64,000 nt of DNA from Apoderus coryli (Eukaryota > Arthropoda > Insecta > Coleoptera > Attelabidae), in the NCBI GenBank assembly GCA_911728435.2, contig OU452201.1, forward strand, positions 5,890,001 through 5,954,000, in the 5' to 3' direction. Below, one piece after another: positions 1 to 64,000 of this stretch. The notes beneath the pieces are model-generated. The model had not been told where the DNA came from and made no database searches. It saw only the letters and a list, made by a program, of their open reading frames with translations. A program made the position numbers and the translations under genes. Numbering within the stretch: position 1 is the first letter of the stretch; each line of letters opens with the position of its first letter.

Positions 1-577
1 TAACGAATCTCTGCACTGCACTTTTATTGAGAGACTATCCTGCCTCTGAAATCATACATGAATATGAGCAGTCGACATTTCTAGGAATTTATTCTACTTC
101 TAATAGTAGCGTACGCATCAGGTTGGTGTCGTAACTTAAAAAGTTAAATAAACCTAGCCGAAAATATGTCGTAAAAAGATATCAAAGAAATTGTTTTGGA
201 ATGAAAAATTTGAGACAACATAGTTGTCTTCAAAACGTATAAAAGACTCTATACCTACAGAGGCCTGTAATCGATTTAGAATTTGTTTCTAAAATTCAGT
301 CATTAAAAGAAAATTAATTCACCTGTTTAAAAGATAAGATAATTATATATATTATAAATTATAAAAAAAAATTGACTGACAAATCGTGCACAGATAAAAT
401 ATATATATATTTGTAAGTGGCATTTTGTTGTATTGTTCATTTTCTTAAAGGTCACAAAATCCTATATTTAAATCTTCCTCAACACTAAATCTATTAATTC
501 TTTACATTAATTATTTATACAGTGTGTCCGAAGTGTTACTCGTCATGAACAGTGTAGCTTTCAAATACAAATGATAT
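1..577. other. Host flank of the BEL/Pao insertion, no gene seen
   Basis: AT-rich DNA with no open frame of note and no recognisable protein motif. It ends at the 5-bp target site ATTGT (578-582), which is repeated on the far side of the retrotransposon at 7406-7410. Confidence 0.6.
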
Positions 578-582
578 ATTGT

Positions 583-1131
583 TGTTGCGTCCCCAACGTT
601 TTGTGTATGTTCATATTTGTTCAACGTATTATTTTTAAGTAATTTGTAATTTACCAATAGTATGTCATTGTTGGGTTATATATTTTGTAGAATGATTACA
701 ATTTATTTGTTTAATTAATTTAATGCTCTTTAAATATCTTCTCATCCTTAAAGTCAATGCCATCGTTTCATAAAACTTTAATATATTCACGTGTGTAGAG
801 GCCTTAAGGATTTTACTATTTACCGCTCTGATCTATATGCGATCAAAAAGATTCATTCCGGTCAACGCTTTTGCCGTATAAACATTAATATAAACACTTA
901 TTAATTTTTCTCTTGTGTGCGTGAGAGTGTATGTGTATTGAAACGATACCTGAATTGGTTTGCGAATAATTGCTGGGTTTGGAAACAAAAGAACAAGGCT
1001 GGCCAGCCAGGAAGCCGTGGGATACGCCAGATTGGGTAAGTTCTTAAGGCCACGTTTTTTGTTCTGTTTCTATAATACAAGTTTCATAGGATTTGCCAGC
1101 AGTCCATTTTTCTCTAGTGAGTAACGCTACA
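583..1131 (+). repeat. 5' LTR of the BEL/Pao element
   Basis: This 549-bp direct repeat matches 6855-7405. It starts with TG and ends with CA, as LTRs do. It lacks two bases present in the 3' copy (ATAAACACTTATT here, ATAAACAAACTTATT there). It should carry the promoter for the genomic RNA. The 576 bases from its end to the ORF start are an AT-rich untranslated leader. Confidence 0.95.
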
Positions 1132-1707
1132 TTATTTTGGTCCATTCGAAGCCGGATTGGGCAAATCCTGCATTGACTTTAAATTTATTTTTCGTAATTT
1201 TTATCTTTTATTAGATACATATTTGAAATTTCACTAATTATTCATTTAGTAATTCGAAATTTCCATTTTAAAACGAAATATTCTATTTAAATATTTAATA
1301 GGGTACATTTCCTTATCGCAATATTTATCACTGCACACATACACAAAGCGTTGTCCACGACATACGTTATTCTTTATTTACTCCACCCGCACGTATAGTT
1401 GTTTCAATTGATATTAAGGATAGTTTGTCTTTGATAGATTAGAAAAAAAAACTGTTTCTTTTCACATTGTTCATTTAATTTTTTACGCGTTTTAGCGACT
1501 CTATATTGTTAAATACGTTAAGCGCGTTTCACACTTTTCAATAGCCCTACGCATTTTCAGTTAATTGTTTAATTTGTTGCGTAGGCAATTACTTTTCTGG
1601 TTTCAATTATCCAGCATACTTAACTGGTTTTTTTAAAAAAAGGGTTCTTGCCATTTATTCAACTCGGTTCTAATAGTTAATTTTTTTTTATTCGTTCATT
1701 AATTGGG

Positions 1708-4700
1708 ATGGCAGCCGCAGAAAAACGTCAACGTTATAAATTATTACGTCAAACGCAGCACCATCGCATGGATGAGGCTTTACAAGTGGCTGAACATGCT
1801 GAAACAGAAAAAGTGCTAATTCCCCTGTTAACACATTACATGGAAGAATTAAATTCGATTAAAGCACAATTCTATGAGTATCACAATAATGTGATTTCCT
1901 TATGCTCGGATGAGACGTTTGATCAGGAAGATAACGCTCGAAAAGCTTTTGATACCGATTTTTTTAAGCTCAAAGCTAAGTATTCTACTTTGACTAGAGT
2001 AGAAGTACAAGCTCCTCCAAACACGGCGGATGAGTCTTTTGTCAATATACCATTACCATCAATAGATATCCCCACTTTTAGCGGCGATGTCATACAATTT
2101 AATTCATTTATTGAATTATTCGACTCTATTGCCGGTAATAATCCTAAGTTGGCTCCTATTCAGAAATATAAATATCTTAAAATGTCCTTACGTGGACCTG
2201 CCTTGCAGGCTATTCAGAACGTTCCTTTTAGTAGTTCGCATTACACTCAAGCTTATGACAAGTTAGTGTCAACTTTTAGCAAGCCTCGGGTTTTAGCCAT
2301 GTCACATTGGGCTGCCATTGAAAGCGCTCCTAAATTGAAAACTGGTTCTTCGGCGGAACTGAAGCAATTGTTAGCAGTTTTTAGTGATCATTTGGATGCG
2401 CTTAAAATCTTAAAATATCCTACCGATCAATGGAATTTGATTCTAGTTTATACGCTTTTAAATAAATTGGATCCTGATACAGCAACCCAATTTAAATTGC
2501 ATCACAATTCCATTGATATTCCAGATTATGTTACATTATTAACATTTCTCACTCAACGGTGCAATGCGTTAGAGGATTATCCAACTCCCCATAATAAAAT
2601 TATCAAAATATCTAAACCGAGCACTTTCTTTCTACAGGCATCTGATATGAATAAATTCGAATGTATTCTTTGTGATTCGGGTCATGTGATTTATAAATGT
2701 CAGGAATTTTTAAAATATTCTCCATCTGATCGTTTCAAATTTATTAAATCTAAGAGCGCCTGCATTAATTGTTTGAGCCGTAGTCACAATACGAAAAAAT
2801 GTCAATCAAATCAAGGATGTCACAAGTGTGGCAAAAAGCACCATACTCTTTTACATTTTTCTGAAAATTCGTATAATCAGACAGATGTTACGCCTTCAGC
2901 CAGTATTTCTGCAACTCCCGCCACACCTTCCAGTTCAAATCAGGATGATGTCACGTGTGTGAATACTACGTTATCTCGCTCTCAAGCTCAAGTTTTGTTG
3001 GCTACTGCTAGAATTGAAATTCTAGATAATTCTGGTAAATTTCAAAATGTACGATGTTTACTTGATACCGGAAGTATGATATCCCTCATTTCGAATAAAG
3101 GTCTTCAACGCTTGGGTCTCAAGCCTCACAAGTCTTCTCTGAAGGTTCAGGGCATAAATTCCATGAATTCCTTTATACAAGGTGGTCATATAAACTTATC
3201 CATTCGCCCTCGTAACACGCCCGCTCTACTACTGAACGTGGACGCATGTGTTATTGAGAAAATATGCGATAAACTTCCTTATCAATCTGTTTCGAATGTC
3301 AATTGGCATCATATTAAGGATCTGACTTTGGCTGATCCTATGTTTAATGAACCTGGATCCATTGATCTCCTACTAGGTGCCGATATCTTGTCACAAATAA
3401 TTTTAAACAATCATATCATTGGAAAAGATTCGGAACCTATGGCCCTAAATACAATTTTTGGATATGTTTTGATGGGAAAGTATGCATCTAGTGATAATTA
3501 CAGCAATACCCTGTCACTATTTTGCACCATTTGCAATTCAAATATCGAGGATCAAGTTAAACAATTTTGGGAACTTGATGAGATTCCTGAAAATAAGTGC
3601 ATGTCCTCGGATGACGAACAATGTGAAAAACTTTTCACTACAAATACGAAATTTTTAAATGGCCATTTTACGGTTTCCTTGCCATTTAAATCTGATCCGC
3701 CTATGTTTCCAGCTAGTCGTGAGTTAGCTGTTAAAAGATTTCTAGGTTTAGAAAAAAGACTTATTGCGAATTCCGATACTTATGTTCAATACAAATTATT
3801 CATGCAAGAGTATCTGGATTTGGGTCATATGACTCGAGTCACCGCTCCGCACTCTCCGTTTTACTATTATATACCACACCATTGTGTTTTACGTCCAGAT
3901 AGTTTATCCACCAAGCTTCGTGTTGTTTTCAACGCATCCGCCAAAAGTGCAGGTGAATCTTCTTTGAATGACTGCCTTTTTGTCGGCCCTAAACTCCAAC
4001 AAGATATTTTCACACTTTTGTTGAATTTTCGCTTATATCCTTATGTCCTAACCTCGGATATAAAAATGATGTACCGTCAAATTTATATTTCTGCGTCTCA
4101 AAGAGACTTTCAGCGCATCATTTGGCGCTTTTCGCCTACTGAACCGCTCCAAGATTATTGTCTTAATACTGTCACGTATGGATTATCTTCATCTCCATAC
4201 CTTGCTCTTCGTACATTACTACATCTTGCTGATATCTTCCAAGATAAATTCCCATACGCAAGCGACGCGTTACGCCACGGCATGTATGTTGATGATTTAG
4301 TGATTTCATGTCCATCAGCTGAACATGCTCGTCTAACAAAGTCACAACTTATCTCTGTTATGAAATTGGGAGGTTTTGAGCTTCGGAAATGGTCAACTAA
4401 TGCCCCCGAACTCCTGAATGATCTTCCTTCAGCCCATTTAGCACTGGATTCTCGTTCATTTGATTCTGAGGATGATCTCTGTTTGAAGGTGCTTGGTCTA
4501 AAATGGATTCCATCTTCGGACATCTTCACGTTTTCGGTTAAACCTGTGAATCAAATCTGTACAAAACGCAATATTTTATCTAACCTTGCTCGAATATTTG
4601 ACCCTTTGGGCATACTGTCACCGGTCACGTTTCTGATAAAACATCTCATTCAACAAATATGGTCATTAAAATTAGCCTGGGATGACACCCCTCCTTCTTA

Positions 4701-6822
4701 TATATCTCGTTTATGGGATAAATATCAACAAGAATTTCCTCTCTTGGAAAATTTGTCTTTGCCTCGACAATTGGCTCCTAACTCATTTGAGTCTTGCGAA
4801 ATTCATTGTTTCGCTGACGCTAGTGAAAGGGGTTATTGTGCGGTTGTCTATTTTGTATTTGAAGATAAAGGCGGCGCATTTTCCACTTACTTTGTGTGTT
4901 CCAAAGCAAAAGTAGCACCATTGAAAGGACTTACAATTCCGCGGTTGGAATTGTGTGCGGCTGTTTTAGCTTCAAAGCTTGTCACTTTTGTTCAAAATGT
5001 CTATACCAGCAAAATATCCGTTACTAAAACGTATTGTTGGTCCGATTCGCGTATTTGTCTTGCCTGGATAAAGTCTGATGCCTCACGTTGGAAAACCTTT
5101 GTATCCAACCGGGTATCTTGTATTCAACAAGTAACGCCGCCCGATTGGTGGCATTATGTTCGCTCTGAACAGAATCCTGCAGACCTTGGTTCTCGAGGCC
5201 TTCTACCCCATGACTTGTTAGCTAATGATCTATGGTGGACGGGACCTTCCTTTCTAAGTAATTTAGATCGCAACTGGTCTTCCAATATGTCAAATGTGCT
5301 ATGTCCTAATGTGCTTGACGAGGAGAAGAAAGCAACCGTTATGCTAGTTACCGATCCTCCAAGTTTGTTTATTCAGCTTCTTAATGTAACTTCATATTCT
5401 ACGTTGTTTAAAACGCAACGTGTTTTAGCTTATGTCCTTCGTTTTATACATAATGCTAAATTTTCAGATAAGAAAAGAACCGGTTTCCTTTCTTATTGGG
5501 AGTTACATACCGCACTGTTGGTAATCGCTAAGCATAACCAAAACTTACATTTTTCGGAAGAGATTCAAATGCTGAAATCAGGTAAGCTGTTACCTAAGCT
5601 GTTGAGAAAACTCGCTCTATTTCTTGATGAATCTGAAATTCTCCGCGTGGGTGGTCGACTTAAACATTCCCCCATATGTTATGATCGGAAGCATCCGATT
5701 TTAGTACCTTCTAGATGCCGTTTTACTCACTTGTTAATTGAGCACCTTCATACCAAATATATGCATGCCGGAATACAAACAGTTCAATGTTTACTTTCGC
5801 AGCAATTTTGGATTATTTCTTGCAAGCGTGAGGTTCGTCATGTCTTAGCCAAATGTCTGCAATGTTGGAAAACAAATCCTAAGCCTGTACAACCCCCCTT
5901 TATGGGCAACTTACCTTCACCTCGAGTTTCCTCTTCGATCAAATGCTTTCTGCACTCGGGAGTCGACTTTGCAGGTCCCTTTAAAGTTACAATGGGAAAG
6001 TTTCGTGGAGTTAAATCCTCCAAATGTTATATTTGCATTTTTATTTGTTTGGCAACCAAAGCCGTTCATCTTGAACTTGCTTCGGATCTTTCCGCAGACT
6101 GTTTTTTGGCTGCGTTTAAAAGATTCATCGCACGCCGAGGTCGCTGTACTGATATGTACAGTGACAGAGGTACAAATTTCGTTAGTGCTGACAAGCAACT
6201 CAAGGAAGCAGTGAGAATAATAGCTTCTCAGGAAGGCATCTCTTGGCATTTTAACCCTCCAGCAGGCCCACATTTTGGTGGTTTATGGGAAGCTGCTGTT
6301 AAAAACGTAAAGACTCACTTATTTCGAGTTATAGGGGATCAAATTCTAACATATGAGGAATTTATAACATTCCTTAGTCAAACTGAAGCCGTGATCAATT
6401 CGCGCCCATTGACTCAAATTAGTACAGATCCCAATGATCTTGGTGTACTGACTCCTGGTCACTTCCTTACCTTCGATCACTTAACCGCCCCTCCTGATTT
6501 AGATTTAGCTCATATTCCACATAATAGACTCTCTCGCTGGCAACTTCTGTCACGTCTACATCAGCAATTTTGGCGGAGGTGGTCTAATGAATATCTTCAT
6601 ACCCTTCATCAAAGGCATAAGTGGAATACTGATACTCCTTCTGTGGAGCAGGGCACTTTAGTTCTAATCAAAGATGAAAACGCTCCTCCGTTGAAATGGG
6701 TGAAAGCTCGAGTGACCGAACTTTTTCCGGGTAGTGATGGGAGAGTGCGTGTGGTGTCGGTCCGTACTTCAAATGGCGTCTTCAGACGGCCAGTATCGAA
6801 GTTGTGTCCGCTACCTATCTGA
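1708..6822 (+). CDS. BEL/Pao gag-pol polyprotein, intact, 1704 aa
   Basis: A single uninterrupted frame encodes the polyprotein of a BEL/Pao retrotransposon. Residues 1 to about 400 are gag-like and contain Cys/His zinc-knuckle clusters from Cys319 to about 385. The aspartic protease motif LLDTGS has its catalytic Asp at 453. The reverse transcriptase has the YVDD active site at 860-863. The RNase H motif FADAS has Asp1037. The integrase has an H/C zinc-binding region near 1350-1380 and catalytic residues Asp1420, Asp1486 (SDRGTNF) and Glu1528 (GGLWEAAVKN). No env-like frame follows. The start ATG is the first in frame after the leader. Every catalytic motif is present and there is no stop or frameshift, which is uncommon for a genomic copy and agrees with the near-identical LTRs. 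Confidence 0.95.
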   Translation: MAAAEKRQRYKLLRQTQHHRMDEALQVAEHAETEKVLIPLLTHYMEELNSIKAQFYEYHNNVISLCSDETFDQEDNARKAFDTDFFKLKAKYSTLTRVEVQAPPNTADESFVNIPLPSIDIPTFSGDVIQFNSFIELFDSIAGNNPKLAPIQKYKYLKMSLRGPALQAIQNVPFSSSHYTQAYDKLVSTFSKPRVLAMSHWAAIESAPKLKTGSSAELKQLLAVFSDHLDALKILKYPTDQWNLILVYTLLNKLDPDTATQFKLHHNSIDIPDYVTLLTFLTQRCNALEDYPTPHNKIIKISKPSTFFLQASDMNKFECILCDSGHVIYKCQEFLKYSPSDRFKFIKSKSACINCLSRSHNTKKCQSNQGCHKCGKKHHTLLHFSENSYNQTDVTPSASISATPATPSSSNQDDVTCVNTTLSRSQAQVLLATARIEILDNSGKFQNVRCLLDTGSMISLISNKGLQRLGLKPHKSSLKVQGINSMNSFIQGGHINLSIRPRNTPALLLNVDACVIEKICDKLPYQSVSNVNWHHIKDLTLADPMFNEPGSIDLLLGADILSQIILNNHIIGKDSEPMALNTIFGYVLMGKYASSDNYSNTLSLFCTICNSNIEDQVKQFWELDEIPENKCMSSDDEQCEKLFTTNTKFLNGHFTVSLPFKSDPPMFPASRELAVKRFLGLEKRLIANSDTYVQYKLFMQEYLDLGHMTRVTAPHSPFYYYIPHHCVLRPDSLSTKLRVVFNASAKSAGESSLNDCLFVGPKLQQDIFTLLLNFRLYPYVLTSDIKMMYRQIYISASQRDFQRIIWRFSPTEPLQDYCLNTVTYGLSSSPYLALRTLLHLADIFQDKFPYASDALRHGMYVDDLVISCPSAEHARLTKSQLISVMKLGGFELRKWSTNAPELLNDLPSAHLALDSRSFDSEDDLCLKVLGLKWIPSSDIFTFSVKPVNQICTKRNILSNLARIFDPLGILSPVTFLIKHLIQQIWSLKLAWDDTPPSYISRLWDKYQQEFPLLENLSLPRQLAPNSFESCEIHCFADASERGYCAVVYFVFEDKGGAFSTYFVCSKAKVAPLKGLTIPRLELCAAVLASKLVTFVQNVYTSKISVTKTYCWSDSRICLAWIKSDASRWKTFVSNRVSCIQQVTPPDWWHYVRSEQNPADLGSRGLLPHDLLANDLWWTGPSFLSNLDRNWSSNMSNVLCPNVLDEEKKATVMLVTDPPSLFIQLLNVTSYSTLFKTQRVLAYVLRFIHNAKFSDKKRTGFLSYWELHTALLVIAKHNQNLHFSEEIQMLKSGKLLPKLLRKLALFLDESEILRVGGRLKHSPICYDRKHPILVPSRCRFTHLLIEHLHTKYMHAGIQTVQCLLSQQFWIISCKREVRHVLAKCLQCWKTNPKPVQPPFMGNLPSPRVSSSIKCFLHSGVDFAGPFKVTMGKFRGVKSSKCYICIFICLATKAVHLELASDLSADCFLAAFKRFIARRGRCTDMYSDRGTNFVSADKQLKEAVRIIASQEGISWHFNPPAGPHFGGLWEAAVKNVKTHLFRVIGDQILTYEEFITFLSQTEAVINSRPLTQISTDPNDLGVLTPGHFLTFDHLTAPPDLDLAHIPHNRLSRWQLLSRLHQQFWRRWSNEYLHTLHQRHKWNTDTPSVEQGTLVLIKDENAPPLKWVKARVTELFPGSDGRVRVVSVRTSNGVFRRPVSKLCPLPI

Positions 6823-6854
6823 TTTAAAATACAAGGGTATTTTGGCGGGGAATA

Positions 6855-7405
6855 TGTTGCGTCCCCAACGTTTTGTGTATGTTCATATTTGTTCAACGTA
6901 TTATTTTTAAGTAATTTGTAATTTACCAATAGTATGTCATTGTTGGGTTATATATTTTGTAGAATGATTACAATTTATTTGTTTAATTAATTTAATGCTC
7001 TTTAAATATCTTCTCATCCTTAAAGTCAATGCCATCGTTTCATAAAACTTTAATATATTCACGTGTGTAGAGGCCTTAAGGATTTTACTATTTACCGCTC
7101 TGATCTATATGCGATCAAAAAGATTCATTCCGGTCAACGCTTTTGCCGTATAAACATTAATATAAACAAACTTATTAATTTTTCTCTTGTGTGCGTGAGA
7201 GTGTATGTGTATTGAAACGATACCTGAATTGGTTTGCGAATAATTGCTGGGTTTGGAAACAAAAGAACAAGGCTGGCCAGCCAGGAAGCCGTGGGATACG
7301 CCAGATTGGGTAAGTTCTTAAGGCCACGTTTTTTGTTCTGTTTCTATAATACAAGTTTCATAGGATTTGCCAGCAGTCCATTTTTCTCTAGTGAGTAACG
7401 CTACA
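6855..7405 (+). repeat. 3' LTR of the BEL/Pao element
   Basis: This 551-bp repeat is identical by eye to the 5' LTR apart from a 2-bp insertion. It begins 32 bases after the polyprotein stop, directly behind the purine-rich tract, and is followed by the ATTGT target duplication. Confidence 0.95.
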
Positions 7406-7519
7406 ATTGTATTGTGAACAGTTACAAACAAATTAGCATACGGTATTAATCGAGTAATCGGTAATAGTCGAGGTTATGTATTCATCGACATTGTCGTTTT
7501 GCATATCTTCTAAAAGTTG

Positions 7520-8034
7520 AAGAAACTGGATGAGTGGTTTAGTTAACAGGGGGTCAGGTAGATGTAATCTACACTGATTTTTCTAAAGTCTTTGATAGAA
7601 TTTACTGCTGCTTTTGAAGTCGTATCTGAAGGATAGATTTCAGTATGTGGAATGTCGAGGATTTCGTTCCGCAAATTTTAAAGTGTCATTTGGTGTTCCC
7701 CAGGGCTCTGTCCTTGGACCATTGTTGTTCCTGTGTTTTATCGATGATATTTCTAGTGGCTTGACAAATAGTTCGTTATTATATGCTGACGACTTCAAAG
7801 TATATTCTGTCATTAATAGTACTGAAGATTGTTCTCATCTTCAGGACGATTTAAATGTTGTATATGAGTGGTGTGTCCGTAATAATCTTTATTTGTATAT
7901 ATTAAATGTTTTAGTGTTTCCTATACACGGAAAATAAACCCTTAGATATTAAGAATTTACTGTAATTTTTCCTGCCCTTTAATTGGATTATTTATCTGTC
8001 TAGGCAGTGTATCTTAAATAAATAAATAAACAGA
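7520..8034 (+). pseudogene. Non-LTR retrotransposon reverse transcriptase fragment
   Basis: Two conserved reverse transcriptase blocks are visible in different frames. VDVIYTDFSKVFDRI is encoded at about 7558-7602. GVPQGSVLGPLLF followed by the LLYADD active site lies in the frame 7614-7937. Stops and a frameshift separate them, and the C-terminal part is missing. The fragment ends in an AAAT repeat tail at about 8012-8031, the usual 3' end of a LINE. It resembles jockey-type elements. It is dead and 5'-truncated. Confidence 0.85.
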
Positions 8035-9893
8035 TGGGATAGTCGTTTTCACACAAAAAAGTTTTTCTTGTTACGTACTGTAATAAATTGGTATCGAATT
8101 CCTTAAATAGGTATAGTGTGTTCCGTTTACAATGCTGCGTGCTAATTCTGAAGCATGAAACTTCAGTTGTACTATTTTTGCCATCGACGTCAACGATTGC
8201 CGATAATTCGTTGATGCTTTCTTTAGCGTTTGTTCATCTGATTCATTACTTGACTGCTGTTTACTTTGTTTGTAAAGTGTCAAATTCGGAAGGAAAACAC
8301 TTTTACGGTGCAAGTTTTGATAGACCATTAGCAAACGTGGCGCCCAAGTTTACCCTGGCATCGTGCATATGATATAACAAGAAAAAACCAGACTTGCTGG
8401 CACTATCTGTATGTCACGTGCGAAACTATTTACAGTTTTAGGAATATCGAAATGACGCTTTTCATAAACAATAATATTTACTACAGTTTTGAATCAGTAT
8501 ACCCTCGCGGCTATCTAGAATACGAAATAAAAATTCTAACAACAACATCAGAATTAAGTGTATTGCGTTACCCTTGACCAAATAATTTTTGTTATGTCCT
8601 ATTATTTGATAGTACAAATATAACGCGTGTTATATGATTAAACTTTGTCTCATAAATAAGTAGGTACCTAATTTTACAAATAAATAATGTACTTAATATT
8701 TAATTGATACACAAATTTAGTTGTTTGAAACTTCAACAAACGTACACGTGTAAAATATCACCATTTTTGTAACAAGTTTAATGTATTTATTACTAAATAC
8801 TTGAAAACGTTATTCATATCATACAGTTAGTGCAAGTGTAGGTACTATTACAAAACACCTCGAATTTGGCTAACCTGAAACCGGGTATGATAGGATATTC
8901 AATTATAATTTTAGTCATCAGTTTGGTGTCACTAACTTTAAAGCTAAAAATTAATTTAAGGTTTAGAGAGGTTTCAAGTTTTGTGTAGGTTCAAGGTTAA
9001 GCGTCTTTTCTCACTTTTACTGCCATTTCTCAAAGTTTGGTTTCACTTTACAGCTGGAAGTTATTTTGAAGATTCGCGACGATTCTAAGCTGTTCCAAGT
9101 TTGACCGCTCATTCAACGTTAATCATCTCATTTGGCCTATTTCGAGCTTTCTAAAGTTTGTTGTTTCAAAGTTTAATTCATGTGTCAGAAGTGTTGAAAT
9201 TACGTCACGTTGGAATTAGACTTGTTTCTTTTCCGTTAGAGTTGCATGTGTTTTAGTGATTTCTGTGCGTTTACGATATTGTTTTGTGTTTAGCAAGTGT
9301 TTAGGATTATTATACGGTTGATTTAAGTATTTTGTTTTACAACATTTAACCTCATATAAGTTTGTTTAACTCTTACGACAGACAAGGCAATTGATGTTGG
9401 TGATCTCGACATTTGTATAGTGATTGGATGTTAAAGGACTTAAAAAAACCGTTATTTACAAAAAAAAAAAACACCTAACTTTTCTCACAAAATGACTTGA
9501 GAATCCACCCTCTTAAATATTTCCGCATTTTTTTGAATTTTGAAAACAGGGTGTTAGGAAGTTACATAGGAAAAACATATGCAATTACGTGTATGTACTA
9601 CACGATCGACCCTGAATACTTTTCTGTTACGTCAAAAAACGAGCAACTAAAGCCAAAAGTACGAGCGTTTCGTCTAAAAGAATTTCTCTATATAAATATA
9701 AAATTAAACCACGCATTTTCGATTAGCAAATATGATTTTATTAACCTTTCATACCCTTAAAATACTTCTTTTACTCTAACCTGATTTCTCAAACAAGATG
9801 GGAAACAATTTTGTTTTAGGGCTTCACTGAGTCTTGATGCAAGTGAATTGTCAAACGTTGCCGAAAGAGAATAATTTCTATAGATAAAGCAGA
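8035..9893. other. Intergenic, no gene recognised
   Basis: AT-rich DNA upstream of the AIG1-like gene. Short open frames occur at 8071-8372 and 9497-9760, but they show no family motif and no codon bias. The stretch 8920-9210 repeats short CAAAGTTT/CAAGTTT words without forming a clear tandem array. A promoter or 5' untranslated exon of the AIG1-like gene could lie here; I cannot place it. Confidence 0.4.
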
Positions 9894-11389
9894 ATGAGTC
9901 GTGTAACTTTGTACTTGTATATCACGATCTTTATTTATTATGTTTATGCTTTGATTATGTCGAGGCGAGTGCGATTCCAAGATGTAGACCCAAACAGCAT
10001 ACCACATGGGTTTAGAGAAATGCGAACATTTTGGATGGCTTTTTTCACAATGTGGAATTTTGTAAGTAATCATTAATAGTAATCTTAGATGTAGAAAAGT
10101 GGTTGGTGTTTGTATTTTTGGGAATAACAGGATTTCCAAGACTCTCGCAATGTGTTCACAGAAACCATGTGAGATTAACAAAATATTTCTTCGTCGGCAG
10201 CAGATTTAACATAACCATATTTGCAGCTTCTGTAACTTCGGATAGCGTCCTGCAAATGGCTATATCCTCATCACTTTCCATTTTAATCGTTATCGAAGCA
10301 CACAATTTACGAGAAATTACGTTGATGTTACGTAATTAAAATTGACAACTGCTGTTTGGTACTTGTTCGCGCCTCGCCCTACAAATTCCATAGTCGTCCG
10401 GGAAAGCGTTCCTACAATATACACTATTGATAATTTGAATAAAACCAAACATTTTCATCAATATTAACAACATTTCTAGGTTCAGATCTTTTAACATATT
10501 GTTTCAGTTTATGCAAATGATATTTCTTGGTTGCGCTATACTGGATGAAGCCGTACGCACAAAATACATTAGTTTAAGTGATGATTTCCATAAACGCGTT
10601 GGACAGACAAGGAACTTCATTTATACTACGATTATGTTTCCTTCTTCATTACTGGTAATGACGGTATTTTGGAGTATATGGCACTATGATAGAGAATTGA
10701 TATTTCCAAGGTATATAAAGTGATAATTCTTATTTCAAAACAAATAAAAAAATCAATGCTTTGTTGCAATGGCTGGGGGAGTTTTTTTTAGGGTCGCTGG
10801 TATTGAAAGGAATCTTCAAGTTTTTTTTGGCAGACATATTTTAGATACCTATAAGCAAGCTAAAAAGTTCACCTTGCTTTTGTTTTACCACAAAACAGAA
10901 TTTCAAATTATATAAATAGATTTTTTTGTTGATGAATCTTGGATATTTCAGAATTATAGACAGTTTCTATCCTTCATGGTTAAACCACACACTACATTCG
11001 TTTATTGCTGTACCACTGGTAATAGAACTATTTACTGAGAAGGAGTTTCGATTTATTAAAATGGAAAAAGCGTTTGTGGTACTCCTAGGCTATTCCACTG
11101 TTTATAAAATATTGTAAGTACCTAACTATTAAAGGAATACAAATAAAACATATTTGTTCTGTATTTTCAACTATATTTTGTTATTTATTTTATTTTTAGA
11201 TATCTATTCGTTTACTTCAACCACGGGGTTTGGCTCTATCCAATATACAATGCCCTAACGTGGCCACAACGGATTGGTTTCATCCTAGGACAATTTTTAC
11301 TATTAACCATTTACCTTAAGCTTGGAATAGAACTACAGAAACGTAAAATAGTCCAAAAAACGCATCAGGCAAGAAAGAAAAGTTGTTAA
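9894..11389 (+). CDS. AIG1/ADTRP-family (FAR-17a-like) transmembrane hydrolase
   Basis: Four exons, 9894-10061, 10508-10710, 10952-11113 and 11200-11389, join in frame through GT/AG introns into a 240-residue protein, the usual family length. It is a multi-pass membrane protein. Human AIG1 and ADTRP hydrolyse fatty acid esters of hydroxy fatty acids using a Thr and a His inside the membrane. Both residues are conserved here: Thr52 in FFTMWNF aligns with AIG1 Thr43, and His139 in WLNHTLHS aligns with AIG1 His134. Other family signatures are the YDRELIFP-like segment (residues 116-123) and NHGVWLYP near residue 190. A polyadenylation signal AATAAA lies at 11534-11539. The start is the first ATG; a second Met at residue 22 is possible but would cut into the first hydrophobic segment. 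The lipid substrate in this animal is inferred from the family. Confidence 0.9.
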
Positions 11390-11533
11390 ATAGGAGCAAT
11401 TGTTATAATTCGTTAATAATTAATTAATGGAAACTTATTTTCCTGCAGTGCCTGAGCTGTAAATATGGTGTATCCGTATCTTTAAGTGCTTAGTTGATTT
11501 TACTCATCCAGTATAAATTATCTGGATCGTGCA

Positions 11534-11539
11534 AATAAA
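11534..11539 (+). terminator. Polyadenylation signal of the AIG1-like gene
   Basis: AATAAA 145 bases after the stop codon, the first such signal on this strand after the gene. Confidence 0.55.
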
Positions 11540-12054
11540 AATATGTGAAGTTAATGTATCAGTAGAGTTGCTACGTAATACATCTGTCGATAGTTTCTTT
11601 GATTCTTTAAATAATCAGCTATATTGGTGACAAAAACGTTAAGTTTAGAATATCATGTGAGATAAAATAATGTCACCAAGATCTGCAACTTAGTCTATTG
11701 GCTGTTTGTATGTTTGAGCTGATGATTAAGATTTCGTATCTTCGCAATATGTATTTATAGTAGGTAACAATAAATCCGTGAAGTTTGACTGGGATTGCGA
11801 TATTGCGATATTCTATCAACTTCACTGTGAGAAGATTAAGGTTTTCTTTTCTAACAATAATAACCATGTTCTATACTCCAGGATTAGTATAGATAATCCA
11901 GGCATTTCAGGACATTCTCCTAGAAAATAAAAATGTACTTGAAACTGATGGGTACACGATTTTTGCAGCCGCACTACTTTGCTTCGCATACTGTGACATT
12001 GAAATTAATTTTATTCATATTATAATTAAGTTCAGTGAAAATACAAAAAAAATG

Positions 12055-12251
12055 TATATATATATATATATTCATTCATGTGCCACGATAGTTTAATTGG
12101 TTAAAACACCTGACCGGCAATTGGGAGATGTTGGTTCAAATCCAGCTTGTGTCACGAGATTTTTTTGATTCGTACAAGTTAGTTTATTTCATTTTTCTTT
12201 GTATATCGGTGATATACTATACTCTGTCAACTTAGTTGAATATCTTTGTTT

Positions 12252-12287
<36 letters not shown>
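12055..12287 (+). mobile_element. tRNA-headed SINE, copy A, with (TA)n on both sides
   Basis: Bases 12082-12154 fold as a complete 73-nt tRNA cloverleaf. The parts in order are: acceptor GCCACGA pairing with TTGTGTC at six of seven positions, D stem GTTT/AAAC, anticodon stem CCTGA/TTGGG, loop CCGGCAA, a 4-nt variable loop, and T arm GTTGG-TTCAAAT-CCAGC. The B-box-like GGTTCAAATCC is intact. Base 33 is C rather than the universal U, so this is a SINE head rather than a working tRNA. A unique tail of about 100 bases follows and ends in a TA microsatellite (about 12254-12287). A second TA run (about 12055-12070) precedes it. The sequence 12071-12256 is identical by eye to copy C near 60054. Confidence 0.8.
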
Positions 12288-12289
<2 letters not shown>

Positions 12290-14818
12290 TCAATTGCAAT
12301 CTAAAAATCCATTTCAATCAACTTATGTTAATACAATATAACTTGGCTACTTATGATTTTGATGTATTACTTAATAATATTTAAGCTTTTGTATTTTTAC
12401 TGTAGAAAATTAATAAAAATATTTATTTTAACAAATTTAGTTTGTATAATTTATTAGATTTTTCAACCAATCCCAAACAAAATTTAAAACAAGTAGTATT
12501 CCACTAATTGTACTTTTACCTCCCGCCTACACGAACTACCGTCATATACATACATTTAATATATCCAGAGCCATGTTCCCCTCATACCAAACTTCTTATC
12601 TCTACTCCTTGTTCCTTTGAGCATTATCCTTAAATAAGAGTTTTGCTAAAGTTCAGGATACATCAAAGTAAACCGAATCTGCACTTACACTTTGAAATAC
12701 AAATTTATTTCAAACTTAAATTTTGAATACACTTTGCAATTAGGAGAAATAAATTACTTTATTTAAAGGACAACAAAACATTGCGAAACCTCAAACATCA
12801 TAAACTTCAACTTTCATAAGCTCTTTCTTTCTGGATCTGTGCAATTCACTACCCATAAGAGTCGTTGTAGAACATTTTTAACTTTTTAAGGTTCAGGTGA
12901 TTAGATATTGGGACACAGTATAGGTGAGGTAAATATAAAAAAAAATATTATAGATTTTGGTATAAAAGACTTTCATCTGAAAGCACTGTATTAATCAGAA
13001 TTTCTAATTATAATTATCGGTGGGATCGTGGCATTTTTGGGGTACTCGAAACAATTATTCTTTATTGCAAGAGTATAAAAATATACATTATCTATCGTAC
13101 TCCTAGCGTTGATTGTTAAATGATTCATAAGAAACACATGTTGCCACAGAAACAAATTATCTCTTCGAATACCCCTTTACACGTTCTGACCATACTTGGT
13201 AATACCAAACATCATCCTCCCAAATAAATCCTTCATCCCCACTCATCCAAACCTCCCGCCTACTCCAATATGGAATATTAATTCACAAACACGTCTTTGA
13301 CGTCACAAAACAAGGAAAGAGATATTCCCGAACATTTCCCAAAACTACACACGATCAATAAATATCCTCCAACCGATAGCACACGAACTACTACGGGGGT
13401 AGTATCATCATCGTTCTATGGAATTCAGTTCAACCCCAATCGCTTGCGTTTTAACTAAACTGTATTAATTTCAGTCTGGACATATATTGGAAGATTTGAT
13501 TAAATTATTTTGTAAATAAAATACAAAAATACAGTTGATTTTAAAACGAAATTAATGAAGCTAATTACTAATGAGTCCTCGCGCGTTTAGAACTCGTAAT
13601 ACACCCTCACAGAAAACATCTTTACGGTGGGGTGACTGTTGTAATTTTTACGGATAATTTTGAAAATATATTAAAATTGTTGTTATATTAATAATAAAGA
13701 GTTTATAGTATCTAAAAAATCTTTAATAAAAATAAAGTTAACAATATATAAATTTTATATTTTTAAATGTTGAGTGAATTAATGTACGAGTACCTAATTA
13801 AAGAATAATCAAATTTATTTAAATTCAATTCATGTTGAGCGTGAATATGAACTGGTTTTTGGAATGAATAATGCCGAAGGTTGAAGTGTAAGAGTAAAGG
13901 TTAAAAGCGCAATAAATAAGGTAAAGATCAAAAAATATTTCAATATAGGTACCAAAATAAATCAATGAAACAGTGCAAATCAAGCCGGAGATTCTTTAAT
14001 AGACCAAATGGAGAGTTATGCATTTAATTTTAGTAAATTAAATACCTACTAACAGCAATACTAAATTTAAATAAAGCTGTTGATTCGGCCCCCAATGTTA
14101 AATTAATAGGTAGTACTTGTCCAATGCTTCTTTTGTCATATTCAAATATTTAGCAACGAACTAAGGAAGATTACAATTTAAAATTAATTATGAATATTGG
14201 TTTAATAGTAAATTACAAAGAAATAAAGGAAAGCGCGACGAAAACTAATGTTCCCTTTTCCTCTAAGAAAACACCAAAAAGCCATTGAGAGCGATTCTTA
14301 GCTTCATAATCTTGTTTAGGAAACTTGACAGTTGACTCAAATTGACAAATAAGAGAATTCCTGGAAATAATTGAAAATAAAATCATAAAATAGTAAAACG
14401 AAATTTACATAGGAAACCTTAATTTAGAATACAGTCGAGTGGGACCTCCCAATCAATTGAGAACAGTTCTCTACCTTTTTCTCATTGACAATATTAAAGA
14501 ATCCAAGTCTTCTTTTAAACGAAATTGTCTCCGGCTTTGCACTGCCTCTATATCTTCGAACATAATATAACATGTGCGATCCAAGCCCGATGGGATTAAG
14601 GTCTAGCAATTGTGCTGACCCAGATCAAACATTAATTGTTATATGGTCCCAGTAGGTCCCTCTTCAGAGGAAATTTTTACGATTTTCTGAGAAAATTAAT
14701 TCTGAAATGATATAAAGACAATTGATTTCTGCTATAATCTGTTGTGACATACGTTTAGTTTAAGCACCAAAGTTATTTAGACAAGGAAAGCTTATAAATT
14801 TTATTTTACGTTTTTTAG
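12288..14818. other. Intergenic upstream of ChT, no gene seen
   Basis: No coding sequence is supported. Part of the region (about 12510-12660 and 13180-13400) is rich in A and C on this strand and poor in T and G. A palindromic TGACGTCA lies at 13298-13305, 1.6 kb before the ChT start codon. A good splice acceptor (TTTTTTAG ending at 14818) suggests that the ChT start exon begins at 14819 and that a noncoding first exon lies somewhere upstream in this stretch. Confidence 0.45.
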
Positions 14819-14870
14819 AAGGATCCCGATAAGAAAAATACACGAACATAACGTAATAAAAGAAGCAAGA

Positions 14871-17800
14871 ATGATTAACGTAGCTGGGGTGATTTCAATA
14901 ATTATATTCTACGTTTTGATTTTGGGGGTTGGAATATGGGCTGCAAGAAAAAAAGAAAGTGGCAATGATTCTGAAGAAGAAGTGATGTTAGCAGGTCGAA
15001 ACATAGGACTGTTTGTTGGTATATTTACTATGACAGGTAAAGCCATTTTAAAATAAAAATTGACTAAATATCTTTGGCTCTTTTCGAAATGACAGTTTGA
15101 TGATAAAATATTAACAAGTTACTCTGCGATGACCATTCATTGTTTTATAATTTTGCAGCTACCTGGGTTGGAGGTGGATACATCAATGGCACTGCGGAGG
15201 CTGTCTATACTTCTGGTCTGGTTTGGTGTCAAGCGCCATTCGGCTATTCGTTGTCACTAGTATTTGGTGGGATATTTTTCGCAAACAAAATGCGCCAGCA
15301 AGGCTACATTACTATGTTGGATCCGTTACAGGATAATTTCGGAGAACGAATGGGTGGACTATTATTTTTGCCAGCGCTTTGCGGCGAGGTCTTTTGGGCT
15401 GCTGGAATTTTAGCTGCTTTGGGTAAGGAATGTCGCTCAGTAATTTTAATTAAATGTTTCGCAATTATTTTAACTGGAAAAATTTGCTGAACAACATGGA
15501 GAAATTGATTAACACAAATTGTGTTAAAATCAAAATATACTAATAAAATCATTTAATAAAGGACGATAAGGCCAAAATTAAGAAACATTTATTTGAGATT
15601 AAGTTTGGATAAAATGGTCTTCATATTTAATGATAATTCTTTGTCTTTTTTGGCGTAATCAGAAGTGTTATTACCAAGTTTATTTTACTCACGTGGCGGC
15701 ATCTATGCCAAGGCATAATAAATACATTTTACTGTATATGCGCAACGGATTTGCAAACACGTACCTTATTCTTTCATAAACTGGTAATTCCATAAGCGTT
15801 CTCATAGATGTCTATAGAAACATTAAAGCGAACTTATTTAAATTAATTTTACTTAAAACACATAATTTATTGACGTTAATCAGCAATTTATTATTTTTAA
15901 ACTCCAGTTCCATATAGACTTTCCTTACTTGCAAACCAATTACCGATACAGGGTACCAAAAAGTCACTGGCGTCTTCAGAGGGCAGATTAAATTTGATCA
16001 ATATCGCGAAAACAATAATCAATGAAACCATATTTTATAGTTGACTGGATGTAACTGTGTGATATAATTTATCAAACGTATCGATTAATTCTACAGGGGC
16101 AACTTTAAGTGTAATTATCGATATGGACCATCGAACCAGCGTCATATTCAGTGCATGTATAGCGGTTCTATACACTTTGTTTGGAGGATTGTACTCAGTC
16201 GCGTACACGGACGTTATTCAATTGTTTTGTATATTCATCGGATTATGGATGTGTATACCATTCGCATGGACTAGTGAGCATGTGGCACCATTGAGCTCAA
16301 TGGATCATGACTGGATAGGACACGTAAATATTGTTTAAAAAATATATTCCAACAAACTTAATCACTGATGTCAACATATTTTTTTTTTTTAGATTAAAAG
16401 TGAAGAACTGCCGTCTTACATTGACTATGGATTATTACTGATATTTGGCGGAATCCCTTGGCAAGTATATTTTCAACGAGTCCTTTCAAGTAAATCTGCA
16501 GGGAGAGCTCAAATATTGAGCTATGTAGCAGCTGTTGGCTGTGTTTTTATGGCGATACCACCAGTGCTTATTGGAGCAATAGCTAAAGCCACAGGTACAA
16601 ATATTTATTGAAGTAAAATATGGCTTCAATTTGTCCACAATTTCGAATAATATATATTTGTTATTACCCTCAGTCTATTAATATTTAGTGATAGTAGGTC
16701 AATTACTATCTTATACGATGCGGCCTTCTTATAAAGAGGTCCATGGTTCCTATTTGAGTAGTTTATCCCGGTATTCTCTGTTACTATCCTGCCTTGTAGT
16801 ATTCCGAGGGTTTGTCCTGGTCCTGGCGGTTCTCGTGACTTTACGAGTAGGTTAACTTTTTCATACCGTGATGTCCTGGTACCCAAAATTTTAGTTTAAC
16901 CCACATTCTTCTCTATAAGGGCATCGATGCATTTCTGCTGCTTAAGCCTGTATGAGAATTAAACATAGAATCTACCTAACTACAAATGTTAACGATATTG
17001 AATCGACAATCTTGAGAAAAAGTGCATTAAAAGTCTGTTTCTAATTATTAAAGGAATCAAACACCTCTTGAGATCATGTTAAGCATTTGCAATTGGAGTC
17101 AGTCAATCGTGAGTACTGAATTCAGCGTAAAGGGCAGAGCTCACGAAAAGAAACTAGAAATTGGAGTAGTTTATGTAACACAATAATCTTTAAACAAAAT
17201 TGCATAGTCCTGATAAAATTCAATCAATTTTGAGTAGGAATCTTGAAAGTATGATAACAGCGAAATATACAGGATGTGCGGAAATGTCTGGCCGAAAATA
17301 TGATGAGTTAGCTCAACTGAATTGCTTGGTTTGGGCGCTAGAGGGCTTTAGAAGTGAAGTGAATAATCCAAGTATTAGCATAGTTGAAGTATAGGTATAA
17401 GATTTCGCCACCAAACCCATGGTAAATTTAATATCGAATCAACGGTAATGCAAGTTATAAGCAGGTTTCAACAATAACTATATGGTCATCATCAGTACAT
17501 GGAATCAAAATATTTAATTCTAAATTCTATTGTTTCCTTTACAAGGAATACTATTTCTTATATCCCCGTATATTATTTACACTTACTTATCAAGTCCACG
17601 TAGAGGCTCATGAATAATATAAACTAATTCATTTAGGTCAATAATATTAGCCTTGATATTATTTTTACTCCAAACTTCCCTAATTTGTTTACCTACACCA
17701 CTACCTACACGAAATATCGGAACTCGATTACCCATGTACGATAATTTTAGGAATATAAAGGGTGTCCCAAAATTAACGCAAGAAAAACAAAACAAATCGA

Positions 17801-19407
17801 CAGCTGACAGTTAGAACAACGTGTCTTCCAGGAACCTCAATTCGGCGTCGTGGACAAGAATTGCAAATTGCAAGAAGCTCTCTATAGCGTATACTCACTA
17901 AAGATATGTGTCTCCATGCTTACAAAATTCAATTAACACATCAACTGAAGCCTAATGACCATGCACTGCGAAAAGAATGGATTATTCAGCATCAACAAAT
18001 GGATGCGGATTTTTTGAGCAAAAACTTACAATCAAAATACTAAAAGCTGTGTTTTCTATTTAATTCAAATATTGCGTTAACTTTGAGACACCCTATATAA
18101 AGTAGAATTTATAGAATTTTCACTGAATTTTACATATTAACTTGATTCAATGTAAAATGTTTCCCTTGTTTTAGCCTGGAACGAAACAGCGTACAAAGGT
18201 CCCTATCCACTAACTCAGGACGAAACTGGCATGATTCTTCCAATGGTACTGCAATACCTGACACCAGATTTTGTGTCGTTTTTCGGTTTAGGTGCTGTTT
18301 CTGCTGCTGTTATGTCATCAGCAGACTCCAGTGTTTTATCAGCCAGTTCAATGTTTGCCAGAAATGTTTATAAATTAATTTTCCGACAAAAAGCATCTGA
18401 AATGGAGATAATCTGGGTTATGCGTGTGTCTATTTTAATTGTGGGTTTTTTAGCTACCGTTATGGCGTTGACTATACCATCAATCTATGGATTATGGTAA
18501 GTACTATAAGTTTTTTTCAATGAATAAAGAATAACGACTAAGGATCCATTAATTGATGATGGCTATTTTAATTCAAGGTCAATGTGTTCAGATCTAGTCT
18601 ACGTTATCCTATTTCCACAACTTCTGATGGTCGTCCATTTTAAGGATTCCTGCAATACATATGGCAGCCTTGCAGCATATATCATAGCGTTTCTAGTACG
18701 AATTAGTGGAGGAGAACCTTTAATGCATCTACCACCCTTGATTAAATTTCCTGGTTATGATGAGGAAACACAAACACAAAGGTATGCTAAACTGGAACAC
18801 CAAACTATCGATATATCTATTATTTTCCTGCAGGTTTCCATTCCGAACAATGGCGATGCTTATGTCATTAATAACTTTGATCGGTGTTTCCTGGGGAACC
18901 AAACACGTGTTTGAATCAGGAAAACTAGCACCTGGCTATGATTTCTTCCACTGCGTAGTTAATATTCCTGAAGATATACAGCGGTAAGTTCTACAACTGC
19001 AAACAGTGTACCATTCTTTTTTTATAATTCATCCTAGGTTTAAAATTGTATCTAAAAGTGTATCCCTCTGTTGGAAAAGAGTCTAAAATAACTCCCATGT
19101 TACGTTTTTTAGAGTTGGTGATCCAGCAGAAGAAGGCGAGCAAATGTCCGTGATGGCTTCAGGACCAATGGGGCGCATGTATGGTGCTGCTACCCTTGTA
19201 GGTAAAGATGAACGCAACGGTCGCATAAATCCTGCCCTAGAAGCAGATGACGATATTCCTGCAGCGGAAATTGATAGGATTCGCAGTTCAATATCAGCTG
19301 GTGGAGGTGGAGGTGGTTCAGCTGCAATGGTTGGAGCTGGCTCGCGTGGGGTTATGCCTATTGGGGGCAATAATAATTTAATTGAGAATTCGCAGACAAA
19401 GCTGTAA
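14871..19407 (+). CDS. ChT: High-affinity choline transporter (SLC5A7 family)
   Basis: Eight exons: 14871-15036, 15159-15422, 16097-16323, 16393-16594, 18175-18496, 18578-18781, 18834-18983 and 19113-19407. They splice in frame into 609 residues; human CHT is about 580. The product is the sodium-coupled transporter that takes choline into cholinergic terminals. The N-terminal membrane helix, [46 protein letters not shown] and [20 protein letters not shown] (the sodium-solute symporter signature) match the CHT subfamily rather than other SLC5 carriers. An extracellular glycosylation site (WNETAY) is kept. Introns range from 52 bp (18782-18833) to 1580 bp (16595-18174), the latter loaded with transposon remnants. 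The C-terminal cytoplasmic tail has a Gly-rich run not seen in vertebrates. The gene is on the same strand as the ChAT/VAChT locus 26 kb downstream. Confidence 0.97.
16650..16960 (-). pseudogene. Possible LINE RNase H remnant inside ChT intron 4
   Basis: On the minus strand a short stretch reads [13 protein letters not shown], close to the WVPGH-x-G motif of the RNase H domain in I/jockey-type retrotransposons. The rest is too decayed to align by eye. It sits antisense within the longest ChT intron. The call rests on one motif. Confidence 0.35.
17760..18096 (+). mobile_element. Decayed Tc1/mariner-like DNA transposon in ChT intron 4
   Basis: The segment is flanked by inverted ends GGGTGTCCCAAAATTAACGC (17760-17779) and, reversed, TTGCGTTAACTTTGAGACACCC (18073-18094). 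Inside, 17912-18043 encodes [20 protein letters not shown] followed by KEW and DADF motifs, which I recognise from mariner-like transposases of insects. The frame is broken upstream and most of the catalytic domain is missing. It is a non-autonomous remnant. Confidence 0.65.
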
Positions 19408-21361
19408 AGTGATTTGTTTTTCTTTTGGGGAATTGAGGTAGGGAAGGGTTCTTTTGATTGTTTAGAATATTTATTTAGTTATTTTGGATAGGATTTGGAA
19501 TGTTTCTAGTAAATGAGAAAGTGGCGCTAGCTTCAGAGAGTATAGTAATAGGTATTTCTAGATATGTAGTTATAATGCAAATTTAAATATCAGAAAAAAT
19601 ATGATGTGATTCTTTAGAGTAGAATAATCAATCCATGGGGATTAAGAAGAATAACAGAGTTATCTCATAGTTCCTTGTCCTATTTTTTCAACAGTAAAGA
19701 TTTAAAAACTAGTTAAAATTTTTTGATATGTGATCTATGTAATTACTATCAGTAGAATCAAAACTGATGTTTTAATTTTTAAATGTAAATCATATTTTCT
19801 AGAAGTATTCCAAGCCTATAGCTCTAAGTAGAAGATTAAATGGTTATTTTAAAAATAGAAACGTATACATATCAGAGATATAAAGACTAAAGTATTACAC
19901 TATTTATGTTATTAAAATATGTAACAACACACAAAATAGTTAAGAAGAATGTAACAAATACATATCAGAAAAAGCTGTTATAGAACACGATTTCTAAGTT
20001 AACTATGTTTAGTACCTATACGCCTAAGTTAATTATTAAATTTAGAAAATCGTAGTAAGTTAAGGAGTGTCTCTATGAATGTGCTTTTTGAACAAAAAAG
20101 TATACAGTGTGGCCGTGTAAGGTTTTTACACAGCCTGTAATTTTAGAAATTGGGGTTTCTTGAATAAAAAAAAACTGTAGATTATTGGTACAAATGCGTG
20201 TCTACAAAATTAATATAATTTTGTATATAGATAAGTTCAGTGGTACATGTCATTTCCGGACACCTGTTTAATGTGAATTAGTACCTAATCTCGAATTTTA
20301 GATGTCAACTCTTTGATTTGACTAGACTTTATTTTCCAAGATTTTGGATCGAAATAAACTTAAAATATTTATATAATTTCTTCCAAATTAAACATCGCTG
20401 ATAATGGTTAGCTTTCAAAAAAATACAGGCTGTAATTTAATAATAAATAATCTTCGCCGTTTTCCAATTTGTGTGAAAAACAAATAACTAGTGTACGTAC
20501 CAAAGGATTAAAGGGATCTAAGGTCGTGTCTTACGTTTCTGAGTAATGATTTAGCCAGAATTCATTAGAATAGCAGTTAAACCATCATATTTATTGAACA
20601 TGGCGATCTAAATGAAATATTCTTTTGGACAAATTGCTAAATTTGAAAAAATCTGATTTCAATTAATTTTATAAATTGTAGCCTGCATTTTTTAATTTTA
20701 TTTTATGCTTGTTAAATATTAACTATTTCACAACTAAAACTTCATAGTAGTAACTCATATTCTTTGAGATACTCAATAATTTCGTATGTATATGTAAAAA
20801 TAGTTTACAGGGTGCTTTAAATGAACCAGAAACATATCATGAATTTAAGACATAAATATTATTTAACTAAACATTAAAAGAAATTATTAAATGTAACAAA
20901 GCTATAAGATGTATTTAGTACATAATTAAAATATATATATTATTGTAGGTATATGTAAAAATCCCTGCCACAAAAATTGTGAGTATTGAAAATATAGTTG
21001 TTATAGAGCTGTATTTATTGTTGAGTTTTGGTTTTAATTAAGATAATTTAATTTAAAAAATAAGTAATATAAAACCAAGCTAGTTTCTTGGTACCAGAAA
21101 TGATATTATTTAAATTATTACATTTTTGTTAAAATAATTATTAAAAGAATAAATGTATCGAAATATATAATGCCAACCTTTATTATCTAGCAGTTGAGAG
21201 ATATCGAGCACATAAATTATAATTTAACCTTAAAATTAAGGTTTAAGAAACCTTTAGTAACTCTCAAGCGTTTTGTTCAAAGATTTAGGTTGATATATAA
21301 TAGAAAGGAACATAAAAATTATTTTTCTGAAGTATCCATTTTTATATAAATGTTCAAATTA
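19408..21361 (+). other. ChT 3' untranslated region and AT-rich flank
   Basis: AT-rich sequence after the ChT stop with several AATAAA signals (for example 20163-20168 followed by an A run, and about 20352). I cannot choose the cleavage site. No other gene is visible. Confidence 0.4.
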
Positions 21362-21401
21362 GCCAGACATGTTTCGGAACGACAGTTCCATCTTCAGTGG
21401 C
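21362..21401 (-). ncRNA. Small hammerhead ribozyme-like motif
   Basis: Read on the minus strand: stem I GCCA, conserved core CTGAAGA, stem II GGAAC-TGTC-GTTCC (five perfect pairs), then GAAA, the palindrome CATG in the stem III position, TC at the cleavage site, and TGGC closing stem I. All conserved hammerhead positions are present. The self-complementary CATG with no loop matches the small variants described from Penelope-like retroelements, which act as dimers. No retroelement ORF is visible beside it. Confidence 0.7.
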
Positions 21402-22210
21402 ATTAATAAATCTTATGCACAGAAGTCTTACAATTGTTTTAAGGTTGAACAAAGTATCATAGCAAGCTACTTTTATATTGACACAATTTTAAAATCTAGC
21501 TCTAACTCAACTGTGAGTTTCCAAATTAATATAACGTGAAATCTTAAATTGACATATCGATGTGTGAAATAAAATGTAAAAGATGTTATAATGTATTTTA
21601 CAAATTTAGAGATCTATTATTGTTGTAAACGAAAATATAAATAAAATAAAAAGTAATATAGAGAGATACCAATGTGTTATTAAATAACAGTTTATGTTAT
21701 ACAGTGAAGGCTAAAAGTTACGCATAAGTTTGATAAAATTTGACGGAAATTTCCTTGAAAGAAACGCTGGAACCTATCACTATTCGTTTTAAGTTGCAGT
21801 AATTGCATATTATGTTTTTCTTCTGGAACTTCCTGTACAGGGTGGTCCAAATTGCTTCTTCCTTATGGACTTATCTGACCCACCATCCTAGAGCTCTTTT
21901 TTTTTTGAGATAATAACATAGACATAACCAGAATATGACTAACTTGATCGGCATTGATACTAGAGGGTGATTTTAAATTTTTGTCAAATTGGAAAATATC
22001 TTTTTTATTTGAAAAGTTATCCAAAAACTATAAAGACATACTGCAGGCAACTTTTTAGTTCATCCATTGCCGTGTTTATATGTTTTCTAAAGGGTCCACC
22101 AAACGAGATATAGAGCAAAATAATTTTAGCAACAATGCTCTCAACACAATAATATATATATATTTTTTTTTCTAAAAAAATTCATTTCCGGACAGGAGCG
22201 GTGAATTTAT
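21402..22210. other. AT-rich intergenic DNA with transposon-end motifs
   Basis: No gene seen. It includes a TACAGGGTGGTCC motif at about 21837 that resembles the TACAGGGTG starts found elsewhere in the window, and a short TA run near 22152. Confidence 0.35.
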
Positions 22211-22275
22211 ATTTAAATAAAACCAAGTCTGCTCCACAAAAACATTCGTATATGTATTCACAACATCAGAAGACA

Positions 22276-22317
22276 GTCAGGTATGTTTCGAGGCCATCAG
22301 GTCTCATCATCAGTGAC
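22276..22317 (-). ncRNA. Hammerhead-like motif, left arm, mutated stem III
   Basis: Minus strand: GTCA, core CTGATGA, stem II GAGACC-TGAT-GGCCTC with one mismatch, GAAA, then CATACC where intact copies have CATGTC, then TGAC closing stem I. The change breaks the CATG palindrome and the UH cleavage site, so this copy should be inactive. Confidence 0.6.
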
Positions 22318-22501
22318 ATATTACAAAAAAAATTTCCATTACATTGGTTGAATAAATGTTAAAGTACATAAATATACAAGCTAGAAAGGAAAGAACAACA
22401 TTGGTAAGATTAATGGTTGATCGTTCTTTCCTTTCTAGCTTGTATATTTATTTACTTTAACATTTATTCAACCAATGTTATGGAATTTTTTTTTGTAATA
22501 T

Positions 22502-22543
22502 GTGACTGATGATGAGACCTGATGGCCTCGAAACATGTCTGAC
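22502..22543 (+). ncRNA. Hammerhead-like motif, right arm
   Basis: Plus strand: stem I GTGA, core CTGATGA, stem II GAGACC-TGAT-GGCCTC (one mismatch), GAAA, CATG, TC, then TGAC. Stem I has one mismatch compared with the left arm. TTGTGGAGCAGAC follows at 22580-22592, a module also found behind two other copies. Confidence 0.65.
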
Positions 22544-22711
22544 TGTCTTCTGATGTTGTGAATACATATACGAATGTTTTTGTGGAGCAGACTTGGTTTT
22601 ATTTAAATCCAATAATATAATATCAATAGTTAAGAAAAGAGAATAAAATAATGTTGCTTGGTGTTTGGTTTGTTTATTATTAATAATAAATAAAACAGTG
22701 TATTTTAGCAC

Positions 22712-22728
22712 GTTTAGACTTTATTTAT
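22712..22728 (-). terminator. Polyadenylation signal of the cuticle gene
   Basis: On the minus strand AATAAATAAAG lies about 315 bases after the stop codon of the cuticle protein gene (stop at 23043-23045). It is the first strong signal with a downstream T/G-rich stretch. Confidence 0.5.
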
Positions 22729-23042
22729 TACAAAATAGAAAAATGCAAAAGAAGCGGTGCAAAATATTATACAAATGCATCAAGTAATTTCCAGATTTAA
22801 TAATTAACTAATACTGCAAATAATAATTACAATACAAATGCCAGTGAAAACTGTAAATTCAAATAAATAAAACTTAAGAAATACGTACTTATTAAAATAT
22901 TTACAAATTCAAAAATAATTACATATTTGTAAGTCCATATCTACTTTTACTGAAGTTTTGTTTGAAGGAAGCTTGATCGAAATGCTGCGAGATACGCCAA
23001 CTTTGAACTTACAAAATGTATTATTATTGTTTACTGAAAATA

Positions 23043-26000
23043 TTAATAAGAATATCCACCATTACTGGCGTAACCTTGTCCACCTCCATTACCACCTCCA
23101 TTGCTGTATCCACCTCCATTACTATATCCACCTCCACTGCTGTATCCACCGCCGTTACCACCTCCGCTACTGTAACCACCAAAATCACCACCTCCACCGG
23201 AACCAAATGATGAGAAATCGCTACCGCCTGAGCTAAATCCACCACTGCTGTAACCACCTCCATTACTTGGGGCGCCATAGGAGCTTGATGGAGCACTTAT
23301 GGATGGAGATCCGTAACTGCTTGATGGTTTTGATGAGGGCGCTCCGTAACTACTTGAAGGTTTTGAAGGCGCTCCATAGCTACTGGATGGTCTTGACGGA
23401 GATGGTTTTGAAGGTGCACCGTAGCTGCTGGATGGTTTTGACGGGGCACCGTAGCTACTTGAAGGCTTTGAAGGGGCTCCATAACTGGATGATGGTCGGA
23501 AACCGCCATTACCACGTGACGGGGCACCATAGCTGCTCGACGGACGACTGGGTTTCGATGATGGCGCACCATAAGATGAAGATGGGGCTGCTGGAGTGCC
23601 ATAACTGGTAGAGGGTGGTAGGTAACCAGACGATGGGGAACCTCCTCCGTTAGATGGAGCTCCGTAGCTGGAAGATGGAGCTCCTCCACCGAATCCACCT
23701 CCTGAACCACCTCCAAATGACGGGGCTCCATAACTGCTGGATGGGGCGCCACCGCCTGATGGAGCACCATAGGTGCTTGAGGGTGAACCGCCGCCTCCAG
23801 ATGGTGCTCCGTAGCTAGAGGATGGAGCACCTCCACCTATACATGTAATAAATATTGTTAAATTCATAATAATAATTTTGTATTATTATAAAGCTTACCG
23901 AAAGAGCCACCAAATCCCCCACCATTGCTGTATCCTCCACCGCCACCACCTGTTGGGGCTCCATAACTGCTTGATGGAGCACCGCCGCCCCCAGATGGCG
24001 CGCCGTAGCTAGAGGATGGAGCGCCTCCACCTGCAAATGTTATAATTGAATTGTTAAATTTAGAATAAAACACTATTACGAAACATAATAATCTAAAAAT
24101 TCATAAATCATGCTAGAGCAGTAATACATGCTTACCAAAAGAGCTTCCACCACCACCAAATCCTCCGCCGCTTCCAAATGATGGAGCTCCATAACTGCTC
24201 GATGGGCTGCCGCCTCCGAATCCACCACCTCCTCCGAATCCACCTCCTCCTCCACTGCTGTAGCCTCCACCATTACCGCCTCCTCCCCCTGAAGGTGGTA
24301 AGTAGCTTCCACTTAGTGGAGCTAAAAAATTTTGAAACTACGTTAAAATAAAATAATTGTAAAACACACTTCAGTACCCTTAAAAATGTTCCTTTAAGGC
24401 ACTGGTGTTTTTAGAGTCGTTCCCTTCGGGTACATATTAAAATAAATAAAATAAAATTGTTGACGGCACCAATGAGCAAACAACCTTAAATTTAAAACCT
24501 TGTTATTAAAGGCTAAACGAGAAAACAGCATGAAGTTACTGTAATAATTACAACAATAATGTCAAAGGAAAAACAGGTTGATGTCCAATGTGAATATAAA
24601 TTTCTTTTTAAGTTATTTTTAACCTACCAACAAAAGAAATGCATTGTATTCTTCTTATCGAAAAATTCAATGAAGTAATAAACAGCAATTACGCTAATTA
24701 TCTATCTATAGTAAATACTTACCATCGCGTTTCTGCAAATGACCCGCAAACGATGTTGCAATTAAACAGCATAGTGTCAAGGCACGACTCTAAATTGAAA
24801 CAGAAATTAAATTAATAAATTAGGGTAGTCGATGTCCCGATGTGGCACAATTCTATAAAATTTCTTACTGACAAACGATACTGAACTATGTGAATTTTAA
24901 AGCTAATTTCTATTAAGTAGTAGTGATTACAAATTTTCATTACGACATTTCGTTTTTGAAAAACCATCATCAACTTGGTTTTTTTTTTTAATTTTAAATT
25001 CAAAAATAGACGGTTTATCACATGTTATGCTTTAAACAAGTTTTCAGTGTTTTTAGCTGTTATTTAAAATTATTCAAGAAAAATCGCCATAGTTTGGCAC
25101 TTATCTGACTGAATGCAGAGTTGTAGGTTTTGCAAAAACATTATTTCGTCGTTACTGAGAATTATTTATTATTATTTGACTATTTATTTCTGGCTCAGTA
25201 CAACATTTCATTCTGTACGCTTTTTTTGAAATTTTTGTGCTTTTTGAAGTTATTAAAAAAATGCCTTTCTCAGATGAATATTTTACGCAAAATAAGTGCC
25301 AAACTATGGTGATTTTACTTGAATAATTTTAAATATCAGCTAAAAACACTTAAAACCTATTTGAATTGAAAATGGCTTTAAATTAAACGATAAAAAATCG
25401 AGGCCTGTATTTGAAAATATAATTATTAATTATTACCTAGTGTTTACGCCCCTAAGATTTAATTATAAAATATACATGGACATAGATACTTTTAATTTAA
25501 AACAAAACAGTGAATGACCTCGTGAATAAATTTTTGATATGCGTTATTCACTAAATTTTAAGAATTTATATTGTCCCTATTATACGCAACACTAATCTTC
25601 GAAAAGGTGTTCCGATAATATAGAAAACCTAAAGACCCATGTTGGTCCCCTTGGGATTTTATCTGAAAAGTGTTGTAGCATCTGTATGGGAAATTTAAAA
25701 ATTTATCATCTCTTTATTCGTATCTATAAATTTCAATATTTTATATATAGAGCTATAAATAAAAACGACCAAATTAATGTCCCACAACTCATTATTCAAA
25801 TCAACTCTTGGACAAACAATTTAGATGATTTATTATTTCAGTGTCCAAATACCGCCTTTATGGCTGTCAGTCATTTCATGAAGTTTAACCCCTTCTGGTA
25901 GTTCTGGGTCTATTTTCGTCACCTCACTTATATCTTCTTGTATCTCCTGCGATTGAATTCTAAAATGTATATTTTGCTATCACTTATCAACGTTCGAATT

Positions 26001-26882
26001 CCTATAAGATAGGCCCTAGTGGTGATACTTAGTACTTTAGCTATTTGGACTGTATAAGAACGCTAAGCCCGCCCCAGGGTCTGGAGATAAGAAATGCATT
26101 ATAAATAATACCTTTCCATGATCTCCAATTTCATTTTCTATGTAAGTACCTAATATGTGAGAACTATCAGATTTACTTTCATATGCATATAATACATCAT
26201 TGCAAAATTGAAAGTTTTAGAATTAGTACTTAGCAGCTCTCATTGATAAAATAAAAGTACCTACTCGAAACCGTTGGCTATTTAAATCGAATGGTTATTT
26301 ATTTATTTTTATATTTTGATGCTGTATGTATGAAATTGCTAATAAATATCAATGTAAACAGTAATACTGTTGAAAAGCTTGGAAGATTTTCTTCAAAAGT
26401 TTATCTACCGAAAAATGTGTGTCTTCTTAAAAAAACACAACCTTGAACTTTTAAAAAGTTTTATTTTTGTTTCTTTCTTAGACTCAGTTTATGAAAAAAT
26501 ACTTGAATATACAATTGTTTTCATTGTTATAGAAATTACCGACTTAAGCTCAAATTACATTATACGAGTATAATAAGCTTAACCCATTGAACTTTGAGTT
26601 ATTAGGTTAAGATTTTGAATAATTACTCACTACATCACGATAAAAACGGTAAAGTAAATTCAAATAACGTCGAATTTAGAAAAAATGTGTGAAATCAAAA
26701 AACCGAATCTAAACTAAAAATGCAATTTTAAATAAAAAATGAATTAACGAAATTATATTTACTTTGAATGGCAGAATTGCTTCAATATGCAGCTTAAATT
26801 GATCATCAGCAATTCAATTGATTTATATATGCTGATGATGTACAATTAGAACAAAACTTGCTGTACTTACCATTAACCGCAT
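23043..26882 (-). CDS. Secreted resilin-like, glycine-rich cuticle protein
   Basis: Five exons on the minus strand, 26882-26871, 24789-24723, 24321-24136, 24030-23899 and 23836-23043, join in frame into 396 residues. The first exon encodes only four codons, a typical cuticle-gene layout. The joined start reads MRLMSRALTLCCLIATSFAG, a clear signal peptide, followed by KR. The mature chain is low complexity: about 14 copies of PSSSYGAPS or close variants, with KPSSSYGAPS spacers in the centre and Gly/Ser/Tyr-rich ends. The SSSYGAP unit is the same kind as the elastic repeats of resilin, where tyrosines form dityrosine crosslinks. No Rebers-Riddiford chitin-binding domain is present in any exon, so it is not a full pro-resilin. 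The first intron is 2081 bp and contains a foldback element. An elastic or flexible matrix role is inferred from composition. Confidence 0.85.
25035..25363. repeat. Foldback element in the first intron of the cuticle gene
   Basis: Arms 25036-25104 and 25291-25363 are inverted copies around the core ATAAGTGCCAAACTATGG, separated by about 186 AT-rich bases. It looks like a MITE-type element. No transposase is present. Confidence 0.75.
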
Positions 26883-26979
26883 TTTTGCTTCTCGATATAT
26901 GACGTATATCAACTAATTAGGAACTGAAACTATTATGTTAAACTAAACCTTAATACTATGTTTAAATCTGAGAGGGTAA

Positions 26980-27021
26980 CTGAAGAATGAAGCTCATCTT
27001 CAATGGCTCAAAGTATTTATA
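26980..27021 (-). promoter_or_regulatory. Core promoter of the cuticle gene
   Basis: Minus strand: a TATA box TATAAATA (27021-27014) lies 33 bases before an initiator-like TTCATT (A at 26988) and 40 bases before TTCAGTT (A at 26981). The 33-base spacing is nearer the usual 30. The predicted leader to the ATG at 26882 is about 106 bases. The region fits the expected place and orientation. Confidence 0.6.
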
Positions 27022-29008
27022 TGAGTCCCCACACATAGTCAATGTAAGTATTAAGTAAATTTCAATGCGATTCCATACTATAGATTTAGGAGTACTACCA
27101 TGTATACGTACTATAATAGTGAAAGTATTTTTTGTTGCTATCATCTTTTTTTTTTGTTTATGCGGCACGATTTATTAGATTTTTTAACTTAATTTTCATG
27201 ATCTCTGGCTTAATCAGCTTTATTATTAGTTTTTGTACAGTGTTTTTCAGAATTTTACATTCCAAGGTCATCCAATTTTTGCTGATGTAATTTAAGAAAT
27301 AACATATCAAGGTTGGACTTCAAAATAATCAGATCAGAGATTTTGCTAATACTATCGTCATGGTGAGGAAAAGGCAGCAGCAGGATATTATATAAAAGGT
27401 AAAGAGATGCAAAGCTACTTATTTGTCACATTATATGACGAAGCTAACCATGGAGAAGAGCAGATATGACTCTTGAATTTGTCGAGGAATGCCGAAGAAA
27501 TATTCAAATCAGCGACTGGATGCGTTTGCAAATAGACAGTTTAATGTGGTTGAATCCATTTACGTAGCAATGTCCATAGGAGCATTGGGGATATTCAGGG
27601 ATCACAAGCTACTGAGCTATGAATTTAGGAATCAAATCAAACCACACCTGGTAAATTGATATTGCAACTACGTTATGAGTTTGTTATGGTTTACCAGGAC
27701 TTCATACGGGAGTGATCCACAATTGTTAGCAGATCATTCAGTCTTTTTACTGCTTTTTATGATTGATGATGTGTTAAATAGAATCATGATTCTTACTCAG
27801 CAGCATTCTCTGACTTAATACTGCCATGGATATTTAAACAATTAAATTCAAGCTTAGTTATTAGAAAATTATCTTTGGAGCTTTTTTAAAAAAATTCTCA
27901 GATTCAGTTGTTACAATTAAATTAATTGTGGAGAGATTCCTTGAAAAGTTGTTTTCCAATTCCTAGGTTGCTTTATCTCTATATTCTCGATTGACAACCC
28001 AATTTGCTAGAATAGCGTTTCGTAGGGGAATCCTTTAATTAATTCGGGAACGAGTAACTTCTGACATACCTAATGCTTACAAATCTGGATTTACATCTAA
28101 ATTTTTTCCATGACTTAGAACGCTTTCATTTTCGTTTTTGAAGAAATATCGATGCGGAATCTTGTATTAGACAATTTGCAGGATACGAATAGAAACAGTG
28201 GAAAGAGTATCGCTATGTATCATCACCAGAGTTACAAATAGTGTGAGTATCTCTAATATTTGATTATGTTGAAAATTAAAGAAGCAAAAAGTGTTTTTCT
28301 TCACGGGGAAGCATTTTTGTCCACATCGCGGCAATAATAGTTAAGATATTGAAATAGTACAAAATATTAAAGATTCCTATTATTATTGGTAGTAACGGTT
28401 CAATGAATAAATTTTTGTTATAACTTGAATTACAACATATTGTTGACAAGCAATAATGAAAACTAACGTGCTTTTATTAAGAAATGTTTACCTAAAATAA
28501 TATGTATGTTAATTGCCAGTAGTAATTTATGCAAAAATTATAAGTACGAGTACTTAAGTACTTTTTGCATTATTTAGAGACTTATATAGAGAATTAAAGT
28601 ATCAATGATTATGTTAGAGTAAATACACTAAATTGAAACACACGTATTTTGAATAAAGAATTATCTAATTATTATTACAAATTGTGTAAGCAATTTATTC
28701 GAGAATATTAATGTGACAATTTTATATTCAAAATGTCAATTTTGGGTAGGTGTTACTCATAAAATAATAAGAAGACTGCAAATTATGATCTAAAGCTCTT
28801 GACTTTGAACCAGAACAATGAAACCGAAATTGAACCTTAAAGGTTGCATATATTTATGAAAGATACTTACAATGTCTGGAATTTCGTTGTTTCAAAGGTA
28901 CTGGGTGATCAGTTATATAAATACAAAAGTTTTAGAGCTTAATATAAATAAGTTACAGCATATATTATTATCGTATATTATAAAATTTGTGTCCGTAAAT
29001 ATAAATGA
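27022..29008. other. Intergenic, no gene recognised
   Basis: No conserved coding motif in either strand. The segment 27290-28250 has somewhat higher complexity than its surroundings and may hold very old transposon DNA, but I could not align any part of it to a family. Confidence 0.35.
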
Positions 29009-29135
29009 ATAAATGAAAAATAATTTCATGGCATAGCGGACAAAATGACTAGTTTTACCTACACAAGGGATTTTGTTTAATTTAGCAGGGCCTCAGTCTA
29101 ATTCAGTCGACCCATGCCTCGGACTGGTTCTTTAC
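29009..29135 (+). repeat. Dispersed repeat, copy 1
   Basis: Shares long stretches with 62045-62165, for example GGTTTTACCTACACAAGG-like and TTTTGTTTAATTTAGCAGGG. At its end the block CGACCCATGCCTCGGACTGG appears in the opposite orientation in copy 2. The family is not recognised. Confidence 0.7.
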
Positions 29136-29194
29136 TGTTTAAGATAGACCCATTTATAACACCAAGAGAAAAGAATCTTTAATAATAAAATAGA

Positions 29195-29275
29195 ATATAC
29201 AAGGTGTTCCATTTAAAAAACATAACTGTGATTTATAACGCGTTACTGGGACATCCTGTATATACGATAATATAT
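29195..29275. repeat. Short inverted-end element
   Basis: Starts ATATACAAGGTGTTCCA and ends with an imperfect inverted copy, TGGGACATCCTGTATAT. About 80 bases in all, probably the collapsed ends of a DNA transposon. Confidence 0.45.
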
Positions 29276-30103
29276 GCTGGAACTAGTTTACATTAAACCC
29301 TAAAACAGTAGCGTGAAACAACAAAGTTAAGGGGCTATGCATTTACAAATGATCACCCAGTACAAATACAAATATAAGCAAAGTGCATTTGAATGCCAGG
29401 GAAATAAAAAATTTCATTGTTAATAAAAATTGTCGTGGTTTATTATTTTTCAAAATCTTAATTAAAGAATTACCTAATGTTAAATAACAAGATTATTCCG
29501 CTAATTTGTTAAACGATTCACAAAAGATTTTAAACAAACCAAAATCAAATTCAAACAGCATAAAACTGAGAGGAGAAAGTAAACAAATAAATTACATGTG
29601 ACATTGTTTTTCATTATTTCCAACAACAATTGAATAAGTTAGCTCCTATGGATGAAATAACAATAATTAAAAGAGTATTTTATAGTGTTACTTTTTTGGC
29701 TACTTCACTATTATTACTTATTTGTTTAAAGAAGGAACTAAAGATATACATTTTGGTAAATTTTGAGGATGTAAAATTTAAAAAAATCTCCATGCATCAA
29801 GAAAGAGGCAAAATCAAATTGGTACGCCACTGTTTTGCCTAAAAACTAAAATTAGTTTAGGAATCCCGATTCATTTTTGACCAAATTTGGTCTCATAATT
29901 TTTACACGTCCGACGCACGCTGTTGCAGCGGTATGTCGAAATTGAAGACGTTAGGACTTTAGGTTCATATGAAATTTTTTGCATAAAAGCGTCTCGTTGA
30001 ATATGTTTGATTAATGAAGATTCTGCAACAATTGGAAATGTTTTTTTGTGAATTTAATCATTTTGCGGCACATAATCAATCTTTCAAGGTCAGTTTCCAG
30101 GAA
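29276..30103. other. Intergenic, no gene seen
   Basis: AT-rich. A 70-codon open frame at 29630-29842 has one hydrophobic stretch but no homology I recognise, and its composition matches the background. Confidence 0.35.
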
Positions 30104-30781
30104 TACGAAGGTTGCCTTTTATATTTCAGGATTAGAGAACAAAAACAAATATTAATCATCGAAAATCACTTTATTGTTTTTCAAAATATTCTCCATCAAG
30201 ATCTATAACACTTTTGGATGCGTTTGAACCAATTGTCGAAGCACTTTTGCCCCTCTGATTGAGGTATCTCCAAAACATGCATTCTCAATGCAACAACCGC
30301 TTCTTCAGGTATCGAAAAACGTTGACCTCTCAGTTTGTTTTTTACGTACGGGAATAAAAAGAAGTAATTCGGTGCCAAGTCAGGACTATACATTGTATGA
30401 CTCATCAAATCGATGTTTTGGGTGCTCAAAAAAGCAGTTGTTTGAGCCGATGTGGAACAACAACTGATTTTGGACGACCTTCACGAAATTCGTCTTGGAG
30501 TGAACTACGATAACGATTGAATTCACCATACCATCGATAAACACTAGTCCTTGATGGAGCCTCATCGCCAAAAATTGAATTAAGTTCATCCATTCTATTG
30601 CTGAGTAAATCCACGTCGAAAGTTGGAAAAAAATAATCGCACGAAAATGTTCACGATTTAATTCCATTTTTGGGCCGAGATGAATCTGTTAAGTTAAGCT
30701 GAAACTATACGATAGAGCTGTCAGTTGCCAGATTGCAACACCAGGGTTGCTAAACCCGAAATATAAAAGGCAACCCTCGTA
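30104..30781 (-). mobile_element. Mariner transposon, internally deleted
   Basis: Matching inverted ends of about 28 bases, TACGAAGGTTGCCTTTTATA (30104 on) and its complement ending at 30781, are bounded by TA target duplications. The minus strand encodes the N-terminal mariner helix-turn-helix region (MELNREHFRAII, then LNSIFGDEAPSRTSVYRWYG, to about 30470). It then jumps to the C-terminal block with YSPDLAP and PYVKNKLRGQRFS (30429-30196). The middle, including the first catalytic Asp of the DDD triad, is missing. A full mariner is about 1.3 kb and this copy is 0.68 kb, so it cannot encode transposase but its ends look mobilisable. Confidence 0.9.
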
Positions 30782-31770
30782 CTGCAAAGAGAAGTTCAGC
30801 TCCCGTTGGCAGACAGTATGATGGTAGATGATGATTATTGAAAGTAGGCCACAGTTATGTCTGAAGAGAAATAAACCTCTTAGAAAAAAGAATCCATTCA
30901 AGAATTTACATCTTTATTGACATTACAGACGTGTTCTATTAAAAGCTTTTTATTATTATTTGTTTATTTAAGCTTACTAAACTTTTCAATATTAAACACT
31001 AAACGACAACTGTACTGTCGTTCCTAACAGACAAAAGATTGCAAACCCAGGGTCAACTAGCACTCTAAAAACTATATCGATTGGAACTCCTCACCTACGT
31101 AATATAAATATGTTAATAATATTTAATTAAACCTTTTGATCGTTGAGATGTTTCCTCAGAAATATATCTTACTCTTAAGATCTCTCATTTCTCTTTTAAT
31201 TAAATGATTTAACTTAAATTTGTGTTAAACCTACGAAAGTAGTGAACTAAATATAGAAATGTGATTACGAAATACTTTAAATATATACATTATTGTAAAA
31301 AATGATATTATAACCAACAACAATAATATAGAAGAGTGGAATAAAATAACAATAACTGAAATGCATCAAATGCTACTAGTGAAATGAGATTATCAGGCTT
31401 TGTTGAGAAATTGCCATAGTTGCTTCCAAACAGACGTTCTCTCTAGTTTGTTAAATTTATGTGCACAGACTGCGACGCGCTGTATGGCATAATCGTGAAA
31501 ATATAGTCTTGCACACCACATAAATTTGCATTAAGTACCTGCTAAAAAGTACCTATATTGTTGCAAGAGTTGAATCTGGGCAAATTTTCATCGATTTCGT
31601 TAGTACAGGGTGTTCAGAAACACTATTCCATACATGGAACGCAACTAGTTGGCAGTAACGACCCATTATTTTCTTAAACAAAAGTCTCAAGCTATAAGGT
31701 TAGTAGAGACGCAAGATGAGCACTAGTTGAATCTAAAATTGTTTAGATATAAGACTTAATTTAAAAAAAA
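30782..31770. other. Intergenic, no gene seen
   Basis: AT-rich. It contains a TACAGGGTGTTC motif at about 31604, similar to other presumed transposon ends in the window. Confidence 0.35.
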
Positions 31771-31771
31771 G

Positions 31772-32290
31772 CCTGTGGCGACCATTATTCTTGCGCCACA
31801 CTGTATATATTGTATTTTATTCTGTAGATACTGTGGCAACCTTTTTATTGTGCCACACTGTATATATGTATTTTTAAATTTAGTTATTTCTTTGTAAAAA
31901 TTTAGTATAGTAGTTGTAAATAATATTTTCTAAATTGCACCAAATGTTCAAGCATCTGGCACGAATATTTCTACTTTCTTTTTAATGTTTTTCATTTTCG
32001 GGAACAAAAGAAATCCCTAGTACGGACTTTTTCTAGGTACGGACCTAGAAAAAGCAGTGGTTATTGTTAAAGCCACGTACCGACCAGATGTGGTACTCTC
32101 TTCACAGAGATGATTTTTCTATAATTTTACCCCGGTCAGTCTTCAACATCAAAACCATCAACATCTCTCTCGTGCCAAAACTCTCTCTTCAGACTTTATA
32201 ACAACTTAACGCTTAAACACACTCTTTTTTCGTTTAATAAATATTCAGTTTTGTACATACCGTTAAACAGTGTTTTAATTATTACAATCA
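31772..32290 (+). repeat. Possible solo LTR with a duplicated 5' end
   Basis: TGTGGCGACC...GCGCCACACTGTATATA (31773 on) and TGTGGCAACC...GTGCCACACTGTATATA (31832 on) are imperfect tandem copies. About 450 bases follow, containing a late AATAAA (about 32239) and ending near TTATTACAATCATA. The start, length and late polyadenylation signal suggest a solitary LTR. I found no internal sequence and no clear target duplication. Confidence 0.35.
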
Positions 32291-33281
32291 TACTACCCAA
32301 ATTACCAAAAGCCGTTATTTTAAAAAAAAAAATTAACACCTAGTATCCTGGAAACGATGAAAATGAGTTAATGCATGAACATGAAAGAAAATGTATTAAC
32401 ACACAAAAATGTAGAAGAAAAACACCTTAAGTACCTACTTAATTTAGTTAGCCCCAATGACATCATCAAAATGGTTAAGAAGAAGTAGTTAGCGAAGATG
32501 ATAAGACAACAAAAGTCCCTTTCGATGCTATTTTATTAAGATGACTATGCGAAAAGCTGTTGAATACTTCTGCATCGAGGGTACTGTTTTATATCTTCAT
32601 TGCCTTTATATAATCAATTGGACATCCTTTCCTATTGGATGGATCCATACCCATAAAAATAAAAACTAATCATATAGATAAAACCGGTAACTTGTTAAAA
32701 TATTGACATTAAATAACTGGAGGTTGAGCAAAGAAATCCAGAAAAACGTTTTCTTTTGAAAATTCTATCAAGCTAATGCAGCTTCGACAGACACAACATA
32801 ACTTTGGATTTAGGCCTCAGGAACTTTTTGTTTATTTCCAAAACGAAGTCCCCATTCTTACGTTTCAGAGAGCTTAAAAAAAAGTTTAAGACACTCTTAG
32901 AACTGTTGCAACGATCCTCGTAGTAATTATATCATATCATGTTGGGACATACTGTACATGTTTATAAATATAAGCCAAACACTGCGCGTATTGTGTTAAA
33001 CAACCTAATTTGGTATCTCATTACAAATGCTATTAACCTATTTATATAATAATAATTGTTTATTTGACTTATTAGTGAAGTTACAAGTATTTTAAAAACA
33101 TCAATAAAAAATAAGTAATAGGTACCTATGTTATGATAAAATGTGAAAAATTGCATAACTATAATAGAGAATCGTGCTTGAAAAATTAATTGCAATAATT
33201 GCGGTTTTCATTTTGACCTTACTCCTAAAAATAAGTTGTCATCTACAATTCCTCCCATTCAGTTTAAGTAAATCCAGCTCT
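32291..33281. other. Intergenic, no gene seen
   Basis: AT-rich sequence with no motif I can name. Confidence 0.35.
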
Positions 33282-33463
33282 TAATAATAATAATAATATA
33301 ATAAACAGTTTATTTGCAGTCATAATATACAACATAATATACAAAAAATTACAACATACACAAGAAAAAAAATATATGCAAAAAGGGTTAGAAGGCAGTA
33401 AAACTGATATGTGTATCCTAACCCAGAAAATGAAATATAATTATTTATGACCCAAAAAGACAG

Positions 33464-33501
<38 letters not shown>

Positions 33502-34110
33502 CCATCTGGACAACACAATTATAAAATAGATAATAAACACCAAAAACAAAATTATCAAACAATATATATACCAAATTCAATAGACTTTTTCGTAGTACTA
33601 ATCGAAACGTCGAAGGCTTATAAGTCTTATAATTATGCGGAATTCCGTTATACGTGCAATAAATGTTGTAAGTAAATGAGCGCTCGAACAACAATGTACG
33701 GTGAGGAGGTGGCGATAAAAGTCCTCTAAACCTGAGGTTGAGGTTATGCACGTCAGATCTAAAGCCAATTTTCCGATATAAATTTGGAGAATGTTCGTGA
33801 AGTATCAATGAATGATAAAAACAGGCAGCATGATGAAATCTTCTGTCTTTCATTGGCAGCCATTTTGCGCAGATCAATTTGTGACTTATTGGATCATACT
33901 TCCTAATACCGTATATGTATCTCAAGCAAGACTTTTGCACCCTTTGAATACGATCCTTATCAGACTGAAGTAAACAAGGGCCGTAGACAATATCACAGTA
34001 ATTAAAGCTACTTAAAACAAGTGCATCTGTGAGTTTGATTTTCAAATGCTTAGTGAGACTATGTCTGTGTGGGTACAGCATTTTCATTACAATAACCATC
34101 AGATATTTTA
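33282..34110 (-). pseudogene. LINE ORF2 C-terminal fragment
   Basis: The minus-strand frame (34099 to about 33570) encodes the region after the reverse transcriptase of a jockey/CR1-like LINE, including LVLSSFNYCDIVYGP, RIQRVQKSCLRYIYG and FRLVLRKSLLN. The element is 5'-truncated near 34110. The downstream 3' region includes a (TA)n run (33465-33497), an AATAAA, and a TTA/TTAT repeat tail (33282-33302). The coding part has no stop, so the insertion may be fairly recent. Confidence 0.8.
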
Positions 34111-36817
34111 CACAAAAGTAAATTTTTATCTTTAAGTATTTATTTATTTAATCATGGACAAAGTTCATACGTTGGTAAATTAATAGAAGAAGAGAAGTGT
34201 GGATTAATTTCAACAAACAAAATCTTTTGAAATCTCTAATAAAAATAAACCATCATAACTATTTTAGGCTATTGCTTAAGAATCTTTTAGAACTATTAGC
34301 ATAGATTTTTAGCGTAATTACAATTTAATACATGCATGGTAATCTTAGTATGTTTAGTTAAAATTAGTAAAACTATTGTCAAATTTTAAAAGCCAAAACA
34401 AGTACCATACTAATGAATTATGATTGATTATATATTATTCGTCTATATAATGTTGGCCACATATTTAAGTGGTATAGAAGTTACAGATAATCCGTGCTTT
34501 TAAAGCTTTATATTACTTATATCTATGAAACTATTAATTATTGATGCCTAAGTACATTACGTTACATTTATGTGTGACCTTGGATTAAAATGTTCCTATA
34601 ATGGTATGGGAAAGAGATTCGAGATCCTTAAAATATTTTTAATAATAGACAATGATGGGTTATGGGTATTATCAAAAATATTTGACACCGAAGGTTATTT
34701 CCAAAATGCTTTTAAATCTTTATGTTTAACTAGTTGCTAGCAAAAAAAATAAATAAAATTAGATAATGATTATTACAAGTAAATGAAGTACTCAATCACA
34801 ACTGTCTATTCCTCAATATACTTCCATGTATTCAAATACAAAAGTCACGTCATTGAAGCTTATTGTAAAGCTCTTATTTTATATAAAGATTAAATGAATA
34901 TTCACATACAAATCAAATATTTCTCACATTTTGATGTTATTATTCGTTTTATTATTCAAAACAAATTCGATATAAACTTGTCAAGCTTTATTTTTTCTGA
35001 ATACATCAGATATTAATGATTATTAAGTGTACAAAAATGTTCAGTGCCCCTCTGGAAATTGATGGTCCTTGTTATTTATAAATTCCATGTCTTTAAACGG
35101 TTGTTTTTTGGTGTTGTGTTAAATATGGTGGTATACCTACATCGTTAACCTTATCTGACAAGAAAAATAAGTGAAATAATGCAAAATGAATGCACATATC
35201 CCAGCCGTTCCGGAATATCTTCGATTTCAGTAATGTTGAAATCCTTGACATCAAAGAGCAACCCTATTAATTTCTAAAGACGAACTCAGAATTTAAGCAA
35301 AATTTACATAATTATTAATTTAAAATTTAATCATTTAAATGTTTTTGTTCATTTTACTATATAACATCTTCAAATTTTTGTTATTATAGGTACTCATTAT
35401 AATTAAATGAAGGGCAAACCAATCTTTCATCCGTCCAAATATTTCCAGTGATATCAAATATGTCGACTAAAACGATAAGTCCAAGGTACTGATCCTTGAG
35501 ACTCACAACTCAGAACTGGTAAAGTCTTCTATAATACCCCATTTCCTTGGACAGGAAAGCTGCGCCCTTAATTTCGAATCTAGATCACCCTGAACACCAT
35601 AGTGTTTCAGTTTTAGCAACATTCGCCCAAACTACATCTTATCAAAAGTCACAATATATCATGACGGAAGTTTTGACCAAAATTGCGTGCTAATGAGAGT
35701 AAAAATTATATAAATTTAAAGTAGAAGTCCATTGTACCGAGGAGTAAATATTTATATTTTTTCATATTGTCATTAATCAAATTTTCATATCACAATACAT
35801 GTTTCGGGATATCAGTATTTTATTATTTTTTACGTGTAATTGTCTGATGATTATTAAAGGATTTAATTGGGCTGATCATTAAAATTTTTTAGATTTTAAT
35901 GGATCAGGGTTTGTTCGAAGAGGTAAGGTATACAATATATTAATTAAAACAAATGCATTGAATAACATATAAATATTTTATTTTTAAAATTCAACACATT
36001 TTTAGATTAGCCCCATAATTCGAGTTTATGATTCTGCAGCAATCCCATTGACCAAAATCCAAATCAAGACATCTCAAAATAATCGTCCAACAATTATCAA
36101 ATTAAATTCAACAGATACCTACTTTTCTGTATGAGCCATTCTTAGTCTAGATAGCTATCATTAACATATTAATTAGAAAAACACAATATACAGCTAAAAA
36201 CAATAATAAGAACACAAAAGTAATTGTTACTTTTCTACACCACAAATTAACTCACCTTTCTTTATTGTTGATTTCCTCATCTCTATGAGGTATCATCCTT
36301 TAGCACAATTTCACTTTCTCTATAGGTACCAGCTATAAAATGTACATGTCGGTATTTTCAATTAGATAAATAAATTGTATAGATCGTACAGTAAACATTC
36401 TATCAACGTATTCGAACGGACAATTCACTATTTTCAAGTTCAGCGTCAAGGTCAATGAACAACAATCACGATTTATTTGATATTAAGCCGTGGATGTACT
36501 AGACATTGTATAGCATTCATTGACTACTTTAATAATTTGTCATTATCTTTAGGAGCCACTCAACAAACTAACTGAATGAAATAATGCGATGACTAATAAA
36601 TTATTAAGCTTTATTTGGAACTCTGCCCCTTTCCATTACCAAGCCAAGCTTCAAATATAAGCTTGAGCTTGTCATTGTCATTTTTTCGACACAAATTATG
36701 CTTTAGGATTTCACTGTCGTTAACTAAATCCTCAAGATTAACTTATATCAACATTTTTTATTAAAGATGGTGCCTATATCTTAGCTGAACCACGTTTTTG
36801 TTTAATTCAAGCATCAG
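34111..36817. other. Intergenic, no gene recognised
   Basis: AT-rich. At 35793-35817 (minus strand) a decayed hammerhead-like scrap reads CTGATATCCCGAAACATGTA with stem II missing. The stretch 35400-35660 is less AT-rich and may be old transposon DNA that I could not identify. Confidence 0.35.
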
Positions 36818-37135
36818 CTCTTTAACTATCGTCCTATTGCCTTAATTTCAAACTTTGGAAAATGTTTTGAAATAATAACTCATGAAAAACTCCTATCCCA
36901 TGTTACAAGGAGACTGAAATCCTTTAATAGAGGTCACTTCTGGTGTCGCTCAGGGTTCTGTTTTGGGGCCTGTGCTGTTTAATATTTTTATTAATGGTCT
37001 CTAATTTGAAATGTCGATGCTTACTATATGCTGATGACATGAAGTTATTGTATTTCAGTGTTACGTCACAGTGTAATTGCATTGCTTTATATGATAAGCC
37101 TAACGATGAGAAATTTACAAAGATCTCATTTTAAA
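36818..37135 (+). pseudogene. LINE reverse transcriptase fragment with internal deletion
   Basis: LFNYRPIALISNFGKCFE is encoded from 36818. After a gap and a frame change, VAQGSVLGPVLFNIFI and then LLYADDMKLL (about 36940-37060) follow. These are three reverse transcriptase blocks of a jockey-like element, with the segment between fingers and palm deleted. Confidence 0.8.
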
Positions 37136-40100
37136 TTAGCTGTTAGGGTAAGTACCTATTTAGAATTTTTTCTAATTTGATCTGGAAATAGTAGTTCATA
37201 TATTATTAGACTTTACATCTTTATGATATTTTCATCAAGAATAGAAATAAGTCTTTAGTAAATATTGTGTACACTATTCTGTACCCTACTTTAAATTAAA
37301 TTTCTTTGAGAATTGGATTGTTCAATTATTAAAGTACCTACACAATAAAAAAGTAAAAGGTTTGTTATATATTCAAATTTCTTAAATATAATGTGAGAAT
37401 GCCTTGTGAATTTTGACTGATACTTTTACTAAATTAGATCAATAGAAAAGTGACAAGCCAACACCTCGGCCAATGTTTCTGTTAAAACTCACGAGCAACC
37501 CGACTAAAATGCGTCTTATAAACAATGAATTTCCGGACGTAGGAAAACAGCAAGAATCTCGATATAATTGCTACTCTTAGCAAGCAAACTTTTTTCAAAG
37601 AATGCCTCTGATGACGAGAGTCGAGACTCTTTATATATAAGAATTTTTAGATTTTTTTTAATTATATTTTATTCCATACGAATCAAAAGCTCTTTTATAT
37701 GATAATTTTATAAAATATATAAGAAAACTAGAGATTAAAATAGATAATATAATATCCAAAGCCTTTATCTGTCATTTGTTCGTTCGTTTGCCACATTGGA
37801 TAGTTTAGATATATTACTAGGGTCTTATTATAAAATAATATGCCCAATAAATTACAAGTTCGACACATTTACAGAAACATAACGAAAATTCTTAAATAAT
37901 AAGAAAAATATATTTAAAGGCGTGGTCGTCCAGACATGTTATTAATAATAAATTTCCCCTAAATCGTTACGCCGCCTCCAATTTAAGGGGTAACTACAAT
38001 AATGGCATAGGAGTGGGATGAAAAGAAATAGAGAATAGAACAGAATGAGCTGGATACTGGAAAAATCTATAAAATTTCTATTTGCATAAATATATGATAC
38101 ATATTCTAGCTACTGTTTTGGAGCTATAAGTTTTTATTGTTTTTAAAGATGGGTGAATTATATAGGTACCTACATAACATTTTTCTCACAGAGGAAGCGA
38201 GACTTTGGTCTTTACGTAAGGCTTAAAATAGAATTAACGACTATATACAAAGCAATAAAATATACGATTTTAAGCAACATTTTGATTAAAACTATGTTCA
38301 ATTATTACGTTTCGTATACGTATCTTTATTTTTGTATATAGCGTGATCTCAATTCGAGTCGTAAAGGGCTTAAATTTGGCAAAGTTACTCTGTTGACAGT
38401 AGGCCTATTTCTACTAAATAAAAAAAAAACAGTGTGTTGTATTTAAAAAACAAAACTTTGATATGTATCTCTTTCTTGAGCTGCAATGTTTTCCCAGAAC
38501 TTATGTGACATTCTATATAGCGTAGTAAAAAATATTTCATTTAGACAGCGATATCCGTAAAATTAAAATAATTCGTGACTTATAACAATTTACTGTAGTA
38601 CATTAAAACTAAAACTTACTTAAAAGCGACAATATTCTTAAGAAATTAAATGGCAATAAATTAGAATCATGATTATACTGAGTGTTACAACTTTAAGACA
38701 TTTAAATATATCTGTCAATTCAAACTTTGCCTTAAAATATTTTGTATAATATCCATTTAGGAAGTCAAAAAAGTTTCTATTATTTTCTGTTACTTGATTT
38801 CGTCTGTGTCAGTCAGAGTTAACATGCACGAAAAAAAATACACAGTAATCCCCTTTCGTTTTAAAATATTCATGGGAAACGGCGCGGCAGGTCGCTTTAT
38901 CGACCCATATTTTGCCATCCATACATACAAAGTGTAAGAATGACGTTGCATAGGTAGGGCTATTTCCAGAGCCCCTTTCTATACCTTATATTCTATTCCC
39001 TAACATGTTATGTATATAATGCCATATACCTAGATGGTTTGTGATTCAAAGCACGTTATTACATGCATTTAAAGACCTTTCTGGATAAACGCCTCATTGC
39101 CTTAGTATATAATAGTTCAAAATAAAATGCCAAAACATAAATCTAACAAACTAGTAACAATAATAAATGGACCTAAAGCATAATGGTACATTTATTTATC
39201 CATTCTAAAATACATTAAAAATCTTCTTCTTACGTCAATAACATTCGAATCATCCCCACAGAATACCATTTTTGCTTGGTAGATCATGAAACGGCGGAAC
39301 ATGTATTGAATTCCTGACCAACTGTATCTAGGATAATCTTTATAACATTTGGCGAAAGAGCCCTCCAAACAGAGAGATTCTTAAATCTTCTGAAGAAATT
39401 GTAACTAATTTCTTTCAAAACACAACAAAGTCGCGCCAAACGAGACGATGCCGATGATCCAAAGCTTTTAAAACTTACAAAGTAGTCCTAATAGAACATT
39501 CAAGATTCAAGAAAATGGCGATTTCGATCAAAATCCACCGAATGTTACTGAAATTTGTCCTTATGTTTGTATATAATTACTTTAACGACGAGGAGTTGCT
39601 AGTTTCACTTCGATTTTTGTATTGAGAGCAGTATTAACGTTTTCTGGGGAGTCCTATCTATTTTTGAATTACTGAAGCTCCGTAGAACCTTTTTGGCGTT
39701 GTTTATTGTTTCTATAAGCATAATTGGTACATATTCGCATAACCACTAAAATCTTAAATAATGAACTAATTATAATAAAATAATAAAATTACGTACTACA
39801 TCTAAATTTTTCTTAGAATATTAGGATAATTTGCAGTCATCACTTGAACCTCAATCAGTGTACACCTTGACATATTGCATTGTTTTTTGTAACGAAAATA
39901 TTAATTGATTTTAGAAAGATCACGATTCGTCCATTAAACAATATTGTTTATACCTAAAAATAAAAACTTTACTAAATTGATAATGATACTCAACTTAATT
40001 ATCTCAAATTATTATTTAATAGCCATGTAGGTATCTGTGATTTTTTATGGTATAAGGAACGTTAAAATTTAACAATACCATGTTTAGTAAATTACTATGG

Positions 40101-41959
40101 AGGATGCTAAAGATTCTAAGATCACAGCTTTCGAAAATAGTATTGCCATAGTATTTTGTAATACAAAACGACTTCTACCTATAATTCTAATAAAACTTTA
40201 ACATTACTTAGTTAACATGACTATTGCATTAAATATTTCAAGATACAATATATCACACAATCGATTTCATGATCTTCTTTTTAATTTTCATTATATTATT
40301 GCACTTGATTTATTCAAGTATACTCTGCGTGCATTTTTAAGAATTTAAATCCGATTGCCATGCATTTTCTGCAATAATTTCTAAATAAACGATTATAGCA
40401 ATCTTTACAAACTGCATAAATCACAACATTGTTGAAGCGTAACAAGATGTGCAAGATTTTATTAGTGTCACTAAATAAATATTTCTAATTGTACCGGGCG
40501 ATACAACCCTAGTTTGTAGAAAAAAGTGTCTTCAATCTTGTTTTGTCTCAAAGCGTTAGTTTTGATATTTTTATAGGTGTTCATTGCTGTAATTGTTGCA
40601 GTAAACAATATTCATAATAACCCTAACCCAATGAAAAAACAGGGTGAAAAACAGTCAATGTTATTAATTTTTAGCAAATATTTCTTCCCAAAAATAAAAT
40701 ACGACGACGCAACGGTAAAAAGCTTTACCTTCTCGTGGAAATAATCAAACGTTTTCGACTCGCAGGTCAAGTATTATTTTACGGTTTTATAAAATAAATA
40801 ACCATTTTCTAAATAAATAAATAAAAAGCACAATATAAGCCTCATAGCCTCTGTAATGTAAACGCCTTAAATCATTCCATCTCTTGGTAGTAATCGGTTA
40901 AATTGACCATGTAATCTATCAAGCCTTATCGATGTTCATTTGTATGCAGGGGATGTTATAGCGTTGCGGTATATATTTTTTTTTCAGCGTCTCTATTACC
41001 CATAATAAATACATACTGAAAGAGAGAGTCTGATAAATTTACGACAGCATTAGTATAGCGAAAATTCAAGAAACATTTTGTTTTTTAGTTCATAAATCTG
41101 GCTAATTTTTGATGAATCTGAACACTGTTGTTGTTAATATGTCATTATTTAACAAAATGTTGGTACAAACTTTACATGAATAATTGTTGGACCCAACTGG
41201 AAGTACTCCATAATAAGTTGCATTGCTGTCATTTACTTCAGATACTATCCGGTTTATATAAAATCTGCTCTTGTAGAAATAAAGTCACCTAATTTTTAGA
41301 GAACATAATTCACAGGAAACTAATATAGACAGCTCTAAGCCTACTGAACTTGACATAATCCTTATATTCATCCAAATTCTAGAGAAAGCTCTATCTTTAT
41401 AGTGTGCGACATATCCATCTTCAAGAAGCTTTAAGTTGAATAAACTAAATGTTATTATGTAAAATAATAGACTTATATTCATGTACTTCTATGACAATAT
41501 ATTACACAATATCCTACAACTCCCAACCAACATTTTCCCTATCAAACATTCAACTATTGAAGCACGCATTAATTATGCAAACTGCAACATTACCATGGCC
41601 TCCAAAATAACAAAATAATCCCCATACCTATAATATTATTCACCCTTTCTCCCAATTAAAATTTACAGAACTTTACTCACCGCACACAACCTCTTCATGC
41701 AAACTTGCTTTAATTATTCTATACGAGGGTTCAATAAAATCTTGATTCTCCTTCCATGCTTTGATAGAAGTTCTATATTTTGTGAAATTTTATATCTGTT
41801 GTTTGTTTAAAGTGTATTTCTAGATCTGTGAAAGTTTGCAAAGACTTTTGTGAACACAAAAGTCATAAGAATGCAAATACAAATGTATAATGAATATAGG
41901 AGCTTTTAGAGTTTGGTTGAAGTTTGTAGAGTTGTTTTACGTAGCCATTTTTCAATTTT
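37136..41959. other. Long AT-rich intergenic stretch, no gene seen
   Basis: Nearly 5 kb without a conserved coding motif. Short open frames (for example 38153-38341 and 41285-41482) show only background composition. The part 41510-41700 is A/C-rich on this strand, similar to 12510-13400. Confidence 0.4.
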
Positions 41960-42434
41960 CGGTTTACCTTCATTGTCACAACTTTTCAGTTGTAATTTAC
42001 ACTCTTACTCGTGAGATTTTACATTTCATGTGATTGTACTGGGTTATGAATTAACTTGTAGAAAATAATCTTTTCGTGAACTTTGCAAAATACTTTTATT
42101 TACAAATACACTGCAGCGGAACTCTGTAAGCGATATAGCGAAAACTTTCTTTATGCTATTTTGTACTCTGTAACGACAATCCGCGAAATACAAATGATGA
42201 TGAAGAGCCGATTGTCGATACAGAGTACAAAATAGTATAAAGAAAGTGATCGCTATATCGCTTACAGAGTTCAGCTGCAGTGTATTTGTAAATAAAAGTA
42301 TTTTGGAAAGTTCACGAGGAGTTTATTTTCTACAAGTTATATCATAAACCGGTACAATTACATGAAATGTAAAATCTCACCAGTAATAAGTATAAAAATT
42401 ACAACTGAAAAATTGTGACAATGAAAGTAAACCG
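41960..42434. repeat. Long foldback element, arms about 225 bp
   Basis: The left arm begins GGTTTACCTTCATTGTCACA and the right arm ends with the complement (TGTGACAATGAAAGTAAACC). The arms stay paired, with scattered mismatches, almost to the centre near 42200. A conserved inner segment is CTCTGTAAGCGATATAGCGA. No coding capacity. Confidence 0.85.
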
Positions 42435-42739
42435 TAAGTAAAACCATTTACTGTCAAAAAAAAATGTTAACAAAAATTCATTATTATTATATTTATTATT
42501 ATTGTTACTTTAGTGATGATTTAAATAACATTAACTAGTGTATAGCCCTTTTCGCTCTGTTAGGTGAGACCTGATGGTCCCGTAGTTGTTTGATTTCAAT
42601 AGATTAACAAACTATCGGAAGTTGATAACAACTTTCTTATTTGAAATTGATTGTCCTGTATATAATTATATTTTTCGGAATTTTTTTGTCTTAACATTTT
42701 CTTATACCTATCTTCTGTTTTTGAATAATTTATTTTGGT

Positions 42740-43130
42740 TTTTTTTTTGGCCCAAACCAAAGGTCTCAAGGGCCCCTGGAGCGTTCGACGGATGTATATG
42801 CATTCCCATAAGGGCGGGAATTTCAGCAATATTACTAAATTAATCGGTAAGTCCAGCCCCAGGATTTTTGTAACTAGCCCTGAGTGCCAAAACCCTGTCG
42901 AAAGCCTTTTCCACATCCAGTAAAAGTAGCATGGTACATTGTTTTCTGTTGAATGGCAGCCTGGCCCCAGGTACCATCTCAGCCACTAAGAGTGCTGTGC
43001 TGTGACCAGGTTTGGCCCAATCCAGTCCTCTTTCGTCACCTGAATCCTTGAAATGTTGATGGTAGTTGAAGAATATATTGACAGATTGACCCAGATGGTT
43101 ACAGGGTTGTCGCAAACTTCTCTAGTGGGA
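42740..43130 (-). pseudogene. Jockey-like reverse transcriptase remnant
   Basis: The minus strand encodes KPGHSTALLVAEMV and then MLLLLDVEKAFDRV, the conserved HST and LDVxKAFDRVW blocks of jockey reverse transcriptases. A further open stretch is shifted out of frame. The active-site YADD block is absent. Confidence 0.7.
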
Positions 43131-43779
43131 TCTACTACGAAAAATAAGCATACGTCAATTTGCTCTCATCAGGATCATGTTTATTTCATTCCACTTTAAC
43201 TAGAGTATCCATGACTTTGAGTCAGATTAATACCTGAACCAGTCTATATTATGAATGCTTGTAGAGGATCATGGTGGCCTCTATAATATTATCACTAAAT
43301 ATATTAAGCTTATTCGCACGTCATAGTCCTGCTCTTTGAGGGTCATATAATATATCATATTGTGTAGCTTTTAGCCCTCGTATATAGGGCATCAACTTGA
43401 CCTCGCTACCGTTCTGTTTGTACGTCACCCCCTGACATTTCTAGCGGATTGTTCTTCTACACTCCTATAGGGTAAAATCTTGTGTCTAAGTATGCTTTTG
43501 TATTTTAATAACTCATACACTTACGGGCCGTGAAGATCAAGAAGGGCAAGTGGATTTGCCGATGAATAATTCTTTTGTTTTTTTTTTCAATTTATGTATA
43601 AATAAATCCATAAAAATAAATCAATAAAATCACTCTTGTTCAATTGTTGTAATAATTATCTTTGACACACACAGATGTTTTTGTCAAATGGTAAGTTTTT
43701 TACCTTATGAACTTATGTACAAATTTGTTGTCCATTTTACGTTTTGTTTCTCTTATGCGTTCGTTTTTATCTCTATTGT
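43131..43779. other. Intergenic, no gene seen
   Basis: No coding motif. The last 100 bases lead into a hammerhead-like motif and could be part of the same repeat. Confidence 0.35.
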
Positions 43780-43818
43780 AGGACTGATGATGGTTTGTTA
43801 AGCCGAAACTAGTTTCCT
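43780..43818 (+). ncRNA. Hammerhead-like motif with CTAG stem III
   Basis: Stem I AGGA, core CTGATGA, stem II GGTTT-GTT-AAGCC (G-T pair included), GAAA, palindrome CTAG, TT at the cleavage position, and TCCT closing stem I. The architecture matches the other copies, but the palindrome is CTAG instead of CATG and the cleavage site is TT instead of TC. TTTGTGGAGTTGAC follows at 43841-43854. Confidence 0.65.
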
Positions 43819-44613
43819 TTTGCATAATTAAATTAAAGATTTTGTGGAGTTGACTTCGAAAGTTTTTGTTTGTTTTCTTTTATATGAAACTGACACTCCA
43901 CTTTAATGATGGATAATTTATTTCGTTTTAATTAGTCCGAAAGGATTAATTGTGATTGATTAACATTCAGAATTTTAAATAGTGGCAAAATACCCAAATA
44001 TAATGTGCTTTAATTATAATGGTGTTAAAACATTAATTAATTTTACCTTCAGCGGATGTGTGTGGTAATTCAGCAATGTAAGTTTTTGATTTATTGAATA
44101 TCTTCTTATACAACTAAAATTGTACAAATGTATATGTTTTCTTTTCATTTTTAAGTAATTTCTTAAACAGCTAAAATTATCCAGATTTATATATTTTTTT
44201 AATAAGATACGTGAACTATTGCAGTTCGGTTTTACAGTTGATTTTTTAATTTTTGAGGAGTTTGACTAAACTTAAGTTTGTATATACATCTTTGATTTTT
44301 CGACAATCTATATAGTAAATTCATTGGGGTTTCTTACTACTACTCTATCAAAACAAGTAGAGCTCAACTTTTCCATGCATTATTCTTTTACCACGAAGTT
44401 ACCAAACCTACGACCTAATGACCAGCTGCCGGCGCTCTAGTGTTTGGTCACTTTATTCGCAACTACATTTGATCTAAATAAAATCGCGTTACTACTGGAT
44501 ATACAGTTCACGTAATCAACAATTACCTACCCCAGGTGCGTGCGACGACATGACAAATCTTAAGTATTATTAGTGGAAGAAAAACCAAAGAAATAATTTT
44601 AAAAGAAAAAATT

Positions 44614-44802
44614 CTTCAATTTACATTAGGAAAACCAAACACACTCTGATATCAAAGAAACATTCATACTTAACACTATTGAGTTCTGTTCCGCTTTTTT
44701 CGCATACTAAGTTGTGAAAAGTGTAAACAGAACTCAACACAGCTAAGTATGAATATTTCTTTGATATCAGAGTGTGTTTGGATTTCCTAATATAAATTGA
44801 AG
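44614..44802. repeat. Foldback element, arms about 70 bp
   Basis: CTTCAATTTACATTAGGAAA (44614 on) and its inverted copy ending at 44802 flank a 45-base loop. The paired core is CAAACACACTCTGATATCAA. No coding capacity. Confidence 0.8.
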
Positions 44803-44885
44803 CATTGAAGTCTTTGGATAGGTACTGATTTATTTTTTTCATTCTCTTTTTCACTAGTTTTTTATTATTTTTTGTTAAACTGGGA

Positions 44886-44973
44886 ACATGATGGGAATAC
44901 GTTTCCCGAAACATGTACGGTTTTGACAGTTTTGTATTATATTGCTTATAGAAGATTATATTGTGGAGTAGAC
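44886..44973 (+). ncRNA. Decayed hammerhead-like motif plus downstream module
   Basis: The core CTGATGA is damaged (CATGATG). Stem II GGGAA-TACGT-TTCCC, GAAA and CATGTA are kept (44893-44917). TTGTGGAGTAGAC follows at 44961-44973, the same module found behind the copies at 22502 and 43780. Confidence 0.5.
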
Positions 44974-45289
44974 GCCTTTCATTTCAATATCTTCAATATT
45001 ATTTCTAATTTTAATTTAATAAATGGAATGTGAATAATATTTATCTTATTCTATCCCAATAACCGAAAACAACCACATGTTATTTCAATTTTGCCATGCC
45101 ATAATCCTTTTACACAATATTAAATTTGAAAACCAACAATAATCCTAATCTTATTAATGAAAAACTTGGAACTTGGTGCCCCTACAACCCCTTAAAGTAA
45201 AACACTCAATGCCGCCAATGCCACCCCCATATAGCAAAATCATACTCATAAAAAATTTATACCACCTCCTCTAGGCATCATAGCCAGTG

Positions 45290-45673
45290 GATTCCACCAA
45301 TAGAGCTATGGTGCTGGTGACGTCACAGCTGGCAGAACACCGCCCCCAGGGCAATTGCGGTCTACGCCGTCTCGCAGCCGTCTCCGGCCGATCGAAGATA
45401 CAGCGCCGCGCTACCGCTGGTCACAAGACCTCAAACGATTGCCGAGTGCCGAATGTGTCTGCGTAAATAAATACACACTTTTATTTTTGAGTGTGTGTGG
45501 GGAGCGGTTTTGAGGACACAGTGTTTTAATTTTTTTTTTAAACGTGACAAATAATTTTGGGTAAACAAAGTTTGTTAGTGTTGTGTGCATTTTTTGAAGT
45601 TTCAGTAAAATTGTGCTATCATTACTATTATTAGTTCAGGTCCGGACTAGGATTGTCAACTGTCAATTTTGAG
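45290..45673 (+). promoter_or_regulatory. GC-rich promoter and candidate shared ChAT/VAChT first exon
   Basis: In AT-rich surroundings, 45300-45440 is strikingly GC- and CpG-rich. It contains a palindromic TGACGTCA (45318-45325), an E-box CAGCTG directly after it, and a CCGCCCCC box (about 45340). A splice donor GAG|GTTAGT at 45673/45674 could end a noncoding first exon. It lies 0.8 kb before the ChAT N-terminal exon and 5 kb before VAChT. In insects and vertebrates the two genes share upstream promoter sequence and, in Drosophila, a first exon. The exact start site is not visible. A 50-codon open frame from ATG 45308 is probably incidental. Confidence 0.5.
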
Positions 45674-46507
45674 GTTAGTTTATTTTTCACATACATTTAT
45701 AATTATAATTTGGAACTTGAAATAGTATTCAGTGGCTTAAGGTTTTCCTTTGAGATAAAATTTAAAACTGGTTAAAAGTAACAAGCCAGAAGGACTCAAC
45801 CCTGTCGAATAAGGAATCTCAGAAGCAAGAGGAGTTTGGCCAATGTTTATAAACAGTGATGAGTGACATCTCGGATTGTTGTGATGTAACACTCAATCGC
45901 CAGCTATCGAGGAGGCAAATTAGCATCCTTTTGACTTGCTCATTCTTAATTTCTTGACTTTGAAGAAACTCGGAACCACCGAAATGTATGCCATCCGTTT
46001 AAAAAAAATTCTTGGAGTTTGGAATAGATTTTATTCATCACAAATCATGATCGTCAGTCAATTCAAGGCCTTGCTCTGAATGGTTCATCTTTCATTGCCT
46101 CCATTGCTCCGAAAATGACTTAGTCCATCCAGAAACGCCGGGTTATTTATCAAACATTTTGCCATACTGCGAAGTTTGATAACACATTACCTTTCAGGAA
46201 AATAGTTGCTACGGACAGCCAAATGATCCTCACGAACTCAATCTTGTACTGAAGGTGTCTCATATATACCTTGCGCGAAGTTCCTTTTTTGCAGTGTTGC
46301 CGTATCAAACGCTAAATTACCAATCACTTCAGTATGTACCTCGTATTACTCAACGAGCTCATATTATGTAGTTCCCGTGCTGTTTTCAACCATTTTTTGA
46401 GTTCTGAATTACAATTACTGCAAATTGAACACTGTGCAATGATTTTGAATTTTGAATTTGAGGGCATTTTTAGCGAATTGCTAAGAGGTCTTTTCTTTTT
46501 ATTACAG

Positions 46508-46740
46508 TGAAATACGCTCGAGTCTTAAACATTGACAGGATCTGGCCAAACCATACGTTAGAAAACGCGAGTGTTTTGTTTTTGTCAATTGTGCTAAACA
46601 TATACGGTTTCGTCTTGCTGTCAACGTGGAGTCGTTGCGACAAACGGGCCCCACGGCCTCTTTTAGCTCGTTCGGTGGTCGTGTGACGAATTTTAAAGGA
46701 TTCCTCGCTACAAGAATAGGATCAGCATTACCTGACACAG
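46508..46740 (+). CDS. ChAT: Choline acetyltransferase N-terminal exon, no ATG, probable GTG start
   Basis: A strong acceptor (TTTTCTTTTTATTACAG, ending 46507) and a consensus donor (CACAG|GTAAGT at 46740/46741) define this exon. One frame encodes GGRVTNFKGFLATRIGSALP followed by DTG at the exon end. This aligns with the N-terminus of Drosophila ChAT, which has RVVSNLRGFLTHRLSN and then DTGW. The frame is closed upstream by TGA at 46533-46535, and there is no ATG in any frame of the exon. GTG at 46626-46628 sits in a strong context (CAAC GTG G). Drosophila ChAT is reported to start at a non-AUG codon, as I recall. The coding part would be 46626-46740, ending in phase 1, which suits a following Gly-Trp. 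The enzyme makes acetylcholine from choline and acetyl-CoA. The other exons are not in the window. Confidence 0.75.
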
Positions 46741-47919
46741 GTAAGTCCTTTTGCAATGATTTTTAAAGCAGAATTGGGTATTTTATTTAATTATATCGAT
46801 TGATACACAGTTATGTGGCTGTCACGTAATTGAAATTGTCAGTAACAATAGCGTGATCGTCAATTCATCATTTTCCTGGATTCATATAGAAAGTATATTA
46901 GTCTTTAATGATTGTTTTGATAGAGAAATATGTTATAGTTTTTTTAAGCATTTAAACAAATTAACAGGGACCTGGTCGGTCTCAACCACAAAAAATCTCC
47001 TGAATTAATAGAATTTTTACAATTATTTTATGGTCCCAGAAGGTTGCCTGCAAAAGACTGTTCTAACAGATCTGACCTAAGTAATGAGTTTGTAGCATAG
47101 AAATTCGACCCTAGACCGACCCGAACAGTGTACTTAGGATGACAAGAATGAGATCAACTTAATTTTTTTTTAACAGACTACTGTCTATCGCAATTGACAT
47201 ATTGCATCGCGATACAAACAGTTTTTTTTTGGAAATCTTATGCCTTTAGAATCGCTTTTTGAGAAAAGAAAAGTTTCACATCCAGCATAAAAAATTATAT
47301 AAGGTTGCCAAGAAGGACTACAAAAAAAAAGTTTAAAGATTTAATTTGATATTTTCAAACCGAACCCTAAGGAAGTAATTTTGACATCTGTCGATTTGCC
47401 AAAATTTAACTTACGCTGGATAGAGACCAGTAAAATTGATGGCATTAAGAGAGTCTTCGCATTATGTGTTAGATCACACTCACTGAAAACCCTGAAAACA
47501 GCAATTAAAGGAAATTGGAACTTGAGATTCTTCAATATTCAGCGGATGCTGGTTACAGAATTTTTCTGTTCAAAAGAAATATTATCAAAATATAAAACAT
47601 GTCTGTCATCATCAGCGCCAGTGGGATCACTTCCAGCAATTAGTTCTATTAAAATCAAATAGAAAAAACTGCCTTGAGAAGTATAATTTCAAATACTTTA
47701 AAGATTAAAAATAATCTGATGACTTAATTCTTCTTTCATTTACATGGTAATTATTAAAAATATTTTAAGTACATTTTTGATTAAAATATTGAATGATACA
47801 TACAAATTATTTGATGTAATTTACTTGAAATAATTTTAATTTTTGTATAAATATTGAGCTGTCACTAGAACCAGAGTTGTGTCGCCCCAAAACTCTCCCG
47901 ACATGATATTATATAAATA
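46741..47919 (+). other. ChAT intron, first part, no gene seen
   Basis: AT-rich intron sequence between the ChAT exon and the repeat cluster. An open frame at 47381-47662 has no recognisable motif. Near 47745-47850 an AT-rich block is an inverted copy of 48245-48345. Confidence 0.45.
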
Positions 47920-48165
47920 TATATAATATATATAATCGAAATATATGACCTCCATAACGAAAAAGAATTTTAATAATAATAATTATTATTATAATTCTAT
48001 TATTTTTATTATTTCAACTAAACCAACCTACCAAACTTATAACTTTTATTCAAAAATTAAAAATAACAAAAAAGTTTGCCAGAGCTGAGAATCGAACCCA
48101 GGACCTTCCGCATGCAAAGCATACAATCTTCCAACAACCCCAAAAACCCTTATAAAATTAGTTTA
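47920..48165 (-). mobile_element. tRNA-Ala-headed SINE, minus copy
   Basis: Read on the minus strand, GCTTTGCATGCGGAAGGTCC followed by TGGGTTCGATTC gives an anticodon loop TTTGCAT (alanine, TGC) and a B box typical of tRNA-Ala. The D arm is degraded. An AT-rich body with GAATAAAAGTTATAAG follows. It is homologous to the plus-strand copy at 48665-48900. Confidence 0.65.
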
Positions 48166-48169
48166 TAAC

Positions 48170-48411
48170 AATCCGTCTTATCTCAAATTTTTTGAGCGCG
48201 TTCACTATACTTTCCCTGAGAGGGAAAGTCTCAAGTTTCAAATCATTTTGCTTAGTAATGGATTTTTGTTCAAGTAAATTACATCACATAATTTGTATGT
48301 ATAATTAAATATTTGAATTAAAAATGTACTTAAAATATCATAACAACATATTACTTTCGCGCACAGGGAAAGTATTTTGAACGAAATAAAAAAATGAGAT
48401 AAAGACGGATA
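48170..48411. repeat. MITE-like element between two inverted SINEs
   Basis: Inverted ends AATCCGTCTTATCTCAAATT (48170) and the complement ending GATAAAGACGGAT (48410) enclose AT-rich DNA with a second inverted pair around AGGGAAAGT. No coding capacity. Confidence 0.65.
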
Positions 48412-48664
48412 TAACCATTTTTAAGTTCCTTGAGATGGTTAAGACCATTTCTTCTGGTGTATAAGTTTGGGGGAGTCCTAGGATGAACTCATTAGCTTTT
48501 GGTAGAAATTGCATTAGCCCTGTGATAGGGGTGGGCCCAACCGCCAAATTTTCTACTAGCAGTAAGGCTCGATCATCTTAAATCATTTTTTATCTGCGTT
48601 ACAGCGATAGCTTAATTTTTTATACCTATTTGCCTCCATAATTCTCGAGAAAATAGCGTTTTAA

Positions 48665-48900
48665 AATTTTTTGATAAAGGGTTTTTGGCGTCATTGATAG
48701 AGCGTGCGCTTGGCATGCGGAAGGTCCTGGGTTCGATTCCGAGCTCTGACACTATTTTTTGTTTCAAATTTTTGAATAAAGAAATTAATTTCTTAAGTTA
48801 GTTTATTGGAAATAATGAAAATAATACAATTATAATAATTAATAAAATTCTGTTTCATTACGCAGGTCAAATATTTTTGATTATATTATATCTTGTCGTG
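48665..48900 (+). mobile_element. tRNA-Ala-headed SINE, plus copy
   Basis: ATAGAGCGTGCGCTTGGCAT and GGAAGGTCCTGGGTTCGATT resemble tRNA-Ala from the D arm to the T arm, with loop TTGGCAT. The AT-rich tail parallels that of 47920-48165. The terminal segments (47663 on and 48913-48940) share an inverted GAAAAAACTGCC-TGAG motif, so the whole region is a nested palindrome. Confidence 0.65.
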
Positions 48901-49014
48901 AAAGTTTTAGAAGTTAAGTTATACTCCTCAGGGCAGTTTTTTCTTCACTACTTATCTGTAGATTTATTTATTTTGGCAAAATATCAAACAATAAAAAGCT
49001 CTGCATCTGAGCTC

Positions 49015-49134
49015 GAGCAGGCCGCGGAGGAGAGTATCCAGTAATCTTTAGGTGTATGGAGACCTATTCGTGCCTTGAAGGCTAGGTCTCCATACAACCA
49101 AAGATTACTGGATACTCTCCTGCGCGCCCTGCTC
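49015..49134. repeat. GC-rich hairpin in the ChAT intron
   Basis: Arms 49029-49065 and 49084-49120 (GGAGAGTATCCAGTAATCTT and complement) are nearly perfect inverted copies around an 18-base loop. The pairing extends outward, with mismatches, to GAGCAG/CTGCTC. It is unusually GC-rich for this region. Confidence 0.8.
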
Positions 49135-50593
49135 GAAATGCTGTGATCTACGATACCAAAGGCGGTACATGCAATTAATAACAAATACCGACCGGCTCAA
49201 CAACAAAACTTTGCCGTCCACACAAGCACTTGACATCAGTTAACATACGGGGTGTGAAATCGGTTTAGAGTTTGCACCACTATACGAGGTTAATTCATAT
49301 CGGATGATAACCTACTATAACCACATGCAATGATTTAAAATTAGATTAATAAAGATCCAAATTTTAATAAAAACAAATTTTAAGTTACTTAATAACAATA
49401 TTTTTTCAAACCCAGCAATATTATTGAATGATCAATTAAAACAGCATGAAATTACAACTTTAATCTAACTAGGTACATATAAGATTTTAGGTAAAGTTAA
49501 GCGGTCTTTATGGGTAGAGTATTAACAGATACACTTCATTCGTATTTATTCAAATTAGGTATACTACTAAAAGATCATCGCTGATTGCGCCAGCAGATAT
49601 TGACACCCAACACATAACTGAACTCCACAAGTTAGTGGAGGGTACAGGGCTGCTGGATTGGGTGACATAATATACGGGGATTTTTCACAATAAGCCCATG
49701 AGGCTGCAGTGAAACAGGGGGCTTAAGTCGTACGGACCCTTTCAAAAAAAAAAAAAAAGATCATACACACTTTTTGGAATTTAGTGCTTTAATTTTGACT
49801 CGAAATTTAGTATAGGTAGCGGTTTAAGGTATTAAAAAAATACAGGATAATTGTCTTTTGTAGTTTTAATGTTGTGTTCACTAAATCTACCTTTTAACAA
49901 GTGGTTCAAAATATTTAATTTAGCAAAATTTCCATTATTAAGAATGTTACTGCAAACTGATAAAATGTCAAAAATCCGATTCGCTAAATAATGTAAATAT
50001 AAGACAAATTGTTTACCTCTAACATTACTTCCTGAAGGAATTAACAATGAAGCAGTCGCAAAAGCATAAATGCCATTTTTTGCTGCTGAAAAATGAAAAC
50101 TGCAGACTTTTATACGGTTGCGACTCTGATCTGTAGTTAAGTCTGCATATTTGTGAGTCTGCTAAAAGCATTATTATTATTTTACATAATTTTTAAACTC
50201 AAATTGTCGAAAAGAAACAATTTTATGTTTTAAGAGCGTCTATTTGTAAATTATTAAACTAAAGCTGTAATGTAACTTTTTTTAACTTTCAAAAGTAGGC
50301 TATTCTTGAGTGGAGTTATAACATGTAGACACTCAAAAGTAGTCTTGTTGCGTGAACAGACTCCAAGCATTTAAACTGATAAATAATTAACAATATTATA
50401 TGTATGTATCATAAGTATATTATTTAGTTTAAGTAGGTATATCTTAATACATAATTTATGGTCTTTGCAAATATTGCTCATGAGGGTGTGAGGGGGATTA
50501 GCGCAGTGCCTCCTCCTCCTCGATTATCCTACATTATAAAATATTCGTTATTATTCACAACAATAGAAAGACTAACTCTGTGTTCTTTCACAG
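49135..50593 (+). other. ChAT intron before VAChT, no gene seen
   Basis: AT-rich intron with no conserved coding motif. It ends with a clear acceptor (CTTTCACAG at 50593) that starts the VAChT exon. Confidence 0.5.
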
Positions 50594-50744
50594 GTTTGAA
50601 TCAGAGATGGCACTGCGTTATACCCTCAACACAAACCACACCCCAGATCAAAAAAACCAACGAAACGAATGCTACTACGTATTAAAGATGTTTTAAAACT
50701 AAAAATTCACGACTAATATATAAGTAAGAAGTGTATAACTCAAG
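50594..50744 (+). promoter_or_regulatory. VAChT 5' leader with a 29-codon upstream ORF
   Basis: The exon begins after the acceptor at 50593. An upstream ATG at 50607 in fair context (AGAGATGG) opens a 29-codon frame that stops at 50694-50696, 48 bases before the VAChT ATG. Such a frame would be expected to lower or regulate VAChT translation. The acceptor implies an upstream exon, presumably the shared one near 45.6 kb. Confidence 0.6.
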
Positions 50745-53621
50745 ATGACGTCATCAATACCATTCCAATTCAGCGAAATCCGCGAGATCGTGTGGGCGAA
50801 ATTGCAGGAACCTCGATCGCAACGGAAACTTGTGCTCGTGATCGTATCGATAGCTCTGCTGCTAGATAATATGTTATATATGGTAATTGTGCCGATTATA
50901 CCGGATTATCTGCGAATGATCGGTGCGTACCAAGATGATCGTGTACAGACGCAATCGTTTCCGGGAAACGACACCGCGATACCGGTACATCACGACCACC
51001 ATGGACAGGACTCGGCTACCGGCATCCTCTTCGCGTCCAAAGCCATCGTCCAACTCATGGTCAACCCGTTCTCGGGCGCGGCGATCGACCGAATCGGTTA
51101 CGATATACCGATGATGATCGGACTGTCCATAATGTTCATGTCAACGGCGCTGTTCGCATGCGGTCGCAGTTACGGTCTCCTGTTCTTCGCCAGAAGTCTA
51201 CAGGTATGCAAAAAAAAAGAAATTTGTTGTCACATTTAATATAAACACGCATTATATTAGGGCGTCGGTTCAGCGTTCGCAGACACAGCAGGACTGGCAA
51301 TGATAGCCGACCGATTCACGGAAGAAAACGAACGTTCGAAAGCTTTGGGCATCGCACTAGCTTTCATCAGTTTCGGGTGTCTAGTGGCGCCCCCATTCGG
51401 AGGCGCACTCTTCCAATTCGCAGGCAAAGAGGTCCCGTTCCTAGTGCTGGCGTTCGTCTGCTTAATCGACGGGTTCATGCTTTTGCTGGTAAGTCACTGA
51501 ACAATAATCTTTGAGGTAAGAGTCGCTCGTTACATAATGTAACAAGACTTTAAGTTATGTTGGAAATTTGCTTCACACTACCATGATTTCACCAGACGGG
51601 CCGTTTCGGTGATCCACAACTCATCAAGTGGTGGTCGGCAAGCAATGTGATTCAAATTTCCAACATTTACAAAGAGTTCAAGTACTAGCACGAGATACCG
51701 AATGATAACAAGATATATGTGGCGACATCTAGTGTGAGCCGGCAATTTGCCAGCAATAATAACAGATTGATTAGAGAAACTTCAACTCTTATACGATGTG
51801 TTGAAGAAAATGTAGGCCCGGTATAGAGCATCTTTATATTTAATTATTCATTGAAAATTGTTTTCGTTTCTTGATCTCAAAGTTGTTTAATAAATTACTT
51901 GATAATATATTTTATTTATTAATAAATCCAACGTTTCAAATTCGAATAATTCATAAACGGTTAAATTTAGGTATATGAATTATGATTGGAATTTTATGAG
52001 GAATTGAAAAATAAAATTATATATGAGGTGATCTATTCAGAAAAAATAAGCTTTTCTTTCGATTCTTTTAGAATTTTGTAAAGAAGTTCACTTTATCGTT
52101 GGAGTACAGTGGGTCAATAACAAAGCAAACAGTAACGTAAACTTATATATATTTCATCAAAATCACCTCACGTCCACTAAACTCAATTTGACTTAACTTC
52201 AACTTCAACCTAATTTCAAAACTATGGATTAAAGCTCTAGAGACTGTTTTTAGTGAAACTTTGACTGCGACTGAAAATAAAACTTACAATTCTGTAACTA
52301 TGCTCGTATTCCTTCACCAAGATCTAAAAGACAGTCAGTTCTAAATTACTATCTTGAGGTTCTCGTTTCATTCAGGTTGTAGAACGAAATCAAAAATAAT
52401 TAAAATTTATATTTAAAATATCTCATAGCCAAACAGCTATCTCCAATTACTGTCTTATTACAGGTGATGAAACCTTTAAAACAACAATTGAAAGACGCCC
52501 AAGTTTCGAAACCACCTTCAGTGCCCATATGGCGACTATTCATGGACCCATATATAGCCGTATGCTCCGGCGCTCTAATGATGTCAAACGTGGCATTGGC
52601 ATTCCTCGAGCCAACAATGTCCTTATGGATGGAAGACAATATCACAACAGACAATTGGAAAATCGGTAAATAATTTTAATTCTATACTCACCTTCTTAGT
52701 TTATGCTATTTATACAGTCCCAGTCACTGACTAACCCGGTACAATAACTGAACATGTTAATGAGACTAAATAATAAAATACCTTTCAGGTATGGTATGGC
52801 TTCCAGCATTTTTCCCACACGTCGCAGGTGTTATCATCACCGTTTACGCCGCAAAAAAATACCCACATTATCAGTGGCTAATGGCCGCTTGTGGGCTAGC
52901 GTTCGAAGGACTGTGCTGCTTCATAATCCCATTCGCAACCTCGTACAAAGGGTTGATGGTACCAATATGCGGCATTTGCTTCGGCATCGCGTTAATCGAT
53001 ACCGCACTATTGCCAACTCTCGGATATCTAGTTGACGTACGATACGTGTCGGTTTACGGAAGCATCTACGCTATCGCCGATATTTCATACTCTGTTGCGT
53101 ACGCTATCGGACCAATAATAGCTGGCGGTGTTGTTGAATCTATCGGATTTACCGCATTAAACTTCGGTATCGCTTTCTCTAATCTACTCTATGCACCAGT
53201 GTTAATATATTTAAAACACATCTACGATTTCAAACCGTTTGAAAACGAAGCAAATATCCTCATGAGCGATCCACCAAATAAAGAATATCAAACATATTCA
53301 CTGCAGGAACAAAAAATCGTTCAAAATGAAGACCTAACACAAAACCATTTAGAATACAAACAGCAGGAAACATATCTGGATCAGGATATGAGTTACAATA
53401 CTTCAACGTATAATCAAATGCCAGCAAACGAATCATATCAGTACCAGGATATGAATAGTGGATATCAACCACAAACTCCCAGATATGGTACTGGTACTGG
53501 AAGGACGTTACCGCAGCAACCGGTGGCACCGTCATCTCCAGCGAACCCAGTAAATCCGTTTAGACAAGGTGGTGTTAGTGTTGCCCCCACTGTGAGCAAC
53601 CCTTTTAGGCAAGGGATGTAA
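50745..53621 (+). CDS. VAChT: Vesicular acetylcholine transporter
   Basis: Four coding exons, 50745-51203, 51261-51488, 52464-52665 and 52789-53621, splice in frame into 573 residues; the Drosophila protein is about 580. It is a 12-helix major facilitator that exchanges vesicular protons for cytoplasmic acetylcholine. Helix 1 ([20 protein letters not shown]) carries the essential Asp41. The first lumenal loop has an Asn75 glycosylation sequon and a conserved [48 protein letters not shown] and [20 protein letters not shown] are highly conserved in the family. The cytoplasmic C-terminus (about residue 460 on) is rich in Gln, Pro, Tyr and Asn, as in other insects. The gene lies inside a ChAT intron on the same strand. 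A polyadenylation signal lies at 53792. Confidence 0.97.
51557..51666 (-). ncRNA. Hairpin with full-size hammerhead-like core in VAChT intron 2
   Basis: Perfect 14-base inverted ends (ATGTTGGAAATTTG and complement) close a 110-base hairpin. On the minus strand its apex reads CACCA, CTTGATGA, an imperfect stem II (GTTGTGGATCAC), CGAAACGGCCCGTC, and TGGTG. This is a type I hammerhead layout with stem I CACCA/TGGTG and a minimal stem III (ACG-GCC-CGT). The core has one extra T (CTTGATGA for CTGATGA), so activity is doubtful. It is antisense to VAChT. Confidence 0.55.
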
Positions 53622-53791
53622 AAATTGATTTTATGTTTATAAATTATTTATTTTTATTAAAAATATTAATTACGTTATGTTTTTGAAGCTTACGGAGACT
53701 TAAACTACATTTTAGGGAATTCTCATTTTGGTTTTAGAGAAATTTAGTATTCTGCATTTTGTGTAAAATCTTTAGTATAAATATTCGATAA

Positions 53792-53797
53792 AATAAA
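53792..53797 (+). terminator. Polyadenylation signal of VAChT
   Basis: AATAAA 171 bases after the VAChT stop, followed by a GT-rich stretch (CTGTTGGTCTTTTCC) at about 53816. Confidence 0.5.
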
Positions 53798-56700
53798 ACT
53801 GGATCGACCGCTGCACCTGTTGGTCTTTTCCTTTGCATTTCGGATGTCTATAGTCCGCGATCCCGTTGTGTAAATATACTTAGATATCATTAGAATAAGA
53901 TAAAATATTCACTTGCAATTTAAAACAGTGCACTTATACTCATGAAATATGTAACATATCACTTGGTATCAATTATGATTATCTATTTTAAGTACTAGAA
54001 AAATAAAATACTTCGTTGCTGTAGACAGCCCTATACAGGCCAGTAATTAAGTAATATTCGTCTGAAAGTTCATTGGGGTTTTGCTGAGCCCTCGTGTATT
54101 TTTGTGAAGTTATCACAATCTTAGATAAGTTGCACAGATACGAGCAGAACTATATCTTTTGTTCTACTGTATTTGTGTTCCGATATATGAAAAGGGGTAA
54201 GTTTAATTGAAATTTTCTAACAGAACTTGGTAAAAAAATTATAAAATTATATCTCAGAATAAGCTAATTCTCATATCACTATCTGCGTTCCTAATTAATA
54301 GATGTAACTACTAACATTTAATTTTAATATATATATTTTTTTTGAGAGAATCTGTTCATATTGGGAAGACTTTTAATTTTACGGATAAACATTTTATTTC
54401 AAAAAATAGCCTTAGGCTCTAAAAAATGAGTACGAATAAAGGAATTTCGCCTATCGCCACAGAATATAAACCTTTAAAACTCATCAATTAATTTTTACAA
54501 ATGGTGAATATTTATTTAACCTAAATAGTCTCATATAAACATTCAAAGTTTGTTTGAGTGAGATGGATAAAAATTAAAGGAAATAACCTTCTTTCTTTTT
54601 AAACAAAAAGAGAATAAAATTTTCTATTATCATGACTTCAAAGTTTTTTAAATCTTTCAAGTACTCAAGACTGCCTCTGGCAGTCAACTAGAATCATGCA
54701 GCGTCAAAATGTAAAATAAAAATATGTGTACCAATAAAACAGTGTTTGACAAATGTTTATCTACATAATCGTCTTTTGAAGTATACTCTTAATTATTTTG
54801 AGTAATATTAGAATGAGGAATATACTGGATGGGAGCTTTAATTTACACTACACAGTGATGTCGTCAACGATACCAACTTCAAAAAGGGATTCAATTTTTA
54901 TTCATAATCCAATCAGCAAAAAATTATAGAATTCGTGTAAAAAAACGCAGTAGATATTCACTCAGCAGTCAAAAACATAGTTGAACTGACTTCTTCATTT
55001 AATGAAAGTGGGTGCTTCTAGTTTTGGCAACAGAATCTATAATGACGGCTGTGACTCCTTAGTTGGCATGTTATGATTTTAATTTACAGGTCAATTTGTA
55101 AATATGTAAGTTGTTTTCGTAACACAACGCTCAAAATAAAATTCACTTAGAGATATCGAATTGATCTGCCTTTTTGAATACTATACCGTTTACGATATTT
55201 CTGTTGGTACCTAGAAAGAAAGTCCTTACCCAGCATAGTCAAAAATAGTGTATAATTAGTAATAAATAGAAATTAACTTAGCAAATTAACCATACATATG
55301 ATAGAATTAATTGATAATTTATAAGAATATTTTTTATGAATATATAAATATTTTTAATTTACAACATATTATATACATTAAGTAAATTATAGATTTCTAT
55401 TATTTTTAATATATTTATTAAAGACAAAAAATATATCAACTGAGATCACATACATATCAGAGCCCACAGTTGGCTCAAAACTTAAGTTATAAGGCGTATA
55501 TTATAAGGGTAGGTAAGTATAGGAATTTTAGAAAATGCAAATACTAATAGTTGTACCTATTTTACTCATACAAATTATTAAGAAATCGTGATATATTAGA
55601 TTAAAAAATGTAGATGTTTAAAATAAAAAATATCCAAATCTGAAAATTAGTTAAATATGTCTTTTCCATTAAGACGTCAGTAAAAATTTGAACTAAAAAA
55701 ATGCTTTGTAAAAATATACTTTATCTAATTTAACTACACCCATAATACAGAAAGTGTAATGCTTTACATTAGATTAGGGAGAAAATCATTATAAAATATT
55801 ACCGCAGTTCGAATTTGCCTTATCTAGATTTGTCAATTTTGGAAACACTGTGGTAATTTGGCAAGAAAGTTGGTTCGTTTCCATTTACATATGAATGAAA
55901 ATATATATTTTATCAATATTCTCTTGTTTTGAAAACTTAGGAAATATTGGAAATAGTATTGCAAACCCAAACTGCGGAAGTATTAAAGATAGGTTAGAAA
56001 GAAATATATCAATAACGTAGTCAATTATGTTTGATACATGCAAATTCTTACACTGGAGTTCAACAAAGTTAAAGTAAACATGACAATTACAATTATTTAA
56101 AATTTGTTTTTGTTTTTTCAAGAACTACAAATACGCACCTAAAAAAAATCTAATCGTAATAGTTTTAGCGACGAGGATAAAATCTAAATGCGAGTGCTAA
56201 TCATTATGGTTTACTGAAATTATTTCTCTATGAACTCTATAGGCAAGTATCTATAAATATTAAAAATATATTCAAACTGTCCTAAACATATAATGGGATA
56301 AAACATTATTTATTCCAGGGATGCCGACAAGAAAATGGTTGTAATTGATGTCATTACTGAACATAGAAAATCAATAACAAAAATTAATAATTTTCTTCAT
56401 TTTTTTTAACGAAACCGTTAATATAACCAATACACATATCAATATAAGTGGACCTTATTTATACCATAGTATGTATATTGTACTGAAAACATCTTTACCA
56501 ATTATTGAACTATCTTTAAGGAATCACAATTAAAAAGTCTATTAGATCATAAAATCAATTAAAAATTGTCATAATTGACGACAAAAACGACAACAAAGTT
56601 CAATTAGTTTAAATACAAATTAAGGAAGAAATATATTTATCACATAATATTAAATTAAAATAAGTCAATATTTGTTGGTGTCTTCACAAAATATACAACG

Positions 56701-58964
56701 GAATAATTGGTTGGATTTAATGCTTGGATTTAGGACAGGCCTCAACTGTATCTTAATTCTGAAAACTATTGGTTAAAAAAGGAACAGATCAGATCAGATT
56801 TATAATAGTGGATTTATTTCAAATTGTGTATATTTTGTTTTATATTAAATTTCACACCGGGCAGAGTCTAATAAAAAAAATACAATAACAGATTTTTTTT
56901 TGGCAAATGATAGTTTGATTTTATATATTAATGCTGGTCCCAAATTCAACAATTAACACAACTAATTAAACTTTTGTATTGTATAGGGTTAAAAGAAATA
57001 ACATTTTATTTAAATTCATATGCTAATTATTGTAATATATCTAATCGTCCTTTAGGGATAAATGTGAGGGTGTAAAATATGTTAAACCCTTCAAAAATAG
57101 TTGCTTAACACTGCTGGAGGAACACATTATTCCTTCAAAGTCAACACCAGTGTTTAAAGATTATTATCAGACGTAAGATATCAGAAGTCATAGCAGCATT
57201 ATTTAGATGGATAACTTCCAAATTGACCTAATTAAAAGTCGACAAAGCAAGTTTAAAATTTTTCACCCTATTTACATAAGAATTATAAAAGTAAGCTTAA
57301 TTATACATATTTTCGTAAGCACTGTTTCCTTATCACAACCTAACCTTAAATATATTTAATAAATTGTAAAATAGATATTATTATAAAAAATGTCTCTAAT
57401 TATATGTTTAACGAAATTAGTAGTTAGTAAATAATGTAGATACATATTTGATGTTTCCACTATGTCTTTGTTATTTTAATATTAAAACAATAATCTGTAA
57501 TTATTTATTTATAGTCTTAGAGCTAGACTCGATTCGAGGGGATTCTTAGGACTTAAGTGGACCACATTATTCATTTTTGCTTTTTACTTAAACCATCCTA
57601 ATATGTTTATATTTATTATATTAGCTTCGGCTAAACAAATGAAACTTTTACAGAGATTAGATGGATAGTGTAGTGAAAAAAAATGTTTTTTAATTCAATG
57701 ATTTTGTAGTTCGTTTTCAGTAAACATAATGTAGTGTAAGACAAACCTTTAGAATATTCAAACTAGAGAGAAATCCAAACGAAATAAAACATTTGAATTT
57801 AGGCTATCTATAATCGGAAATATAACTACATAATATATGTAATCTATCTCTCGATAGCGGCTAGCTCTTGGACTATACATCTGTTTGTTATGTTATATGT
57901 ATAGGTACAGAAAAGAGGAGCTTGATTTTTAAGACTGTTTATTTGTTTTCATGCACAAATTACTAATCATGCTGTTTAAATAATTAACAAGAAACCATAA
58001 ATACTTTCGTTCAAAAATAATTATTGTAACTAAAGTAGGTATATTATACAGGATGTGGCGCGGAAGTAAATATTATATTGCAAAATAAAATACAGTTAAT
58101 TAGTTGGAAATTATTATGTTTAAGCTTAAAATAAAACTATCAACATATTAGATCTTATTAATCTAGTATATAGATCACCAAATTTATTGAATAATGTTAT
58201 AGAATTTAGTCTGATATTATTAATATAAAAAATGCAATGTTGTATTAAAATCTAAGAACGACAAAAAATTATAATAAACAAATCTGGTAATTGTTGTTAA
58301 AAAATGTATATTATGCAGTTTTATTTTATTTGGCAAACTTTCGTGAAAAGTCCTTTAGCGTGCAATATGATACGAAGGACGAAGGACCCTTCATCTTATA
58401 TTTTCAAAAGAAAAATTATTTACGGGACATTTGATATCACTTTTAGTTTGTATAACAATGTGTGAAGTTTGGATTTCAACTCTCTTTATATCCTTATTTC
58501 TTTCTCAAATGTTTACAAAACATGATATTGCCCTAAAGTGAAATCCTTTTGCATCAGAATAACAAAATCAAATATAAAGGTTCCAACAATTGACAGTAGG
58601 TGTTATAGAAACAATTTTGTGGCATATCGGACAAAAGTCTTATTTTTGATGTTATTGAATTTCTTACTTTTTATTCATATGAAACTTTTTTGTTCTTTAA
58701 ATTATTTTTTTAATTGAACCAAAGATTATATCTTTGCTAGAACGAATATTTATTTATTGGAAATTGATAAAACTTGCATAATTGTCCGGCATATTTGAAA
58801 AACTTGGATCTTCAATGGCAAGGCAGTTCTTGGCGGTCAAGTTGGTTTTCATGAATTACATAAATGCACAGCAGCAGCGCCGAGTTTTCACGGAATATCT
58901 TCCTTTCCATGCTCAAGTTCCACCAGACTTCACTTCACAAGTAGAATGTAGTTTCATTTGACTG
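53798..58964 (+). other. Presumed ChAT intron, AT-rich, no gene seen
   Basis: Five kilobases with no exon of ChAT or any other gene that I can recognise. Small open frames (for example 55885-56121, minus) match background composition. If ChAT continues beyond the window, this is intron. Confidence 0.45.
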
Positions 58965-59147
58965 TTGTATGAAAACAGCCGTAAAACAAACTTGCCTTGT
59001 TCCGATTTGGTGAAGTTTTATCCAATTCCAAAGTTCAAAAGGAATGAAGAATCTCATACCTCTGCCACATCTTATCTATGTGAAGCCGGATTTTTAGTCG
59101 TAACTGTAATAAAAATAATTATAAAACAACAAATGACAATTATCTAA
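58965..59147 (+). pseudogene. hAT/ZBED-like transposase C-terminal remnant
   Basis: The frame encodes ATSYLCEAGFLVVTVIK, close to the SYLCE-x-GFS hallmark at the C-terminal dimerisation region of hAT-derived ZBED5-like transposases. The Ser after GF is Leu here. Upstream sequence is interrupted by stops and could not be aligned. Confidence 0.5.
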
Positions 59148-59687
59148 TTGGTGAAACTATCCGAATTCATAAAAAATGTTTAAGGCAAAGCAAAATTAAA
59201 ATTTTAACATAAAAAAAGTGTGAAAAAGTAGTGCCTATAACTTGAAAATTTCAACTAATTTGGCTAGGGTTATAGATGAAATTTGTAATTCGTAGGATGA
59301 CATTTACCTTTATATTATCTTGAACCTAATTTATGTGATTTTCATTAGCATGTTTCAGTTATTTCCAATTTTATGGTTTACTATTAAAACAACAGAACAG
59401 ATTGTGATGAATAATAAATTATTTATTAATAATGACTACTATAAAACAAAAAGAACGCTTAACGAAGTTTTAGTTATTTTTAATTATAGCAATAAATTCA
59501 TTGATCAGATTACCTAATATTAGTTAATAATGGCTATGGGACACTTTGATATTCAAACTGCACCTCTTCAACCAGGTACATTTTTTATTTTACAACCCAT
59601 ATAATTTGCTATTGCTATTTGCTTTCCATATAAAATATATAAATATACATCTCTGAATAAGACTACTTATTATTTGAATAAATCGAC
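59148..59687. other. AT-rich DNA, no gene seen
   Basis: No motif recognised apart from a minus-strand TTGTGGAGTAGAC module at 59688-59700, just before the TA repeat. Confidence 0.35.
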
Positions 59688-59705
59688 GTCTACTCCACAA
59701 AATGA

Positions 59706-59707
<2 letters not shown>

Positions 59708-59757
<50 letters not shown>

Positions 59758-59925
59758 AAGAAAAATGAAATAAACTAACTTGTACGAATCAAAAAAATCT
59801 CGTGACACAAGCTGGATTTGAACCAACATCTCCCAATTGCCGGTCAGGTTCATTTTTCTTTGTATATCGGTGATATACTATACTCTGTCAACTTAGTTGA
59901 ATATCTTTGTTTGTTTATATATATT
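59708..59925. mobile_element. Chimeric SINE copy B with (TA)n
   Basis: A TA microsatellite (59708-59755) is followed by a minus-strand piece of the tRNA-headed SINE (59756-59848: tail, T arm and anticodon arm up to CCGGTCAGG). This is joined directly to a plus-strand piece of the tail (59849 to about 59925, TTCATTTTTCTTTGTATATC onward). The two pieces face opposite ways and share the TTTTTCTTTG segment, so this is a rearranged or template-switched copy. Confidence 0.75.
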
Positions 59926-60053
59926 TATTTGCGATGAGCAAAAGAGAAATAACATTGCATTATGGCAGTGTGTAGTCTATGTTGCCTTTGAATTAAAAGG
60001 TCGAGGCGTAGCACAGCACATAGGAAGCAAGGCATGTACGAATTAAAGAAGTT

Positions 60054-60233
60054 TCATTCATGTGCCACGATAGTTTAATTGGTTAAAACACCTGACCGGC
60101 AATTGGGAGATGTTGGTTCAAATCCAGCTTGTGTCACGAGATTTTTTTGATTCGTACAAGTTAGTTTATTTCATTTTTCTTTGTATATCGGTGATATACT
60201 ATACTCTGTCAACTTAGTTGAATATCTTTGTTT

Positions 60234-60287
<54 letters not shown>
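60054..60287 (+). mobile_element. tRNA-headed SINE, copy C, with (TA)n tail
   Basis: The tRNA-like head is 60064-60136, followed by the same tail as copy A and a TA microsatellite (60237-60287). Over about 185 bases it is identical by eye to 12071-12256. The identity implies recent movement. Confidence 0.8.
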
Positions 60288-60308
60288 GTTAAAACCATGT
60301 TATTATCT

Positions 60309-60347
60309 GCCAGACATGTTTCGAACTACGCGTCCATCATCAGTGGC
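60309..60347 (-). ncRNA. Small hammerhead ribozyme-like motif
   Basis: Minus strand: stem I GCCA, core CTGATGA, stem II GGAC-GCGTA-GTTC (one G-T pair), GAAA, CATG, TC, TGGC. All conserved positions are intact. It abuts the TA tail of SINE copy C. Confidence 0.7.
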
Positions 60348-61129
60348 TTAAGCAACCTTACATAATATGTGAGGATCATACTTCATATAAATGTTTAAGA
60401 AAATTGTTAACTTTTACATCGATTTAAACGTCTATACATTTTGTTGCAAATTAAATTAAGTCAATTAAAATGAATAAAATTAATGGTTTGAATATTGGTA
60501 AGTATTTTTGAGTTGCGTTTTCTTCTTTTTCTCATATCAATCTTAATTATACAATAGGTATTACTACTTTGTAAGAATTTACAATAACGTTGTTGGCTGT
60601 TTGAGGAGTTACAAATGAAAAAATTAAGATTACTTACTTTTGCGGGGAGCTCCGTAATTTTTATAGATAGAAAGTTGCGGTTTTTGGCGACCCCTCGTAT
60701 TCCAACTATCAAATAACTTACCCAAAATTTGAAAACTGTTTCTTATATAACTTTTCCCGTAGATCTCAATTCCGCCTTCGAAATTAATATACGGTTATCG
60801 GACCCTACACCCTGTGTATAAAATTTGTCTTTTTTTTACCTTTTCAAAAAGATTGTTTATCGGTTTTTGGCTTGACTTTTGGTTTAAAAAGCAGTTTATT
60901 TTCGTTCTTTTGCTATTTTTATTTAAGTGTTATTTATCAATTTCTTCGAATAATGACATTTATAATATTTAAATAAATCAATAAATATATTTTAAGACTC
61001 TCAATTTCATAAGAAAATGTTTTTAATTTTATAACACTTTTATGTTTCAATAATTTCCACTTAATGTTTGTATAGATGTTTAAATAATCCATGCCATATT
61101 GTGTTTGACTTGGAAACTATGTACACTAG
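60348..61129. other. AT-rich DNA, no gene seen
   Basis: No coding motif. The minus-strand open frame 60461-60712 shows no family signature. Confidence 0.35.
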
Positions 61130-61171
61130 GCCACCGATGATGGATATTGAAGTTTCCGAAACATTTCTGGC
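61130..61171 (+). ncRNA. Decayed hammerhead-like motif
   Basis: Stem I GCCA/TGGC and GAAA are kept. The core is CCGATGA instead of CTGATGA, and the palindrome is CATT instead of CATG. Expected to be inactive. Confidence 0.5.
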
Positions 61172-62044
61172 ACCACAACTTTAATTTGAACATACCGGTA
61201 GCAAAAATTCACGTTTGGTCTATATTATCTAGCCTGATTTCGATCTTATTTCGAATAAATCAAACAACAATTTTTGTATTAAAAATCCCAAAAATATAAA
61301 AAAAAAAACAGAACATTTTCTAAAACCAATAACATTACTGTTCTGCAAACAAAACCTCTAAATGAAAGAAAAACAAACTTAATTAGTGAGGCGGTAATGG
61401 AAAATATCAACCTCACACAACGCATCGTTGTGAAAACATTTTAAACGCAGGGGTTGATATGAGTTTACAGTAAATGCGGAATGAAACAAAGCCCAGGACA
61501 AATACACCAATAAAACATAACAATGGCAATAACAGTACAAAAGAAGTAACAATGGAAACTCTGCCGGAAACAATCGCTGAACTGGTGAATAGAATTGCAG
61601 GATATTTAAAGGTCTATTAGAAGTGATGTGAAGCGGAGGAGAATTGTTATATGCAGTGTATGTAACAAGAGTTTTCGAAAAAGTATTACACACACAGGAT
61701 GCCTCAAACTTCGATCTCAGTGAAAAGATTTTTGCTACAATTAAAAAAAAAACATCCAAATCGATTCAACAGATTGCGAGAAAATTAACTTTGAAATTGT
61801 CCCAAATTTTAATTTTGATACGAAGCGTATTTTTAGTAAAATTTTTCTTAATAGTTACTTAACACAAACAGAATTTAAATAATACGATGGTCCTCAATGA
61901 TGCGCAATTTTCGATGAACCTGTCCTAAGATGTTCTGGTTGGTTAAGTTATATAGGAGTTAGGATTAAACTGTTTTCGTAAACTTTTGTTGCAAACGTTA
62001 TAATTGAAATGGTTTATTGAATTTTCATTAATATTTATAAAAAC
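61172..62044. other. Unassigned AT-rich DNA
   Basis: Overlapping open frames at 61379-61759 (minus) and 61644-61862 (plus) show no motif that I can identify with confidence. Confidence 0.35.
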
Positions 62045-62370
62045 AAATGAAAAATAATTTAAGGGCAAAGCGGACTAAAATGCTGGTTTTACCTACACAA
62101 GGAATTTTGTTTAATTTAGCAGGGCCCTAGTCTAATTCAATAGAACCAGACCGAGGCATGGGTCGACAGATACTGACGAATTCGTTTCGCTCTTGTTATG
62201 AGCTCGTCAGAGTACCATAGTCGTTGCCCATCTACAAATATCGGCCTGCATTTAAGCACAATAGGATACACAACAGTAGACACATGTAAACACGTATCAT
62301 CTACATGTACATAGTAATGCATATCCTATACCATTAAATTATTTTTAATTTATTATATTTACGGACATGA
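62045..62370 (+). repeat. Dispersed repeat, copy 2, with inverted ends
   Basis: 62045-62165 matches 29009-29135 up to CTAATTCA. After that the 24-base block around GACCGAGGCATGGGTCG is inverted relative to copy 1. The far end (about 62335-62370) contains ATTTACGGACATG, whose complement CATGTCCGTAAAT resembles the start of copy 1 (28989 on, GTCCGTAAAT), which suggests terminal inverted repeats. Confidence 0.6.
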
Positions 62371-64000
62371 AATCCTTTTAATTGTTTATAAAAACATTAC
62401 TTAGTTGCATAGATACTAGGTATAACTCTTACCCTCTAAGCTAATTTTTTATGAATATTCATACTCCTATAAGCGACTATCCCAAAAGTTATTTTAACGA
62501 AATTCCAACATCCCTTTTTTAGTGATAATAAGCACCCCCCGTTCTATTGTAGATAGAATGATGTGACAATCCTTAGGGGGTAAAACAAGCATTAAACCCA
62601 TTGTTTGGGTTATTGCGGAAGCGTTTCCTTCCGAATATACATACATTAATATTCATAACTGTCATATTAAGTTACCTAAGCATATAATGGAATTTTGCAA
62701 TAGCAGATATTTTTGGAAAATTGTTTTATTTTAAGAAATATTTGAATGGTTAGTTTTTAACGTGAATTTTATGATAGTAAAGGACCAACAGCAGGGCTTG
62801 TCAAAGATGCGATAGGGTGTGTCAATTTTGTGACATTGTATTGACACGCTAGTCCTTACGAGCCTGATCCATAACGATCAATATATGAACATACCTATAG
62901 AGGACTGTAAAAAAACCTTAAAGTCCCTTCCAATCTCCAATATAGAGACTGCTGTTGAGTAACCAAAAAGTAGGATAATATAACGATCTCCCGATTCCTC
63001 CTTTTTTAGAGACATATTTACACATGTACTGGTACATTCGGTATACAATCCATCGTTTATCCCGTAACGTTTCCAGGTTTTTGTCTTCTCATTCTACCTC
63101 CCTCATTTTTTCTCCGTGATATATAAGTTCGTTTTGCCTTTCTTCTCTCACACATTTATTTTTCTCTGTGTTAGTGATGTTGTATTTCCTCGTCAACTCC
63201 GCAAAGTTTACGAAGCTTGGAAACTTTTTAGCTGCTATAACACACACAGAGTGTACCTAGAATTCCCAAGAGGGATTAAGGTGCTTGTATACATATATAT
63301 AGATCTGGAAACGACCCTATATTTAGGGAGTGTTGGATATAAATATAGGCCAGAGTCTGCATAAAATGACATAAAGGCGAAAGCCTTAAAGCCATCTGAA
63401 GCGAATACAATATCAACATTTAGATTGCTACATTTATATAATCATGATTGGGCTGACATTTAATTTTTTGTGCAGATGCTTATACTATATAACTTCTGAG
63501 AAGACGTTTTTCATTTCCACACTGTCAGAACCTTGTTTGCCATGGATTGTAATAATTATACTTAGACTTGTTGGCAAATCTTTTGCTCTATGAATTGTTA
63601 CTAAAACTTGGGACTTTTGTCGTATTTTTTACTAATAGTGAGACTATAAACTGACAGTTAATTAGTTAAAAATTCTTAAATGGTATTAATTAGGCTGCGT
63701 AAAATAGACTCAACCCACATTTGATTTTTTTCCAAATTTGGAAACTGAAGTAATAAATGACGTTATCAACTTTTTTTGCCAGAATCATACCTACCTATAA
63801 TTCTCTAGTTCAAAGAAGCTAACTTTGATGAGCAACTTTTGTAAAGAAAAAAATTTGCGTTAGAAAAATAAGCAAAGCTCGTTCGCTCACTTTAAAATAG
63901 CACAAACTGATTTTTCCCTGTCTCAGTGTATTCTGATCTACCACAAAACCCTGTTTGAGATAAAAGACTGAAAATTAACCTCGTTAGCCACCCTTCTCAT
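62371..64000. other. AT-rich DNA to the window end, no gene seen
   Basis: No conserved motif. The open frame 63116-63364 has no recognisable domain. If ChAT runs through, this is still intron. Confidence 0.4.

Follow-up and report, generated by a model that had tools for sequence, protein, structure and literature searches.

A probable GTG start codon for ChAT in the beetle Apoderus coryli

Introduction

ChAT defines cholinergic neurons, and the Drosophila gene stands in the literature as a case of translation from a non-AUG codon (PMC4528330, in a passage citing Sugihara, Andrisani and Salvaterra 1990, J Biol Chem 265:21714-21719), as the first-pass annotation of the present locus had said; the title of the 1990 work, as cited there, adds that the full-length RNA is translated inefficiently. 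Further fly genes listed in the same passage as having non-AUG starts are ewg, Eip74EF, Akt1 and Fmr1, the Fmr1 case being a CUG extension, and the A. coryli gene described below resembles them, as they are presented there, in its candidate near-cognate start, its lack of a suitable AUG and the use of conservation or context as support (PMC4528330). Outside flies, no non-AUG ChAT start was found among the titles and abstract openings of the matches listed from the openly licensed PMC literature.

The closest described loci also share an arrangement of genes. Drosophila VAChT sits within the first intron of ChAT, and a transcript common to both genes has been put forward, according to the portions available of PMC5342825 and PMC5057162. 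In the accessible part of the account of the Ixodes cholinergic locus, an 82-bp exon 1 shared by the two genes is confirmed by RT-PCR and a legend marks ATG initiation codons (PMC7524744). The available portions of PMC5413067, PMC6404611, PMC2373871 and PMC3341389 hold nothing on a shared ChAT/VAChT exon.

The ChAT gene of A. coryli follows that of Drosophila in having an N-terminal exon, then a VAChT-bearing intron, then an exon opening with GW[KR][DE]S, and it matches Ixodes, as far as that locus is described in the accessible text, in carrying the VAChT coding region inside ChAT intron 1 on the same strand. It differs from Ixodes in that its exon 1 is free of ATG and is a candidate shared exon at most, and from Drosophila in that an in-frame TGA is seen upstream of the proposed start, the beetle case being known from sequence alone. 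The fly kind of start is already known; what is new is its probable conservation in beetles, together with an out-of-frame AUG in exon 2 that might catch ribosomes which have passed the GUG.

The ChAT gene of Apoderus coryli

The window analysed is a stretch of 64,000 nucleotides (assembly GCA_911728435.2, contig OU452201.1, positions 5,890,001 to 5,954,000 of the forward strand) from a genome of 428 Mb in 129 contigs, and all coordinates are counted from its first base. The ChAT exons were located through open frames and a motif search; the motif, modelled on the fly ChAT N-terminus, served as a lead, and the exon was later matched by Tribolium and Photinus proteins. The assembled product has 714 residues, is assigned by Pfam to PF00755 (E 9.7e-171) and aligns at 61-76% identity with seven beetle ChATs. 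The gene comprises 11 exons, with GT-AG introns throughout to exon 11. A maximum-likelihood tree built on 36 ChAT rows (A. coryli, 31 beetles and four other insects) groups it, as sister, with seven weevil-type beetles, namely Cylas, Anthonomus, Rhynchophorus, Hypothenemus, Ceutorhynchus, Euwallacea and Dendroctonus, with support of 99/92. ChAT exon 1, VAChT and ChAT exon 2 follow one another on one strand, exon 2 lying beyond the window at 71615 on the window scale, 24.9 kb downstream.

46508..46740, plus strand: ChAT exon 1, the first coding exon found; 233 nt, ATG-free, donor in phase 1
50745..53621, plus strand: VAChT coding region inside ChAT intron 1, in at least two exon blocks, 50745 to ~51200 and ~52776 to 53621

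Exon 1 joins exon 2 in frame, and the resulting sequence ALPDTG/WRESLLSLPKK (the slash marks a junction here and in the splice sites below) is identical in Tribolium across the exon 1/exon 2 boundary, which bears out the initial identification of the exon as the ChAT N-terminus.

An N-terminal exon without ATG

Exon 1 is bounded by the acceptor gtcttttctttttattacag/TG and the donor ACAG/gtaagt, and it holds the following features.

46533..46535, plus strand: in-frame TGA, separated by 30 codons from the GTG at 46626
46542..46544, plus strand: CTG, an alternative near-cognate start (caggatCTGgc, G at -3, G at +4) that would add 28 residues
46626..46628, plus strand: GTG, the proposed ChAT start (gtcaacGTGga, A at -3, G at +4)
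46626..46740, plus strand: proposed coding part of exon 1, VESLRQTGPTASFSSFGGRVTNFKGFLATRIGSALPDT plus the first base of a Gly codon

No ATG occurs in any plus-strand frame of 46508-46740, as first read, and the TGA is confirmed both by translation and in the sequence. Dinucleotide shuffles gave an expectation of 2.87 ATGs for the exon and a probability of 0.029 for none, and 2.7% of all 233-nt stretches in the window are ATG-free, so that the absence is by itself only moderately unusual. Each of the other ten ChAT exons has an ATG in some frame, and the ATG-to-ATG interval around exon 1 ranks seventh of 1100 in the window.

A true start ATG in the next ChAT exon was looked for and is absent, as exons 2 and 3 both lack an in-frame ATG. 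The first in-frame ATG of the gene lies in exon 4 (NDMYLNYR), at about residue 144 of 714 and inside PF00755. The first AUG of any frame from exon 1 onward is formed by bases 2-4 of exon 2 (CACAG/GATGG); it is out of frame, stands in a good context and opens a dead-end ORF of 89 codons that overlaps the ChAT frame. As read from the genomic sequence, then, the gene is ChAT, its splicing keeps the frame, exons 1-3 (exon 1 taken from its acceptor onward) hold no usable in-frame ATG and an in-frame stop lies upstream.

Where coding begins

The position at which coding begins was assessed with a codon score that contrasts the usage in VAChT and ChAT exons 2-11 with nearby noncoding DNA; its training set is small (1110 codons, including one stop) and leaves exon 1 out. 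The 30 codons from the TGA to the GTG look noncoding (z 0.37; 35% of random open stretches score as high). From the GTG onward, 38 codons look coding (z 2.86; 1.5% as high). Shifted by +1, the frame scores 0.06 before the GTG and 0.183 after it, where it contains two stops and the right frame reaches 0.261, so part of the coding signal is composition; the frame shifted by +2 scores -0.146 on both sides. When the start was allowed to float, the best-scoring suffix began at 46617 (10.4 bits) and the second best at 46626 (9.9 bits), and the suffix from the CTG reached 2.0 bits.

Protein similarity marks nearly the same boundary. After the GTG, the peptide resembles that of Photinus (z 6.7) and Tribolium (z 3.4), and before it no similarity to either was found (z -1.35 and 1.14, respectively); the best segment shared with Photinus starts exactly at the GTG-encoded Val when the two Val are set in register. 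By codon usage and similarity, the coding signal and the conservation thus set in at GTG 46626 or no more than 9 bases away, and not at the CTG. The favourable context noted at the outset for the GTG is indeed present (A at -3, G at +4), and initiation at this codon is supported further by four Drosophila models that begin with Val. The first-pass annotation had called the CTG at 46542 a weaker alternative, and this stands for coding signal and conservation, both of which favour the GTG; it does not stand for context, which with G at -3 and +4 is not weak. RNA structure as an enhancer of the start was considered and rejected, since four folds around the GTG gave no unusual signal (z 1.09, 0.37, -0.06 and -0.61).

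Exon 1 in other insects

Three protein searches yielded 121 proteins, the last contributing the best 120 of its 148 matches. A query with Tribolium ChAT residues 66-150 matched Tribolium and Photinus alone, and the wider query, residues 90-330, was the one that gave the 148 matches. Among the matches listed, the exon-1 peptide was recognised by motif or by eye in 11 of the 121 proteins, belonging to three beetles, six Drosophila and two Lepidoptera. Counted by hand, only 3 of the 31 named beetle ChAT models among these matches carry it, the public proteins being clustered at 90% identity, so that other isoforms may exist beyond this count. Many insect ChAT models lack the N-terminal exon or have another in its place.

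None of the 11 models bearing exon 1 has a Met between the candidate Val and the DT of the conserved peptide, although that of Ostrinia begins inside this stretch and covers only part of it. The models of D. setifemur, D. immigrans, D. rubida and D. sulfurigaster, all flagged as partial, start with VASNE; those of D. gunungcola and D. guanche extend further upstream and are alike only from SA[SK]GAN/VASNE onward (here the slash precedes the candidate Val). The Drosophila start codon, which we take to be GUG, is backed here by the models that begin with V. A. coryli resembles Drosophila in the candidate Val start with a G-starting codon next, and D. gunungcola and D. guanche in the Asn that precedes the Val. 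The N-terminus up to DT measures 38 residues in A. coryli and 59 in Drosophila, and automatic alignment leaves the two Val unmatched.

Among beetles, Val-Glu is found in A. coryli (VN/VESL), Tribolium (GT/VETR) and Photinus (GA/VENR). The butterfly Epargyreus has LI/VEDE, its Val chosen by eye where another would fit too, and the partial model of the weevil Anthonomus has no Met in its exon-1 part and a Val (VA/VAAQ) likewise picked by eye from among several that fit. The distance from Val to Gly-Pro is 7 residues in A. coryli and Photinus and 8 in Tribolium, and automatic alignments place these Val in different columns, the beetles differing by one residue. With no column common to the Val, and with a longer Drosophila N-terminus that defies alignment at the level of single residues, calling them the same codon means placing them by hand. 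The comparison across insects that had been called for, made here with protein models, upholds the absence of Met between the Val and DT in the 11 models but not a single column for the Val. The GTG codon was seen as DNA in A. coryli only, the Val elsewhere being read from proteins; where the neighbours of such a Val are visible, the preceding codon begins with a purine and the following one with G, so that -3 and +4 are favourable whatever the third positions.

The models of Tribolium and Photinus have an in-frame ATG upstream of the Val, by 74 and 28 residues, and the two are weakly alike before it (z 2.5, with 26 of 1000 shuffles as good). Some beetles may therefore use an AUG or an extended form, unless these upstream ATGs are constructs of the gene finders, and the likeness itself may reflect either a conserved leader or a real extension. 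A GTG-type ChAT start is probably conserved in beetles, and the odd start of the fly gene is probably common to other insects and often missed by annotation; if true, this would explain why the N-termini of insect ChATs are so often missing or mutually unlike in annotation. Many decapod crustacean ChAT models begin with M[ATSG]SPQPS, which suggests an ordinary AUG start in that group.

VAChT and a possible shared leader

The first VAChT block matches solved VAChT structures (E 2.1e-34); the second was recognised by eye, Pfam giving no family for it. Three further features bear on the 5' ends of the two genes.

50594..50744, plus strand: 5' leader portion of the VAChT exon, with acceptor tttcacag/GTTTGAATC
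50607..50696, plus strand: upstream ORF in the VAChT leader, 29 codons, its AUG in a good context (TCAGAGATGG)
45453..45843, plus strand: possible ATG-free upstream leader exon, the interval between two adjacent ATGs

Splice acceptors were scored with a small matrix built from 11 other acceptors of the ChAT/VAChT locus, in which the acceptor at 50594, itself included in the matrix, scores 11.3. A good acceptor at this position is compatible with an exon 1 common to ChAT and VAChT mRNAs. If exon 1 were joined to it, the GTG frame would meet a stop before the VAChT ATG, and the upstream ORF ends 48 bases before the VAChT start.

The interval 45453-45843 spans 390 nt and is the third longest among the 1100 inter-ATG intervals of the window. 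That exon 1 and this interval form one leader purged of ATG is only a suggestion. A GC-rich and CpG-rich putative promoter at ~45260-45460 adjoins the interval, the GC content being 0.47-0.52 and the CpG observed/expected ratio 0.89-1.21 in two 300-nt windows covering 45150-45599.

Alternative explanations

The reading that best fits these data is that 46508-46740 is the first ChAT coding exon and that translation starts at GTG 46626, which we consider quite probable. An ATG could instead be supplied by an upstream or alternative first exon, spliced past the TGA or straight to exon 2. In support of this, 28 of the 31 named beetle models among the matches listed (hand count) lack the exon-1 peptide and have other N-termini, and the 24.9-kb intron 1 might hold other first exons. 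Those other N-termini are mostly mutually unlike, and some look by eye like intron read into exon 3 (MVNIKFLG/EEKLPKLP), as would be expected from gene finders forced to find an ATG; the exon-1 peptide, by contrast, is recognisable in beetles, flies and Lepidoptera. An upstream ATG exon entering after the TGA was sought through the acceptor scores: the acceptor at 46508 scores 12.4, the highest of 12 (the remaining 11 range from 3.9 to 11.8), and exceeds by more than 9 bits the nine AGs in exon 1 past the TGA, none of which scores above 3.0. Splicing past the TGA is thus unlikely, although the AG before 46667, at 3.0, comes near the weakest real acceptor of the gene at 3.9, a gap so small that the scores are not final. 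Taken as a whole, an ATG from another first exon is an unlikely explanation.

A start at CTG 46542, giving a product 28 residues longer either alone or beside the GTG form, draws on the usual rank of CTG as the most efficient of the near-cognate codons, on its purine at -3 and G at +4, and on its being reached first by scanning ribosomes; the stretch that it would add has neither the coding signal nor the likeness to Photinus and Tribolium that set in at the GTG, and we regard such a start as quite improbable. Still less credible is a shorter ChAT begun at a downstream AUG, with exon 1 as 5' UTR in A. coryli: the models of Schistocerca, Culicoides and Bemisia do open with a Met that seems to lie inside the exon 2 peptide (MTLPKR, MNLPKK and MSLPKR), but in A. 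coryli exons 2 and 3 offer no Met, the ATG of exon 4 falls in the catalytic domain after out-of-frame AUGs, and the exon 1 peptide is conserved, making this very unlikely. Compatible with a GTG start is the idea that exon 1 is ATG-free mainly as a leader of VAChT and that the GTG start is a by-product. The position of VAChT in ChAT intron 1, as in Drosophila, where the available portions of PMC5342825 and PMC5057162 propose a common transcript, agrees with it, as does the stop that the GTG frame would meet ahead of the VAChT ATG. At 50607, however, the VAChT exon itself holds an upstream AUG in a good context, so the leader is not AUG-free, and an absence of ATG that spares VAChT is not well supported; as the main cause it is rather unlikely.

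Possible mechanism and significance

Under the preferred reading, translation would start at GTG 46626 much as at the reported non-AUG start of Drosophila ChAT, the initiator Met-tRNA reading this near-cognate codon in the context AAC GTG G (A at -3, G at +4). Scanning ribosomes would initiate there with partial efficiency, and those passing the GUG would be captured by the out-of-frame AUG of exon 2 in its good context, in which case ChAT output would follow the rate of GUG initiation. Several other fly non-AUG starts produce extended or alternative isoforms, whereas in A. coryli the non-AUG codon would be the sole start of an essential enzyme. With less confidence, a low or adjustable rate might be kept because ChAT shares a transcription unit with VAChT, and also because ChAT protein must stay absent in some of the cells that carry the RNA. 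Regulation of ChAT through the GUG start, a low or controlled rate of translation having been suggested in the first-pass annotation, is no more than plausible.

A more far-reaching proposal is that the GUG was already present in the common ancestor of beetles and flies, or earlier, and serves as a translational gate. Exon 1 would be a shared ChAT/VAChT leader, and the weak GUG, with the out-of-frame AUG of exon 2 next in the ChAT mRNA, would let start-codon stringency decide whether a neuron carrying RNA of the cholinergic locus makes ChAT protein; this is tentative and we hold it to be rather unlikely in its full form. Were it true, the gate would help to explain ChAT transcription with no detectable protein in many non-cholinergic or immature fly neurons. 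ChAT RNA without ChAT protein is described in flies in the accessible parts of PMC6504232, PMC10234549 and PMC11251722, the last citing inhibited protein synthesis for fly ChAT. RNA without protein could also come from nuclear retention or RNA decay, neither of which needs the GUG. If beetles and flies share the GUG, an essential enzyme has retained a weak start for a very long time, which is unlikely to be accidental, and the change of GUG to AUG would offer a one-codon handle on the fly puzzle of ChAT RNA without protein.

Neighbouring features of the window

A CHT-like gene lies on the same strand as ChAT, some 27 kb upstream of its exon 1. Its open frames, at 14781-18914 on the plus strand, are those of a high-affinity choline transporter (SLC5A7/CHT-like); the PDB match of the frame 18156-18497 is High affinity choline transporter 1 (E 7.7e-42), and both this frame and 15107-15487 match the SSF family in Pfam. 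The proximity of this gene to ChAT and VAChT means that genes for choline uptake, acetylcholine synthesis and vesicle loading are clustered. On the minus strand, 23043-23882 is an open frame with many SSYGAPS-type repeats that Pfam assigns to Mucin-like PF16058 (E 4.2e-14), its product being perhaps a structural or cuticle-type protein. An open frame of 1713 codons at 1681-6822 on the plus strand resembles, by eye, a retrotransposon polyprotein.
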